The notes beneath the pieces were generated by a model. The model saw only the letters and a program-made list of their open reading frames with translations. It searched no databases and was not told where the DNA came from. Made by a program: the position numbers and the translations under genes. A stretch of DNA of 54,830 nucleotides. Origin: Planctomycetota bacterium. Its GTDB lineage: Bacteria; Planctomycetota; Phycisphaerae; Phycisphaerales; SM1A02. Where the stretch lies: positions 1-54,830 of the forward strand of contig JACNLO010000047.1 of assembly GCA_014381555.1 (NCBI GenBank), written 5' to 3'. Below are positions 1 to 54,830 of the stretch, one piece after another; the stretch's first letter is position 1, and every line of letters begins with the position of its first letter.

Positions 1-772
1 CAAGATTTGCCATGATTTTGATTCGGCTGGCAATTGCTTGTTGCATTTTATATGGCGGTTGTATTTTTTCGTAGAGTTTACCGTCAACCCGGTATCGAAC
101 TCGAAGCAAGTGGTCGTCTGGTTCGATGTGAATATCCGAAGCTCCTTCTTGCACAGCTGAGTAAATCAAAAAATTCACAAGTTTGACAACTGGTCCGTGA
201 CCAGCATCTTGTTCAAGGTCTGCAAGTTCGGTTGCATCTTGCTCAATAACAGCAAAATCATGCTCATCAATGTCTTCGTATATTTCATCAATTACAAAGA
301 CGTGTGCTGCAGGGAGGTACGACTTATGCGCTGTTTCAATGTCATCTGCGGTTGAGGCAACAATTTGAGCGCGGTATCCAGTTCGCCGCTCGATTTCTTC
401 AAGTAAATATAAGTTTGCGGGCTCGCTCACAGCTACGGTGAGTACATTTCGCACAAGAAACATTGGAAGAACACCATGTTCTTCAAGAAAGTCTCTTGGC
501 AATAATTCAATAATCTTAGGATCTGCAAGTCTAGCAGTATCAGATGCAAATGGAATGCCATACGCTTGAGAAAGTGTTTCTAAAACAATTCGGTCATCGA
601 CTAATCCCATTTCGACGAGTACCTCACCAATCAACTTGCGCTCTTCGGAGGCACCCTGCTGTTCAAGTGCACTTTCGAGTTGTTCTTGAGATAAAACACC
701 TCGACGCACTAACAACTGGCCAAGTGGTGCCTGGGCAGTGAGTGATGGTGTTGTGTAATCTTGTTGTTTCAT
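1..772 (-). CDS. PilB/GspE-type secretion ATPase, N-terminal part (runs off the left edge)
   Basis: The cytoplasmic ATPase of a type IV pilus or type II secretion system powers pilin assembly. The frame opens at an ATG at 770-772 and continues without a stop to base 1, so only about 257 N-terminal residues are present and the Walker motifs lie outside the window. Residues about 12-70 form an MshEN/T2SSE-N domain (PLGQLLVRRGVLSQEQL, then IGEVLVEMGL). The later stretch GPVVKLVNFLIYSAVQEGASDIHIEP is the conserved lead-in to the GspE ATPase core. In c-di-GMP-binding MshEN domains the first motif usually starts with RLG or KLG. Here it is PLG, so nucleotide binding is doubtful. It is the last visible gene of the pilus operon, 21 nt after the STAS gene. 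PilB and GspE cannot be told apart from this part. Confidence 0.9.
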   Translation of the reverse strand, partial: MKQQDYTTPSLTAQAPLGQLLVRRGVLSQEQLESALEQQGASEERKLIGEVLVEMGLVDDRIVLETLSQAYGIPFASDTARLADPKIIELLPRDFLEEHGVLPMFLVRNVLTVAVSEPANLYLLEEIERRTGYRAQIVASTADDIETAHKSYLPAAHVFVIDEIYEDIDEHDFAVIEQDATELADLEQDAGHGPVVKLVNFLIYSAVQEGASDIHIEPDDHLLRVRYRVDGKLYEKIQPPYKMQQAIASRIKIMANL

Positions 773-793
773 TAGGAATGTACTGTTAAGTTC

Positions 794-1129
794 TTATGCA
801 AAACTTCTCGCTGCTTGCTCAACTGTTTCGTGCACGCTAAACACTCGATTTAGACGAGTTAACTCAAAGATTCGTTGCACAGTTTCTGGAACTGATGCGA
901 ATTTGAGTTTATTACCATCGTGATTGAGTTCATCGGATAACCAAAGGAGCGACTCAAGTCCAACGGAGTCAACAAGACCCAATTCCTTGCAATCTAAAAT
1001 GATATTTCTTGTCGTATCTGCAAGATGCTCTTGAACTGTACGCTTAAAATTATCCGCGTCATCAGTAGTTAAATCACCGGTAATACAAAATACTAATGCT
1101 GCTTGGTGCGATTCATATGTGATATTCAT
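794..1129 (-). CDS. STAS-domain protein (anti-sigma-factor antagonist type)
   Basis: A 111-residue single-domain STAS protein of the SpoIIAA/RsbV type. Such proteins act in partner-switching cascades and are controlled by phosphorylation of a serine at the start of helix 2. Visible features are the early GDLTTDDADNF segment, the IILDCKELGLVDSVGLESL core with the candidate phosphorylated serine at residue 55 (D-S-V-G-L), and a C-terminal ETVQRIFELTRL stretch. Its start overlaps the stop of the upstream HD-GYP gene by 4 nt (ATGA), which indicates translational coupling. No cognate anti-sigma kinase or PP2C phosphatase is visible nearby. The partner may be the adjacent two-component proteins or lie elsewhere. 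Confidence 0.9.
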   Translation of the reverse strand: MNITYESHQAALVFCITGDLTTDDADNFKRTVQEHLADTTRNIILDCKELGLVDSVGLESLLWLSDELNHDGNKLKFASVPETVQRIFELTRLNRVFSVHETVEQAARSFA

Positions 1130-2742
1130 GCGGCCTTCCTTTCATCGGTTATGGGACTCCACGCTTGATGCTCAACCATCAATTTTTCCCATTGTGAAAA
1201 ATCGAGTGCAAAGAAGTGCTCAGCAAGTTCAGGGTCAAATTGCAATCCTACAACTCGCCGCATCTCATCAAGCACAGCGTTTCGGTTCATCGCCTTGCGA
1301 TATGTTCTGCTTGATGACATTGCATCGAAAGTATCTGCAAGTGTAATCATTCTCGCAACAAGTGGAATTTCTTCACCGGTAATACCGTGAGGGTATCCCC
1401 CACCAGCATACTTTTCGTGATGATGCATTACGCCACCAAGGATGTCCTCCATCTGAGGAATATCCTTAAGAATTTTTGCGCCAATCTCTGGATGTTTTTG
1501 AATCTCAGCATATTCATCGTTCGTCAAGTCGCCATTCTTAGTAAGAACATATTCGGGTACACCAATCTTGCCAATATCATGAACGAGTCCAGCGATGCGG
1601 TATCGATCTACTTGGTCGGAATCCAGACCATAGGACTCAGCGAGTTGAGCGGTTAATAATGCCACCCTCTGAGAATGACCACTGGTGTATTTATCTTTCG
1701 CATCAATCGATGCCGTTAGCGCTTCAAGAGTTCCGAGGAATGTTGCACTTAAATCTTCGTATAAAAGCGCGTTTTCAAGGAAAATTGCGAGTTGTGAAGC
1801 GGTCGCTGACAATAGTTTTATGTCTACGGATGAGGCCTCAGAGTCATTCCCCTGCTTATTCGCTGCTACAAGGACGCCTATTACGTCGCCGTCAATCATG
1901 ATTGGTTCGATTACCGTTGCTTGTCCAAGTCGATTCGCCACCACATCATCACCACCTGAGACGATGGGCGATTGGTCAATATCATTTGTTATTGAACGAA
2001 CCATTCCAGAAATGTTTGTTGGTGCTTCTCCAGCAAACACAAGTTCACTTCCAATTCGTGGAAGACGTTCGCCTATTCGTAGTTGCACACCAATCCAAGT
2101 ATAAGGAAGTGTTTGAAGAAGTTCATTGCATACAAGTTCAACAAACCGCTTTGGATGATTCACTGAGTTCATGCTACTAGTAATTGTGTAAAGTAAACTA
2201 ATTTCTTCATATGAATCAGCAAGTTCTCTCCCTACTGATTCCATCGTGTTTTGATTATCTTCGTTCGATGTTTGTGCATTCCAAGCAAACTGGAACATGG
2301 CAGCAATACGCCCTACATCATGTGTTGCAACTGGTGAAATGGACAGTAACATATCGCGAACGATCTTCGCATCAGCACCACTTGCTTGGCAAAGAACATG
2401 CAAGTATTCACTCGCACAAAGTGCATCCGTTACAATCACTCCAACCGAAAAACCGCTGTTTCTGCGACCACTGGACTTACGCACTGGAACTAACCAAACA
2501 CCTTGAAATGCTTCAATAGGGTCAAGAACTTCTTGCGAGTTCCAAGAACTACAGTTTGACGTTATTGCCGTTCGGACTAATGAAGATGCAGAAAGCAGGT
2601 CAGTAAGCCAATCGGTCTTTTCACTTGGACCGAGTTGTCCATTCGCATCACAATGCAAGACCACCATGCCCGCATCACGAACTAAGCTTGCAAATGAAGA
2701 AATATTAGTATGAGAAGTTTGTGTGCATTTACTTGTATTCAC
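1126..2742 (-). CDS. GAF/HD-GYP protein, probable c-di-GMP phosphodiesterase
   Basis: A 538-residue cytoplasmic protein. Residues about 1-160 are an unassigned N-terminal region, about 185-325 look like a GAF domain, and about 335-515 are an HD-GYP domain. The HD-GYP signatures are intact: GHSQRV at 355-360, H388-D389 in VHDIGKIG, HHHEK at 440-444, GYP at 449-451 and LADTFDAM further on. Known HD-GYP enzymes hydrolyse c-di-GMP, which fits a role in pilus control. The gene overlaps its neighbours by 4 nt on both sides (receiver gene upstream, STAS gene downstream). The specific signal read by the GAF domain cannot be inferred. Confidence 0.93.
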   Translation of the reverse strand: MNTSKCTQTSHTNISSFASLVRDAGMVVLHCDANGQLGPSEKTDWLTDLLSASSLVRTAITSNCSSWNSQEVLDPIEAFQGVWLVPVRKSSGRRNSGFSVGVIVTDALCASEYLHVLCQASGADAKIVRDMLLSISPVATHDVGRIAAMFQFAWNAQTSNEDNQNTMESVGRELADSYEEISLLYTITSSMNSVNHPKRFVELVCNELLQTLPYTWIGVQLRIGERLPRIGSELVFAGEAPTNISGMVRSITNDIDQSPIVSGGDDVVANRLGQATVIEPIMIDGDVIGVLVAANKQGNDSEASSVDIKLLSATASQLAIFLENALLYEDLSATFLGTLEALTASIDAKDKYTSGHSQRVALLTAQLAESYGLDSDQVDRYRIAGLVHDIGKIGVPEYVLTKNGDLTNDEYAEIQKHPEIGAKILKDIPQMEDILGGVMHHHEKYAGGGYPHGITGEEIPLVARMITLADTFDAMSSSRTYRKAMNRNAVLDEMRRVVGLQFDPELAEHFFALDFSQWEKLMVEHQAWSPITDERKAA

Positions 2743-3149
2743 GCAGCATCTCTCTTTCCATCATGGCATGGCACATCTGTAAGTAATTGTGCACAGAGTT
2801 CTGCAATTCCGCGAGGACTAAATGGCTTACTCAATACTTTCCGCACATTTGGAATGTCCGTATCGCTTGTTTCAAGAGTGTGGCCACGAGCTGTAAGCAT
2901 AATTACTGGTATATCTTTAGTTGCACTTTCGCTTGAAAGAGCAAGTGCGAACTCTAAGCCATTCATATATGGCATTTGCACATCGGTAATCACTAGGTCG
3001 GGCGGATTCTCCTTGACTTGGTGCATTGCGTCTTCACCATCAACTGCTGTTGTTATTGAGTACCCACAATTTCTCAACTTCAACGAGAGCACTTGCAAGA
3101 TGTGTGCTTCGTCATCAACAATTAAAATGTTATGCGTTGTTGATGTCAT
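2739..3149 (-). CDS. Receiver-only response regulator
   Basis: A 136-residue single CheY-like receiver domain with no output domain. The acidic pair is D12-D13 (ILIVDDEAH), the phosphoacceptor is D56 (PDLVITDVQMP), and the conserved lysine is in LSKPFSPRG. The frame is open for 39 further codons upstream, but these lie inside the histidine kinase gene. The ATG at 3147-3149 overlaps the kinase stop by 4 nt and is the likely start. It probably receives phosphate from the kinase encoded immediately upstream and acts by protein contact. The HD-GYP protein encoded next, or the pilus motor, are plausible targets, but this is inference. Confidence 0.93.
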   Translation of the reverse strand: MTSTTHNILIVDDEAHILQVLSLKLRNCGYSITTAVDGEDAMHQVKENPPDLVITDVQMPYMNGLEFALALSSESATKDIPVIMLTARGHTLETSDTDIPNVRKVLSKPFSPRGIAELCAQLLTDVPCHDGKRDAA

Positions 3150-4435
3150 GCTGCCTTTCGTTGATCCTGTTCTGCTGGGATAGAAAACCAAAACTTTGAT
3201 CCCATACCTAGAGTTGATTCCAGGCCAATTTGCCCGCTGTGGAGTGTCTCTACGATGTGTTGGCATAAATTCAAGCCAAGCCCGGTGCCTTGCGCAACAT
3301 GTCGATAGTTTTCCACACGGTAAAACTTATCGAATACTTTTTCTATCTGATCTGGCGCTATACCAAGACCAGTGTCTGAAACCGAGAAGTGTAAACTGCG
3401 TGTTAGATTGTCAGTATCTGCCACAACAGTAATGCGACCACCTTCCGGTGTGTACTTGATTGCATTTGAAATCAAATTAACGATGACCTGATAAAGCATG
3501 TCGCCATCTCCGATTACAGAAAGGTCAACATCTGCCATCTGCGAATGTATTTCTAAACTCTTTTCTTTCGCTTGTGGCCTCATGTTTGTCACTGCTCTGT
3601 CTACAAGTTCTTCAAAATCAACTCGTACACGATCGATATGCATCAGACCCGCTTCTATTCGGCTAATGTTTAACAAATTGTCAATCATCCGACGTAATCG
3701 GCGTGTTTCGGTTGAGATTACACCGTAAAACTCTTGACGCATTGTTTCATCTTTTGCATCACCGTCTTCAAGCATTTCAATGTACGCTGATATTGATGAA
3801 AGAGGTGTGCGAAGTTCGTGGCTTGCCTTTGACACAAAATCACTTTTTAATCGTGCAATTTCACGCTCTCGTGACAAGTCGCGGAGCACAGTCACAACTG
3901 CGTGCATAGGTTCATCTTTACGACCAACGGATTGCAGTTGCACTTCAAATGCAATTGTTTCGGGTCCAATTTGTATTTCTTGCTCATACAAACGGCCTTC
4001 TTTAGGTAGACCACTTCGAGCATCGAGAATTGTTGCGAGTAGTTGATGATCAATGACAATATCTTGAAGCGATTTGCCAGCGGCTTCACTTGCCCGAACA
4101 GAAAGAATCCCGCTCGCGTGTTCATTTGCATGCAATATTTCTCCATGAGAATCAATAACAAGTACCGCATCGCGAAGAACATCAAACACAGCTTCAACTT
4201 GGCGCCGACGAGTTCGATCAATACAACCATGAATTTTGGCAGACTCTAGGGCTGTTTGTGCTTCGTCGGCGTCAAGCTTCGCTGATTGCATTGCTGCAAT
4301 AGCAACAGACTCTCGTGCTTTCCACTTCAATGCAATACCAATCGCAACAACTGTCGTTGTAGTGATGCAAGTTAGAATTGTTATTGAAACTGGGTCTGTA
4401 AACACTTGGAGTCTGCCTTTGGCTTGTGATGCCAA
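3146..4435 (-). CDS. Membrane-anchored PAS-containing sensor histidine kinase
   Basis: A 429-residue kinase with one N-terminal membrane segment (about 17-36) and a short coiled stretch. A PAS domain follows at about 78-190 (VFDVLRDAVLVIDSHGEILHAN). The HisKA domain has H206 in SHELRTPLSS. The HATPase domain shows the N box (NLISNAIKYT), G1 (DTGLGIA), an F box (FDKFYRV) and G2 (GTGLGL). All catalytic boxes are intact. No periplasmic sensor domain is present, so sensing is probably through the cytoplasmic PAS domain. It lies 14 nt after the TPR lipoprotein gene within the pilus operon and is coupled by overlap to the receiver gene. Confidence 0.95.
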   Translation of the reverse strand: MASQAKGRLQVFTDPVSITILTCITTTTVVAIGIALKWKARESVAIAAMQSAKLDADEAQTALESAKIHGCIDRTRRRQVEAVFDVLRDAVLVIDSHGEILHANEHASGILSVRASEAAGKSLQDIVIDHQLLATILDARSGLPKEGRLYEQEIQIGPETIAFEVQLQSVGRKDEPMHAVVTVLRDLSREREIARLKSDFVSKASHELRTPLSSISAYIEMLEDGDAKDETMRQEFYGVISTETRRLRRMIDNLLNISRIEAGLMHIDRVRVDFEELVDRAVTNMRPQAKEKSLEIHSQMADVDLSVIGDGDMLYQVIVNLISNAIKYTPEGGRITVVADTDNLTRSLHFSVSDTGLGIAPDQIEKVFDKFYRVENYRHVAQGTGLGLNLCQHIVETLHSGQIGLESTLGMGSKFWFSIPAEQDQRKAA

Positions 4436-4449
4436 GGAGACTCTTGAGT

Positions 4450-5661
4450 CTACGGAGCATCGGAATCTGAATCAGCACTCACTATTGGTTTCGCCCCATG
4501 CTTTTCCTTCTTGGAGTGCAGTTCACCCTCACCTTCGACAGTTTTTGCCTGCATATTCGGTGTAAATGGTGTTTCTACACCTAATTTTGTGTTTTTTGTT
4601 GGCGAATGGCGAAGTGAATCAAGCCCTTCAATGGCGTTATCGGACGCCACTGAAGAAAGCAACTTTCTTGCAAGAGTTTTATCGCCAGAGTGCAACGCAG
4701 AGATTCCCATAAATAGTGGGCCTTCTGTGATGCTTGAATCTAGTTGAGTAATGTTCTTGCCACATTGACCTAGCCGTTTGTAATCACCCATTTGCCACGA
4801 AATATACCCAAGATCCCTCCACGCACCAATATCCTCAGGAGTTTCACGGGTAACCTTCAAACAAACATCTCGGCCTTCAATTATTTGCCCCGTAGCAGCT
4901 AGACATTTTCCACGCAACTTCCTTAACGAAATCGGAAGTTCATTATGAACCTCCTCAAACGTAATGAGTGAAGATAAACAATCTCCATAACGCCCCGCTT
5001 CAAATTGTGCGTGTGCGAGTACGGTGTTTGTTTCTTTATTGTTGTTACCAAGTAATATTGAATTTTCTAGCCAATCAGACGCTTCATCGTATTGACCACC
5101 TCTTAAGTAAATGTTTCCTAAGAGTGATGCGACGGATGGATGGTGCTGGAACTCTTGATTTGCACTAGAAAGCAAGTCAATCGCTTCTTTGTTTTGATTC
5201 AAGGCAACATGCGATTCTGCCGCCGCTAATAAATATTGAGGATGTGACGAGTCAAGTTCCATTGCTTGTTTATATTCAACAAGCGCCTTGTCATCTTCTG
5301 CCCAGCGCTGGTGAAGAATTCCTAAAAAGTAATGTGGTTCCGCTGACTCTGGGCTACATTCAACACTTTTTTTCAGTGCGTGAAATGCTGCATCAAGACG
5401 ATGCTGCTCAAGCAAGATTCGACCCTTGAGTAAATAGTATTCACCGTTCTCGCTGTACTTTGAAATCGCAGCTGAAATAGTATCTATGGCTGTATCAAGT
5501 TGTCCAACTTCAAACTGTTGTTTTGCTTGTTGTGCTGCAAGATCTGCATTAACAATATTCATTCGGCGATGTGCGTTTGCCCTCGCTTCCTTTCCAACTT
5601 TTGTTGGGCCAGCGCAACTCATGCACAACATTAAAACGATGCAAGTTCCTAGTTTCTTCAC
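4450..5661 (-). CDS. TPR-repeat lipoprotein of the pilus operon
   Basis: A 403-residue protein with an N-terminal signal of lipoprotein type (MKKLGTCIVLMLCMSCAG). The residue at -3 of the candidate lipid-modified Cys is atypical, so lipidation is likely but not certain. It then carries successive tetratricopeptide repeats from about residue 40 to 330 (for example AEPHYFLGILHQRWAEDDKALVEYKQAMELD). The C-terminal roughly 70 residues are charged and low in complexity. Position directly after the secretin gene (4-nt overlap) suggests a pilotin/PilF-like role in secretin assembly. Sequence alone does not prove this. Confidence 0.85.
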   Translation of the reverse strand: MKKLGTCIVLMLCMSCAGPTKVGKEARANAHRRMNIVNADLAAQQAKQQFEVGQLDTAIDTISAAISKYSENGEYYLLKGRILLEQHRLDAAFHALKKSVECSPESAEPHYFLGILHQRWAEDDKALVEYKQAMELDSSHPQYLLAAAESHVALNQNKEAIDLLSSANQEFQHHPSVASLLGNIYLRGGQYDEASDWLENSILLGNNNKETNTVLAHAQFEAGRYGDCLSSLITFEEVHNELPISLRKLRGKCLAATGQIIEGRDVCLKVTRETPEDIGAWRDLGYISWQMGDYKRLGQCGKNITQLDSSITEGPLFMGISALHSGDKTLARKLLSSVASDNAIEGLDSLRHSPTKNTKLGVETPFTPNMQAKTVEGEGELHSKKEKHGAKPIVSADSDSDAP

Positions 5662-7337
5662 TGTACTTCCTCCTCAAGAATCTGCACGTGCTGTTGTTCC
5701 TTTAACATAAGAGTTCGTAATAAATCACGTTCCCACAACGACCCTTTTTCGTTTGTTATACGTTCACGCAGACGAATCACTTCTGGTTGCATCTTCGATG
5801 TTTGCAATGAAAGATTCGACCAATATAAAGCATCTTCTAATTCACCTTGTCTGTATGCATCAATGGCATCGCGGTTGTAATTTGCAGTAATCTGTTCATG
5901 ACTAAACGGAAGCAATCCAGCCCTCGCGCCAATTCGAACTGCTTTAACAATTTCCAACGAATCCTTTCCAGATTCCCACAATTGTTCATCTGGGATGATG
6001 CTTGGGGTGAGAAGGAAAATAATTTCTTCTTTCACAACCGAATCCACCTGCCCTCTAAATGCTGCGCCTATGATTGGGATGTCGCCAAGAAAGGGTACTT
6101 GGTTTCGTGTCACCGTAGAATTCTCGCGAAACAATCCACCCAAAATAATTGTTTCTCCATCACGGCAACGAATGTTGGTTGTCATTTCTTGAGTCGCTTC
6201 ATTTGGAACTTGTTGCCCACCATCTGTACGGAACGCCAATGACGAAACACTCGGCCTCAACTCTAAACGAATCATTCCATCGGGTGAAATAAATGGACGG
6301 AAATTTAATTGAATCCCCGTATCAATGAATAGAACATTCGTAGAAGAACTTGTCTCTGTCACAGTTGTTGAAAGGTATCCTTCCCGGTTTCCGATGAGCA
6401 CTTGGGCTCGTTGACGATTCAAACATGTAATTCTTGGGCGAGCCAAGACTGTCGTATCAACAACCTGATCAAGAACTTTCAAGAATGCCCCTACGTGGTC
6501 CTTTATGATCCCTGCCTTTAATCCACCAGAAACGTCAGCGCCTGTTGTCCCGACTCCAGAGGAAACTGCTGACACAGTACTTGGAGCAAATGCTCCAGTA
6601 ATTACATCTTGAGCCGCATTCAGTGGATTTGCAATACTACTAATTCGAACATTTGAAAGTGCGGTAAAATCAATTCCAAATTCGTTGTCTTCAGTGACAA
6701 CAGTTTGCACGACAGTTGCTTCAACAACAACTTGTGCCGGCGCGGTATCTAACTCCTTCAAGAGCAACGATATTTGTTCCAGATTTTCTGGATAATCATT
6801 AACAATCAATTTACTTGTCCATGCGTAGCTGTCTCCACCACCATCAGAGACTGTTGGCTCAAACCCTATTTCGACATCACCTCGAAACGCAGCTTCACCT
6901 TCTTCGCTCAGCAATGGAGTAACAAATTCATTAGCATCATTTGCTGACAAATATTGAAGTTCAAAAATTCGACTTTCAGTTTTTCGCCTTGCCTTCTCGA
7001 TTGTATCGAGTTCCTCCATTGTATACACGTATACAAAGTTCCCCTCTTCGATATACCCAAATCCATTTACTCTTAGAATTGCATCAAGTGCTTCATTGAA
7101 CGTAACATCGTAAAGATTTGCAGAAACAACGCCGGTCACACTGTTGCTTGCAATTATGTTTTTTTCGCTTTGAATTGCGAGCATTTCAAGTACTTGAGAA
7201 ACCTCAGTTTCATTTACGACAAGTTTGAAAATACCAAATTCTTCGTTTACAATCTCGTCCACAGCATCCTCTTGAGCAAACCCCAAAGAGGTGAGACTTA
7301 AAAAAGTAATGATGAGGATGGAATATAAATACTTCAT
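5658..7337 (-). CDS. PilQ/GspD-family secretin
   Basis: The outer-membrane channel of the pilus/secretion machine, about 559 residues. A Sec signal peptide (MKYLYSILIITFLSLTSLGFAQ) is followed by an STN/N0-like domain (LEMLAIQSEKNII) and an N1-type domain. The secretin core follows (ARPRITCLNRQRAQVLIG, then NIRCRDGETIILGGL, and VPFLGDIPIIGAAF near the end). An earlier in-frame ATG exists at 7370. The ATG at 7335-7337 is preferred because it opens directly on the signal peptide and follows GGAGA. The roughly 130 residues after the secretin core are an extra C-terminal tail. Confidence 0.93.
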   Translation of the reverse strand: MKYLYSILIITFLSLTSLGFAQEDAVDEIVNEEFGIFKLVVNETEVSQVLEMLAIQSEKNIIASNSVTGVVSANLYDVTFNEALDAILRVNGFGYIEEGNFVYVYTMEELDTIEKARRKTESRIFELQYLSANDANEFVTPLLSEEGEAAFRGDVEIGFEPTVSDGGGDSYAWTSKLIVNDYPENLEQISLLLKELDTAPAQVVVEATVVQTVVTEDNEFGIDFTALSNVRISSIANPLNAAQDVITGAFAPSTVSAVSSGVGTTGADVSGGLKAGIIKDHVGAFLKVLDQVVDTTVLARPRITCLNRQRAQVLIGNREGYLSTTVTETSSSTNVLFIDTGIQLNFRPFISPDGMIRLELRPSVSSLAFRTDGGQQVPNEATQEMTTNIRCRDGETIILGGLFRENSTVTRNQVPFLGDIPIIGAAFRGQVDSVVKEEIIFLLTPSIIPDEQLWESGKDSLEIVKAVRIGARAGLLPFSHEQITANYNRDAIDAYRQGELEDALYWSNLSLQTSKMQPEVIRLRERITNEKGSLWERDLLRTLMLKEQQHVQILEEEVQ

Positions 7338-7369
7338 GAGTGCGTCTCCATTCGCGCACCCATACACCA

Positions 7370-7900
7370 TCAGCGGCTTGGGGGCGCTATTGTGAGTACA
7401 TATCGGTGGTTTCCAGCCGAAATGATGACTGACCTGCCCTCAACTTTTTCCAATCGAAGTGGGTTATTTGAATTAAGAGGGCCAACAATATCCCCAATCT
7501 GCACAACTCTCCCATTGATCATTGCTATTTCTCCCATCACAGCATCGAGGGTAAACTTAGACGCAACTGATGAATCGTTAATTATGCTATTTGATGTGTT
7601 TTGAGTGCCATTATTATCGGCTTGATCTTGAAAATCTGGAAAAACCGAAGCGCTAACTGCAAATGGATTTTTTTGTGGAAAGGTTTCTACTGTAACTGGC
7701 ACTATCACGTTATCGGAAGTCAAAGCGGTAACAGTTTTTACTTCAAACATAGGTTCTGCTATTGCAGTTCTTGCTGGTCTTGCGATGACGATAATTCTCG
7801 CCCAAAGCAATAAGCCAACGAACAATAACACACATAACAGGCTAAATCTACGTTTATCTGCAGTAAGTTTTTGCCAAGTTCTTTTAATTTTACGTTGCAT
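7370..7900 (-). CDS. PilP/GspC-like inner-membrane assembly protein
   Basis: A 176-residue bitopic protein with a short cytoplasmic basic N-terminus, one membrane helix (about residues 21-42) and a linker. A small C-terminal beta domain reads LDAVMGEIAMINGRVVQIGDIVG and ends in YVLTIAPP. This arrangement matches the PilP or GspB/C-type proteins that link the inner-membrane complex to the secretin. Start choice: the ATG at 7898-7900 has a strong GGAGGTG 8 nt upstream. An upstream in-frame ATG would overlap the pilO-like gene. It lies between the PilO-like gene (1-nt gap) and the secretin gene, the usual PilP place. Sequence similarity itself is weak. Confidence 0.75.
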   Translation of the reverse strand: MQRKIKRTWQKLTADKRRFSLLCVLLFVGLLLWARIIVIARPARTAIAEPMFEVKTVTALTSDNVIVPVTVETFPQKNPFAVSASVFPDFQDQADNNGTQNTSNSIINDSSVASKFTLDAVMGEIAMINGRVVQIGDIVGPLNSNNPLRLEKVEGRSVIISAGNHRYVLTIAPPSR

Positions 7901-7901
7901 A

Positions 7902-8459
7902 CTATTCCACCTCCGCAATGTCATACATTGCATGTAGTCCTATCGCAGCCTCTAATGAGGGTGCTAAAACATCCGACTCAGACTCTTTACGTGTTATTCG
8001 AATTGAAGAAATGCGTACAAGCCGATCCATTGATTCGACATTTTGAATAACAGAAAATATTGATTCAAAATCTGCATATAGTGTTACTGCAAGTGGCTGC
8101 ACAGAAAACTTTCGTTCCTCGCCTTCCGTTAAAGTTGTGCCAGACGTGAAACTTTGATCTAGTACCTTATGCCCATCGACATTCAGCGAAAGTGCTTGAA
8201 CGATTTGAGACATGTCTGGTGTAGATGGAACACGTTTACATTCTGCTTCTACCTGTTTTTTGAGTTCTTGGTACTGAGATCTCATTTTTGCTACTTCAGT
8301 TTGCCGTAACTCAAGCTGTTGAATTCTCGCTTCCAAACTTTTCGATTCTTTAGAAGAGAGCTTTGCGCTTTTATAGTTTGGCAAAATAAAGAAAGATACA
8401 AACAAAACTGATAGTACGAATGTCCCTAGTAACATCCAACGTTCAAGTGTTGCGGTCAT
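7902..8459 (-). CDS. PilO-like inner-membrane protein
   Basis: A 185-residue protein with one N-terminal membrane segment (about residues 8-27) and a coiled coil at about 32-72 (SKESKSLEARIQQLELRQTE). A C-terminal ferredoxin-like domain follows (LAVTLYADFESIFSVIQNVESMDRLVRISSI). The pattern FxxIxxxIxxxExxxRLVRI is typical of PilO. It would pair with the PilN-like protein in the inner-membrane alignment complex. The start overlaps the PilN-like gene by 4 nt. Confidence 0.83.
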   Translation of the reverse strand: MTATLERWMLLGTFVLSVLFVSFFILPNYKSAKLSSKESKSLEARIQQLELRQTEVAKMRSQYQELKKQVEAECKRVPSTPDMSQIVQALSLNVDGHKVLDQSFTSGTTLTEGEERKFSVQPLAVTLYADFESIFSVIQNVESMDRLVRISSIRITRKESESDVLAPSLEAAIGLHAMYDIAEVE

Positions 8460-9055
8460 TTGCCACCTCCTGCTGAAACGATAGTTCTTGAAACATCCCA
8501 GGTTTTATCTAAATCGATATGAAAACTAATTCTAAAACCACGCGCCCGTTGATTTCGAATTGTTCTTGAGCGACTAAAATCCATACTCACTGCGCTAAAA
8601 AGATGCTCCTGTTGCAAAGTCGAGACAAATCCCGCTATTCGCTCGTCGCTTGAACCAAAGCCAGATAAACGCCCGCTAATTCCTTTGCCATCTTCTGTTT
8701 CGATGATGTCAAATGCAAGTTCCTCTAGTGTCATTTCCTCAGGAAGCATGTTTGTAATTGTTGAGACAATATCTCCCATGGGGAAAACTACTTGTTCGTT
8801 TTCATAACGTTGCATGAATGATTCTAACTTTGCCTTTTTTAACTCGAGCGAAGTTGCATCTACTTCGAGTTCAAGAGCATTATTTGCAAGAACCTGTGTT
8901 ATTAAAAGTTTCTCTACTGATGCATTCATTGCTAATCTGGAATGTGTAGCAAACGATGCAATTACACAGAGAGTACAGATGATTGCTATTGCAACACGGC
9001 TACTTCGTGCTTTGTTTTTGCTTCTCTCAACATATTGTTCGGGCAATAAGTTCAT
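8456..9055 (-). CDS. PilN-like inner-membrane protein
   Basis: A 199-residue bitopic protein. The N-terminus begins MNLLPEQY, the NLLP motif through which PilN docks on PilM. A membrane helix follows (about 23-41), then a coiled coil (about 45-80) and a ferredoxin-like C-terminal domain. Open frame continues upstream, but the ATG at 9053-9055 overlaps the pilM stop by 4 nt and opens exactly on the docking motif, so it is taken as the start. Confidence 0.87.
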   Translation of the reverse strand: MNLLPEQYVERSKNKARSSRVAIAIICTLCVIASFATHSRLAMNASVEKLLITQVLANNALELEVDATSLELKKAKLESFMQRYENEQVVFPMGDIVSTITNMLPEEMTLEELAFDIIETEDGKGISGRLSGFGSSDERIAGFVSTLQQEHLFSAVSMDFSRSRTIRNQRARGFRISFHIDLDKTWDVSRTIVSAGGGK

Positions 9056-10113
9056 GCGGCCTCCTTTGTGGAACAATCGCTCCCGCGTCTTTGTTGAACC
9101 TCGCTTAACTCTGCCAAACTCGCGCCAAGAGCAATGTGCCAACCGGATGATTGAACTGTCGCTGAAGGCAGTGAATTGACATGATTTAATGAAACGTCTG
9201 AGACAATTTCTTGGTTACATGCAAGATGTAAAACTGCGGATAAATGGGTATTCCAGCCAGCGCTTCCTGTAATAATCACTTTTGTCGAGAGTGGACCACG
9301 ATTTGTAACTCCATAGTGGCGAATACATTTCATGGCATCAGTAGCAATTGCTTCATGAGTTCCGCGAGTTGCATCACGCACTGCTTTACTAATATCATCT
9401 ACTTCTGAAGAATCGCTCGATGCTCTAAGCATCTTCATTGCCTGTTTAACTGTCACACCTGTGTGTGAAGTTATTGAATCAATAAGCATATCTCCCGAAT
9501 AAGGTAGGTGTTTATAAAACATGAGTGAGTGACCAGCAAGAACCATAAATGCCGAATCCTTCATTCCAAAATCTAATACAGATCTGACAATAGACTGATC
9601 GCTTTGTCGACGGTGAAGCATGCTCATTGTTCTTGTAACGGAAATGCTTTGTGCCTCGATTAAAGTTGGCTGGAGTCCAGCTTCATATATTGGTTCGAGT
9701 AAACTCGAAAGCGTATCCTGTTCAATTGCAATCGCAAGCACGTCTCCTCCCGAACCAATTTGGGCTGCGTCTATCTGTAACGTTGAACGCTCAACACCAA
9801 TTCTGTCAGCCATTTCCCAAGCTGCAGCTTCTTTACTTTCCACCTTATCCATGTTCGGCATACGCAAGACTTGATGATGCGCAATCTGTGGCGATAATGA
9901 AATTGCGCACTCAGTTCCAAATACTGAACATGAACTCATTATATTTTGCCAATCAGAAGAAGTTAATTCTTTAGGTTTTTTGAGAATTGTATGAGCTACT
10001 GGATTTAGGTATTTCCCACGAGCCCAACTACATTGACCAATTGTTACACCCTCGTCGCAGAACGCAATTCCGATTCGGCCCTTGTTTTTCTTTACAAATG
10101 GCAACTTCATCAT
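9052..10113 (-). CDS. PilM-like actin-fold assembly protein
   Basis: About 353 residues, cytoplasmic. It carries FtsA/PilM-type actin-fold motifs: a phosphate-1-like loop near the start (GRIGIAFCDEGVTIGQ), a second (VLDFGMKDSAFMVL) and an adenosine-type motif (VIITGSAGWN). PilM binds the N-terminus of PilN and couples the cytoplasmic motor to the PilNO complex. The chosen ATG (10111-10113) follows GGTGG-AG and overlaps the upstream pseudopilin stop by 4 nt. The longer reading frame would sit inside that pseudopilin gene. Lysine-poor nucleotide loops are usual for this family. Confidence 0.87.
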   Translation of the reverse strand: MMKLPFVKKNKGRIGIAFCDEGVTIGQCSWARGKYLNPVAHTILKKPKELTSSDWQNIMSSCSVFGTECAISLSPQIAHHQVLRMPNMDKVESKEAAAWEMADRIGVERSTLQIDAAQIGSGGDVLAIAIEQDTLSSLLEPIYEAGLQPTLIEAQSISVTRTMSMLHRRQSDQSIVRSVLDFGMKDSAFMVLAGHSLMFYKHLPYSGDMLIDSITSHTGVTVKQAMKMLRASSDSSEVDDISKAVRDATRGTHEAIATDAMKCIRHYGVTNRGPLSTKVIITGSAGWNTHLSAVLHLACNQEIVSDVSLNHVNSLPSATVQSSGWHIALGASLAELSEVQQRRGSDCSTKEAA

Positions 10114-10697
10114 GCTCCACCACCCAAATCTATGACCGTCACCTTCCCAGTAAGTGGTGCCAATTGAATTTTCCATTGGTATTTGCCGCTGCGTAATTCA
10201 ATACTTCCGCCAGTGCTTGGCGAACCATCTGAAACAATAATTCCTCCAGTTGGATCGAATATTACATTTAAATTATTCCCATCAAACTGAACTTTGCTAA
10301 TAGTGATTGAAGAAAAACGATCGTCTTCTGTAAATCGAGTAATCGATTGTTGTCCTTGTCCTTGTGATTCAATAGCGTCGTCTACGAAATCGGCTGTACC
10401 AAAATCGAACGAATCCGCAAGTTGATCGCTATCAAGTTTTTCTACACACCATCCAGATCCATCCTCAAAGAAATGAATCCTTCGAAATCCCTGCGTCGCA
10501 ACAGCATCCATCTGAGCAGCAAGGATTTCTGTAACAACCATGCGGGTGGCGGACTGCCCAGAAGAAGAATCGCCTGATGTTGCGTATGGTATTAATACAT
10601 ACGATGAAACCACAAGGATTGCTACAGTTGTTAGCAATTCAATGAGCGTCCAACCCCTGCGATGGACAATGGATTGTCTAAAGGTTTCTACATTCAT
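10110..10697 (-). CDS. GspH-type minor pseudopilin
   Basis: A 195-residue prepilin. The class III signal is RRGWTLIELLTTVAILVV, with predicted cleavage after the glycine. The residue after the cleavage site is W rather than F, and the conserved E5 is present (GWTLIE). A hydrophobic helix and a globular GspH-like domain follow. It is the first gene of the pilMNOPQ block and lies about 230 nt downstream of the major pilin gene, behind a terminator-like hairpin. It is probably a minor pilin or tip component. Confidence 0.88.
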   Translation of the reverse strand: MNVETFRQSIVHRRGWTLIELLTTVAILVVSSYVLIPYATSGDSSSGQSATRMVVTEILAAQMDAVATQGFRRIHFFEDGSGWCVEKLDSDQLADSFDFGTADFVDDAIESQGQGQQSITRFTEDDRFSSITISKVQFDGNNLNVIFDPTGGIIVSDGSPSTGGSIELRSGKYQWKIQLAPLTGKVTVIDLGGGA

Positions 10698-10857
10698 ATC
10701 TACGGTGGGTTCTTTCTTGGAACCTCAAGGTTGCATCGGGCAGATAACAACCAAACACAAGTCCAACTAATGATTTGTTGTGCAACGATGATCAACATTT
10801 TTGTTATAGGACGTTCTGCACACACTCTTTTTTATAAATTTCTAGAACAAAAGAAAC

Positions 10858-10891
10858 AGCGGAGCACATGACACCAATCATGTACTCCGCT
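10858..10891 (-). terminator. Terminator-like hairpin after the major pilin gene
   Basis: An almost perfect inverted repeat: AGCGGAG-C-ACATGA pairs with TCATGT-A-CTCCGCT (13 pairs, one mismatch) around a CACCAA loop. On the minus strand it is followed by GTTTCTTTTGTT, a T-rich tail. It starts 35 nt after the pilin stop and should end or attenuate the pilin transcript before the pilM operon. Confidence 0.7.
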
Positions 10892-10926
10892 GGAGTAAAT
10901 CTGCCCGAGGTGGCAGGGAGCCCCTA

Positions 10927-11340
10927 TTATTCTGAGAATTCTGTTCCGTCACTATCACATGCGTAAAGACCAAAAGTTCCATTACCTTTGTCACGCCATA
11001 CCCAACCAACGTTTGCAGCTGCTGCTGCTGCTATTGTTGAAGATGTGGCAAGAGGGTTGTTTGGAGCAATCATGAGATAATCACCGTCGATTAAATCAGT
11101 CCAGCCAGTTGTGAGAAGTGCTGGATCTGCTGATTGCTGGGCTCGATATAGCTCAATCTGCCCACGAAGTGTTTGTAATTGGCTACGAACTGCAGCATTG
11201 TTTGCGTCATCAGCGGCATTTGTAAATTGAGGCACGACGACTGCTGCCAGAATGCCTAAAATGACAACGACTATCAAGATTTCAATCAACGTAAATCCGC
11301 GTCGTATAAATGTGTTGGTTGGTAGTGTAAGTGTGTTCAT
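10927..11340 (-). CDS. Major type IV pilin / GspG-type pseudopilin
   Basis: A 137-residue prepilin with a leader of about 15 residues ending RRG, followed by FTLIEILIVVVILGILAAVVVPQF, the classic N-methylated pilin helix with E5. The globular part is short, with an Ala-rich loop (IAAAAAAN), and is close to GspG size. The ATG at 11338-11340 is preferred over an earlier in-frame ATG because GGGAG lies 8 nt upstream and the leader length fits. It is separated from the rest of the operon by a terminator-like hairpin. It is probably the most highly expressed subunit. Confidence 0.93.
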   Translation of the reverse strand: MNTLTLPTNTFIRRGFTLIEILIVVVILGILAAVVVPQFTNAADDANNAAVRSQLQTLRGQIELYRAQQSADPALLTTGWTDLIDGDYLMIAPNNPLATSSTIAAAAAANVGWVWRDKGNGTFGLYACDSDGTEFSE

Positions 11341-11384
11341 ATTTGTGCTCCCTTTCGTTGCAATCAACTAATCATGATGATTAC

Positions 11385-11524
11385 CACAGGGTTTCGGTGA
11401 CTTGAACAAGATCACGGCGATCTTGAACCTCGGGTGCCGCTACCATCCTAGTCGCGGGGTCGCAACCGCCAGATGCCATACTCTTCCTGATGGCATGAGT
11501 TAGTTGCTCCTATCCCTTCGGAGC
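11385..11524 (-). promoter_or_regulatory. Structured 5' leader upstream of the pilin gene
   Basis: About 200 nt separate the pilin ATG from the DUF1015 start. The segment is GC-richer than its surroundings and contains three perfect hairpins: GCTCC/GGAGC (11506-11524), ATGCCAT/ATGGCAT (11473-11496) and CAAGATC/GATCTTG with a 5-nt loop (11407-11425). A G/C-rich middle carries GCGACCCCGCGACT on the minus strand. The order suggests a folded leader RNA on the pilin side. It was compared by eye with c-di-GMP-I/II and cobalamin consensus motifs and not assigned. It could instead belong to the plus-strand transcript. Confidence 0.5.
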
Positions 11525-11571
11525 ATGCACATCACAAATAAAGGAAAATAAAGGTCACAAGGAGGATAAGC

Positions 11572-12933
11572 ATGCATAGTCGGACCTCTTTACCTAATTT
11601 CTCAAGAGCAAACAGTCAAATCCACCGGTGTCTAGTAAAAGACAAAAATACTTCGCAGCTAAAACCTTTAACAACCCCGTTTAGTACACTCCACAATATG
11701 AATCATTTACAAATTCGCCCATTCAAAGCTGTTCATCCAACTGCTAGTGATGCTCCGAAAGTCGCATCTGTGCCTTACGATGTTGTAAATCGTGAAGAAG
11801 CAACCAAAATCGCGATGGAAAATACAGACAGTTTTATGAGAGTTGTTCGCTCTGAAGTCAACTTTCCAGAAGATGTTTCTCCCTATGACCCATGCGTCTA
11901 TAAGGAAGCAAAGAACAATTATGACTCCCTGCGAAAATCGGGTGCATTAACTAAAGATAAAGAACCTTCACTTTACCTATACAGACAATGCATGGGAGAT
12001 CGCCATCAAGTCGGGATCGTTGCGTGTTGCCATGTAGATGATTACAACAGCGACATAATTCGAAAACACGAAAAAACTCGCAAGGTAAAAGAGGACGACC
12101 GAACAAACCATGTTCTTGGAATTCATGCGAACTCTGGTCCAGTTTTTCTTACCTATCGTGGTCATGAATCCATTGATGCCATCATTGATGAAGAAATGAA
12201 CAAGAGACCAATGTTTCATTTTGTTGCAGAAGATGATGTTACACATACTGGCTGGAGAGTTGAGCGTGAAAACGAACTCTTACAAGCATGTTCTGCAATC
12301 GATCTTGCATATGTCGCTGATGGCCACCACCGAAGTGCAAGTGCAGCACGTTCAGCAGGAGAACTTGCTCGAGACAACCCACACCATAACGGAACAGAAG
12401 AATACAACTGGTTTCTTGCTGTTCTTTTTTCATCATCCCAATTACATATTTTGCCGTACAACAGAGTAGTTCTTGATTTAAACGGAAAAACTCCCGAACA
12501 AATTCTTGATTCACTTAAAGATTCTGGCTCATTGATTAAAACCCAGACGCCTTGCCCTCAAAACGCTGGATCATGTTGTATTTATCTTGGAAACTCCTTT
12601 GGATGGTATCAACTCGACTTCAACAACATCAATTCAAATGACCCAATTGCATCGCTAGATGTGGACCTGTTGCAACAAAGAGTGTTAACACCTCTTCTTG
12701 GAATTGGTGACCCCCGAAGTGATACAAGAATTGATTTTGTTGGGGGAATTCGAGGAACGGAAGAACTTGAGCGAAGAGTTGACGAAGGTGATGCCGCAAT
12801 AGCATTTTCAATGTACGCAACAACTATTGAACAACTTCTTACTGTTGCAGACGCTAATCTCATCATGCCACCTAAATCTACTTGGTTTGAGCCAAAACTT
12901 CGTAGCGGTTTATTTGTTCATGAATTAGATTAG
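11572..12933 (+). CDS. DUF1015 family protein
   Basis: A 453-residue protein of the DUF1015 family (biochemical function unknown), which I recall occurring next to serine-biosynthesis genes in other bacteria. The family core starts at about residue 43 (MNHLQIRPFKAVHP, then SVPYDVVNREEA). Other conserved stretches are YLYRQ, HEKT, VADGHHRSASA (about 246-256), PYNRVV and a C-terminal MPPKSTWFEPKLRSGLFVH. The first ATG (11572) has a perfect AAGGAGG seven nucleotides upstream. That start adds 42 non-family residues. The family-like start at 11698 has no clear ribosome site, so the long form is kept. Its stop codon overlaps the opposing serC stop. Confidence 0.88.
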   Translation: MHSRTSLPNFSRANSQIHRCLVKDKNTSQLKPLTTPFSTLHNMNHLQIRPFKAVHPTASDAPKVASVPYDVVNREEATKIAMENTDSFMRVVRSEVNFPEDVSPYDPCVYKEAKNNYDSLRKSGALTKDKEPSLYLYRQCMGDRHQVGIVACCHVDDYNSDIIRKHEKTRKVKEDDRTNHVLGIHANSGPVFLTYRGHESIDAIIDEEMNKRPMFHFVAEDDVTHTGWRVERENELLQACSAIDLAYVADGHHRSASAARSAGELARDNPHHNGTEEYNWFLAVLFSSSQLHILPYNRVVLDLNGKTPEQILDSLKDSGSLIKTQTPCPQNAGSCCIYLGNSFGWYQLDFNNINSNDPIASLDVDLLQQRVLTPLLGIGDPRSDTRIDFVGGIRGTEELERRVDEGDAAIAFSMYATTIEQLLTVADANLIMPPKSTWFEPKLRSGLFVHELD

Positions 12934-14021
12934 TGTGTACTTGCGAATGAATCCAAGAACTCGGCAAAACGAGCACACCCCTCTTCGGGAAATGCGTTAT
13001 ATATAGATGCGCGAAGACCGCCAAGATTTCGATGCCCCTTCAATCCAGACATTCCCATCCTCGCAGATTCTTCTAAAAACAACGCATCAAGTTCAGCAGA
13101 CTTTGTTTTAAACGAAATATTCATTCTTGATCTACTTTCCACTTGAGCAAAAGTAGTATAAAAATCTGAACATGAATCGAGAACGTTATAAATCATCCCT
13201 GCTTTACGTTCATTACGTTCTTCGATAGACTGCAAACCGCCTTCGGACAGCAACCACTTAAAAACTTCACCCATTAAGTAAATCCCAAAAGTAGGCGGAG
13301 TGTTTAACATTGATCCTTTTTGAGTAATCGCCTTGTAATTTAACATCAAAGGCAAGGTATCTACACACTTCTCTAACATTGATTTGCGTATCACCACCAA
13401 GACTACACCTGCAGGCCCAAGATTTTTTTGTGCTCCTGCATACACCATATCAAACGATTTCCAATCTATTTCTCTTGAAAAGATGTCAGAACTCATGTCA
13501 CAAATAACTGGCGACACGCTTGTAATTGGTCGGGAAAAACGTGTCCCATAGATTGTGTTGTTTGAACAATAGTGCAAGTACGCCGCGTTATCTATCGCTT
13601 GAATCGCATCATCTGTAGGACAATGGTCATAGTTTGATTCAGAACCATCGTAAGCAAGATGGACATTGCCGATTTTTTTTGCTTCCTTAATCGCTTTCGT
13701 CGCCCAAACACCTGTGTCTACGTAGTTCGCCGTCTCACCATTACCAAGGAAATTCATCGCGAGCATCGCAAATTGCAATGTTGCTCCGCCTTGCATAAAC
13801 AATATTTCAAAATCATCTGGAATATTTCCTATTAACCTGCAGTTTGAGATTGTTTCTTCAACTACCTTTCCGAAAACTGGTCCTCGATGACTATGCTCAC
13901 AAACCCCAATACCACTTTGAGCAATATCCCATATATCAATTTGTGCTTGATGCAGAACTGGTTCGGGCAAAGTTGCTGGACCAGCCGAGAAATTAAGTTT
14001 TCGATCCGTTGTAGTTGTCAT
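12930..14021 (-). CDS. serC: Phosphoserine aminotransferase
   Basis: The enzyme converts 3-phosphohydroxypyruvate and glutamate to O-phosphoserine with PLP, the second step of serine synthesis. At 363 residues it has the usual length. Family signatures are LNFSAGPATLPEPVL at the start, EHSHRGPVF (42-50), FMQGGATLQFAM (75-86) and the PLP lysine K199 in YAGAQKNLGPAGV. The C-terminal GLKGHRNLGGLRASIYNA is also present. It lies 13 nt after serA in the same direction. The 3' end overlaps DUF1015 by 4 nt, tail to tail. Confidence 0.97.
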   Translation of the reverse strand: MTTTTDRKLNFSAGPATLPEPVLHQAQIDIWDIAQSGIGVCEHSHRGPVFGKVVEETISNCRLIGNIPDDFEILFMQGGATLQFAMLAMNFLGNGETANYVDTGVWATKAIKEAKKIGNVHLAYDGSESNYDHCPTDDAIQAIDNAAYLHYCSNNTIYGTRFSRPITSVSPVICDMSSDIFSREIDWKSFDMVYAGAQKNLGPAGVVLVVIRKSMLEKCVDTLPLMLNYKAITQKGSMLNTPPTFGIYLMGEVFKWLLSEGGLQSIEERNERKAGMIYNVLDSCSDFYTTFAQVESRSRMNISFKTKSAELDALFLEESARMGMSGLKGHRNLGGLRASIYNAFPEEGCARFAEFLDSFASTH

Positions 14022-14034
14022 GATTTCGCCTTGT

Positions 14035-15297
14035 CTAAATCTGGGTTGTTAAGGTAACAGAGAAAATATTCTCGTTGGATTTAATGTTATTGATGAGTTC
14101 ACTGTTAGGAATAGTCCCAAGTTGCATGCGAGCACAAGCTGCTTGCGAGCCCTCATAAAGAACGTTTTCCATTTCTTCAATGTTTACTCCTGAGATGCTT
14201 AACTCATCTAAAACATGGGCAAGCACCCCTGGTAAATTCTTGTGGCGTATAGAAAGTAGTGCGGGCGCGGACGCTTCAACTACTTGATTAACACAATTCA
14301 CAGCTCTTCCTTCTTTAATAAATGTTGTAATTATTTTCACTACTTCTGATGCAATTGATTCTTGAGCTTGGTCTGTTGATGCTCCAACATGATGGGTTCC
14401 ATACACATGTGGTTCATTCACAATTGAAGATGAGAAGGTCGTGTCACCAGAAGATGGTTCATTTTCAAAAACGTCTAAACCAACACGCAAGTGTTTTTCT
14501 TTAATTGCAATTGCAAGTGCACCTTCGTCAACCACTTTCCCTCTGCTTGTATTTACAATTATTGCATTTTCCTTCATCGCATCTAAAAAATTGGCGTTGA
14601 TAAACTTCTCGGTTTCAGGTGTTGATGAAACATGGATGGAGACCACATCCGACAGCGGAGCAATATCTTGTAGTTTTTCGCAGTACTCTATTCCAAGTTG
14701 CTCTGCTTTTTCCTCAGTCAAACTTCGTGACCAAGCAACAACATGCATCCCAAAAGTTTTTGCCCTTTTTACAACTTCTAGACCTATTTGACCTAAGCCG
14801 ACAATTCCAATGGTTCTTCCGAACAATCCTGATGATTTAGAATACCCCTTCTTGTCCCATTGGCCAGATTTTAAATCTGCAACTTGATCTGGTATTCTGC
14901 GATCACACGACAGAATTAAACCCCAAGCAAGTTCGGCAACTGCCACTGAATTTTTCCCGGGACAATTTGAAACAGAAATTCCTCTTGCAGAAGCTGCTTC
15001 AACATCAATTGTGTCATATCCTGCACCTGCTCGAATAATTACACTTAATCGCTCCGACGCATCCATCATCTCGGCTGTAACTTTCGTAGATCGAACAACA
15101 AGAATGTCTGGTTTTTTTTTAGAAATAGCAGCGACCAACTCATCACCGCTAAGAGATGGTTGAAGCTCGGTTTGGCAACCAAGAACTTCTAGTTCCACAA
15201 CACTCTCTGAACGAAATGCATCTGCAAGTAATACAAGAGTAGAGGACCCTGAAGATGCGCAACCACTCTCTGTTTTTTTCAACTTCTGATCTAGCAT
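14035..15297 (-). CDS. serA: D-3-phosphoglycerate dehydrogenase with C-terminal ACT domain
   Basis: A D-2-hydroxyacid dehydrogenase of 420 residues for the first committed step of serine synthesis. The NAD-binding loop is GLGQIG at 167-172. The catalytic triad is R252 (NTSRGKVVD), E280 (DVFENEP) and H302/H303 (THHVGAST). An ACT-like domain occupies about 348-420 (NLPGVLAHVLDELSISGVNIEEM) and probably gives serine feedback control. Adjacent serC supports SerA rather than another hydroxyacid dehydrogenase. It lies 20 nt downstream of the phosphatase gene of the polysaccharide cluster. Confidence 0.94.
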   Translation of the reverse strand: MLDQKLKKTESGCASSGSSTLVLLADAFRSESVVELEVLGCQTELQPSLSGDELVAAISKKKPDILVVRSTKVTAEMMDASERLSVIIRAGAGYDTIDVEAASARGISVSNCPGKNSVAVAELAWGLILSCDRRIPDQVADLKSGQWDKKGYSKSSGLFGRTIGIVGLGQIGLEVVKRAKTFGMHVVAWSRSLTEEKAEQLGIEYCEKLQDIAPLSDVVSIHVSSTPETEKFINANFLDAMKENAIIVNTSRGKVVDEGALAIAIKEKHLRVGLDVFENEPSSGDTTFSSSIVNEPHVYGTHHVGASTDQAQESIASEVVKIITTFIKEGRAVNCVNQVVEASAPALLSIRHKNLPGVLAHVLDELSISGVNIEEMENVLYEGSQAACARMQLGTIPNSELINNIKSNENIFSVTLTTQI

Positions 15298-15316
15298 CCC
15301 CGCATTTTACCAACCC

Positions 15317-15781
15317 TCAGCCAAGCATGTCTGCTAATCGTTGCACAGCATCGTTAATAAGAGTAATCACATTATCAAAGCCATCAGTACCACCATAATA
15401 GGGGTCTGGAACTTCGTTCGTTTTGGTAATCCCAACATGAGGCAAGAGCAACTTAACTTTTTTGGGGTTTCCTCCAATCGAAATGACATCAACATAATTA
15501 TCTTGATCCATACAAAATATCCAATCGAAATTAGACAAGTCATTTACGGTTATCTGCCGAGCAGTTCCCTGAATTGTAAGGCCCTGCCTTCCAGCTGCTT
15601 TTTTCATCCTCCTGTCTGGTGGGCTCCCAGCATGCCAACCACCGGTCCCAGCCGAATCAATCAAAAACCTGCTGTCTATATTTAATTTTTCGACAGCATT
15701 CCGAAAAAATGATTCGGCTGCGGGGCTTCGGCAAATATTTCCCATACAAACAAAGAGTATGTGTGTTTTTATTCCGCACAT
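15317..15781 (-). CDS. Low-molecular-weight protein tyrosine phosphatase (Wzb-like)
   Basis: A 154-residue LMW-PTP. The P-loop C12-MGNI-CR18-S is intact, and the general acid is D126 in PDPYYGG. In polysaccharide clusters this family dephosphorylates the Wzc-type tyrosine kinase. Here it overlaps the WecA-like gene by 13 nt and is two genes from a Wzc-like protein. That protein's P-loop is degenerate, so its substrate here is uncertain. Closest alternative: an arsenate reductase of the same fold, less likely in this context. Confidence 0.93.
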   Translation of the reverse strand: MCGIKTHILFVCMGNICRSPAAESFFRNAVEKLNIDSRFLIDSAGTGGWHAGSPPDRRMKKAAGRQGLTIQGTARQITVNDLSNFDWIFCMDQDNYVDVISIGGNPKKVKLLLPHVGITKTNEVPDPYYGGTDGFDNVITLINDAVQRLADMLG

Positions 15782-17043
15782 GATTTATGATGTTTATGAG
15801 CTGAACGAAAAGAAATCGAACAAATTCCACCAAAGACAACGATTGCTGCAAGGTAAATTGCCCACCCACCAACTGCTCCGGTGATATGTGCCCAAGCTAA
15901 AGCCACACCCAATAAACAAAACAGGGACGAAATGCCATAAAGCGCAAGAACTGTTAATTTCACATTCACTAAACGACGTTTAATAATGTGGTGAATGTGG
16001 TTTGAGTCTGGTTCCGACATTGGTTTTCCAGCAACTTTCCTACGAATAATGGCTAGCAATGTATCGAGGATTGGCAACGCGAAGACAATAAGTCCAGCAA
16101 CGACAATAAACGTTTGCCCCTGTTCACCAAGCATGAGCACCATCACTATACAAAGGTATCCCAACAACAAACTTCCAGCATCACCTAAAAAAATAGAAGC
16201 CGGATTAAAGTTGTAAATCAAAAAGCCAAAAACTGCCCCCAGCATAGAGAAACCTAACACCAGATTTGCTCCCATAAGAGTAATACCACGCCCGCGATTA
16301 TTTAAAAAATTACTATTAGGGAGATGTTCTGAGATACTTACAAGGTTTTCTTCTGTCATGCTCAATGCAATCATCGTACTTATTGCGATTAACCCAACAC
16401 ATGTAATTGCGACTGTTCCAGACAAAAGTCCATCAAGACCATCCAAAAGATTTGCAGCGTTACAAGCTCCAAGAATGAAAAACCCAATAATAATTACACC
16501 TGTTACATAGGTGAGCGTAATTGAATCAGGGATAATATTGTTTGAGTTGATCAAGGCGTAATTACAAACTGATTCTGGAATTCCAAGCACACCCCTTAAG
16601 AAGCCTTCAGAAACACGGGTGCCTACACCCTGCTGCGCAATGGCGGCGGCTGCTATAAGTTGTCCTACTACTTTTAACCTAGGAGCCCAATCCTTATATA
16701 TGTCATCAGCAAGACCGGTTACCCCAATTACAAGCATGCCAACCAACACTACAAGTGGGAAAGGTTGAAAAATCTGAATGTTGTTCATCCATAAGTAACT
16801 CACAAAGATTCCAGAGAGAACTGATGCAAAAATTGCCACCCCGCCGAGGTAAGGCACCGGCTCCTTATGCAGTTTTCTTGCTTCATTAGGATGATCAACA
16901 ATACCAGTCTTTCTAGCAACCCACCTCATTATTGGTGTTGTTATCACAGAAACAACGAAAGCAACAACAAAAACTAGCCAATAATTCGACAGTAGCGAAA
17001 TCCATCCCGTTTGGAGAAAAGGTGGTTGGGCTTCAGGTGGCAT
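15769..17043 (-). CDS. WecA/TagO-type undecaprenyl-phosphate sugar-1-phosphate transferase
   Basis: A 424-residue polytopic membrane enzyme with about 10-11 hydrophobic segments. It starts glycan synthesis by moving a phospho-N-acetylhexosamine onto the lipid carrier. Family signatures are DHPNEARKLHKEPVPYLGGVA (50-70), the D113-D114 pair in GLADDIYKDWAPRLKV, NAANLLDGLDGL, IFLGDAGSLLLGYL and the C-terminal HIHHIIKRR. This PNPT-family set fits WecA/TagO rather than MraY because it lies in an export cluster. No Wzx, Wzy or other glycosyltransferase gene is next to it. Confidence 0.94.
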   Translation of the reverse strand: MPPEAQPPFLQTGWISLLSNYWLVFVVAFVVSVITTPIMRWVARKTGIVDHPNEARKLHKEPVPYLGGVAIFASVLSGIFVSYLWMNNIQIFQPFPLVVLVGMLVIGVTGLADDIYKDWAPRLKVVGQLIAAAAIAQQGVGTRVSEGFLRGVLGIPESVCNYALINSNNIIPDSITLTYVTGVIIIGFFILGACNAANLLDGLDGLLSGTVAITCVGLIAISTMIALSMTEENLVSISEHLPNSNFLNNRGRGITLMGANLVLGFSMLGAVFGFLIYNFNPASIFLGDAGSLLLGYLCIVMVLMLGEQGQTFIVVAGLIVFALPILDTLLAIIRRKVAGKPMSEPDSNHIHHIIKRRLVNVKLTVLALYGISSLFCLLGVALAWAHITGAVGGWAIYLAAIVVFGGICSISFRSAHKHHKSCAE

Positions 17044-17053
17044 CTCGTGTTAG

Positions 17054-19237
17054 TTAATCTTCGTATTCCTCATCCTGGTCAGAGTATGAAACCATAGCGA
17101 GGTAATTCTTTCTGAAATAACCTCCAACTGTTCCAACTGCAGCGTTTAACATGACTCCAAGAAGTTCAGCTCGAGACTCACCTAGCTCACGTAGAACTCG
17201 AGCAACCAAGCCGCGATCATCTCGGTCACTGTGGACAACTAATGTTATTGCATCAACCAAATTTGCAAGCAGGACTGCATCACCAGCAACGATAGAAGGC
17301 GGAGCATCAATGAGAACCAAATCGTACGCATCTCTTAGTTGAGCAAACGTACTCTTCATCCGTTCACTACCAAGGCGTTGGAAAAGTCTATTTGCTGGGG
17401 TTCCTGCAGTCACTACATCAACCCCTGACTCTGTTTTTTGTATAGCAGTTGAAAGGTTAATACTTCCAGCAAGTAAATCTGCAACGCCTAATGACGCATC
17501 GTCTAAATCAAACATTGAGCCAAGATTTGGGCGCCTAAAGTTGCAATCAACAACTACTACTTTTAACCCTGAAGTAAAAGCTGAAACAGCAAAGTTGCCA
17601 ATGACTGTTGTTGTTCCTCCCTCTGGAGCTGAAGAAAGGACTAGTAGAGTTTGATGCGCAGACTGTTGCAAGGTACGATTCACGCCAACCCATGCTTGCC
17701 GACATGATTCTGCAAACACACCATCGCTACTATGTAGAACTGCCAACTCTGGCGATTCAAGACCAGAGGGGTCTTCATGAACATCTGGAAGTACACCCGC
17801 AACTTTTGCTCCTGGAATAATTAAAACATCACTTGCGCTTCGAATTTTCTGATCTGTAATTTCTCTAAGGAAAATAATTCCAACGTACCCAGCAACAAAT
17901 AAAAATATCCCTGCTGGAAGCATGAATTCTAATTTCGGAAACGATTTTTCGCGGGGTTCTATAGGGGGTACTGCCTGGCGAATACGACCTGCATCAGACC
18001 TCGCCTGCATGAGTCGCAAACTTGAAATGAGCCGTTGATTTTCATCTCGCTGAGTTTCCAATTGTTTTCGTGTGGATTCCATGTGTTCATACACTGACTG
18101 GTTTGAAGCAAGTTCACGAAGAGCAGCATCTTTTGTTTCAATTTCTTTTTCTGTTCGTTCGAGAGAAACCACTAATTGCTCTTGAGTTAACACTAATTCT
18201 CGAAGTCGAGCATTCAAATTACGATGAATGATGATCTCAATTTTCGATTCAATTTGATCTTTAGTTGCTTGTACTGAGATTTCTGCGTCTTTGATTTGAG
18301 GGTGTGAAGGGTCTAAACGTTCTCTGAATGCTCGAAGACCTGCCTCAAGTTGTTCTAGTACCTGCTCTTGACGAATAATTATTGGATCTCGTTCAGCATC
18401 TAAACGATCCTCCATCGTGGACTCCATTGTGCCATCAAGTTTTGCTGCTGTTTGAAGGTATTGTTGTTTTAAAGTAGTGAGCCCTTGATTAGTAATTGTA
18501 AGATTCTCAGTTAATCTTTGAATTTCATACATCTCTGTTGAAAATCGTGTGTCATCAAGCGTAGTAATCCCCTTTGCTTGAATGAAAGCTTGCAAGTCAT
18601 CGTTCAGATCCTGCAACATGAAGTTGATTCGTCTTCCCTCATCCTCAAACAGTTTTGCGTTACTTCTAAAGCCCTCATCATCAAGGTCTCTCGTTCGAGC
18701 CAAATACGATTTGGCTACCGCAGAAAGAATAATTGGAACGTCAGCTGGCTCATGGCATGAGATACTAATACCAAAAAGGTTTGTCCCACCCTTAATCGGG
18801 GTTTTCAATTGCTCCATCAATTCATCAACCGCATCATCGACTAGGACTATTCCCGATTCTGGATCAATAAAGAATTCGAGCCATTTGGTCTGCACCATTG
18901 TTCGTTCATTGACTGCTACGGTCAGGGTTGACCTTTCTTTAATTAGATATACCTGAGTAGCTGCAACTCGTTCTACCATTTTGTCACTGATAGTATCCGT
19001 TGTCCCTATTTCAGTTGCTTCGCCAAGACCGGGACGAACCTCAAACATAATTTCGCTTGAATAGAGTGGATAGATTCGAGCGAATAAAAAATATGCCCCT
19101 ACGCCTGCAATTGCTCCAATAATTCCCCAGACTGGCACGCCCTTCCAATATCTTCGCAACACCCGCAGAGGATCAATCGCTCTTCCTTTTGGCATTGGTC
19201 TATTTGGTGAACCAATATTTTTATTTGCTGCTGGCAT
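17054..19237 (-). CDS. Wzc-like polysaccharide co-polymerase with degenerate BY-kinase domain
   Basis: A 727-residue inner-membrane protein. Membrane helix 1 is at about 33-52, followed by a Wzz domain and a long periplasmic coiled coil (about 200-430). Membrane helix 2 is at about 445-465, and a C-terminal ATPase-like domain follows. Walker B is present (LVLIDAPPS). The Walker A position reads SAPEGGTTT (536-544), where the usual GEGK lysine is replaced. The Walker A' motif is VVVVDCNFRRP, with N in place of the second aspartate. Four tyrosines lie in the last 25 residues. Chain-length control is likely retained while autokinase activity is doubtful. Confidence 0.9.
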   Translation of the reverse strand: MPAANKNIGSPNRPMPKGRAIDPLRVLRRYWKGVPVWGIIGAIAGVGAYFLFARIYPLYSSEIMFEVRPGLGEATEIGTTDTISDKMVERVAATQVYLIKERSTLTVAVNERTMVQTKWLEFFIDPESGIVLVDDAVDELMEQLKTPIKGGTNLFGISISCHEPADVPIILSAVAKSYLARTRDLDDEGFRSNAKLFEDEGRRINFMLQDLNDDLQAFIQAKGITTLDDTRFSTEMYEIQRLTENLTITNQGLTTLKQQYLQTAAKLDGTMESTMEDRLDAERDPIIIRQEQVLEQLEAGLRAFRERLDPSHPQIKDAEISVQATKDQIESKIEIIIHRNLNARLRELVLTQEQLVVSLERTEKEIETKDAALRELASNQSVYEHMESTRKQLETQRDENQRLISSLRLMQARSDAGRIRQAVPPIEPREKSFPKLEFMLPAGIFLFVAGYVGIIFLREITDQKIRSASDVLIIPGAKVAGVLPDVHEDPSGLESPELAVLHSSDGVFAESCRQAWVGVNRTLQQSAHQTLLVLSSAPEGGTTTVIGNFAVSAFTSGLKVVVVDCNFRRPNLGSMFDLDDASLGVADLLAGSINLSTAIQKTESGVDVVTAGTPANRLFQRLGSERMKSTFAQLRDAYDLVLIDAPPSIVAGDAVLLANLVDAITLVVHSDRDDRGLVARVLRELGESRAELLGVMLNAAVGTVGGYFRKNYLAMVSYSDQDEEYED

Positions 19238-19255
19238 AAATAATACTCTCGTCGT

Positions 19256-22200
19256 CTACTTGTTGGCTTCGGTTTTCTTCTTGCGAATATCGTCCTTCAA
19301 GGCCAGAATACTATTCAATGAAAATTCATCTTCTGCAAGTTCTTGGGCCATCCTTAGGTGTCCAAGGGCTTCATCGTATTTTTCATCTTCTGTAACTATC
19401 TGTGACAAATGGAGATATGCTTCCATTGTGTCTCCATAGCGAAGTGATCTGCGGATAGTTTCTTCAGCCAATTCTTTTTTGCCTGTCCGATAATAACTCC
19501 ATCCAAGAGCGTCCAATACTTCTGGTGAATGTGATTTCTGGCTTCTTGCCCTAGTCGCAACCACAACTCCACGTTCAGCTTGGTCTAAGTGGTCAGCATA
19601 AAGCAAGGCAAGTTTTGACATTGCAGTTGTATCTACTGGGTCAACTTGTAAAAGATAATCTAGAGTTTCAGCTGCCTTTTTGTACTCACCCATCCTTTGA
19701 TACATCATCGAAACCGTATCAATAACTGAGGGATTTCGAGGCATTTTTTTGACCGCTTCCAAGGCAATTTTTAGTCCTTCCTCTGGGCGATTTTGATAAA
19801 CACCAATAACGTACGCCAAGTTATTTTGCACCATTGGAGAATCATATTCTTCTGCAAGCAAACGGAACGTCTCTTCACTCTTGAGATATTCGTTTATCAG
19901 CACAAGGAATCCTCCCTTCATTGTTAACAACCGAATCCTGACATCCTTGTCTTCCGATGGAAGCGCTAGAGCAGAGTCAATTATTTGTATGGCTTGCCCT
20001 ATGTATTCACCACCAAATGCCTTGTAATACCCTGCAAGATTTGCTAGTTGTTCTTGTGACAGAGCCCCATTCACTAGTGATCGCACAAATGCTTCTCCAC
20101 CAGCGGGATCGTCCTTATAGATATGTTGTAAATCGAGGAACCATCTCGATGCAATCCCAGGAGGCAACCAACCTTTTCGGATTCCCTCTTCAAACATCCT
20201 CCACGAACGCTTCATCGCTAACAACGCATCTCTGTTTCTGCCTAGATTGTTTAAAGCTTTTGCTTCAATGGCTCCAGCAATTGGATGAAGAGTTGAAAGT
20301 TTATCAACAACAATTTCTAACAACTCCTGATTTGGTAGTTCTTGGTTGGTACGAGTCACTTCATCTATTTTCATCAATAACCTCGAATCAGGTGTGATTC
20401 CAATTGCTCTGAGGTATGCCTTGACACCCTCATTCCTATCATCATTTGTTCGAATATGAAGATCTCCCAGTCGCTCATGCCACATTGAGTCTGATGGATT
20501 AAGTTCTACGCCTCCCTGTGCGACTCCAAGTGCTTTGGAACTATCGTTCGAATCAATATATGCTTCGATTAAACGTGTCCGAACATTATTTGAATCGGGA
20601 CTTTCAGATAAATAACGACTCAGGTGCTCGATTGCTCTGTCTAATTGCCCATCTGCTTGCAACACATCAGCCCGAACAATAACATGTTGTCCTGTTTTTT
20701 TATTGATAAAAGCTGCTTCATCTGCAACAAGCAGTGCTTCTTGGAGCAAAGATTTATTTTGTGTAAGTTCATACTCACTGAGTAAACTGCGACAAAGTCC
20801 AATGTAAGGAGTGGAATTTGAAGTATCAGCTTCAATGCCTGCACGCAAGGAATCTCTATATTTTTTGAGCATCGCAGTCCCAGCTACAACATCACCCTGA
20901 GCTAGTAGTTGTTCGCTCTGTACCCTGCTTATAAGTGCTCGGAGCATTGCCTCTGCGTACTCTGTATTTGTTGTTTTATATTCTACTAATGCTCGCTCTG
21001 CTTCCTCAAACTGACCATCCAAAGCTAGGCTCTCTATTAATCTTGCACGAACGTTACTTTGCCCAGTTGCATTTACCACCTGCTCCATATACTCAGCAGC
21101 ACTTCCGTATTCGCCAGCGTTGTAGTACATGACCCCCAGTGCATAATCAACTTCGTGGAGGTCGCTTTGCTTTACCCGCGCATCTTCTAATAGTTTAAGG
21201 GCTTGCTGGCTGCGAACAGAGTTCGATAAAAATTCTGCAGCACTAAGTACTGCTCCTACATACCGTTTATCATCAGTAAGACTATCAATGTATCGATCCA
21301 AAATGTCTGAAGATTGCTCTAACTGTCCCAGATTCCTATGTATAGATGCGTGTATTAATGCTTGTTTTGTACTGGAATCAACACTTTTGCTTGCATCTTC
21401 AAGTATTTGAAGAATTAATAAATTCCATTCTTTGCGAGCATCTCTGAGAATCATCTCACGTTGTGAAAAAGGCATTTTCTGCCAAGTTTGTGGAGAATAG
21501 AGTAACTCTCCCTCGCTGTTCCGTAACACATTCATACTCGGCTCACCTTCAGATAGCATGAGGGCAAGTTCTAAAGCATTCATTCGATTGTCTGGATGAA
21601 GACTATGTGTGTTCTGGCGGTATGCCAACACCCTCCAAGATTCCCCGTGCTGAAGTTCTGCTTCAAGCCATGCAGAAAAGAGTTGTTGGTCATTTGGATG
21701 TTGTTCTTTTGCAATTCGCAACACTCGAAGTATTCGTTGGTGCTCAGATCCTAAAGCCGCAAGTGCGCCTACATATCGACGTATATTTTCCTTCCTTCTT
21801 GGAGAAATGCGATACGCCTCTGCGAATGCATCTTTAGCTTCAGGCAAATTGCCATATTCGAATTGCACGTGACCCAAGATTCTCCACGGATGATCGGAAA
21901 CCCCAAATTCCTTGACCATGGCGTTAGCAATTGCAAGCGCGCTTTCCATTTCTATTTTAAACACATCTAGATTGCCGTAGTTTTTCGCTTCTTTGGCTCT
22001 TGCTGTGTGCAAACTCACTTGAAAGCCATTGATACTATTCTGATCTACGGAAAGTTCTTTCATTTTATCTAGGAGTGCTTCTGCTTTTTCAAATTTGCCC
22101 TTATCTAACTCCTCATTAAATCTAATTCCTAAGATTCTCGACATATCTGCGCCGAGCGACTCAACACGTGCTTGATACTGTTCACTCTTTTGAAGGGAAA

Positions 22201-24376
22201 GTTTTGATAGTTCTGCAACTTCTTCCGCTTTCACTGAGTTACCCTGTTGTTCCCAGCGGTTTGACTCACGCTGCAACTCTAGCCCTAACTCATATAGAGA
22301 AAAAGCAATGTTTTCAGTAATTACCTCTTCGGACTCATCTTTTGACTCTGCATACTTGATAAGTGCTTCGACCCTGTTGTCTGATTCTAGGATAAACAAC
22401 CGAGGCAACAATTTGTCTGGGTCGGGACTCAGCTCAATTGCTTTGTTCATCCAGACTACTGCTTGGTCTTTATCATCTTTGTCTGCATAAACTCTTGAAA
22501 TCGCCAAAAATAGACGCAAATCTGGCTCGGAAGATAAATCGACTGCATTAGTGAGTAGCAAAATCGCTTCATCATGTTTACCTCCTGCAGATAACTGTTC
22601 TGATTGCAATATAAATCGAAGGTTGGCATCTGAAATCTCTGAACCAGAATCGTTTGACCTCTGTAGCGCAAGCAGATTCAAAATCTCTTGTGCTTTTTCA
22701 CTTGAGAGTGCTTCCTCTGGGAGATTTGAAAGTGTAACAGCAGCAGCTTCAGTTCTTGTAATTCTTAACTCCAGAAGGGCCTTACTTAAAAACGCATCAA
22801 CATTAGATGGCTCCTTTTCAACTATGTATTGATAGCGGTCTATGGCCAATCCAATCGAGTTAATCTTTTCTAAGGCGTAAGCAGATTGCTTATATATTAT
22901 GACTTCTGAATCGGGATAACGAGAAATGGCTTCATCAAAAAGTGTTGCAGCATCTCCATAGCGTTCTTCTGCAAGAGCAATCGAACCATCAGAATACAGG
23001 AGGTATTGATTAGTCTCATTTCCAGAGACTAGATCAAACAATTTTTCTCTATACTGTTTTGCCTCTTTGATATACGCTTTTTTTTCTTCTTCATCTTCAG
23101 CCTTTAATGATTCAGAAGTATTCATCAAAACCAAAAAGTTGGCAATTGGAGGACGATAAGCATACAACTCAATAGCATGTAGACCCACGGTTTGGAGCTC
23201 TGAATTTAATATTTCATTAGCAACTTTTGAGGCCTCATCAAATTTTCCGAGTTCAAATTGAATAGTAGCGAGGAAATATTTTCGAGCAAAATCATTTTCA
23301 TGCACACCGATTGTATCTAGCAATACTGCTTCTGCATATTCTCTTCCGCCTTCTCCTGTCACGAGCATGAGAGTCGCCACTTCGTTCGCCCTAGGATAAT
23401 TCACTTCTGGGTCATACGCGTTGACAACCATATCTCTGGCTTCATTGATTTTGTCATTTATGGAATTACCATCTTCTTCAAGAACAGATTCTGGATCAAG
23501 AAGTTGTTTCTGAAGCAAAGTGGTCCTCTGCAGAATTAATTCTCGAAGGACAATTGCTGAAACCTCAAAACTATCTCCGGCAACCTCAGAAGCTCTATCT
23601 AAAGTTTCATGTGCAAATATTTTGTTCCTCCTTGCTTGTTTTGTTTTTCCAGAGTCTAAGAGCCTGTAGTACAAAGCCATTCTGCCATGAGTGAGGGCTG
23701 CCCAGGCCATAGCATTGCCGGGATCTTTTTCAAGCACTTCTTCCAAATCGTCTTCTCCAGGAAAACGTAGGTTCCCTTGAGTGTCATATGTTTCTGTCAT
23801 GGAATCATCTTCTATATGAAGTGATGCTAATGCTCGAAACAAGAGCAGTTCGTAGCGGCGTGGATTATCTAAAGAAACTCTATCGAGACCTATTTGCGTG
23901 ACAGCTCTTAACTGTCTCCAAAAAGATTCTCTACCGGTTAACCACCCTGCATCAAACAATTCCTGGGCAACTGCTAAGTGCGCCTCAATATCCAAAGGGT
24001 TATATCTTGCTTCATGTGTAAGTGTGCCAATAAATTGGTCATATGTACTTCGTGCAGAATCTGGAGTAACAGGAACCATGTTGAGCAACGCTTTCCTTAA
24101 TTTCTCAACATACTCAAGATTTGTCGGTTCCTTCCTTACTGCTTTACCATAAAGTTTGTGTGCCTTTTTATATTCTCCCGATTCAAACTTCACATCCCCA
24201 GCTTTAACATTGCTCTCTGCTTTATGGGCTAAAAGGTACCATCCAACACCACCAACTGATAAACCTGCCATAAATAAAATGCCAATTGCCCAGAGCATTT
24301 TTTTATTTACCTTTGACCTACTCTTCTTTTGTCGACTTCTCTTTTTTAATGATTTGTGTTTTTTCTTCTTTGCCAT
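19256..24376 (-). CDS. Giant membrane-anchored TPR protein of the exosortase locus
   Basis: 1706 residues. A very basic N-terminus (MAKKKKHKSLKKRSRQKK) precedes one membrane helix at about 28-50, so the bulk is placed outside the cytoplasm. The remainder is almost entirely helical TPR-like repeats, clearest at about 55-90, 440-520, 620-680 and 1480-1640 (for example VLDALGWSYYRTGKKELAEETIRRSL). Exosortase/PEP-CTERM loci often carry a long TPR protein (PrsT-like), and position here supports that role. It ends 18 nt before the Wzc-like gene and starts 6 nt after the exosortase gene. The exact function is unknown; a scaffold for polysaccharide or protein export is an inference. Confidence 0.85.
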   Translation of the reverse strand: MAKKKKHKSLKKRSRQKKSRSKVNKKMLWAIGILFMAGLSVGGVGWYLLAHKAESNVKAGDVKFESGEYKKAHKLYGKAVRKEPTNLEYVEKLRKALLNMVPVTPDSARSTYDQFIGTLTHEARYNPLDIEAHLAVAQELFDAGWLTGRESFWRQLRAVTQIGLDRVSLDNPRRYELLLFRALASLHIEDDSMTETYDTQGNLRFPGEDDLEEVLEKDPGNAMAWAALTHGRMALYYRLLDSGKTKQARRNKIFAHETLDRASEVAGDSFEVSAIVLRELILQRTTLLQKQLLDPESVLEEDGNSINDKINEARDMVVNAYDPEVNYPRANEVATLMLVTGEGGREYAEAVLLDTIGVHENDFARKYFLATIQFELGKFDEASKVANEILNSELQTVGLHAIELYAYRPPIANFLVLMNTSESLKAEDEEEKKAYIKEAKQYREKLFDLVSGNETNQYLLYSDGSIALAEERYGDAATLFDEAISRYPDSEVIIYKQSAYALEKINSIGLAIDRYQYIVEKEPSNVDAFLSKALLELRITRTEAAAVTLSNLPEEALSSEKAQEILNLLALQRSNDSGSEISDANLRFILQSEQLSAGGKHDEAILLLTNAVDLSSEPDLRLFLAISRVYADKDDKDQAVVWMNKAIELSPDPDKLLPRLFILESDNRVEALIKYAESKDESEEVITENIAFSLYELGLELQRESNRWEQQGNSVKAEEVAELSKLSLQKSEQYQARVESLGADMSRILGIRFNEELDKGKFEKAEALLDKMKELSVDQNSINGFQVSLHTARAKEAKNYGNLDVFKIEMESALAIANAMVKEFGVSDHPWRILGHVQFEYGNLPEAKDAFAEAYRISPRRKENIRRYVGALAALGSEHQRILRVLRIAKEQHPNDQQLFSAWLEAELQHGESWRVLAYRQNTHSLHPDNRMNALELALMLSEGEPSMNVLRNSEGELLYSPQTWQKMPFSQREMILRDARKEWNLLILQILEDASKSVDSSTKQALIHASIHRNLGQLEQSSDILDRYIDSLTDDKRYVGAVLSAAEFLSNSVRSQQALKLLEDARVKQSDLHEVDYALGVMYYNAGEYGSAAEYMEQVVNATGQSNVRARLIESLALDGQFEEAERALVEYKTTNTEYAEAMLRALISRVQSEQLLAQGDVVAGTAMLKKYRDSLRAGIEADTSNSTPYIGLCRSLLSEYELTQNKSLLQEALLVADEAAFINKKTGQHVIVRADVLQADGQLDRAIEHLSRYLSESPDSNNVRTRLIEAYIDSNDSSKALGVAQGGVELNPSDSMWHERLGDLHIRTNDDRNEGVKAYLRAIGITPDSRLLMKIDEVTRTNQELPNQELLEIVVDKLSTLHPIAGAIEAKALNNLGRNRDALLAMKRSWRMFEEGIRKGWLPPGIASRWFLDLQHIYKDDPAGGEAFVRSLVNGALSQEQLANLAGYYKAFGGEYIGQAIQIIDSALALPSEDKDVRIRLLTMKGGFLVLINEYLKSEETFRLLAEEYDSPMVQNNLAYVIGVYQNRPEEGLKIALEAVKKMPRNPSVIDTVSMMYQRMGEYKKAAETLDYLLQVDPVDTTAMSKLALLYADHLDQAERGVVVATRARSQKSHSPEVLDALGWSYYRTGKKELAEETIRRSLRYGDTMEAYLHLSQIVTEDEKYDEALGHLRMAQELAEDEFSLNSILALKDDIRKKKTEANK

Positions 24377-24382
24377 GGATTC

Positions 24383-26149
24383 CTAATTTCTAATTGTAGT
24401 AGTGGATGGTGTTGTGGTTGAAGTTGTAACTTCTGACCAGTCTGGAAGGCATTCCATGATGGATGGAAGCATCTCGCTTATAAATCCCGAAACAACTTCG
24501 ATAAATTTTTCAGAAGTAAAATTGTGTTTTCCAGTAATCGTAAATTGAATTTTACAGTAATAAGCGTACTCAGAAGAACGATCAAATGCAAGCATTCGGA
24601 TGCGTTCTGGGTACGCTGTGGCTTTGCCATTAGCAATAAAAAAATACCCTGCAAATACACGGTCATCACCAAGGTTAGGATGTCTAAACTCAGTTGTTCG
24701 CAATTCAAAATCTCCAAAAGGCATTCGAACGGTGTCTTCTTGTCCAGGTCCTGCAGTAACTCGGTAAGGGACTCCATCTAAGCTTTTGTTAGTATCTTCT
24801 GACCAATCAGATTGATCTATCTCCAGTGGAATAGTAATAGGTTCTGGTGTCAATGGAGCAAATCCCCCAGCAACCATGCACCTGTCAGGAACGTGTGGCA
24901 CAGCATCAACCTGCCCAGTGTAATACGCTATGTGTAATTGGATTGGTGGTAAAACATTGTCTGTACTGTTATACACCCTACTTAAATACACCTCTGTTCC
25001 CAACGCTTCAACACCTGCCGCGTCAAATCTGTCGTCAGACCTACGTTTTTCCCACCCGTCTATTGTTGTAGGCAACATAGAAAAGTTCTGCCTTGGATAT
25101 ATTGGGTTTTTGTGTAAGTAAACATTTAGCGAATAAACACTAACTTGAAACACAACAGCTGAAATTGCAAGGAGAATAACCGCGATACAAAATCCTGAGG
25201 TTGCTGAACCCACAAAACGAATTGTACCCTCACTTTTTTCATCCTCAATTTCATCATCTTCATCTATAACAAGATTCTTTAAAATCCAGACAATGCCAAG
25301 ATAGATTAAAAAGGCTGGAATTAACCAAACAGTACCTACAAAAGTGTGGAAGTCCCCAGCTGCAAAGCCGCTATCAGCAATACTCAATAAACCAAGAGTC
25401 ATTACTCGAAGAACGTTAACAAATACTGCAGTAGGAATTGCAAGTGCAACTAAGATAATCCGTTGCCAACTGTATCGAAGACCTGTAAATGCCATCGCAA
25501 CACCAAGAGCGAAAAATGCCATCAACATTCTCATCCCAGAGCACGCTTCTGCAATATTCAACGGATAACTTTTACCATCGTAAAAAATTTCTATCGTGTT
25601 TCCTGCCTGCGTCACATCGAACCCTACGAGTGACAACCCAAAATAAGACCCAAACGATGCTATATCTTGCAACTTAAAGGTTACTATTTCCATAAATCGG
25701 TCAGATATAGACTGGCCAAATACGAACAAATACAACAATGGAAACCATAAATATCGAATCGCTCGCCAGCCGAAGATAAAGAGGACAATCCCAGCAATCG
25801 TAGACGCAACCCCTGCACCCATGAGATTGTGATGTCGCATTGAGATCGGACCTAAAGCGCAAAGGCTATACCATCCTATTCCAATAATAATTAGGACTAG
25901 ACCAAACCAAGCGCGTCTAAATGGTTCTTGTAGTAATTTATCTCTATAAATCCAAACAAAATATCCAGAGATAAAGGGAATGACTAGAGTGTGCCCCCAG
26001 TCCGCTTGCTGTTCGATTGCAAAACGGAATTGCCGATGAAGAAAATCCCAGAAAATCCAACCAAATGCAACTGCCAATGCAACTGACCATACTAGTAATT
26101 GGCGTAGCTGAGCCGACTTATTCGTTTGATCGTCTTTTCCGTTTCTCAT
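24383..26149 (-). CDS. Exosortase fused to a C-terminal EpsI-like domain
   Basis: An integral-membrane cysteine transpeptidase of the exosortase/archaeosortase family, about 588 residues with eight or more membrane segments. Counting from the chosen ATG (26147-26149), the catalytic residues are C203 (EACSGMR), R248 (VNVLRVMTLG) and H268 (GDFHTFVGTVW). After about residue 340 comes a soluble part with EpsI features (WEKR, IQLHIAYY, VPHVPDRCMVAGGF). A GTG at 26219-26221 would add 24 residues; neither start has a clear ribosome site. Exosortases process proteins with a C-terminal sorting signal. No such substrate was found in the window. Confidence 0.92.
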   Translation of the reverse strand: MRNGKDDQTNKSAQLRQLLVWSVALAVAFGWIFWDFLHRQFRFAIEQQADWGHTLVIPFISGYFVWIYRDKLLQEPFRRAWFGLVLIIIGIGWYSLCALGPISMRHHNLMGAGVASTIAGIVLFIFGWRAIRYLWFPLLYLFVFGQSISDRFMEIVTFKLQDIASFGSYFGLSLVGFDVTQAGNTIEIFYDGKSYPLNIAEACSGMRMLMAFFALGVAMAFTGLRYSWQRIILVALAIPTAVFVNVLRVMTLGLLSIADSGFAAGDFHTFVGTVWLIPAFLIYLGIVWILKNLVIDEDDEIEDEKSEGTIRFVGSATSGFCIAVILLAISAVVFQVSVYSLNVYLHKNPIYPRQNFSMLPTTIDGWEKRRSDDRFDAAGVEALGTEVYLSRVYNSTDNVLPPIQLHIAYYTGQVDAVPHVPDRCMVAGGFAPLTPEPITIPLEIDQSDWSEDTNKSLDGVPYRVTAGPGQEDTVRMPFGDFELRTTEFRHPNLGDDRVFAGYFFIANGKATAYPERIRMLAFDRSSEYAYYCKIQFTITGKHNFTSEKFIEVVSGFISEMLPSIMECLPDWSEVTTSTTTPSTTTIRN

Positions 26150-26281
26150 ACTAGGTGTTATTCGGTCATGAATTGGGGCTCTCAAGCAGGAAATATACAA
26201 TATTTGCGCTGTCCAATTCACCCAATACGTCGTTTTACGTCAAATGTTCAGCTGTTATGCAACCTTTTAGGTAAGTAACAC

Positions 26282-27928
26282 TTATGGAGCTCTTCCAAAC
26301 ACGTCATTTCCAAAGTTCCTGTCCAACAGAAACCCGAACCCATAAGTGGCACGAAAACCGTTTCTGATAATTGCCATTGGAGTTGCACCCCATGAAGTAC
26401 CAATACTGATGTGATCATTTGGCTTCAGAAAAATGTCTGGCTCTGTTCGTTGCAGGATTGCGGCATAATTCAAGGTAACGGTCGCCTGCATGTTTCCGAT
26501 TCGACGTGTCAAACTGACTCGTTCAGGAACAGCGATAGGACCAAGATCACCAGCTGAGGTAATAAATTCTGACAATGTAATTTTTTCGCCTGTATTTGGA
26601 TAGCTGAATACCCCAGGACGATTAATTTCACCTCTTATATAAAGGTTACCCAATTCAGGAGGTTCAACGTAAATGCGATCATCAGGTCGTATGACAATGT
26701 TGTAGGAGCTATCCCCTTGCCGTAAGAGATCCCAAGGAATAACAATGATGCGCTCTAAAACTTTTGGCGTATGCTTTGCCTCTTTGCCAGAAGATTTCTC
26801 TTTTCCATTTGTTCGCTTTAATGGGTCGGTGCTAACTGAAATCCATGAATCGTTTTCAGGAACATAGATATACGCTGCATCTGAAGTACCACCTCGTGAT
26901 GGCTTCCCATCTAAATCATCAACATCGACCGGTTGATGCGTATTCTTGTTTGGTGGGACCAGATCATCAACATCAATAACTGCATGATCACCTGTTTGCA
27001 ACACACCAGGTGATACCATTGGCGATGAACCATCTGTTTCTGTTGTATCTCCAATATCGAGCTCTTGAATTAAATCTTGGATCTGTTGGTTTGGTTGTTC
27101 GACGGACTCGGGTGTTTTCGCAGGCTCCTGTGCGTTTTTTTGAGTTCCACCAGTATCAAGTTGGTTTATCAAATCCTCAATGCTAGGAGCAGTTGGCGTA
27201 GTTGGCTTCGTTGGAAAATCAGTTTTGGGCTTGCTAGATTGACTCTTTGTCGACTGATTATTTTCTCTGTCCCATGATGACAGCATAGTGTCGCTTACTG
27301 CAAGTTGACGAATAACGTGTATTTTTTTCGTTGCCTGTGGAACACCGCCTGCTAATGCGAGAACATCTACTAATCTTAAATTTGGATTTGAAAGACTGAA
27401 CACTCCCCAACGAGACAGCCCGCCGTACACGGTATATCTAAATCCTGTTTGATTAAGCAGATTAACCTGTACGCTCGGATGCGATAACACTGTCCCCGAA
27501 AGTGCCTTTTCAATCTTATCTTGAGCAGCTTGTGGAGTGAGCCCTGCAACAAGCACATCGCCTACTTCTGGAACTCTAAAGTATCCACCCTGATCCACAA
27601 CCCTTTGAACTGGATAACGTTGTCCCTGTGAATACAAACCATATATCTCTACCTCAAGAGCATCGCCAGGATGAATTCGGTATTCCAAATCTGAAGGTGC
27701 AAGGTCTCCAGGACCAACTTTCGTAACTTGTGGCCAAACCGCATGTTCTTCAATAATGTCTATTCGATCCAAAATTGGAATCGTTGTAGGGGTTGGTTTG
27801 TAATAACCATTTGCGGTTGGATCACCCATCCAAGCGTTCGCGTTACAACCTGTTAATACAATAAAACCCAAGAGGAGACATATCCCCAAAACACATTTCA
27901 AAGTAATCCATCGTAAAGCCATTATCAT
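26282..27928 (-). CDS. Wza-like polysaccharide export lipoprotein with a long disordered insert
   Basis: A 548-residue outer-membrane exporter. The lipoprotein signal has the lipobox LTGC with C28. A polysaccharide-export domain follows (YRIHPGDALEVEIYG, about 83-97, through VQVNLLNQ), with SLBB-type segments after it (YTVYGGLSRWGVFSL; LYIRGEINRPGVFSYP). Between them lies about 150 residues of Pro/Thr/Gln-rich insert with short internal repeats (SIEDLINQLDTGGT and QIQDLIQELDIGDT; two VDVDDL-like copies). The insert is unusual for Wza. It appears to be the first gene of the minus-strand cluster. Confidence 0.9.
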   Translation of the reverse strand: MIMALRWITLKCVLGICLLLGFIVLTGCNANAWMGDPTANGYYKPTPTTIPILDRIDIIEEHAVWPQVTKVGPGDLAPSDLEYRIHPGDALEVEIYGLYSQGQRYPVQRVVDQGGYFRVPEVGDVLVAGLTPQAAQDKIEKALSGTVLSHPSVQVNLLNQTGFRYTVYGGLSRWGVFSLSNPNLRLVDVLALAGGVPQATKKIHVIRQLAVSDTMLSSWDRENNQSTKSQSSKPKTDFPTKPTTPTAPSIEDLINQLDTGGTQKNAQEPAKTPESVEQPNQQIQDLIQELDIGDTTETDGSSPMVSPGVLQTGDHAVIDVDDLVPPNKNTHQPVDVDDLDGKPSRGGTSDAAYIYVPENDSWISVSTDPLKRTNGKEKSSGKEAKHTPKVLERIIVIPWDLLRQGDSSYNIVIRPDDRIYVEPPELGNLYIRGEINRPGVFSYPNTGEKITLSEFITSAGDLGPIAVPERVSLTRRIGNMQATVTLNYAAILQRTEPDIFLKPNDHISIGTSWGATPMAIIRNGFRATYGFGFLLDRNFGNDVFGRAP

Positions 27929-28057
27929 CCAGTCGCAAAAACCCTTTTAGGGTGAATATCATAAAAACTCCCACACACCAAAACTGTATGCGGGTTTGTA
28001 CCGAACTTCATCGACCAATAGAGCCAACTTAGTTGAGAGATGGACCCCATTCGTTCA

Positions 28058-28066
28058 TGCTAGAAT
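28058..28066 (+). promoter_or_regulatory. Extended -10 element abutting the lipA start codon
   Basis: The sequence TGCTAGAAT is an extended -10 (TGn plus TAGAAT). It ends directly at the annotated ATG. Transcription from it would start near 28073-28076, inside the reading frame, where an in-frame GTG (28076) occurs. Either the mRNA is leaderless from that GTG, translation starts further down, or the match is accidental. Confidence 0.35.
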
Positions 28067-29077
28067 ATGGATTACGTGCCAAATAATCCACAATCCCAAC
28101 CACCTCGCCACCCTAATGCCTTAGGTGGTGACACCGCCAGAAAAACACGTAAATCCGCGATTGTTGATTTAAGCAAACACGTCCTAAATAACTCTGATGG
28201 CTCACAATCTCTCTTAATGCAGCGAAAACCGCCATGGATTCGGGCACAACTCCCAAGTGGGGCTGACTATCAAGCAATTCGAGACAATATGGCTACCCAT
28301 GGATTGTCTACTGTTTGCCAAGAGGCATCATGTCCAAATATTGGGGATTGCTGGGGGCGTGGCACCGCAACAATCATGATTTTAGGTGACACTTGTACTC
28401 GTTCATGCGGTTTTTGTAATGTGAAAACCGGAAAGCCAGAAGCACCTGATTATGACGAACCTGCAAGGGTTGGTAAATCCGTTGCCCTAATGGGTTTACG
28501 TCACATAGTTATTACCTGTGTCGATCGAGATGACCTTTACGATGGCGGAGCACTTTTATGGTCGGAGACAATTCGCGCGGTTCAAGAACATGCTCCAGAT
28601 ACCTCAGTGGAGGCCCTAGTTGGCGATTTTAAAGGAAATCTCGCGGATTTAGTTACTGTTATTAACGCAAAACCTGACATTCTGGCTCATAATCTTGAAA
28701 CAGTCCCGAGAATGCATGGGGCAGTGAGACCTCAGGCAACCTATGACAGGTCTATGAAAGTTCTCGTAGATATTAATGCTTCTGGGCTTGTGAGCAAAAC
28801 TGGACTCATGGTTGGCATTGGGGAAAGTGATGACGAGGTTCTCTCTACCCTTGAGGATATCCAAAAAAGGGCAAAAACTGAGATTATCACCATTGGACAA
28901 TATCTCCAACCGAGCCGAAACCACTTGCCCATTGATCGCTGGGTACATCCAGATCAATTTGAAATGTACAAGGAAGAGGGATTAAAAATGGGCTTTAGGG
29001 TCGTTGAATCTGGTCCCTTGGTTCGCAGTTCTTACCATGCGGAAGAGCAAGTCCTAAAAATGCAACAAAAGATCTAA
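28067..29077 (+). CDS. lipA: Lipoyl synthase
   Basis: A radical-SAM enzyme that inserts two sulfurs into octanoyl-lipoyl domains. At 336 residues it is slightly long for the family. Both iron-sulfur clusters are visible: the auxiliary set C84-x4-C89-x5-C95 (VCQEASCPNIGDCW) and the SAM set C110-x3-C114-x2-C117. The C-terminal GPLVRSSYHAEEQ is the family signature that supplies the serine ligand. The first 50 residues are polar and not conserved. Real translation may begin at the GTG at codon 4 or at M51, given the promoter-like element just before the ATG. Confidence 0.97.
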   Translation: MDYVPNNPQSQPPRHPNALGGDTARKTRKSAIVDLSKHVLNNSDGSQSLLMQRKPPWIRAQLPSGADYQAIRDNMATHGLSTVCQEASCPNIGDCWGRGTATIMILGDTCTRSCGFCNVKTGKPEAPDYDEPARVGKSVALMGLRHIVITCVDRDDLYDGGALLWSETIRAVQEHAPDTSVEALVGDFKGNLADLVTVINAKPDILAHNLETVPRMHGAVRPQATYDRSMKVLVDINASGLVSKTGLMVGIGESDDEVLSTLEDIQKRAKTEIITIGQYLQPSRNHLPIDRWVHPDQFEMYKEEGLKMGFRVVESGPLVRSSYHAEEQVLKMQQKI

Positions 29078-29149
29078 TTCAGGGCAGTAAAGTTTTCATA
29101 ACATATTTTCTTTAAGTGACTTAAGTGCCTATTGGCAAGAGCCGATTGC

Positions 29150-29476
29150 ATGTTCATGATTAACGACTTTAGCATTCAATCGGATATTTCAAGCCAAAAT
29201 CGACGAAACAGGGAACGAATAACGTATTCCGGAGAAGCAGTGCTTCGATGGAGCCACGATTTTGATACACCTGTTCGGTATCAAGTTATCGACCGGAGTG
29301 AGGGAGGGATGCAAATTGTGTCGCAATTCCCACTCTCAGAAGGCATGACAGGCGTTGTAACGAGGTATCTCCCTGAAGGAAAATCCGTACACAAGCCCAT
29401 GATGGTAGCTTGGAGCAGTTCAGAACCAGATGATGATGGGTACCACTGCGGAATATGGTTTTTCGGTTCCAATTAA
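29150..29476 (+). CDS. PilZ-domain protein (c-di-GMP receptor)
   Basis: A 108-residue stand-alone PilZ domain. The c-di-GMP signature is complete: RxxxR at R19-R23 (RRNRER) and DxSxxG at D48, S50, G53 (DRSEGG). Start is at the ATG at 29150; a second ATG lies two codons on, and a TTG lies 18 nt upstream. With two HD-GYP proteins and the pilus machine in the same window, it is a plausible c-di-GMP output protein. No diguanylate cyclase is visible here. It lies 72 nt after lipA. Confidence 0.85.
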   Translation: MFMINDFSIQSDISSQNRRNRERITYSGEAVLRWSHDFDTPVRYQVIDRSEGGMQIVSQFPLSEGMTGVVTRYLPEGKSVHKPMMVAWSSSEPDDDGYHCGIWFFGSN

Positions 29477-29773
29477 TTACCCCAGAGCAACTGGAAATCG
29501 CGTGTATTGGACGCGTTATGGCATAAAACTCAGCGAGCCCACGACTTTATGGCGAGGGCTCGCAGAGGAGAGAAGAAAGAGAGAGGAGTTCTAAGTAAAG
29601 TGGCATCCGTGCCACGAGAAGACAATTATGACGTATCACTTTCTTTTCAACCTTCACTGCATATTTTTCATATTTTTCTATTTTTTTAATTTTTTGAATG
29701 GAATGTGCCTCTCGCTGCCTTATATGGAAGAACCAGCGGAGTGCTGGTTCTCTTTCAAGACAGGAAGTCACCC
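29477..29773 (+). other. Hairpin-rich, polypurine intergenic spacer of about 300 nt
   Basis: No convincing gene is visible. The spacer holds four perfect inverted repeats: CGCGT/ACGCG (29499-29515), GCGAGCCC/GGGCTCGC (29533-29563), GTGGCA/TGCCAC with a TCCG loop (29600-29615) and AGAACCAGC/GCTGGTTCT (29729-29751). It also contains a purine-only tract (29564-29589) and a T-rich block (29668-29696). It may encode a small structured RNA on either strand. On the minus strand the purine tract becomes a CUCCUC-type, anti-Shine-Dalgarno-like tract. Confidence 0.4.
29729..29751 (+). terminator. Strong hairpin followed by TCTTTC
   Basis: A nine-base-pair perfect stem AGAACCAGC/GCTGGTTCT with a GGAGT loop, followed by CTTTC. 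It lies 22 nt before the start of the sigma-like gene. It could terminate an upstream transcript or attenuate that gene. The U-tract is short, so terminator function is uncertain. Confidence 0.45.
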
Positions 29774-30085
29774 ATGATTGCTGACACATCTCCTCTGGGA
29801 CATATCGGTCCAAGTTCATTACCTCAAAACAAGACGAATAATCTTCGGTTGCAGACCGATCAATTCAATGACAAGCTCGGGTTTTTTTTCTCTAATTTGT
29901 CTTGGACGGACAGACAAATTCTCGCTCTCCACTTTGCAGAACGCCTCTCACCTTGGGAGATACATGTGGTCATGAGTATGTCGATGAGCGATGTGCTTTG
30001 TAGGATTCATCGCTTGCAAAAAATTGCTCGAGATTCAATTCAATCCTCACGACGAAGTTCCAATCCACGGTTATCTTTGAAGTAA
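29774..30085 (+). CDS. Small sigma-region-4-like helix-turn-helix protein
   Basis: 103 residues. The C-terminal half (LSWTDRQILALHFAERLSPWEIHVVMSMSMSDVLCRIHRLQ) follows the pattern of sigma-70 region 4: an L-x-x-R-Q-I-L-x-L-x-F opening, a helix-turn-helix, then a basic helix. No region 2 or other sigma domain is present, so it cannot be a full sigma factor. It may act as a small DNA-binding regulator. The ATG at 29774 follows AGGAAG. The last 46 nt overlap the opposing ClC gene. Family assignment is by pattern only. Confidence 0.6.
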   Translation: MIADTSPLGHIGPSSLPQNKTNNLRLQTDQFNDKLGFFFSNLSWTDRQILALHFAERLSPWEIHVVMSMSMSDVLCRIHRLQKIARDSIQSSRRSSNPRLSLK

Positions 30086-31347
30086 GAACTCGCAAGAGCA
30101 ACGTAAATAGAACACCGGCATATTTTTCGGGAAGTAGTGTATGCAATAATTGCACCTCCTAACATTGGTAATGTTGCGTGAACGCAACCCGTCATCTCAA
30201 CCATAATGACAACGGATGTAATTGGGCTTTGCACAACACCAGCAAAGAAACATGCCATTGCAACCATCATCATCAACTGTGGAGAAATTCCACTTGCCCA
30301 CTCGATGTGAGTCGTTACCGATGAAAACCACTGTCCAAAACACGCTCCTGCTGACAATGTTGGGTCAAACAGCCCTCCCGGTATACCACTCAGTAATGTA
30401 AGCGCGGTTGCAAGAACACGAACGAGAGGATAATACCAACTCATCTTTTCGCCCTGCATTAACATATCTTGAGCTTCAACAAAACCCGTTCCAAGCGATT
30501 GCCCATGCGTTAACCAACCTAATAAACCAATGCATAATCCAATACTCGCTGGAGTCAAAACAGGGTGTTTTCCAATGCATGTTGAAACAATTGGATATGC
30601 CTTAACGATGAATAGTGAAAACAATCCCCCAAGTCCGCCCATCACAATTCCTATTGCCGGAACAAAAACCCACACGGGCCATTCGTGCAACTTGATATCA
30701 ACCCGACCATAGAACCAATAATTACCAAATATTGCGATGCAAACTAGACATGCAATAAGGACCACTATTACTATTACACCAAGGTTTCTCTTATCAAATG
30801 ACCTATTTATTTCTTCAAATGAAAAGACAATCCCAGCAATTGGTGCATTGAATGCTGCAGCGATTCCGGCTGCTCCACCAGCAAGAATCAAACCTCGCTG
30901 AAGAAAATGCGCGGGGAAGATTGTTATTTTCCTGCAGAAATACATTAGGCACGCACCTGCATGCACGGTCGGTCCCTCCCTTCCCATGGAAGCGCCACTA
31001 AAAAGCCCAAGTGTTGTCAGAAAAAGTTTGCCTACTAAAATCCGAAGAGACAACAATTTACTACGCTCTTCTTCTGTCTTCGTTTCAAGAGATGCAATTG
31101 TTTGTGGAATTCCAGTGCCCTCGGTTCCCAAAAATAATTTTTTCCGAAGAAGAGTAATTATGGTGATTCCGACCGCGGGCAATGCATAAAGAACCCAGGG
31201 TGCATTTTGCATCATTGCATCATGGAACTTATCAGAGTATTGTCCCGCAATTGTTAAATAACATGCAACACCACCCACCCCTATCCCAGCCAATACAGCA
31301 ATAATTCTTGCTGTGTTCGATAGTTTTACGGCCAAATTCAAATTCAT
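30040..31347 (-). CDS. ClC-family chloride channel or H+/Cl- exchanger
   Basis: A 435-residue polytopic membrane protein with the three ClC filter motifs: GTGIPQ (77-82), GREGPTVH (122-129) and GGLFDPT. The gating glutamate (E124) is present. The internal proton-path glutamate also seems kept (FSFEEINRSF), which favours an exchanger. In the first motif the usual GSGIP serine is threonine. No CBS domains follow. The C-terminus overlaps the sigma-like gene tail to tail. It lies 4 nt downstream of the HdeD-like gene. Confidence 0.93.
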   Translation of the reverse strand: MNLNLAVKLSNTARIIAVLAGIGVGGVACYLTIAGQYSDKFHDAMMQNAPWVLYALPAVGITIITLLRKKLFLGTEGTGIPQTIASLETKTEEERSKLLSLRILVGKLFLTTLGLFSGASMGREGPTVHAGACLMYFCRKITIFPAHFLQRGLILAGGAAGIAAAFNAPIAGIVFSFEEINRSFDKRNLGVIVIVVLIACLVCIAIFGNYWFYGRVDIKLHEWPVWVFVPAIGIVMGGLGGLFSLFIVKAYPIVSTCIGKHPVLTPASIGLCIGLLGWLTHGQSLGTGFVEAQDMLMQGEKMSWYYPLVRVLATALTLLSGIPGGLFDPTLSAGACFGQWFSSVTTHIEWASGISPQLMMMVAMACFFAGVVQSPITSVVIMVEMTGCVHATLPMLGGAIIAYTTSRKICRCSIYVALASSYFKDNRGLELRRED

Positions 31348-31351
31348 CTAT

Positions 31352-31882
31352 TCAGTGTGAGGGTGCGTTATGAAAAAACCACCCCAATGAAACTAGATAC
31401 GCCCCGCTTAACAAAAAGTTTAAACCTAATAATAAACCGATTACTTCAAATGACTCTGGCCATGTTGAGAGAAGCAAAACACCAAGCACTATTCCTATAA
31501 CTCCGTTGAAAAACGCAAGCCCCCAATGGTTATTGTGACCTCCAAGCGAACGTAAAGAGAACGACGACGCAATTTCTGCAAACCCAGATAAAAAGAAGAA
31601 GGCGGCAAGTAAAATTGTCATCATGACAAGGGTTGTTGCTGGAAGGAAGATGAATATAAAACCAAAGATGATGGCGACAAATCCTACTCCTAAAGAAACT
31701 GGTTTTCTTGCACCTGTTTGAGATGTTACGCCACCAAAAAGAGAGATTGCTCCGAAGAAAATGAGTAACCAACCAAAAAGTGTCACAAATGCCTCGGCTG
31801 CAACTCCAGGCCGAGAAATAGCAAAAATACCTAATATAAAGAGGAGTATTCCCTCAACAGTACACCATTTCCAGTTAATCAT
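31352..31882 (-). CDS. HdeD-like (DUF308) membrane protein
   Basis: A 176-residue protein with six hydrophobic segments arranged as paired hairpins. The typical HdeD repeats are seen ([34 protein letters not shown]; then [16 protein letters not shown]). HdeD in E. coli contributes to acid resistance; elsewhere its role is unknown. The ATG at 31880-31882 gives the family-length N-terminus. It is divergent from threonine aldolase with a 47-nt spacer and is followed after 4 nt by the ClC gene, so the two may act together in ion or pH stress. Confidence 0.82.
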
Positions 31883-31929
31883 ATGTGGATAGTACCCAGA
31901 ATAAGACTTGCATGCGTACAATCGCACTC

Positions 31930-32979
31930 ATGGCAGAAAGGATTATCGATTTACGAAGTGATACGGTGACTCAACCTACCTCTGGAATGCGGCAAGCCAT
32001 GATGGAGGCACCACTTGGAGACGATGTATGGGGAGATGATCCAACAGTCAACGAGTTACAAGAGATATGCGCGTCAATGTTCGGAAAAGAAGATGCCTGT
32101 TTCGTCCCATCAGGAACAATGGCGAATCAAACTGCTATTCGAAGCCAAACGCAGCCTGGCGATGAAATCATCGTGCATAAAGAAAGCCACATTGTGCACT
32201 ACGAAGCAGGCGGGGCAGCCGCATTAAGTGGATGTTCGTTTGCTCTTGCTTCTGGCGACCGCGGTTTGTTTACTGCAAATGATGTACGAACACTTTATCG
32301 TCCAGACGACGACCATTTTGGAAAGAGCAAACTCATCTCTTTAGAAAACACGCATAATAGAGGTGGGGGTTCAATCTGGCCATTGCAACAACTAGTTGAT
32401 GTTTGTGAGACAGCCCACGAACTTGGTCTACGAACCCACCTTGATGGTGCTCGTATCTGGCACGCAATTATTGCGACAGATATCGATGCAAAAACTTGGG
32501 CAAAACCATTCGATAGTGTTTCCGCTTGTTTCTCAAAGGGGCTCGGTTGCCCTGCAGGGTCTATTGTTGTTGGTGACAAACAAACAATCTACAAAGTAAG
32601 GCGAGCTAGAAAAATGTTCGGCGGTACTATGCGCCAGTCCGGCATTCTCGCTGGTGCTGCAATATACGCAATCAAAAACCACCTTGAACGTCTAAAAGCC
32701 GACCATTCACATGCAAAAATGCTTGCAAAAGGGCTAAATACTATTGATGGCATTACTTGTAATGCAGAAAACACACAGACAAATTTAGTATTCTTCGATA
32801 TCGATAAAATGCTTGGAGATGGCGTCTCTTTATGCCGAAAATTATGGGAGAACGGAGTATTGGCTGAATCTCTGGACTTGCAAAAGATTCGATTTGTTAC
32901 ACACCTGAATGTCACGGTAACAGAAATCGAAAAAGCAATTCAAATCACAGCCGATGTCTGCAAAAATGCCTCGATGTAA
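31930..32979 (+). CDS. ltaE: Low-specificity L-threonine aldolase
   Basis: A PLP enzyme that splits threonine or allo-threonine into glycine and acetaldehyde, 349 residues. Family signatures are [19 protein letters not shown] at the start, [33 protein letters not shown] and HLDGARIW (D172). The PLP lysine is K203 in [14 protein letters not shown]. The frame continues upstream by 15 codons, but the start taken opens exactly at the family N-terminus. Its 3' end overlaps the next gene by 26 nt. Confidence 0.94.
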
Positions 32980-33823
32980 CACATTTTTTATCGTATTAAC
33001 TCTTACCGCATCTCAGAATGTGGTCTTTGCAATGAACCAAACAACATTTGTTTGGAACGATATCAACACCCGAGAAGTAATCCGTTGGGAAGGTGATACT
33101 GCAATTGTTCGGCAAGGAAGTTCAATGCGAGATTTTGAATGCAAAGTGAATATCAAATCATCCGATGTCGAGCATGCAATTGATTCTTTTGGAATCCCAA
33201 AAGCATGGACAACATTTACGTACACTGATGAGAAAGACCTTTTGCAAAAGCAAAAATATTTGCAAGAAAAGGCTGAAAACCACGGCATCAAACTGCTTGA
33301 TGAAGGTAACCGTTTCAGCGTTGACTACAATTGGGTTATCAATCAGAGTGAGCGCCCGATAGCCAAGGTTGCGAAGCGGATAAGGAGTGCTGCTCGAAAA
33401 AAAAACTACCGTTCAAAGCGTGAACTTGTTGGTTGTTTCGCCTCATTTGTTCAATCGCTGAACTACAGGGTTCCTTCTGATTACCGAATAAATGATGAGG
33501 GCGAAAAAATACTTACTGCAGGAGCAATGGTGCCACTTGAAACACTGTCAAAAAAATGGGGGGACTGTGATTCTAAAAGCATGCTCTTCGCCGCGCTCGT
33601 CCAAAGTATAGATTTGGTTGATGTCTGCTTTATCGTAATGGATGAGCATTTGTTTGCTGCGGTCAATGTTAAAACTACTCCTGATGATCAAACCATAAGG
33701 CATAATGGTAAAGATTGGATTTTGATTGAACTTACTGATTATTGGCCAATTGGGCGTGTTCCTCTAGAGCGGCTTGATGATGTAAATCTTGGCAACTACA
33801 AAATTGTTGAACTAAGTAATTAA
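32954..33823 (+). CDS. Secreted transglutaminase-like cysteine protein
   Basis: 289 residues with a signal peptide (about 1-26). A helical middle region precedes a transglutaminase-like core: C205 in [18 protein letters not shown]232 in DEHLFAAV, and an acidic residue in [11 protein letters not shown]. The Cys-His-Asp order matches bacterial transglutaminase-like peptidases. The real start may be the second Met (32966). It overlaps ltaE and precedes the sulfotransferase gene by 10 nt. The substrate is unknown; processing of surface protein or peptide links is possible. Confidence 0.8.
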
Positions 33824-33833
33824 CTTTAGATTC

Positions 33834-34760
33834 ATGAACACTAAAAAACTCGAATCCATTGCCAGAAAATTCCCCCCATGCATTACTCGCCTTGGAAAAC
33901 GCGCCGCTGTTCGGATTAGAGGGCGTGAACAACTTAATGCTTGCAGAGAGGGATACAAAGAATTTGGTGCACAATACTCACAGCCAATTCTCTTCATAGC
34001 AGGACTCCCAAAAAGTGGTTCCACATGGATTGAAAAAATGGTAGCAAGTTATTCTGGTTATCATGAATTTCTATTACCCGAAATTGCAAAGCACGAGCTA
34101 GCGACCGGAGGTAGCCATGATTTTGAGTTGCCACGTGGCATGTTCGACAACATGAAAAACATGTTGGTGCTAACTAAAATGCACAGCCATGGATCCGTTA
34201 ACAATGTCCGGGTTCTCGAAGAGGCCGGAATCAACTATGTAATTCTGCATCGAGATCTTCGGGATGTTGCAGTAAGTTACCACTTCTATGTACACAACAC
34301 GCCATGGCACCCAGAACACAAACGTCATCGCAATAAAAGTGTCCAAGAAGGACTTGCAGTGTTTTGTGAACGAATGCTACCAGCGTATATCGATTGGGTT
34401 AAATCTTGGAAAAAGAATGCAAATCCAGAACATTCAGTACAACTTCGTTACGAAGACATGCTAGTTGACCCAATTGCTGGCATGACAAAAGTTGCTACTC
34501 TTTTCCAACTCGACAACTCTCTTGAAACAATAACTCGAATTGTTGATGCGCATAGTTTCAAAAAGATGAGCGGAGGCAGAAAACGAGGAGAAGGTTCAAA
34601 TTCAGCATTCGCTCGCAAGGGTGTTGCTGGCGACTGGAGAAACCACTTTACCACTGAACTTAAAAAACGATATGCAACTCTGCTCGCAGATTTTCTAATT
34701 GAATCTGAATATGAAACCGATGATTCTTGGGTAACCGAAGAAGGCGAAACAACACCATGA
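33834..34760 (+). CDS. PAPS-dependent sulfotransferase
   Basis: A 308-residue cytosolic sulfotransferase. The 5'-phosphosulfate loop is LPKSGSTW (58-65). The 3'-phosphate motif is in ILHRDLRDVAVSYHFY (about 136-151). Later signatures are LRYEDMLVDP and RKGVAGDWRNHFT near the C-terminus. It transfers sulfate from PAPS to a hydroxyl, probably on a glycan or small molecule. The stop overlaps the start of a glycosyltransferase gene by 4 nt, which supports a sulfated-glycan pathway. No PAPS synthesis genes are in the window. Confidence 0.9.
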   Translation: MNTKKLESIARKFPPCITRLGKRAAVRIRGREQLNACREGYKEFGAQYSQPILFIAGLPKSGSTWIEKMVASYSGYHEFLLPEIAKHELATGGSHDFELPRGMFDNMKNMLVLTKMHSHGSVNNVRVLEEAGINYVILHRDLRDVAVSYHFYVHNTPWHPEHKRHRNKSVQEGLAVFCERMLPAYIDWVKSWKKNANPEHSVQLRYEDMLVDPIAGMTKVATLFQLDNSLETITRIVDAHSFKKMSGGRKRGEGSNSAFARKGVAGDWRNHFTTELKKRYATLLADFLIESEYETDDSWVTEEGETTP

Positions 34761-35914
34761 AATTACTACACTATTTTCCATCAACCAGATTCACTGAGGG
34801 TGGAACAGTCCGCGCGGCGATTGATTTTTGCTCTGTACTCGCAAGACGTGGGCACGATGTAACATGGTTGACTTGTGATGATTACGATGTTCCACAATCT
34901 TGGAAAGACAAGGAACCAAATACTCCAACAATCAAGCTTCTCGGACCTCTTCAAAAAACTGGAAAGCGATTAACAAAACAGCAAATTTCAAAAGCTGCTG
35001 AAGTTGCTAAAGAAATGGATGTTACGCATATCCATGCAATGTGGATGCCGTCAAACCCTCAAATGGCAAAAGCGTGTGACTCTGTTGGGACACCTTGGGT
35101 GTTAAGTACTCACGGCATGCTCGATGATTGGTGTATGGAACAACGTCCACTTAAGAAAAAACTGTATTTGTCAACCGTCGGTAGAATTATGTTGCGTGGG
35201 GCGAATACTTTTCTAACGACTGCAGAAGCTGAGAAAAGCCAATCTGAAAAATGGCTTAAACATGAGAATATTGCTGTCATCCCATACATCGTAGACCTAG
35301 ACCCGTACCAAGATGTACCAAGCCCACAAGAAGCAATAGACAAATATGGGGTTGTAGATGAGCCAACAGTGCTATTTTTAAGCAGAGTTCATGAGAAGAA
35401 ATCAATTGAAACTTTAATAGATGCAACTGCTATTCTAAATGAAAGAGGCTACCCTATCCGCGTATTTATTGCAGGCACAGGAGAGGATACATACATCAAA
35501 TCCTTGCAAGACCGAGCGAGCGCCGCTGGAGTTAGCAAACTCGTTACTTTTTTAGGAATGGTCGTTGGAGACTTAAAACTTTCGTTATATGCAATGGCAG
35601 ACATTTTTGCATTACCAACTCAACAAGAGAACTTTGGTCTTGTATATACCGAAGCGATGCTTTGTGAAACTCCTGCCATTGGGACTAAAGGGACTGACAT
35701 CTGGAAGGAGCTTGAAGAAGGCGGTGCGGTAATTGCTGATCGAACTCCTCAAGCATTTGCAGATGCAATCCAAACGCTAACTTCAGACAAGGAACTTCTA
35801 AAGGTGAAGGGTGTTGAAGGAAGGAAGCGCATTCTTAAATGGCTTGACACTGAGACCGTTGCATCAAAATATGAGAATATGTATCAAAGTGCTTCTAGCG
35901 GACATCAATTGTAA
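34757..35914 (+). CDS. GT4-family glycosyltransferase
   Basis: A 385-residue GT-B enzyme. The N-terminal half has the GG-T acceptor-side loop (FTEGGTVRAAIDF). The C-terminal half has the donor-binding pattern LFLSRVHEKKSIETLIDA, then PTQQENFGLVYTEAMLCETPAIGT with the E-x7-E motif. The ATG at 34757 overlaps the sulfotransferase stop by 4 nt and gives the family N-terminus MKLLHYFP. It probably transfers a sugar from a nucleotide donor in surface-glycan synthesis. The donor and acceptor cannot be read. Its last 20 nt overlap the opposing chagasin-like gene. Confidence 0.93.
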   Translation: MKLLHYFPSTRFTEGGTVRAAIDFCSVLARRGHDVTWLTCDDYDVPQSWKDKEPNTPTIKLLGPLQKTGKRLTKQQISKAAEVAKEMDVTHIHAMWMPSNPQMAKACDSVGTPWVLSTHGMLDDWCMEQRPLKKKLYLSTVGRIMLRGANTFLTTAEAEKSQSEKWLKHENIAVIPYIVDLDPYQDVPSPQEAIDKYGVVDEPTVLFLSRVHEKKSIETLIDATAILNERGYPIRVFIAGTGEDTYIKSLQDRASAAGVSKLVTFLGMVVGDLKLSLYAMADIFALPTQQENFGLVYTEAMLCETPAIGTKGTDIWKELEEGGAVIADRTPQAFADAIQTLTSDKELLKVKGVEGRKRILKWLDTETVASKYENMYQSASSGHQL

Positions 35915-36317
35915 ACACCTCTACTCTTGTAGGTAGCACATCTGTTTCCCATTGACGTTTATAGGAAAAAGTTAGTTTTGTTTCACCAGTTTTACCCGTT
36001 CTAAGTGACCAAGTGGTTTCACCACTCACACCAACTCGCCCGCTTGAATCTGGAGTATATCTGTGAGAGACATTATGTACAACTTCTGGGTGATTGATGC
36101 TTAACACCCAGTCGTATCCAGTACTAGGATTGCTTGGCAGAACAATTTCAAATGTCCGATTTGGCGCAAGTACAATTTCTCTGCTTGCATCTGCTGAAGA
36201 AAATGAACGCTTTCGAACGCTTCCATCGTCTTTAGATAACATGGAGCATGCGGGTACAAACAGCAAGATGCAAATGAGTGTGCTTCGTATCATTATCAAA
36301 GCATACCACTTTTTCAT
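35895..36317 (-). CDS. Chagasin-like (I42) cysteine-peptidase inhibitor lipoprotein
   Basis: A 140-residue protein with a lipoprotein signal (lipobox VPAC, C24). An immunoglobulin-like inhibitor domain follows. The three chagasin loops are recognisable: N63-P-S-T-G-Y68, then GVSGETTW, then KRQW in place of the usual RPW. Chagasin-type proteins inhibit papain-like cysteine peptidases. Its ATG directly follows the TGA of the upstream permease gene, so it is probably translated as the last gene of the metal-transport operon. Why an inhibitor belongs there is unclear. Confidence 0.82.
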   Translation of the reverse strand: MKKWYALIMIRSTLICILLFVPACSMLSKDDGSVRKRSFSSADASREIVLAPNRTFEIVLPSNPSTGYDWVLSINHPEVVHNVSHRYTPDSSGRVGVSGETTWSLRTGKTGETKLTFSYKRQWETDVLPTRVEVFTIDVR

Positions 36318-37604
36318 TCATTCTTCATCCGGGACGGGGCTTCCATGAGGGTCAACCTCTGCATGCCCAAGATTACTTTCCATAGCATCTGTTGTCACAT
36401 GCTCAAGCCGAGACGCAGCATGATGTAATTGGTGCGTATCTTGTGGGAAATGTTTGTCAAGATAAACTTCCCATAGACGGTGTGAGCGAACTAATTTTGT
36501 CGCATTTGTACGTCCTCTTTCTGTCAGTGACCAGCTAGAAGCCGTTTTTGATACCGAGCCCCTCTTCTTCAAACTCAACAGTGCCATTCGAACCGACAGT
36601 TCCGTTGTACCAATAGCTTCGGACAATTGAATTGGTAACATTTTCCCTTGCCCACGTTCTTCTAACCTCCATAGTAATCCAAGAATGTCTTCGCGAATAA
36701 CTAGAATGCGCACTGATAAGCGCCTCCACAACCGTGAAATCATGCCTTGATTTGGTGATACTAATAAAACAACAATAAATAATACCCCGGTGGCAACTGC
36801 CATTGCCCCCGCCGTACTTGTTCCCGAAAAACCAAACCAGGTTGGAATTGTAATTGCAGAAAGATGACCGAGTGCTGCTGCAACAATCGACAAGGCTATT
36901 GAGAAAACAAACATCATCCCAAACCGATTCGTAAGCAGATATGCCGTAGCTGGTGGAACAATAAACATTGCAACAACAAGAATAGAACCGACTGTTTCAA
37001 ACGCGGCAACCGCGGTTGTCGCTGTCATCGTCATCAATAAGTAGTGCATAAATGATGGCTGAATGCCTTGCGATTTTGCAAGCGCAGGATCAAACGAAGT
37101 TATTTTGAACTCCTTGTAAAAAAGGAGAACGACAAATAAATTTGCTAAAAGCATAACACTGTTAACGATTGCTCCGCGCGGAATGCCCAAGCCATCGGGT
37201 TCTTGATCAAACCACGCAAGTTCAATTGAACCATACAGTACACAATCTGGATCAATGTCAACATGGTCAACTGCTTGACGCATTAGCACAAGGCCAAATG
37301 CAAACAATACCGTAAAAACAATACCCATAGACGCGCCAGCTTCCACCTTGCCAAGCGATTGAATCCCTTGAATTAGAAAGGCTGTCAACAAACCGACAGC
37401 AACCGACCCAATGAGCATCGCTGTTGGGTCTCTGCTTCCAGTAACTAAAAATGCAATTGCGATTCCGGGAAGAACAGTATGACTAATTGCATCGCCCATC
37501 ATGCTCATTCGCCTAAGAACTAAAATCGTTCCGGGAATTGCACAGCCAGCAGCGCAAAGTGCGCCAATAATAATAATCCAAGTATCGATAATTGACCAAC
37601 TCAT
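36318..37604 (-). CDS. Metal ABC transporter permease fused to a DtxR-like regulator module (first copy)
   Basis: 428 residues. Residues about 1-290 form a MntB/ZnuB-type permease with eight or more membrane segments (GDAISHTVLPGIAIAF, EAGASMGIVFTVLFAFGL, AFETVGSILVVAMFIVPPATAYL). After the last helix comes a winged-helix part (about 305-365) and a DtxR dimerisation domain (372-428) ending DPHGSPVP. Aligned with DtxR, metal ligands H79 and E83 match H375 and E379; H98, E105 and H106 match H394, E401 and H402. C102 is replaced by S398. It overlaps the other permease gene by 4 nt. Confidence 0.92.
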   Translation of the reverse strand: MSWSIIDTWIIIIGALCAAGCAIPGTILVLRRMSMMGDAISHTVLPGIAIAFLVTGSRDPTAMLIGSVAVGLLTAFLIQGIQSLGKVEAGASMGIVFTVLFAFGLVLMRQAVDHVDIDPDCVLYGSIELAWFDQEPDGLGIPRGAIVNSVMLLANLFVVLLFYKEFKITSFDPALAKSQGIQPSFMHYLLMTMTATTAVAAFETVGSILVVAMFIVPPATAYLLTNRFGMMFVFSIALSIVAAALGHLSAITIPTWFGFSGTSTAGAMAVATGVLFIVVLLVSPNQGMISRLWRRLSVRILVIREDILGLLWRLEERGQGKMLPIQLSEAIGTTELSVRMALLSLKKRGSVSKTASSWSLTERGRTNATKLVRSHRLWEVYLDKHFPQDTHQLHHAASRLEHVTTDAMESNLGHAEVDPHGSPVPDEE

Positions 37605-38953
37605 TGCTGTTCTCCAACTGGATGTGGGCTTTTGGGCAACGCTGGTGTTTCCAATAGCAATTCAAGTTTTGCTACAAGATCTCGTCCTAGGACATGTTCA
37701 ATCATGTCAGCATCTCGGTCGACATGTGTTGGAGCAATGTCGGCGTGAGTAATTAAATATACTTCCCACAAACGGTGATTACGAACAACTCTTGATGCTT
37801 CTGCAGAACCCTTCTGAGTTAACCTCCAGTTTTTAGCTGAAACTCGTGTTGCAAAATGCAACTTCTCACAACGCCTAAGCAATTTACTGACGGTTCGTTT
37901 GCTCCATGAACGGACGTAGACTATTTCTTCGATTGAAAATTGAGATGTTTCTGTATCTTCACTCACTTCCCACATCGCACGCAAAATGTGTTGCATCGAA
38001 ATTCGTCTATTTAGTCGCAACCGTGTAATCTGACGGATAATTAGTCCATCCACAGGGCCAACAATAAAACTAAATATAAACCAAAACCCGCAAATCAAAA
38101 CAATGATTGGACCTGTTGGCATTCTCGGAATAAGGGCGCTCGTTATCCCGCCAAGCCATCCACTCAAACAACCTATGATTGCTGCTGCAATCAACATGCT
38201 TGAAATTTTTGTCGTCCAATATCTGGCAGAAGTTGCGGGAATAATCAACATTGCAACGGCAAGAACAAGTCCAACTGATTGCAAGGCGATAACCGTGACA
38301 ATTGCAACCATCGCCATCAGTAAGACATCGAGCCAAAGCATTGGCCAACCCTGCACTGCTCCAAATTTTTCATCAAAACATAAAAGAGTCCATTCCTTAC
38401 GAAGTATCCCTATCACTATTGCCACCCCAAGAGCAACTACTCCCATTGTTAATGCGTCGTTTGCGACCATAGACGCTGCTTTGCCAAAAATAAAACCGTT
38501 CAAACCCGCGGTATTTCCGTTTGGCAATTCGGTAGCGATTCGAAGCAAACAAAGTCCAAGACCAAACAAGACGCTGAGAACAATACCAATTGCTGCGTCA
38601 TCTTTTAGACGAGTCGTGTGGCGTATTCCAAGAATTGCAAGAACACCGATGCAACCAAAAACAAATGCTCCAATCAGTAACCCTAATAAATTTTTCCCTT
38701 CACCACCAAGGGCAACCATTACCATAAATGCGATGGCAATTCCTGGAAGTGTTGCGTGGCTAAGTGCATCAGCAGTAAGTGCTCTTCTTCTTAGGATCAA
38801 AAATGTTCCTACTAATCCTGCAGCCGTTCCAAGTGCCATTACTCCTAAGACAACAACTCTCGTGTTGTACTCTTCTAAAGTGAGCACTTGAACGATTTGT
38901 TCAAGCGATGGAAGAGACACCCTTGAGTCGGAAATAGAGTGGTTTGCTATCAA
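37601..38953 (-). CDS. Metal ABC transporter permease fused to a DtxR-like regulator module (second copy)
   Basis: 450 residues, with the same layout as its downstream neighbour. A MntB/ZnuB-type permease occupies about 1-300 (ADALSHATLPGIAIAF, KDDAAIGIVLSVLFGLGL, LQSVGLVLAVAMLIIPATSARY). A winged helix follows at about 318-385, then a DtxR dimerisation-like domain from 389. H393 and E397, and E419 and H420, match DtxR metal ligands. The H98 and C102 positions are aspartates (D412, D416). The C-terminus is short and lacks the DPHGxPIP end. The two permeases probably form a heterodimeric channel. It overlaps the ATPase gene by 4 nt. Confidence 0.92.
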   Translation of the reverse strand: MIANHSISDSRVSLPSLEQIVQVLTLEEYNTRVVVLGVMALGTAAGLVGTFLILRRRALTADALSHATLPGIAIAFMVMVALGGEGKNLLGLLIGAFVFGCIGVLAILGIRHTTRLKDDAAIGIVLSVLFGLGLCLLRIATELPNGNTAGLNGFIFGKAASMVANDALTMGVVALGVAIVIGILRKEWTLLCFDEKFGAVQGWPMLWLDVLLMAMVAIVTVIALQSVGLVLAVAMLIIPATSARYWTTKISSMLIAAAIIGCLSGWLGGITSALIPRMPTGPIIVLICGFWFIFSFIVGPVDGLIIRQITRLRLNRRISMQHILRAMWEVSEDTETSQFSIEEIVYVRSWSKRTVSKLLRRCEKLHFATRVSAKNWRLTQKGSAEASRVVRNHRLWEVYLITHADIAPTHVDRDADMIEHVLGRDLVAKLELLLETPALPKSPHPVGEQQ

Positions 38954-39726
38954 TGACGCGCCATTCTCTCTACCGCTTCTGAGAGTAGTGTTAATCTTCC
39001 GCCATACGTTTTCTTAAGATTCTCTTCGGTAAATATATCTTCAACTCGCCCGTGAGCAACAACACGCATGTTCAACAAAATTACATGGCTAAAGTATTCG
39101 CGGACAGTTTGCAAATCATGATGTACAACCACAACGGTTTTTCCAGAGGATCGTAAATCACTAAGTACTTTTACAATCGCTTTCTCGGTTGCTGCATCCA
39201 CACTAGCAAATGGTTCATCCATGAAATAGATTGTTGAGTCCTGAGCAAGCGCTCGGGCAAGAAAAACTCGTTGCTGTTGTCCACCTGAAAGTTGGCTGAT
39301 TTGCCTTCTTGCATAATCAGACATACCAACCCGTTCAAGTGCATCCATAGCTCGTTTGTAATCTATTTTTCGTACTGGCTTACACCATCCGATACGACTG
39401 TACCTTCCCATGGTTACCACGCCAAGTGCATCAATTGGAAAATCCCAGTCGACGGATTCTCGCTGCGGAACATAAGAAACGAGTTTGCGTTGCTTTTTAA
39501 AAGTATTACCGTAAATCATCACTTTGCCAGAAGCTTTTGGAACAAGATCCATCACCGCTTTAATAAGAGTGCTTTTTCCCGCTCCGTTTGGGCCAACGAT
39601 GGCGATGAGTTTTCCTTCTGGAATATCTAAGTCGACATCCCAAAGAACCGGTTTGCGGTTATATGCAACAGTTAAGTCGTGAATAGAAACTGGAGATGTT
39701 GGTGAATGACCTGCTTCAACCTTCAT
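38950..39726 (-). CDS. Metal ABC transporter ATP-binding protein
   Basis: A 258-residue ATPase of the Mn/Zn/Fe uptake class (MntA, ZnuC, TroB types). Walker A is GPNGAGKST (45-53). The signature is QLSGGQQQRVFLARAL, Walker B is IYFMDEPFASVD, and the switch histidine is in VVHHDL. It should energise the two fused permeases encoded directly downstream. Its start shares one nucleotide with the stop of the binding-protein gene. Confidence 0.95.
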   Translation of the reverse strand: MKVEAGHSPTSPVSIHDLTVAYNRKPVLWDVDLDIPEGKLIAIVGPNGAGKSTLIKAVMDLVPKASGKVMIYGNTFKKQRKLVSYVPQRESVDWDFPIDALGVVTMGRYSRIGWCKPVRKIDYKRAMDALERVGMSDYARRQISQLSGGQQQRVFLARALAQDSTIYFMDEPFASVDAATEKAIVKVLSDLRSSGKTVVVVHHDLQTVREYFSHVILLNMRVVAHGRVEDIFTEENLKKTYGGRLTLLSEAVERMARH

Positions 39727-40673
39727 TACTCACCCACTTTTTTTCTACCAGTTTTCTGAGCAAAACCACCGCTAGTGGCTTCTCCGCCAAGAGCTTTTGT
39801 TATTGTCGTAATATTATGGTCGAGCATACCTATGTATGTCCCCTTGTATGTACCGGTTTTTCCCATCGCATCAGAAAAAAGACGGCCACCAATGATAACA
39901 GTGTGCCCCTTTGACTTTGCGCCTTCTATAAGTGCTTTTACATTTCGATCCGACACACTTGATTCAACAAAAACCGCTGTGATTCCTTTATCAACAAGCA
40001 TGTTTACAAGACGATTAACATCTTCAATGCCCGCTTCGGATTCTGTGGAAAGTCCTTGAATGCCAACAACTTCAATACCATACGCACGCCCAAAATAGTT
40101 GAATGCATCGTGTGCTGTGATAAGAACACGTTGTTCTTCAGGTATTGATGCAATTGAGTCAATTGCATACGAATGAAGTTTTGCGAGTTGTTCGTTGTAT
40201 TGTTTTGCGTTTTCTTTGTACTCATCGCAATGTTCAACATCTTGTTCACAAAGTGCGTTTGCAACTGCATCAACTGCTTGTGACCAAGCAGAAACATCCA
40301 TCCAAACGTGCGGATCCCAGTGGCCTTCAAATTCTGGCGGTTCAAGTAAGTATGTTTCTTCAATGAGTTCAGTCACTGGAAACACAACCTTTCCCATGCG
40401 TGCTGCTTTAAGAAACGTATCCGTCATACGCCCTTCAAGAAGTAAACCACTATAAAAAATCATGTCCGAATTCATAATTTTGCGAGCATCTGCTGAAGTC
40501 GGTTTGTATAGGTGTGGGTCTACTCCCTCTCCCATAAGCGCGGTGACGGTTCCATAATTGCCTACAACTTGGCGAGTAATGTCTGCAACCATCCCAGTTG
40601 TCGCAACGATATTTAACTCCGCAAACGAACTTGAAGCAAACGTCGCGGTCAATAACAGTGTTTTTAATAACAC
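39726..40673 (-). CDS. TroA/ZnuA-type periplasmic metal-binding protein
   Basis: A cluster A-I solute-binding protein of about 315 residues with a signal peptide. The start taken is the GTG at 40671-40673, six nt after AAAAGGAG. Counting from it, metal ligands are H54 (VDPHLYKP), H122 (WDPHVWMD), H188 (ITAHDAFNYF) and D268 (LFSDAMG). The H-H-H-D set is that of TroA and ZnuA; Mn-specific PsaA and MntC have Glu at the third place. There is no His-rich loop as in ZnuA. The GLSTESEAG stretch is typical of the TroA/MntC branch. Mn or Zn transport cannot be decided from this gene alone. Confidence 0.94.
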   Translation of the reverse strand: MLLKTLLLTATFASSSFAELNIVATTGMVADITRQVVGNYGTVTALMGEGVDPHLYKPTSADARKIMNSDMIFYSGLLLEGRMTDTFLKAARMGKVVFPVTELIEETYLLEPPEFEGHWDPHVWMDVSAWSQAVDAVANALCEQDVEHCDEYKENAKQYNEQLAKLHSYAIDSIASIPEEQRVLITAHDAFNYFGRAYGIEVVGIQGLSTESEAGIEDVNRLVNMLVDKGITAVFVESSVSDRNVKALIEGAKSKGHTVIIGGRLFSDAMGKTGTYKGTYIGMLDHNITTITKALGGEATSGGFAQKTGRKKVGE

Positions 40674-40698
40674 AAATGGCTCCTTTTGGTTAGTCAAA

Positions 40699-40727
40699 AG
40701 TTTACTCTATGGTATGCTATAAGTCAA
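40699..40727 (-). promoter_or_regulatory. Promoter of the metal operon with an operator-like palindrome in its spacer
   Basis: On the minus strand TTGACT (40722-40727) and TAAACT (40699-40704) are separated by exactly 17 nt. This is a near-consensus housekeeping promoter with a start predicted near 40692. The spacer contains TATAGCATACCATA (40708-40721), an imperfect palindrome with 10 of 14 positions symmetric. The DtxR-type regulator gene starts on the other strand at 40731. A regulator bound here would block both genes. Confidence 0.65.
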
Positions 40728-40730
40728 GCC

Positions 40731-41387
40731 ATGATTTCAAGTACCGTCGAAAACTACCTCAAAGAGCTCTTTTTGCTCGATCCACGCAGCGAGAAACAGA
40801 TCGCAACCGGAGAGTTAGCAAAAGTTCTCTGCGTCACGCCAGGCTCTGCTACTTCCATGATTAAAACCCTCGCCCAAAGCGGACTTGTTGAACACCGCCC
40901 ACACTACGGTGTCAAACTCACTGAACAAGGAAGAAATCTTGCAGTGCACGTCGTTCGTAGGCACCGTATTGTCGAACTATTTCTTGTCAACATTCTTGGC
41001 ATGGATTGGGGTGAAGTACACGATGAGGCGGAACAACTTGAACATGTTGTTTCTGATGATGTGATTACAAGAATGGATGAATTACTTGGACACCCTACAC
41101 ACGACCCACACGGCGATCCCATTCCAACTCCCGAAGGTGAAATTCCGGAACGTTCGTTACAATTGCTTTCTTTTTGTAACGAAGGCGACAACGTTGCAAT
41201 TGCTAGAATCGGAAATCAAGACGCCGCATTTTTAAAGTTCGCAGAAGATAATGGCTTACTTCTTGGCGCATCCATTGAAATCAAACATCGCAATGACATC
41301 GCCGATTCCATCACGATTCAATCACAAGGTAAAGAAGTCGTGCTTGGACTTGCTGCTGCGGGAAGAATTGAAGTTGAAGATGTGTAA
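40731..41387 (+). CDS. DtxR/MntR-family metal-dependent repressor
   Basis: 218 residues. A winged helix (about 5-65) precedes a dimerisation and metal domain (about 66-140) with the DPHGDPIP end. A FeoA/SH3-like domain follows (about 150-218). Aligned with DtxR, ligands are H78, E82, H97, E101, E104 and H105. E101 replaces Cys102 of DtxR as in MntR, which favours Mn over Fe. N8 stands at the DtxR Met10 / MntR Asp8 position, which is unusual. It is divergent from the metal operon with a shared control region, so it is very probably that operon's regulator. Confidence 0.94.
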   Translation: MISSTVENYLKELFLLDPRSEKQIATGELAKVLCVTPGSATSMIKTLAQSGLVEHRPHYGVKLTEQGRNLAVHVVRRHRIVELFLVNILGMDWGEVHDEAEQLEHVVSDDVITRMDELLGHPTHDPHGDPIPTPEGEIPERSLQLLSFCNEGDNVAIARIGNQDAAFLKFAEDNGLLLGASIEIKHRNDIADSITIQSQGKEVVLGLAAAGRIEVEDV

Positions 41388-42270
41388 ATTGTTACTCATC
41401 CCTGTGCTGCTTGCCTGCGCTAGCTGCAATTCCACACATCAAGCTCCAGTATCAACCATTACCGCTCATGCAATACTACAAGATGTTTCGTGGCTAGCCT
41501 CAGACGAAATGCGTGGGAGACACTATCGTTCAAACGAAGCAAGAAAAGCAGCAAAATATATCGCAGACAAATGGAAACTTGCAGGGTTCACTCCTCTTCC
41601 AACCAAAACCTCGATGTATCTTCCAACTGGCGACGCCCGGAATGCACCGAACGTTGGAGCGATGTACCAAGGAGAAGGTGATTCATTCGTTGTAATAACC
41701 GCACATTACGACCACTTAAAACCAAGACGCTCAGGAATAGATAGAATTTACAACGGTGCTGACGATAACGCATCTGGCACTGCCGCTCTCATAGCAATTG
41801 CACAAGCACTCTCAAAAGTAAAAACACCTTTGCAAAGTTCGATCGTGCTAATCGCTTTCACTGGTGAAGAGGCGGGTCTTGTTGGTTCCAAACATTTTGC
41901 AAGCAATTCCCCATTTCCTCTTTCTAAAATCAAGGGGCTAATTAATCTCGACATGATAAGTAGAGGTGAACCAAATACAATTTTTCTTGAAGGTGCTCCA
42001 GATGCACCACGAATCAATATGGCGATTGTCAGAGCAAACAAACAAATTGGGCTCAACATCGTGCGAAACGAACATCCAGATTGGCTCTACCGAAGCGACC
42101 AAGCACCATTTCTTGAGAAAGGCGTGCCAGCTGTTTTTTTAAGTGTTGAAGATCATGAGGACTACCACCGCGTTACTGATCATGTTGAAAAAATTATTCC
42201 AGAACTTGCTACAAAAACTACGCAGCTTACGTTTCTCACCGCAATTGACCTTGCGTCTGGTGTACCCTAA
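41380..42270 (+). CDS. M28-family aminopeptidase lipoprotein
   Basis: 296 residues. The signal has the lipobox LLAC with C12. A short N-terminal region precedes the zinc peptidase domain: HYDHLK supplies the first His, YNGADDNASGTA the bridging Asp, TGEEAGLVGS the Glu pair and LDMIS the next Asp. DHEDYHRVTDH near the end supplies the last His. All five dinuclear-zinc positions are present. It acts on peptides outside the cytoplasm. The start overlaps the repressor gene by 8 nt, so the two may be co-transcribed. Confidence 0.92.
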   Translation: MCKLLLIPVLLACASCNSTHQAPVSTITAHAILQDVSWLASDEMRGRHYRSNEARKAAKYIADKWKLAGFTPLPTKTSMYLPTGDARNAPNVGAMYQGEGDSFVVITAHYDHLKPRRSGIDRIYNGADDNASGTAALIAIAQALSKVKTPLQSSIVLIAFTGEEAGLVGSKHFASNSPFPLSKIKGLINLDMISRGEPNTIFLEGAPDAPRINMAIVRANKQIGLNIVRNEHPDWLYRSDQAPFLEKGVPAVFLSVEDHEDYHRVTDHVEKIIPELATKTTQLTFLTAIDLASGVP

Positions 42271-42276
42271 TAGGAT

Positions 42277-43218
42277 ATGAAACTGCTACTTCCTACACCT
42301 CTTATTGCATTACTTTTCTTAGGATGCGGCGATGCAACACAACCACCACCAAAACCAATAAAAAAACAAACGGGAGAACAAATTTTCGTAATGTACTGTG
42401 CCATGTGTCATGGTATTTTGGGTGATGGAAAAGGCACTGTCACCCTTGACAGACCCGCTCGTAGTTTTATTGATGGTGGGTTTTCATTTGGCAACACAGT
42501 AAACGCAATTTTAAAAACAACTCGCTCAGGCATTCCTGGAACTCCAATGCCACCATTTGAAGATATTCTCGATGAAGAGCAAACTACAAAAGTCGCAACA
42601 TACGTTCGTTCGCTTGCTCCAACCCTAAAAGATGTGGTCATCGAGGAAACAGAATTGGTTGTTAATAATCGCCCACTTGTAGTCCGCGGCATGATTCCAC
42701 CAATTCAAGGCGGTTTACAACTGCATCCTCGTGGGCTTGTTATTGGAAACCCAGATGGGTTTAGTTACGAGTACCGCGTTGATGACGTTCGGTTACTTGC
42801 AATTCGCCAAGGAAGATTTGTCGAGCGAGCTGACTGGGGTGCACGGGGTGGCTCTCCGCTCAGTATGCTTGGGAAAATCATCGTGCTTATTGACAACGGA
42901 AACCCTTCCTCGATATTTGCAACATCTGACATGAAACCACTTCAAACAAAACTTGTTGCAACAAACACTTTAGGTGACTATGCAACGATTACATACGATA
43001 TTGTTGACAACGGTGGTAATACCCTTGCAACCGTACAAGAACAATGTGTACCAACCACTGGGGCAAGAGCATTAATAGAACAACAATTAACCATAACCGC
43101 AAGTACACCTTTGACAATGACTATTCTCAAAGGAACTAGTATGGATGATTCGGCGGAAATTCCAATTGGAACGTCGGTTCGCACGATTATTCATGCAGCA
43201 AGAGGGAGTGAAGAATGA
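42277..43218 (+). CDS. Cytochrome c lipoprotein
   Basis: 313 residues. The lipobox is FLGC (C17). A single class I haem c site is C41-AM-C44-H45, with the axial Met probably in GTPMPPF. After the haem domain (to about residue 115) come roughly 200 residues of mostly beta sequence with no recognised family. The gene overlaps the downstream propeller dehydrogenase by 4 nt, so it is a likely electron acceptor for that enzyme. It lies 6 nt after the M28 gene. Confidence 0.9.
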   Translation: MKLLLPTPLIALLFLGCGDATQPPPKPIKKQTGEQIFVMYCAMCHGILGDGKGTVTLDRPARSFIDGGFSFGNTVNAILKTTRSGIPGTPMPPFEDILDEEQTTKVATYVRSLAPTLKDVVIEETELVVNNRPLVVRGMIPPIQGGLQLHPRGLVIGNPDGFSYEYRVDDVRLLAIRQGRFVERADWGARGGSPLSMLGKIIVLIDNGNPSSIFATSDMKPLQTKLVATNTLGDYATITYDIVDNGGNTLATVQEQCVPTTGARALIEQQLTITASTPLTMTILKGTSMDDSAEIPIGTSVRTIIHAARGSEE

Positions 43219-45605
43219 TTCCTCTACTTCTCACAGTTGCTCTTGCGCAAACACAGCCGGAATACTGGACCATCGATTATCTTTCTACTCCAAAGGGTGA
43301 GGTGTTAGAAGTTGGCGGTATCGGATTTATGTCTGATGGAGATTTGGTTGCAAGCACTAGAAGAGGGCAAGTTTGGCGGGTCGATAATCCAAACGCAGAC
43401 AATCCAAACGATGCAACATTTACATTAATTTGCCAAGGGTTACACGAAGGGCTTGGGCTTTCTGTAATCAACGATGAAATTTACGTCATGCAAAGAGGTG
43501 AAATTTCAAAACTGCTTGACCTCGATGGTGACACTATCATCGATGAAATTCAAACCATAACGCAGGACTGGGGCATGAGCGGGAACTACCATGAGTTTGG
43601 GTTTGGATTACCTGTTGACCAAGATGGCAACATGTATTTTTCTTTGAACGTTGGATTTTGGAATCCGCATTGGTGGCACGGCAAATCACGTGTGCCATAC
43701 CGCGGATGGGTACTAAAACTTTCACCCGATGGCACCGTCACTCCAATCGCTGGCGGTCTTCGAAGCCCTGCCGGCTTGGGGCTACTTGAAGATGGAACAC
43801 TTTTAGTTACCGACAACCAAGGCGACTGGATGCCAGTTTGCCCAGTTTTTGCAATTAAAGAAGGTGCGTTTTACGGGCACCCAGCTTCACTTCGTTGGTA
43901 CGAAGATCAACCTGACATTGAACCAAGTGACATACTGCCACACCCAGAAATCGCAAGGGAACATCCAGTACTTTGGCTTCCATATCAATGGTCGCGGTCT
44001 ACTGGAAATGTGATTCTCGATTCTTCGGGTGGACCATTCCATGGTCAGTACCTCATCGCCGAATTAACAAACGGACAAATTCTTCGAGCGCAGTTTGAAG
44101 AAATTGATGGCGTGTTGCAAGGCGCATGTTGGCTTGCACACCAACGTGTTGGTTCGGCGTACCACATTGAATATGGGCCAGATGGCACGCTATATGCTGG
44201 CATGACAAATCGTGGATGGGGCGGGCTCGCCCCCGGAAGTGGGATTGCCAGAATCAAATACAACGGTGAACTTCCTCTAGAAATGAGAAATGCACATCTA
44301 GTTGAAGATGGTTTTGAAATTTCATTTACAAAGCCACTCGCATCGGCACCAACAGTTACCGGAAACAAATACGACTATAACTATTGGTGGGAATATGGTT
44401 CGCCACAACAACACGTCGAGGATTTACAGATTTCAAGGGTAACCCTTTCTGATGATGGCTTATCTGCAAAAGTAACCATTGACAATTTAGATGCAGGTAA
44501 GTGCGTGATGCTTAAACTTGAAGGAGCAACAAGCAAAGACGGTTCTTCACTAGTGCACAACGAAATGTCATATACGATTAACAAACTTCCTGGTGGCAAA
44601 CTTGCGTATGTTGCAAAACAAGTTGAGCCGCCAATTGAACGAGGTGAACAAGTTGAGGGTTGGCTCTACCTCACTTGGGCGGATGCAACAGATATGTGGA
44701 ACAATAATGGTGTTGAACTTTGCAACGCTGAACTCGATTTAGATAACCCTACACAATTTGTAATCAGCAACGGAATGAGCGCACTTGTTGCAAGCGAAGG
44801 CGAGTCCATGGCAACGAAATTTGATATTGTCGATGGGGAATTGACATTTGCTTATATGCTTGCAAAAGAAAGCGAAGCGGAAATTAAACTTCCTATTGGT
44901 GCATCAATTTTGCTGTCAAACAATGAGGGTGGCGGATATCTAGGCGAGGGTATCTGGCACAATGCAAAAATAATTTTCCAAGCAAGCCCACCAAAGGTTA
45001 CGCTCGTTGAAGTCAACGGCGTGCACACGGACACAAATATGATTACGTACAGCGGCATCGTCAAACCTTCGCCACTTGAATTCAAATGCATTAAGGGCAA
45101 CTTTGCATTTGGCGATGTTCGGTTGCGCACGAACTTAAAAGACATTGATAGCAAGGAATGGACAACACTACAAAGCGATGAAAGCGACTGGAAAACTATT
45201 GGAGATATTGACTGGCGAAAGTCTGATAGTGGCGGCATAGTTATTGGAGGAAACGGTTCCATAATTCTTCCATTAACAAATTCTGGTTTCTCATCAGTTC
45301 GTTTTGATTGCAAAATTAATGGTCTAGGGAACGCGAAGATTGCAATAGGTGATTTAGAACTCACAATCGCCACTCAGGGTGATTACAAAACAGGCAGCAT
45401 CAATGGACACCCAATTAAAGCAAACCTAGTCGATCAAAACGAATGGTGTACCGTTGAAATCCATCAAGACAAGACAACCACTGTCTACCTCAACAACATT
45501 CCAATCATTACTACAGACGGTGCACCCAATCTCACAGGTGACACCCTACTCATCAAAGTGAACGATGCCGAACTTACAATGAGAAAGACTTATCTTAGTA
45601 ATTAA
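43215..45605 (+). CDS. Secreted beta-propeller dehydrogenase-like protein
   Basis: 796 residues with a short signal peptide (MIPLLLTVALAQ). Residues about 20-350 have propeller features like PQQ- or sorbosone-dehydrogenase proteins of planctomycetes (GGIGFMSDGDLVASTRRGQVWRV; GGLRSPAGLGLLEDGTLLVTDNQGDW). Middle and C-terminal parts are beta-rich. A stretch near residue 640 (FAFGDVRLRTNL) and the final WCTVEIHQDKTTTVYLNNIPI resemble DUF1080/LamG folds. It is translationally coupled to the cytochrome gene upstream. It is probably an extracellular carbohydrate-oxidising or glycan-binding enzyme; substrate unknown. Confidence 0.8.
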   Translation: MIPLLLTVALAQTQPEYWTIDYLSTPKGEVLEVGGIGFMSDGDLVASTRRGQVWRVDNPNADNPNDATFTLICQGLHEGLGLSVINDEIYVMQRGEISKLLDLDGDTIIDEIQTITQDWGMSGNYHEFGFGLPVDQDGNMYFSLNVGFWNPHWWHGKSRVPYRGWVLKLSPDGTVTPIAGGLRSPAGLGLLEDGTLLVTDNQGDWMPVCPVFAIKEGAFYGHPASLRWYEDQPDIEPSDILPHPEIAREHPVLWLPYQWSRSTGNVILDSSGGPFHGQYLIAELTNGQILRAQFEEIDGVLQGACWLAHQRVGSAYHIEYGPDGTLYAGMTNRGWGGLAPGSGIARIKYNGELPLEMRNAHLVEDGFEISFTKPLASAPTVTGNKYDYNYWWEYGSPQQHVEDLQISRVTLSDDGLSAKVTIDNLDAGKCVMLKLEGATSKDGSSLVHNEMSYTINKLPGGKLAYVAKQVEPPIERGEQVEGWLYLTWADATDMWNNNGVELCNAELDLDNPTQFVISNGMSALVASEGESMATKFDIVDGELTFAYMLAKESEAEIKLPIGASILLSNNEGGGYLGEGIWHNAKIIFQASPPKVTLVEVNGVHTDTNMITYSGIVKPSPLEFKCIKGNFAFGDVRLRTNLKDIDSKEWTTLQSDESDWKTIGDIDWRKSDSGGIVIGGNGSIILPLTNSGFSSVRFDCKINGLGNAKIAIGDLELTIATQGDYKTGSINGHPIKANLVDQNEWCTVEIHQDKTTTVYLNNIPIITTDGAPNLTGDTLLIKVNDAELTMRKTYLSN

Positions 45606-45646
45606 GACCAAAAACAATCCGCGGAAAATTTCAGAAGAAAAGAATA

Positions 45647-45738
45647 GCCACTGAGACTCAGAGGCGCGGAGGAGTACATTTTTGGTTTAGGAACTAACTA
45701 TCCCAATTCTTATCTCCGTGCCTCAGTGCCTCTGTGGC
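45647..45738. repeat. Imperfect inverted repeat element (2 x 25 nt) between convergent genes
   Basis: The left arm (45647-45671) and the reverse complement of the right arm (45714-45738) agree at 20 of 25 positions, separated by 42 nt. Both arms are variants of GCCACnGAGnCnCnGAGGC. Similar CTCCGTGCCTCTGTGG-type sequences occur as dispersed intergenic repeats in many bacterial genomes. The flanks carry AATCCGCGG and TTATCCGTGG, another motif of such elements. It could serve as a bidirectional terminator here. Confidence 0.65.
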
Positions 45739-45772
45739 AAAAAACAGAAAAATTATCCGTGGGATAGCTTTT

Positions 45773-47446
45773 TCAGCAAGCGCCCCAAGCATCGACAATC
45801 GCTAGAAGATCACCAACTCCAACAGTACCGTCACCATCGATGTCACCAGAGCAACCGTTGCAAGCACCCCACTGGTCAACAACGCCAAGCAAGTCTGCAA
45901 CACCAACCGAACCATCGCCATCTAAGTCGCCAGTACAAGAAGTCCCGCCATCCACTGCATCAAGGGCTGCCTTTGCATTTACAAAGCCGTGACCAAATGT
46001 TGTGTCATAGCCACCGCTTCCATAGTCAACTGCTGTTGACGAAAGTACGTTTTCTAATTCATCGGGTGAAAGCGTTGGGTCAACAGATAGGATTAATGCA
46101 GCGACACCCGCTGTATAAGGAGATGCAAAAGAAGTTCCATCAATCGTTGTTGTGTTTCCACTGCCGTAACCGTCTCCTCCACTTCTGTCTGTTGTGCGAA
46201 TGGATTCTCCGGGAGCACTTATAAACAATCCGTTGCCATGCGTACTAAAACTCGCAAGAGTACCGTTGGATGACATCGCCGCAACCGAAATTACGCTGTC
46301 CAAACTAGAAGGCCAACCAATAGTGGTAGACCCATCATTACCCGCGGCTGCAACATGGAAAACACCTGAAGCGCGAGTTGTGTTAAACGCGTTTGTAATT
46401 CCAGAAAGAGGTGAACCTCCACCCCAACTTGAGTTTGTAACTCGAGCACCTGAATCTGCCGCCCACGTAATGCCGTTTACTGCCCAACTTTCTTGGAACT
46501 CAAGAAATCCAAAGCAAAAACCAAAAAGATCCATCTCGTTAAAAATCTTACCCGCGCGAACCCAGCAATGCGGAGCAACACCTGCAACTCCTAGATTATT
46601 ATCAATCGTTGCCGCGACACAACCAGAGACTGCCGTGCCGTGATTATCGCAACCGTTGCCTGGGTTTCCGTTACTGCTACTTCCTGTAAAAGTTTCGCCA
46701 GTAAGTTGATGAATGTCTGGGTGATTTTGATCAATGCCTGAATCCAAGACAACCACGACTATGTCTTCACTGCCCATTGAAATATCCCACGCTTCTGGCA
46801 AGTCCATGTCGTGATCGTTTGACTGGTGCAACCCCCACTGCTGATTAAACTCTGGATCATTTGGCATGTGCGCTGGTTTTACCCAAGCAATCGCGTCACT
46901 TTCTGCAAATGCAAACATCTCCATGCCCGCAAGTTCGTTTGCAAGCACTAAAACATCACGGCCGTCTGTAAGTGATGTCCGAACGCGATAGACGCGTTCC
47001 ATTCCAGAAAAATTGATATCAAGGATTTCACCGTAAGAGCGCAACAGTGCTTCAACCGAATCTTGATTACTTTCGTGAGTTCGTTGCACAAGCAAATCTC
47101 GTGTTGGAATATAAGGCAAACTGTTTTCGCTAAGAAAGACAGGTGATACAAAGTCGTACTCTGAGTTTTCAACAAGTTTGTTAACTGTTTGTTCAATAGA
47201 ATTAAACGACTGCATACGCTGTGGTGTTCTTACATACGCCCAGCCGGGAACGGAACTTTCAGAAAACGATTGTGCGGAATCCGCAACAAATTCTGGAACA
47301 TCAGGAGTTCCGTTTTCATCAAATACTGCAATCATTGAAATATCCACCGTTAACTCGATAGATGTTTTAAAGTGCGAATATGAATATTGGGTGTTTTGAG
47401 GTGCACCAACAAGTAGTACCGACGTAAGTGCAATGAGTTGTAGCAT
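45773..47446 (-). CDS. Secreted subtilisin-family (S8) peptidase with two dockerin-like C-terminal repeats
   Basis: 557 residues: a signal peptide, a roughly 190-residue pro-region, the S8 domain (about 215-495) and two C-terminal repeats. The catalytic triad is D235 (VLDSGID), H269 (NHGTAVSG) and S439 (GTSFASP), with the oxyanion N370 (AAAGNDG). The repeats (504-529 and 532-557) both read C-x-GD(L/I)DGDGxVGVxDLLxxVDxWGAC, each with a calcium-loop DxDGDG. The second ends at the last residue, Cys. Such ends are found on many Phycisphaerae secreted proteins and may serve anchoring. A strong AAGGAG precedes the start. Confidence 0.95.
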   Translation of the reverse strand: MLQLIALTSVLLVGAPQNTQYSYSHFKTSIELTVDISMIAVFDENGTPDVPEFVADSAQSFSESSVPGWAYVRTPQRMQSFNSIEQTVNKLVENSEYDFVSPVFLSENSLPYIPTRDLLVQRTHESNQDSVEALLRSYGEILDINFSGMERVYRVRTSLTDGRDVLVLANELAGMEMFAFAESDAIAWVKPAHMPNDPEFNQQWGLHQSNDHDMDLPEAWDISMGSEDIVVVVLDSGIDQNHPDIHQLTGETFTGSSSNGNPGNGCDNHGTAVSGCVAATIDNNLGVAGVAPHCWVRAGKIFNEMDLFGFCFGFLEFQESWAVNGITWAADSGARVTNSSWGGGSPLSGITNAFNTTRASGVFHVAAAGNDGSTTIGWPSSLDSVISVAAMSSNGTLASFSTHGNGLFISAPGESIRTTDRSGGDGYGSGNTTTIDGTSFASPYTAGVAALILSVDPTLSPDELENVLSSTAVDYGSGGYDTTFGHGFVNAKAALDAVDGGTSCTGDLDGDGSVGVADLLGVVDQWGACNGCSGDIDGDGTVGVGDLLAIVDAWGAC

Positions 47447-47496
47447 TGTTTTTCTCCTTAGTTGCTACCTACCCTAAGGGATAATTCGCCTCGACT

Positions 47497-47514
47497 CAAG
47501 CAGTAAACTGCTTG
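47497..47514. promoter_or_regulatory. Palindromic operator-like site between divergent genes
   Basis: CAAGCAGTAAACTGCTTG is a perfect 8-bp inverted repeat with a 2-nt centre. Outside it lie TCGAC (left) and GTCGA (right), a second nested inverted repeat. It sits 50 nt upstream of the subtilase start and 22 nt upstream of the DUF1080 gene, so it could control both. The cognate regulator is not identified. Confidence 0.5.
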
Positions 47515-47536
47515 ATTGGTCGAAAGAGCGAGTATT

Positions 47537-48559
47537 ATGTTGAGTATGTTCTCCCAACTCCTCATTATTTCCGTTTTATGCGCTCAAACCACTTCATTTA
47601 AACCACTCTTTAATGGCAAGAACCTAGATGGATGGACCATCGTCAACGGAGACCGTACGACATGGGTTGCCAAAGACAACATGCTTGTCACAACTGGCAA
47701 GCCAACAGGTGTTATTCGCACAAATAAAATGTATGAAAACTTTGTTCTTGAACTCGAGTGGAGGCACATGGTCGAAAATGGAAACGCGGGTCTTTTTGTT
47801 TGGTCCGATCCAATTCCAGCAAAAGGCGTTCCGTTTACAAGAGCGATTGAAGTTCAAATCATGGACGGCAAAGAACTTGATTGGTACACAACTCATGGTG
47901 ATATTTTTTCAATCTGGGGATCAAAAATGACTCCCGATGAACCTCACCCAAATGGTGATCATATCGAGCGTTGTTTACCGAGTGAACGTCGTTCTCATCC
48001 TTCTCCAGAATGGAACCATTACGTTGTGACTTGCATTGATGGTCAAATTAATTTGTCCGTAAATGGCGCATTCGTTTCAGGAGCAACACGTGTTTCTCCT
48101 CGAAGAGGATACATATGTCTCGAGGCTGAAGGTACCGAAGCACATTTCAAAAACATACGAATCATGGAACTTCCACCATCTGCACCACCTATTCCACCTT
48201 CCAAAACAGCAAATGAAGACCTAGGTTTTACAACTATCTTTAATGGGATTGATTTATCTGGCTGGATATCAAACACTCCTTCCTTGTGGACAGTGAAAGA
48301 TAATGTGCTTCATTGTAAAAAGAATAGTGACACACTAGAGGCCGTCAATATCTACAGTGAGTATGAATTGACATTTGATTACAAATGCAACGACGAAGAT
48401 TCTTCCTCCTATGTTGTTATCGACGGGCATGTCACAGAATTACCGTGTAGTGTGTCTGGGAAGTGGACACGGCTTGTATTGCGTGGCAAGGGAGACACCA
48501 TCGGTATTGGTGGCAGCAATGCAAATTTTACCAATCTTTTCACTAGACCAATTAAATAA
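47537..48559 (+). CDS. Secreted protein with two DUF1080 (3-keto-disaccharide hydrolase) domains
   Basis: About 340 residues: a signal peptide (MLSMFSQLLIISVLCAQ) and two DUF1080 domains. The first is about 20-205 (FKPLFNGKNLDGWTIV, ENFVLELEWRH, GNAGLFVW, AIEVQIMD, FKNIRIMEL). The second is about 220-340 (FTTIFNGIDLSGWI) and is shorter, lacking the central part. DUF1080 proteins are concanavalin-like, and some hydrolyse 3-keto-glycosides. The second domain is probably inactive or a binding module. The start at the ATG 47537 is chosen over an upstream TTG. It is divergent from the subtilase gene across the palindromic site. Confidence 0.92.
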   Translation: MLSMFSQLLIISVLCAQTTSFKPLFNGKNLDGWTIVNGDRTTWVAKDNMLVTTGKPTGVIRTNKMYENFVLELEWRHMVENGNAGLFVWSDPIPAKGVPFTRAIEVQIMDGKELDWYTTHGDIFSIWGSKMTPDEPHPNGDHIERCLPSERRSHPSPEWNHYVVTCIDGQINLSVNGAFVSGATRVSPRRGYICLEAEGTEAHFKNIRIMELPPSAPPIPPSKTANEDLGFTTIFNGIDLSGWISNTPSLWTVKDNVLHCKKNSDTLEAVNIYSEYELTFDYKCNDEDSSSYVVIDGHVTELPCSVSGKWTRLVLRGKGDTIGIGGSNANFTNLFTRPIK

Positions 48560-48610
48560 CCGAGATTTTTGAAAACTCTAAGAGGTTTACGGCTTGTCTG
48601 CAATGCAAAC

Positions 48611-49399
48611 ATGAGCCAGCTACCTGAAATAATTACCACCGAATCCAATCTCTCGCCCAAGGAAGAGATTTCTTCATTACGTGCCGAATTACGTCGTGAA
48701 CAAAAATACAGAATAGAAGCTGAAACAGCTCTTCTAATGGTCGACATAGCTCAGGAAAATGGAGACCCACCACCTTCGAGAATGGCAATGATTACTGGCC
48801 TTGCAAAACTCGCAGAGTCAAGGGATGACAATACTGGCGCACATCTTTCTCGCATCCAACATTACACAACCATCATCGCGGGAGCTTATGCAGAGAAACA
48901 ACCATCTCTTTTACCACTAGGTGAGGTTTCAATTATTGGTGCTGCATCAATCTTGCACGATATTGGAAAGGTTGGAATTTATGACGATGTTTTACTTCAT
49001 TCTGGAAAATTTACAGATAAACAATTTGAAGTTATGAAACGACATACAACCATTGGCGCAGACATTCTGCTGTCTTTGTCAAAAGAACTTGGAAGTGATC
49101 CGTGGATTGATACTTCAGTGCAAATTGCACTTAGCCACCACGAAAAATGGGATGGAAGCGGATACCCATTTGGCTTAAAAAGAGAAGATATTTCTCTTCC
49201 CGCTAGAATCGTTGCTGTGGCAGATGTTTACGATGCTCTAACCTCCCAACGCGTATACAAAAAAACGATGACCCATGAAGATGCGACTTTAATTATCAAA
49301 AAAGATTCTGGAACACATTTCGACCCAGAAGTCGTTGATGCATTCCTTGATAGAGAAGCAGAAATTAAAAAAATTTGCGAAAGGTTACACCTTGGGTGA
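48611..49399 (+). CDS. HD-GYP protein with N-terminal coiled coil
   Basis: 262 residues. A coiled coil (about 15-45) is followed by an HD-GYP domain with intact signatures: SRDDNTGAHLSRI, H116-D117 in ILHDIGKVG, SHHEKWDGSGYP and VADVYDALTS. It is likely a c-di-GMP phosphodiesterase. No receiver or sensor domain is attached; the coiled coil may join it to a partner. The ATG at 48611 is preferred to one 42 nt upstream. It follows the DUF1080 gene by 51 nt. It is the second HD-GYP protein in the window. Confidence 0.93.
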   Translation: MSQLPEIITTESNLSPKEEISSLRAELRREQKYRIEAETALLMVDIAQENGDPPPSRMAMITGLAKLAESRDDNTGAHLSRIQHYTTIIAGAYAEKQPSLLPLGEVSIIGAASILHDIGKVGIYDDVLLHSGKFTDKQFEVMKRHTTIGADILLSLSKELGSDPWIDTSVQIALSHHEKWDGSGYPFGLKREDISLPARIVAVADVYDALTSQRVYKKTMTHEDATLIIKKDSGTHFDPEVVDAFLDREAEIKKICERLHLG

Positions 49400-49568
49400 C
49401 AGCAATATTAATTGCTCTGATTTTTCGCGTCGGCATAGCAAAGCAAACACCAACCAAGAAGAAACGCCAGCCATAAACCATTTGTAATTAATACTGTTGC
49501 CATGGTGAGATAGTATACATGGTTTAGTCCTTGTTACATACTCGACTATCTATCGGTATGATGGAATA

Positions 49569-50633
49569 ATGGCAGAGCGGAACACAATGAGAACCAACGC
49601 GGGACGGTGGGGATGGATAATACCTATCCTCCTTCTGACATCGCTCGTGGCTAATATTTTGGGAATTATCCTTCCATTTTTAGAAATTGACGAGGCATTT
49701 CACGGAAAAGTTATTTATAGTTTGCCCCACTCTGTCTATTTGATGTGGGAACACAAACTCTACTTCATCTCAGGTCTCATCCTCGGGTTCTCGATCATCT
49801 TTCCATTCGTAAAACTCTTTTCACTCTTCGCACTTTGGTTCATTCCTTGGAAATCAAAAAACCGTGAGCGATATCTTCACGTCATTGAACTTCTTGGCAA
49901 GTGGTCCTATATGGATATTTTCGTTGTCATTTTGCTCGTTACCCTTACAAGTAAACAGTCTTTTATTTCGTCATCTATTCATGTGGGGGTCTACTACTTC
50001 ATTGGTGCAATTACACTTAGCATGATTACTTCTGGAGTCATTATGACTCTTGCACGAAAAACTTGTAATAAAGAAGCACCAAGAAAATTCAAATCTGATA
50101 AACGACGCTGGATGTTGTTCGACAATATCTATCTCGGATGGATTGTTCCTGTGCTTGTACTCGCATCAGCGGCAACCCTTATTGAATCGCTTAACGCAAC
50201 CTTTCTACGCATAAGCCAAATGTTTTTGGTATCCAGATCGTATAGCATCAGCGAAATCTTCACTTTAATGTACAGCCAAAAACATTGGGTACTGCTCATT
50301 ATTATGGTTGGAACACTTTTTGTTGTGCCCCTGCTTCGACTTACCATTTTATTGTTTTCATGGATTATTCCATTCTCTCCAAAGAAACACACTAAAGTAA
50401 AATATGTAATTGATGAGTTTTCAAGGTGGAGCATGCTCGATGTATTTGGCCTAGCCTTATTTTTAATTACAACCGAGGGCAAAGACTTAGTAAAAACAGA
50501 AATCCAACCCGGACTCTACATCGTCGTTGCTGCAATTGGTTCAAGTTATTTGCTAGCAGTCATTGCAATCATGTTGAATAAGGCAATGCTACACTCAAAC
50601 ACTATTTCTGCAACGTCTTCAGATACTCAATAA
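49569..50633 (+). CDS. PqiA-like (paraquat-inducible protein A) membrane protein
   Basis: 354 residues, with eight or so membrane segments in two homologous halves. Each half contains the PqiA hallmark: LLGKWSYMDIFVVILLV and EFSRWSMLDVFGLALFLI. Each also has an upstream VPLLRL- or FPFVKLF-type segment. The usual PqiA cysteine pairs at the start of each half are not seen. PqiA works with MCE proteins (PqiB) in lipid transport in E. coli, and no MCE gene is adjacent here. The first ATG is used. The end overlaps the opposing dehydrogenase gene by 32 nt. The 49400-49568 spacer upstream has no evident gene. Confidence 0.88.
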   Translation: MAERNTMRTNAGRWGWIIPILLLTSLVANILGIILPFLEIDEAFHGKVIYSLPHSVYLMWEHKLYFISGLILGFSIIFPFVKLFSLFALWFIPWKSKNRERYLHVIELLGKWSYMDIFVVILLVTLTSKQSFISSSIHVGVYYFIGAITLSMITSGVIMTLARKTCNKEAPRKFKSDKRRWMLFDNIYLGWIVPVLVLASAATLIESLNATFLRISQMFLVSRSYSISEIFTLMYSQKHWVLLIIMVGTLFVVPLLRLTILLFSWIIPFSPKKHTKVKYVIDEFSRWSMLDVFGLALFLITTEGKDLVKTEIQPGLYIVVAAIGSSYLLAVIAIMLNKAMLHSNTISATSSDTQ

Positions 50634-53577
50634 CATCTCGTATTTCTCTTTTGCTAAGCAAAACACCCATTGGCGGCATCGCTGAATAATCACCAAAACC
50701 CTCTGCGACATTTTCGTTTGGGTAAAGCAAAGCTGCCAACAGTTGATCCTCGTCTAAACGATTAGCAACGTCATCTAATGGCGGTCCAGCAATACCACCT
50801 TCCCCTTCTATTTTATGGCAGCGTAAACATTCACTCTTTGAATTCTCAAACACGATTTGTTTGCCGATAATTCCATTCCCACCATGGAGCAACCACGCGT
50901 CTTCTATTTCTTTATTCCACGGTTCTGCAAAATCTAATTGCAATTCGTCTCGAAGAGTTTCATTGTCAATCTTGGAAAATACAAGTGGTCTTCTAGTGAG
51001 GGTTTTAATTGCTTCTTGTGCTTCAAAGATTTCACCAACTTGGATAGCTTCAAGCAATAGTTTTTCAGCGGACAAATCATTTTGACTAAGCAAAACATCC
51101 CTAGCCACAGAGCGAAGTTTCCAGTGTTCACTTTGCAGGGCATATTCAATTAGGTCCTTGTTATCATTCACCTGTAGTGCATACGCACGTATTGAGACTG
51201 GCATTTTTTCATCAAGAACAAACTTATCGCAAAGTTCTTTTGGAAACAATCCGCTACTTGAAGAAACGAACCGTAGGGTTTCCATAAGAAGCTCACCCTC
51301 TGCACTCGTGAACAATGCATGAATTGCATCATCAACGCCTTCAATGCAAATGAAGCTCATGTGTTTTCTCGGTATCACCCTACCCTCAACAATATCTCTA
51401 TCCGCTTTAGAAGGACTTGGGGGACCCCAATTGTTCAACGCTTGCATCGCAAGCAACCTCATTTCGTACGGCTTGGTTGCATCTGCCGCAAACTCAGCAA
51501 CACGCACACTTCCATAGCAATCGTGTTCCATTTTATTTGCGCTAATTGCCCGTTTCTGCCACGGAATTGTCCGTGCATGAGATAGTGATGCCGCAAGAGT
51601 CTGCCTTGCCCCTTCTTCATCACCATAGCCACGCCCATCAATACGCCCATCGTGGATTGCTCTTGCAGCTTCAGTTGCAACATCATCATCCGGATCGTTC
51701 AAATAGTCGGCGACAAATTCCGATTCCATTCTTCGAAGCACCAATACCGCTGCAAGACGAACCGCTTGGCTCGGATGGGTTTGCAAGTTTGCCATCGCTG
51801 CTGCGTACTGCGTCTTCGTTAGAGCAACTACTCCAGCGTGTCGCAAATATACATCTTCATTGTTGTTGCGCTCAAGCATTGCAATAATTGCATCTTTTGC
51901 ATTACCAAGATAACCAAGCGCCATAGTTGCGAAATACGAAACTCGTGAGTTTGGATCATCAATCAACGCAACAATTTTTGCAAATGCTTTTGTGAAGTGC
52001 GCTTCGCCAAGAATTTTGCATGCCTGCACACGGATTTCAGGATCAAGGTCATCAAGAAGTGGAGCAACGAATTCCATACATCTCTCCCCACTTCGATCAA
52101 TCATCGCAAGAGCCCACATCGCATGGATACGTACAAGTTGATTATCGCTTTGCAGTGCTTTTGCAAGTGCGAGAGTGTTCTTTCGATCCGCAAGTTCATA
52201 CTGCGCGCGAATTCGAACACGCCTATCAACATGCGACAACATTTGAATTAACGTGTCTACTGGTAATGAGGTAAATCCACTTGCAAATATTTCAGACACA
52301 TCGCCATCTGCAACGTGCGATTCATCCCAAACAGAGTACAGACGACCCTCTTCGTTTCCAGTCCAACCCTCGCCCCAATCGCTAATCACCATCTTACCGT
52401 TGTATCCAAAATCAACATCGGTGCACAAAACCTTTTCAACAAACGGATGAAGGTCGACCATGTTGAAATGTGCTCCATCTGGTTCAAGTGCAAAACTTAA
52501 GACGCTAGAATGCTCAGCCCCACCACGAAAATCGCACATGAAAAAATGGTCGTTATACCTTTCTGCAAAACCACCACCCGGATACGCAACAAGCCCAGAT
52601 GGCCCCGAGCCAATCACATCAATTGCAGGAAGAATCCATGCTGGACGATCTTTGTTATGAGGATCCCAACCATTTTCGGTTACCCAAGGTCCTCGTTCAT
52701 TAGCACCCTCGAGCGTTTGGTATTCCATCCGCCAACCGGTCTCGCCACCTTCTACGCAGTAGACCAATCGGGCTTTGTCGATTGCGTCGGAATTGTTGTC
52801 TCCAGTGAACAGGTTCCCATAGTTGTCAAAGGCAAGTTCTTGCGGATTGCGAAGCCCATGATGAAAAACTTCCAAATTCGCCCCATCAAGTTCACTTCTA
52901 AAGACCGCGCCTTCACCCGGACTGTGCAATTCTTTTCCGTTATCAAGTTCAATGTGATAGCCGCGATCACCAATCGACCAATACATGCGACCATCTAAAC
53001 CCAATGCAAGCCCGTGCATGTCGTGCCCACGAAGTGCGGTACGTACGCCAAACCCAGCACCAAAAAGTGATTCTCTTTTTCCGTCTTCTATTTTCCACAC
53101 GTGCGGTATGCATGTGTAATACACCGAATCTCCAATTGCAAGCACACCGGCACCAGTTCCATCGAGCGGGTCGTTAAATCCATCTGCAAAAATCGTTGCT
53201 GTTTCAAATACACCGTCGCCATCTTGGTCTTCAAGTTTTCGAATTCGATCTTCAAACTCCGAGTAATACGCCATCCCGTTTTGACGTTGGTCGGCAAATC
53301 GTTCATACATTCTCAGGCGGCTCTCTACCGATTGCAATCGCAAATCCCAATCAAGCCAGAACGAACTTGAACGATTGTCCTCCACGCCCTGCTCTTGCCG
53401 AAATGATTCAGCAACAAGGATGTTTCCATCGTCATCAAAACAGAATGCAACAGGATCCATAATTTCTGGTTCCGTTGCAATTAGTTGTTTTGAAAAACCA
53501 TCTGGCACTTGCATCAAGTCAAATGCGGTTTCCGGAGTCCCCCAAAAAATCACCGAAGCAAGAACACTTAACACCAT
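50602..53577 (-). CDS. PVC-type membrane-bound dehydrogenase with HEAT repeats and haem c
   Basis: 991 residues with a signal peptide. The N-terminal part (about 20-440) is a propeller dehydrogenase domain (FDLMQVPDGFSKQLIATEPEIMDPVAF, FDNYGNLFTGDNNSDAID). Next are HEAT-like repeats (about 460-900; LDDLDPEIRVQACKILGE, LNDPDDDVATEAARAI). At the end is a small cytochrome c domain with C917-LR-C920-H921 and an axial Met in SAMPPMG (about 967). This architecture is characteristic of planctomycetes and verrucomicrobia and is thought to oxidise sugars or polyols. It is overlapped by 10 nt by the M24 gene upstream, so the two are probably co-transcribed. Confidence 0.93.
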   Translation of the reverse strand: MVLSVLASVIFWGTPETAFDLMQVPDGFSKQLIATEPEIMDPVAFCFDDDGNILVAESFRQEQGVEDNRSSSFWLDWDLRLQSVESRLRMYERFADQRQNGMAYYSEFEDRIRKLEDQDGDGVFETATIFADGFNDPLDGTGAGVLAIGDSVYYTCIPHVWKIEDGKRESLFGAGFGVRTALRGHDMHGLALGLDGRMYWSIGDRGYHIELDNGKELHSPGEGAVFRSELDGANLEVFHHGLRNPQELAFDNYGNLFTGDNNSDAIDKARLVYCVEGGETGWRMEYQTLEGANERGPWVTENGWDPHNKDRPAWILPAIDVIGSGPSGLVAYPGGGFAERYNDHFFMCDFRGGAEHSSVLSFALEPDGAHFNMVDLHPFVEKVLCTDVDFGYNGKMVISDWGEGWTGNEEGRLYSVWDESHVADGDVSEIFASGFTSLPVDTLIQMLSHVDRRVRIRAQYELADRKNTLALAKALQSDNQLVRIHAMWALAMIDRSGERCMEFVAPLLDDLDPEIRVQACKILGEAHFTKAFAKIVALIDDPNSRVSYFATMALGYLGNAKDAIIAMLERNNNEDVYLRHAGVVALTKTQYAAAMANLQTHPSQAVRLAAVLVLRRMESEFVADYLNDPDDDVATEAARAIHDGRIDGRGYGDEEGARQTLAASLSHARTIPWQKRAISANKMEHDCYGSVRVAEFAADATKPYEMRLLAMQALNNWGPPSPSKADRDIVEGRVIPRKHMSFICIEGVDDAIHALFTSAEGELLMETLRFVSSSSGLFPKELCDKFVLDEKMPVSIRAYALQVNDNKDLIEYALQSEHWKLRSVARDVLLSQNDLSAEKLLLEAIQVGEIFEAQEAIKTLTRRPLVFSKIDNETLRDELQLDFAEPWNKEIEDAWLLHGGNGIIGKQIVFENSKSECLRCHKIEGEGGIAGPPLDDVANRLDEDQLLAALLYPNENVAEGFGDYSAMPPMGVLLSKREIRDVIEYLKTLQK

Positions 53578-54716
53578 TTCAATCCTTCTGGGAGTGTATT
53601 AAAATTTTCGCAACCATTTTCAGTGACAAGTACCATGTCTTCAACTCGAACTCCACCAAGGGCATGGCTGTACAAACCCGGTTCGATCGTCACAACATCG
53701 CCTGAAAGTAAAACCGCACCGTTTCGATCAAGTAAGGGCGGCTCGTGCACATCAAGACCAATACCGTGCCCTGTGCCATGTGGCATAGAGCAAAATGTTG
53801 TGGGATCACTTTCCTTTGGAAGTCCCTCTTGGTATCCATGTTCAAGTAACACGCGAATTGTTTCAAGGTGAACAACTTCGCCAGTTTCGCCTGCTTTTGT
53901 TACAAGAATTGCTGCTTCTTTTGCTGCAACAACTGCTGCGTGCATCTTTTGAATTTCTTCAGGGATTTCGCCATGCACAACTGTACGTGTACAGTCCCCG
54001 TTGTACATCGAACTTTTATCGAGAGGAAATATATCGATGATGACTGGTTCTCCTGTTCGAAGAACACCACTCCCAAGTTCATGGCAGTCGCCACCATCGC
54101 TTCCACCTGCGACTATGCACGGTGGATTAAAAAAGTTTCGCTCAAGAAGAAACGTATCAACCATCGTTCGCAATCGTTCACTTGTGAGCGGGTTACCTTC
54201 TACTTGCAAAATACCGTTGTCGTCTGCTACCGAGTTTGCAACGGTTTCACACGCCATCCGAATAACTTCCTCAGTGACTTGTTGGGCGCGGCGAAGGTGG
54301 GCAACTTCTTCTTCATCTTTTACTCGACGGTCAGTGACACCCATGTCTATATCGAGTTCAACCGAAATACCTGCTGCCTGCATCTCATCAACATAAATCA
54401 GAGGAAGCGTTCGGTCTCCAATGACGTTAGTGATTCCGTTTCGGCGAAGGCATTCGGTTGTTGATTGTGCTGCCGCTGTTTCTCTATCTCCCGATAGCCC
54501 GCTAGCTGGCGTGAAGTCGCTGTATCCATAAACTCGGTCAGCCCGAGCGTTTTTTTTCGCGCGGTCCATTTCAATTTCTCGAAGAATGAGCGTTCGCGTT
54601 CCATCTGGCAAATCAATTGCAATCATCGCATCGTGCACCATAAATCTAATTAAACGATACAACGATTTATTCGTTGATGGATTCCCTGCCATAACGCTCG
54701 CTGTTTTCGTTTGCAT
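53568..54716 (-). CDS. M24-family aminopeptidase (Xaa-Pro type)
   Basis: A 382-residue pita-bread metallopeptidase with an N-terminal creatinase-like domain. The five metal ligands are visible: D in VIIDIFPLD, D in NGDCTRTV, H in HGTGHGIGLDVHE, E in VTIEPGLY and E in GVRVEDMV. It removes N-terminal residues next to proline or a related bond. The start is the ATG at 54714-54716. A GGAGG about 20 nt upstream is followed by a separate ATG-TAA (54726-54731), a minimal start-stop pair. It precedes the PVC dehydrogenase gene. Confidence 0.92.
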   Translation of the reverse strand: MQTKTASVMAGNPSTNKSLYRLIRFMVHDAMIAIDLPDGTRTLILREIEMDRAKKNARADRVYGYSDFTPASGLSGDRETAAAQSTTECLRRNGITNVIGDRTLPLIYVDEMQAAGISVELDIDMGVTDRRVKDEEEVAHLRRAQQVTEEVIRMACETVANSVADDNGILQVEGNPLTSERLRTMVDTFLLERNFFNPPCIVAGGSDGGDCHELGSGVLRTGEPVIIDIFPLDKSSMYNGDCTRTVVHGEIPEEIQKMHAAVVAAKEAAILVTKAGETGEVVHLETIRVLLEHGYQEGLPKESDPTTFCSMPHGTGHGIGLDVHEPPLLDRNGAVLLSGDVVTIEPGLYSHALGGVRVEDMVLVTENGCENFNTLPEGLKWC

Positions 54717-54749
54717 GTGGTTAGTTTACATTTATTACCTCCGAGCTGA

Positions 54750-54830
54750 TTATTTGAGTGGAGCCGATCGGGCTTGTGGCCGCAGAATCACGACAGTGAT
54801 TGTGCGCCCCTCGAGACGATGGATGCCAAA
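54750..54830 (-). CDS. C-terminal end of an unidentified protein (possibly translation initiation factor IF-3)
   Basis: A minus-strand frame runs from the window edge to a TAA at 54750-54752 and encodes the last 26 residues, containing RLEGRTITVVILRP. The pattern EGRxxxxxxxxP near the C-terminus recalls the end of IF-3, but 26 residues are too few for a firm call. The basic tail fits an RNA-binding protein. The rest lies beyond the right edge. Confidence 0.35.
   Translation of the reverse strand, partial: FGIHRLEGRTITVVILRPQARSAPLK

Follow-up and report, generated by a model that had tools for sequence, protein, structure and literature searches.

The window, that is, the whole stretch of 54,830 nucleotides that was analyzed, comes from a Phycisphaerales-type genome (Planctomycetota) and contains one importer of the Mn/Fe type, in which both ABC-3 permeases carry C-terminal domains of the DtxR type, referred to here as tails (Table 1). 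The ABC-3 domains, the PsaBC-like fold of the permeases, and an operon that also encodes an ATPase and a ZnuA-type binding protein identify the system as an ABC-3 (PsaC/TroC-type) importer. The operon probably encodes a PsaBCA-like importer of divalent metal, presumably Mn2+ or Fe2+. The substrate-binding protein likely starts at GTG 40673, located behind AAAAGGAG, rather than at TTG 40697. The stand-alone protein encoded divergently from the operon, which the initial annotation had already recognized, combines PF01325, PF02742, and FeoA domains and is a DtxR/MntR-type repressor. No RNA families were detected at the gathering threshold in the region 36000-42000.

Table 1. Features of the metal-importer locus and their positions in the window.
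Feature	Position	Strand	Remarks
Permease C, PsaC-like ABC-3 with C-terminal DtxR-type tail	36318..37604	-	428 aa
C DPHGSPVP, residues 418-425, end of two-domain DtxR unit	36330..36353	-	no FeoA/SH3 after it
C metal/dimerization helices, residues 362-402 (H375, E379, H394, E401, H402)	36399..36521	-	
C helix-turn-helix equivalent, residues 324-347	36564..36635	-	sequence unconstrained
C linker, residues 288-306, from behind last membrane helix to DtxR helix 1 (D306)	36687..36743	-	helix 288-316 (model)
Permease B, ABC-3 with C-terminal DtxR-type tail	37601..38953	-	450 aa, TTG start as listed
B metal/dimerization helices, residues 380-420 (H393, E397, D412, D416, E419, H420)	37694..37816	-	low-confidence model from 401
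B helix-turn-helix equivalent, residues 341-364	37862..37933	-	sequence unconstrained
B linker, residues 304-322, into DtxR helix 1 (H322)	37988..38044	-	helix 304-334 (model)
Importer ABC ATPase	38950..39726	-	best matches Mn/Fe-type, below family cut-offs
Substrate-binding protein, ZnuA/AztC family	39726..40673	-	family match
Palindromic operator candidate CTTTTGGTTAGTCAAAAG	40683..40700		kept in 13/13 genomes of genus
Stand-alone DtxR/MntR-type repressor with FeoA domain	40731..41387	+	divergent to importer operon

Both permeases end in a DtxR-like unit

The ABC-3 domain spans residues 10-281 of permease C (E 3e-46) and 32-298 of permease B (E 2.2e-56), and is followed by matches to Fe_dep_repr_C at residues 361-426 (E 5.6e-15) and 379-438 (E 3.4e-15), respectively. 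AlphaFold2 monomer models of the two proteins, with mean pLDDT of 91.6 for C and 88.6 for B, contain a DtxR-like unit behind each permease. When the models are aligned to the structure of DtxR (2qq9), 129 residues of the C tail superimpose with a Z-score of 18.4 and a deviation of 1.9 Å, compared with 126 residues, a Z-score of 13.5, and 3.4 Å for the B tail. The model of the C tail keeps the complete fold of the DtxR unit, including the winged helix; residues 401-450 of B, which include four ligands and the second metal helix, have pLDDT of only 50-69. The permease folds resemble that of the Mn importer PsaBC from Streptococcus pneumoniae (7kyp/7kyo) over 258-285 residues, with Z-scores of 30-33; for the permease cores the Z-scores are 32-33. 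However, the alignments stop at the core, at model residues 291 in C and 320 in B, and none of the listed matches covers a tail. The presence of a DtxR-type tail on both permeases, which had been proposed from the sequence, is confirmed by the domain search, the structural match, and conservation throughout the order, and E-values of about 1e-15 together with the fold match and this conservation rule out a match by chance.

The metal-ligand positions are conserved

All the ligands named in the initial annotation, H375, E379, H394, E401, and H402 in C and H393, E397, E419, and H420 in B, are correctly placed according to the alignment. We take those of the C tail to correspond to H79, E83, H98, E105, and H106 of DtxR. 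The ligand position in helix 1, which had been overlooked, is occupied by D306 in C and H322 in B, presumably the equivalents of DtxR M10. Also overlooked were D412 and D416 of B, assumed here to correspond to DtxR H98 and C102, and the C-terminal DPHG..P motif of C (D418, H420). The register between the tails and DtxR was taken from sequence alignments; in the case of C, the structural match, which begins with residue 299 on DtxR 3, was used as well.

Within the order, 35-38 of the 37-38 tails retain each ligand position, with the exception of the C102 position in C tails, and three ligands have been lost in one C tail (L059). The metal-binding and dimerization domain PF02742 is matched by all members of all eight sequence sets, including the 75 tails from the order. 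Among the 13 genomes of the genus, the identities of the metal helices a4/a5 are 0.78/0.94 in B tails and 0.75/0.79 in C tails, next to 0.88/0.85 in the stand-alone repressors. The helix-1 position is mostly Asn in the tails of Bacteroidota (21/24) and Chlamydiia (19/30); since Asn is a weak ligand, this counts against a metal-sensing role of the tails.

The linker has a fixed length

In the monomer models, one uninterrupted helix starts immediately after the last membrane helix and includes DtxR helix 1. Of the 213 fusions, 178 have the PxxG motif with which the last membrane helix ends, and in 177 of these 178 the helix-1 ligand position follows it at a spacing of 19 residues; for the other 35, which lack PxxG, this spacing is not measurable. 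Proline occurs in 13 of the 213 linkers, and in 12 of these it is at the first of the 17 positions. The constant length of the linker may be due in part to common descent.

It is quite improbable that the tails act as acceptors that receive the ion leaving the channel and hand it on without controlling the transport cycle. The tail is rich in ligands and directly follows the pore-forming domain, which would suit such a function, but the nearly gap-free linker keeps helix 1 in a constant register relative to the last membrane helix, and this suggests coupling more than delivery alone. Expression of the tails alone from an internal start was considered for C, in which residue 288 is encoded by an in-frame ATG, and was rejected because Met is found there in only 11 of the 178 PxxG fusions.

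The DNA-reading part is relaxed in tails and constrained in stand-alone repressors

The Pfam DtxR DNA-binding domain PF01325, counted as matched at E ≤ 0.01, is present in 49 of 50 stand-alone repressors of the window's type (37/37 and 12/13) and in 24 of the 28 remaining stand-alone frames from the order. The profile search gave no PF01325 match in the two tails of the window, and the domain is matched in only two of the 75 tails from the order (0/25, 1/25, and 1/25 in three sets), none of 29 from Chlamydiia, and two of 23 from Bacteroidota. Within the genus (13 genomes), the identity of the recognition helix is 0.90 in the stand-alones, 0.34 in B tails, and 0.30 in C tails. All of the 78 genome pairs show stronger conservation of helix a3 in the stand-alone protein than in the B tail, and the same holds for the C tail. 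The pN/pS ratios of a2+a3 are 0.16 for the stand-alone, 0.67 for the B tail, and 0.69 for the C tail, and those of a4+a5 are 0.11, 0.15, and 0.21, values that are meaningful only relative to one another because synonymous sites are near saturation. A shortened helix-turn-helix is found in 5/37 C tails and 0/38 B tails of the order, in 1/33 other B-type, 0/36 other C-type, 1/24 Bacteroidota, and 3/30 Chlamydiia tails, and in 0/50 stand-alones.

The tails thus share their fold and metal-ligand positions with the repressors DtxR, IdeR, and DR2539, but differ from them in being fused to a membrane protein, in ending without an SH3 or FeoA domain, and in having a DNA-binding domain that is mostly unrecognizable and unconstrained. 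Like DtxR/MntR repressors, they have PF02742 and the ligand positions, whereas PF01325 is mostly absent and the recognition helix is not conserved. Judging from these comparisons, the metal-binding part of a repressor has apparently been kept and the DNA-reading part has not. The suggestion in the initial annotation that the tails bind DNA is disfavored, since their recognition helix varies without constraint or has become shorter, although the C tail keeps the winged-helix fold.

An exception is provided by ten Chlamydia-like genomes, in which the recognition helix of the tail is constrained as in stand-alone repressors. The tail of the homologous Chlamydia fusion YtgC-YtgR (CT069, YtgCR) is reported to be cleaved off as an iron-dependent, DNA-binding repressor (PMC5599777, PMC7755916). 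By analogy, the tails of the window could be cut off to become soluble repressors that depend on metal and act either alongside the stand-alone DtxR or jointly with it, and the retention of a whole DtxR fold with winged helix in the predicted structure of C would fit such a function. We nevertheless consider it distinctly unlikely, given the unconstrained recognition helix of the B and C tails in the genus, its shortening in several lineages, and the scarcity of PF01325 among the tails of the order. Furthermore, the near absence of length variation is unexpected in a linker that is a throw-away tether, and a stand-alone DtxR with a conserved palindrome is already in place.

Distribution and phylogeny of the fusion

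The architecture with both permeases fused is present in 13/13 genomes of the genus, and among 61 genomes 38 of 42 permease-B orthologues are fused, as judged from open-frame length. The other four have short frames, and in two such genomes (G013, G029) the sole PF02742 match is a stand-alone protein; the tails are therefore dispensable. Single fusions were found in Chlamydiia, including Chlamydia YtgC-YtgR, in agreement with the initial annotation, which mentioned fusions of this kind in further PVC genomes, and also in Bacteroidota. In Chlamydiia, a match is present in 43 of 45 genomes and a second match in only two of the 45. Only a single permease is fused in each of the 30 Chlamydiia loci that were read; it scores as B-type and its tail has the same ligand motifs. 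The fusion architecture is old.

Of 74 loci classified on genome contigs, 24 have a tail on B and none on C, and five have the reverse. Tails also occur at loci with a single permease (L066, L075, L076, and others). These single-permease loci and the conserved dimerization helices would agree with a function in assembly, in which tails pair via the DtxR dimer helices to hold together either B and C or, where only one permease is encoded, two molecules of it, and the metal is structural only. However, the many loci with one tail mean that a tail-tail heterodimer inside one transporter cannot be general, and a function in assembly is unlikely.

A quick tree of tails and stand-alone repressors was calculated from 123 of 277 different rows and 121 columns with SH-aLRT support only, and it leaves 51 of 120 forks open; it includes four long-branch rows, and some rows labeled as single-permease are only contig fragments (L042, L122, L148, L155). 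In this tree, 28 B-type tails, 27 from Planctomycetota and one from Latescibacterota, group together (98), as do 24 of 25 stand-alones (100), and a larger fork (86) is common to C-type tails, stand-alones, and single-permease tails. The B and C tails of the window belong to starred groups that contain tails only. The possibility that the tails are recent copies of the adjacent repressor is not supported, since the two are in separate groups of this quick tree, in which most deep forks are weak.

The initial annotation also considered pairing of the tails with the repressor. Hetero-dimerization that sequesters the stand-alone DtxR at the membrane is conceivable because the PF02742 dimer domain is common to both, but it appears very improbable: the window's tails and stand-alone fall into different groups, with the same weakness of the deep forks, and the fusions persist in Chlamydiia, where second matches are so rare.

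A possible built-in metal sensor

With the metal part kept and the DNA-reading part apparently lost, the tail may be a built-in sensor that tunes metal uptake. We slightly favor an interpretation in which the tails, as rigidly coupled sensors of metal, exert feedback on transport, and reading of the DNA falls to the stand-alone protein. The sequences contribute the fusion, the conservation of ligand positions, the fixed linker length, the relaxed DNA-reading helix, and the conserved palindrome; the DtxR-like fold and the continuous helix derive from the models. Of the alternatives raised in the initial annotation, metal-dependent control of the transporter is favored, because conservation of the ligand positions and of the nearly gap-free linker extends across several phyla.

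In the proposed mechanism, each permease would carry a cytosolic sensor that is a DtxR unit without the SH3/FeoA domain. At high cytosolic concentration, metal would be bound between the two conserved metal helices on one side and DtxR helix 1 on the other, the latter being a rigid extension of constant length that emerges immediately after the last membrane helix. The bound metal would lock both tails as in the metal-loaded DtxR dimer, and the locked tails would stop the transport cycle (trans-inhibition). Under the same metal, the stand-alone DtxR would read the operator in the shared promoter and switch transcription off. Metal binding by the tails, their pairing, and inhibition of transport are inferred, and the sign of the effect could also be activation.

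Substrate-dependent regulation is built into the ABC importers MetNI and ModABC, according to a review (PMC10710835). In the importer of the window, a putative regulatory domain that has the ligand positions is fused to the transporter subunits. In MetNI and ModABC the regulatory domains presumably reside on the ATPase and have a different fold, whereas here a DtxR-like domain is located on the permeases, and inhibition is a proposal. Should the tails be sensors, Mn/Fe ABC importers would possess a direct post-translational brake of the MetNI/ModABC kind, and a DNA-binding regulator would have acquired a new use as a mechanical component of a membrane pump.

What the importer has in common with Chlamydia YtgCR is a metal-importer operon in which an ABC-3 permease is extended at its C terminus by a DtxR-type domain. 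However, Chlamydia has one fused permease, and here there are two and a stand-alone DtxR; 41 of the 43 Chlamydiia genomes with a match have no second one, whereas the source genome has three PF02742 matches; and the recognition helix is constrained in the ten Chlamydia-like genomes and unconstrained here. Open-access full-text searches returned no description of permease-DtxR fusions outside Chlamydia, and in the literature retrieved such fusions appear for Chlamydia alone, where they are presented solely as repressor precursors. What appears to be new here is that selection has kept the metal part of the tails and not the DNA-reading part. It is possible, although we give it somewhat less than an even chance, that Planctomycetota, Bacteroidota, and most Chlamydiia contain widespread, unrecognized metal-gated ABC importers, in which the metal domain of a repressor became an allosteric sensor on a fixed-length helix and DNA reading was lost, YtgR being a special case in which it was kept or regained. 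If they are sensors, the tails would also be relevant to the dual nature of the chlamydial protein as permease and repressor.

Operator candidate at the shared promoter

The stand-alone DtxR probably binds the palindrome at the shared promoter. The palindrome had been placed at 40708, a position that reads as part of a -10-like stretch, and its coordinates are corrected in Table 1. Within the 201 bases taken from the window, the imperfect palindrome GTGTTTTTAATAACAC outscores the operator candidate (14/16 against 14/18 positions), and the candidate therefore stands out solely through its conservation. In a two-mismatch search, the operator pattern was hardly more common than a reversed control pattern (18 against 16). 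An operator-like site at 51080, with one mismatch and on one strand, lies inside the ORF 50602-53577 and is attributed to chance. The variant TTTTGATAAATCAAAA recurs elsewhere in three genomes (G002, G005, G012).

Locus of the metal importer

The minus-strand operon encodes a binding protein of the ZnuA/AztC family, an ABC ATPase whose best matches are of the Mn/Fe type, and two ABC-3 permeases. Each permease ends in a match to the DtxR metal-binding and dimerisation domain (PF02742); the fusions described in the initial annotation are real, and their coordinates are correct. The draft genome to which the window belongs as one contig has 1.99 Mb and contains exactly three PF02742 matches (E ≤ 0.001): the two permease tails and the stand-alone DtxR protein, whose divergent position had also been recognised in the initial annotation. 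The best relatives among those listed by a contig scan are MAGs of the Phycisphaerae/Phycisphaerales (Planctomycetota), headed by a Phycisphaeraceae bacterium (L093, JANQHD). For the binding protein, GTG 40673, preceded by AAAAGGAG, is the probable start; the listed TTG start falls inside the operator candidate. A chagasin-type inhibitor gene starts directly downstream of permease C, possibly in one transcript with it.

Features of the importer locus
Feature	Position	Strand	Details
Permease C	36318-37604	minus	ABC-3 with DtxR-type C-terminal tail
Permease B	37601-38953	minus	ABC-3 with DtxR-type C-terminal tail
Chagasin-type peptidase inhibitor gene	35895-36317	minus	PF09394, E 1e-23
Binding-protein start region	40671-40697	minus	GTG 40673 behind AAAAGGAG vs listed TTG 40697
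Palindromic operator candidate CTTTTGGTTAGTCAAAAG	40683-40700		between binding-protein and stand-alone genes; 14/18 positions self-complementary
Stand-alone repressor	40731-41387	plus	DtxR/MntR-type with FeoA domain

Constraint on the DNA-reading and metal-binding helices

The stand-alone repressor is a built-in control in the same genomes, which makes the comparison with the tails decisive. Among the 13 genomes of the genus, pairwise identity in the recognition helix (a3) averages 0.90 for the stand-alone, against 0.34 for the B tail and 0.30 for the C tail. The corresponding values for the metal helices are 0.88, 0.78 and 0.75 (a4) and 0.85, 0.94 and 0.79 (a5). Pooled pN/pS values, which are only relative because pS is near saturation, are 0.16, 0.67 and 0.69 for a2 and a3 of the stand-alone, B and C, and 0.11, 0.15 and 0.21 for a4 and a5. 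The recognition helix is better conserved in the stand-alone than in either tail in 78 of 78 genome pairs; for the metal helices this holds in 41 (B) and 71 (C) of the 78.

PF02742 is matched by every member of all stand-alone and tail sets. Of 50 stand-alones of the window's type, 49 match the DtxR DNA-binding domain (PF01325, E ≤ 0.01; 37/37 and 12/13, the exception being L056), as against 2 of 75 tails from the window's order (0/25, 1/25 and 1/25). Because the 50 stand-alones were gathered on a score of over 60 bits against the window's own, the set leans towards that type; as a check on this, PF01325 was sought in 28 further stand-alone frames from the order and found in 24, with L081, a fragment of a tail, and L080, a truncated frame, left aside. 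The domain is matched by 0/29 Chlamydiia tails and 2/23 Bacteroidota tails. The helix-turn-helix (HTH) is shortened, with fewer than 36 residues between helix 1 and the wing, in 5/37 C tails and 0/38 B tails of the order, in 1/33 other B-type, 0/36 other C-type, 1/24 Bacteroidota and 3/30 Chlamydiia tails, and in none of the 50 stand-alones, where this stretch has 41-45 residues. Both a PF01325 match and a conserved recognition helix were sought as marks of a DtxR repressor, and neither is a property of the tails, which are therefore not classed as such.

Operator candidate

The stretch of the operator candidate, with the consensus CTTTTGATTAATCAAAAG, is present in 13/13 genus genomes and is fully palindromic in several. 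In the window it matches TTTTGRTTARTCAAAA without a mismatch, as no other place in that genome does. When one mismatch is allowed, the promoter place is matched in 13/13 genus genomes, with extra scattered places in six (G000, the window's own, and G002, G003, G004, G005 and G012); the reversed control pattern has matches in eight genomes at the same tolerance. The constancy of the operator candidate fits the stand-alone, whose recognition helix is likewise constant, and not the tails, whose helices drift freely; we infer that the stand-alone binds it. A variant of the palindrome, TTTTGATAAATCAAAA, occurs away from the importer promoter in G002, G005 and G012.

Predicted structures and metal ligands

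AlphaFold2 models were built on 44-row alignments of the window protein and proteins of related loci. The models are confident overall, with a mean pLDDT of 91.6 for permease C and 88.6 for permease B and a pTM of 0.84 for both; B residues 401-450, including the second metal helix, reach only 50-69. The modelled permease cores resemble PsaBC (Z 32-33). The C tail model matches DtxR (2qq9; Z 18.4, 1.9 Å, 129 residues), a Mn repressor (5zr6; Z 18.0, 1.3 Å, 124 residues) and DR2539 (8pw0; Z 17.8, 1.6 Å, 126 residues). The B tail model fits DtxR less well (Z 13.5, 3.4 Å, 126 residues).

In the alignment, D306, H375, E379, H394, S398, E401 and H402 of permease C correspond to the ligand residues M10, H79, E83, H98, C102, E105 and H106 of DtxR. 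The offset is constant at 296 and agrees with where the structural match begins (residue 299 on DtxR residue 3). The counterparts in permease B are H322, H393, E397, D412, D416, E419 and H420. B tails of the order retain H79 (38/38), E83 (37/38), E105 and H106 (38/38 each), with Asp at the positions of H98 and C102 (38/38 each) and His in helix 1 (37/38). C tails retain H79, E83 and H98 (36/37 each), E105 and H106 (37/37 each) and the helix-1 Asp (35/37), and are mixed at the C102 position; one C tail (L059) lacks H79, E83 and H98. Other B-type tails are looser (H106 29/33, helix-1 His 20/33), perhaps partly due to misalignment. MntR-like proteins use Asp at the helix-1 metal position; the stand-alone has Asn there in 11 of 13 genus genomes and Asp in two.

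Linker between membrane helix and metal site

In each model, DtxR helix 1 is part of one longer helix (C 288-316, B 304-334) whose start lies a few residues past the last membrane helix. In 177 of 178 fusions, the helix-1 ligand position lies 19 residues beyond the Gly of the PxxG motif that closes the last membrane helix (B-type 21/21 and 20/20, C-type 37/37 and 35/36, Bacteroidota 23/23, Chlamydiia 27/27, single or other 14/14); a further 35 fusions lack the motif. The last 45 columns of free alignments contain gaps in 2/38 B and 0/37 C rows of the order, 0/33 other B, 0/36 other C, 1/24 Bacteroidota and 0/30 Chlamydiia rows. Gaps occur in 14/15 rows of the single-permease set, located before the motif in the three rows displayed. 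Proline is present in 13 of 213 linkers, 12 times at the first of 17 positions. Length variation would be expected of a flexible tether or of a spacer meant to be cut; a helix of fixed length fits a mechanical connection between metal site and membrane helix. Some of the constancy may be owed to common descent, but in the same proteins the HTH stretch varies between 23 and 76 residues.

Comparison with Chlamydia and proposed mechanism

In published work (PMC5599777, PMC7755916, PMC10710835), the YtgR tail of Chlamydia is reported to be cleaved and to bind DNA, and trans-inhibition is known for the ABC importers MetNI and ModABC. The ABC-3 permease-DtxR architecture found here is already known from Chlamydia; searches of an open-access library showed no description of it outside Chlamydia.

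An insertion in the HTH is common to ten small Chlamydiia genomes, which we infer from their size to belong to the genus Chlamydia; in five of them the permease has the WWW motif reported for YtgC. Their recognition helix (identity 0.53, pN/pS 0.43; metal helices 0.72-0.74) is constrained much like that of Bacteroidota stand-alones (0.52, 0.40; metal helices 0.66-0.76), with a2 (0.59) and the wing (0.65) looser. The values are 0.29 and 0.69 in the other 20 Chlamydiia, 0.25 and 0.75 in Bacteroidota tails, 0.22 and 0.86 in B tails of the order, and 0.24 and 0.82 in C tails. The measure thus detects constraint where DNA reading has been reported and not in the window's lineage. Three Chlamydiia fusions (L182, L183, L188) largely lack the HTH and keep the main metal motifs, which makes it hard to see a DNA-binding repressor being released in these species.

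In the proposed mechanism, cytosolic Mn2+ or Fe2+ would pin helix 1 of the tail against its metal helices; the effect would pass to the last membrane helix and to how the two permeases pair, and transport would stop. The same metal would cause the stand-alone repressor to shut the promoter. Sequence comparisons show the architecture, conservation, spacing and palindrome, and the models show the DtxR fold and the continuous helix; metal binding and the identity of the metal, the pairing, the sign of the effect and occupation of the palindrome are presumed. Trans-inhibition, established for MetNI and ModABC, is here a proposal. Against the mechanism stand the DtxR fold that the C tail appears to retain in the model, the dispensability of the tails in some lineages and the chlamydial precedent. 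New to us is a metal importer that bears two DtxR tails, apparently released from the task of reading DNA, alongside a separate repressor.

Distribution of the fusions

Both fusions and the stand-alone are present in 13/13 genus genomes (on different contigs in G003 and G010). Searching with only the core of permease B, a query that does not favour fusions, gave matches in 48 of 61 genomes (the window's own and 60 relatives). Of the 42 B orthologues (at least 190 bits), 38 have frames of at least 430 codons, used as a proxy for fusion. The four short frames belong to G013, G029, G030 and G054 (306, 329, 342 and 373 codons); G030 and G054 retain a C tail, and the sole PF02742 match in G013 and in G029 is a stand-alone. 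Six matches scored lower; the single-permease fusions of G045, G056 and G057 account for three, and G028, G043 and G055 for the others.

Among 45 classified loci of the order, fetched for containing PF02742, both permeases are tailed in 35, only B of the two in three and only C in two; three have a tailed B alone, one a tailed C alone and one an untailed B alone. L082 and L042 are pieces of one genome, so one of the loci with only B tailed and the sole tailed C are really one doubly tailed locus. The 74 classified wider-scan loci comprise 33 with both tails, 24 with B and five with C tailed, and 12 single; they were picked by a tail pattern in a scan that retained the best 80 of 591, some are cut by contig ends, and they give no frequencies. 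Among these best 80 of 591, Bacteroidota/Balneolota loci mostly have one B-type fusion and a free C permease, often with a stand-alone repressor. In a phylum sample of 98 genomes, 54 have a PF02742 match, and 12, by reading of the table, have two long tandem frames. Of 45 Chlamydiia genomes, 43 have a match and just two a second one, and the frame that holds the main match always has 413-474 codons; all 30 Chlamydiia loci analysed in detail combine a B-type fusion with a free second permease.

Only one permease, tailed, was found at the importer loci L066, L075 and L076 and, among the best 80 of 591, at L141, L145, L150, L160, L163, L165, L171 and L172, loci near contig ends being uncertain. 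It is possible that single tailed permeases form homodimers. Two relatives, L046 (G016) and L049 (G019), have both tails, and their draft genomes (95-96% complete) show no PF02742 match in a stand-alone protein. Frames of 349-384 codons at L050:2747-3793, L061:2667-3818, L062:3601-4689 and L071:4243-5316 have a DtxR metal domain closest to C tails and no permease match; that of L050, for one, lacks PF01325. A Bacteroidota MAG (L170) has adjacent stand-alone DtxR-type frames of 233 and 352 codons.
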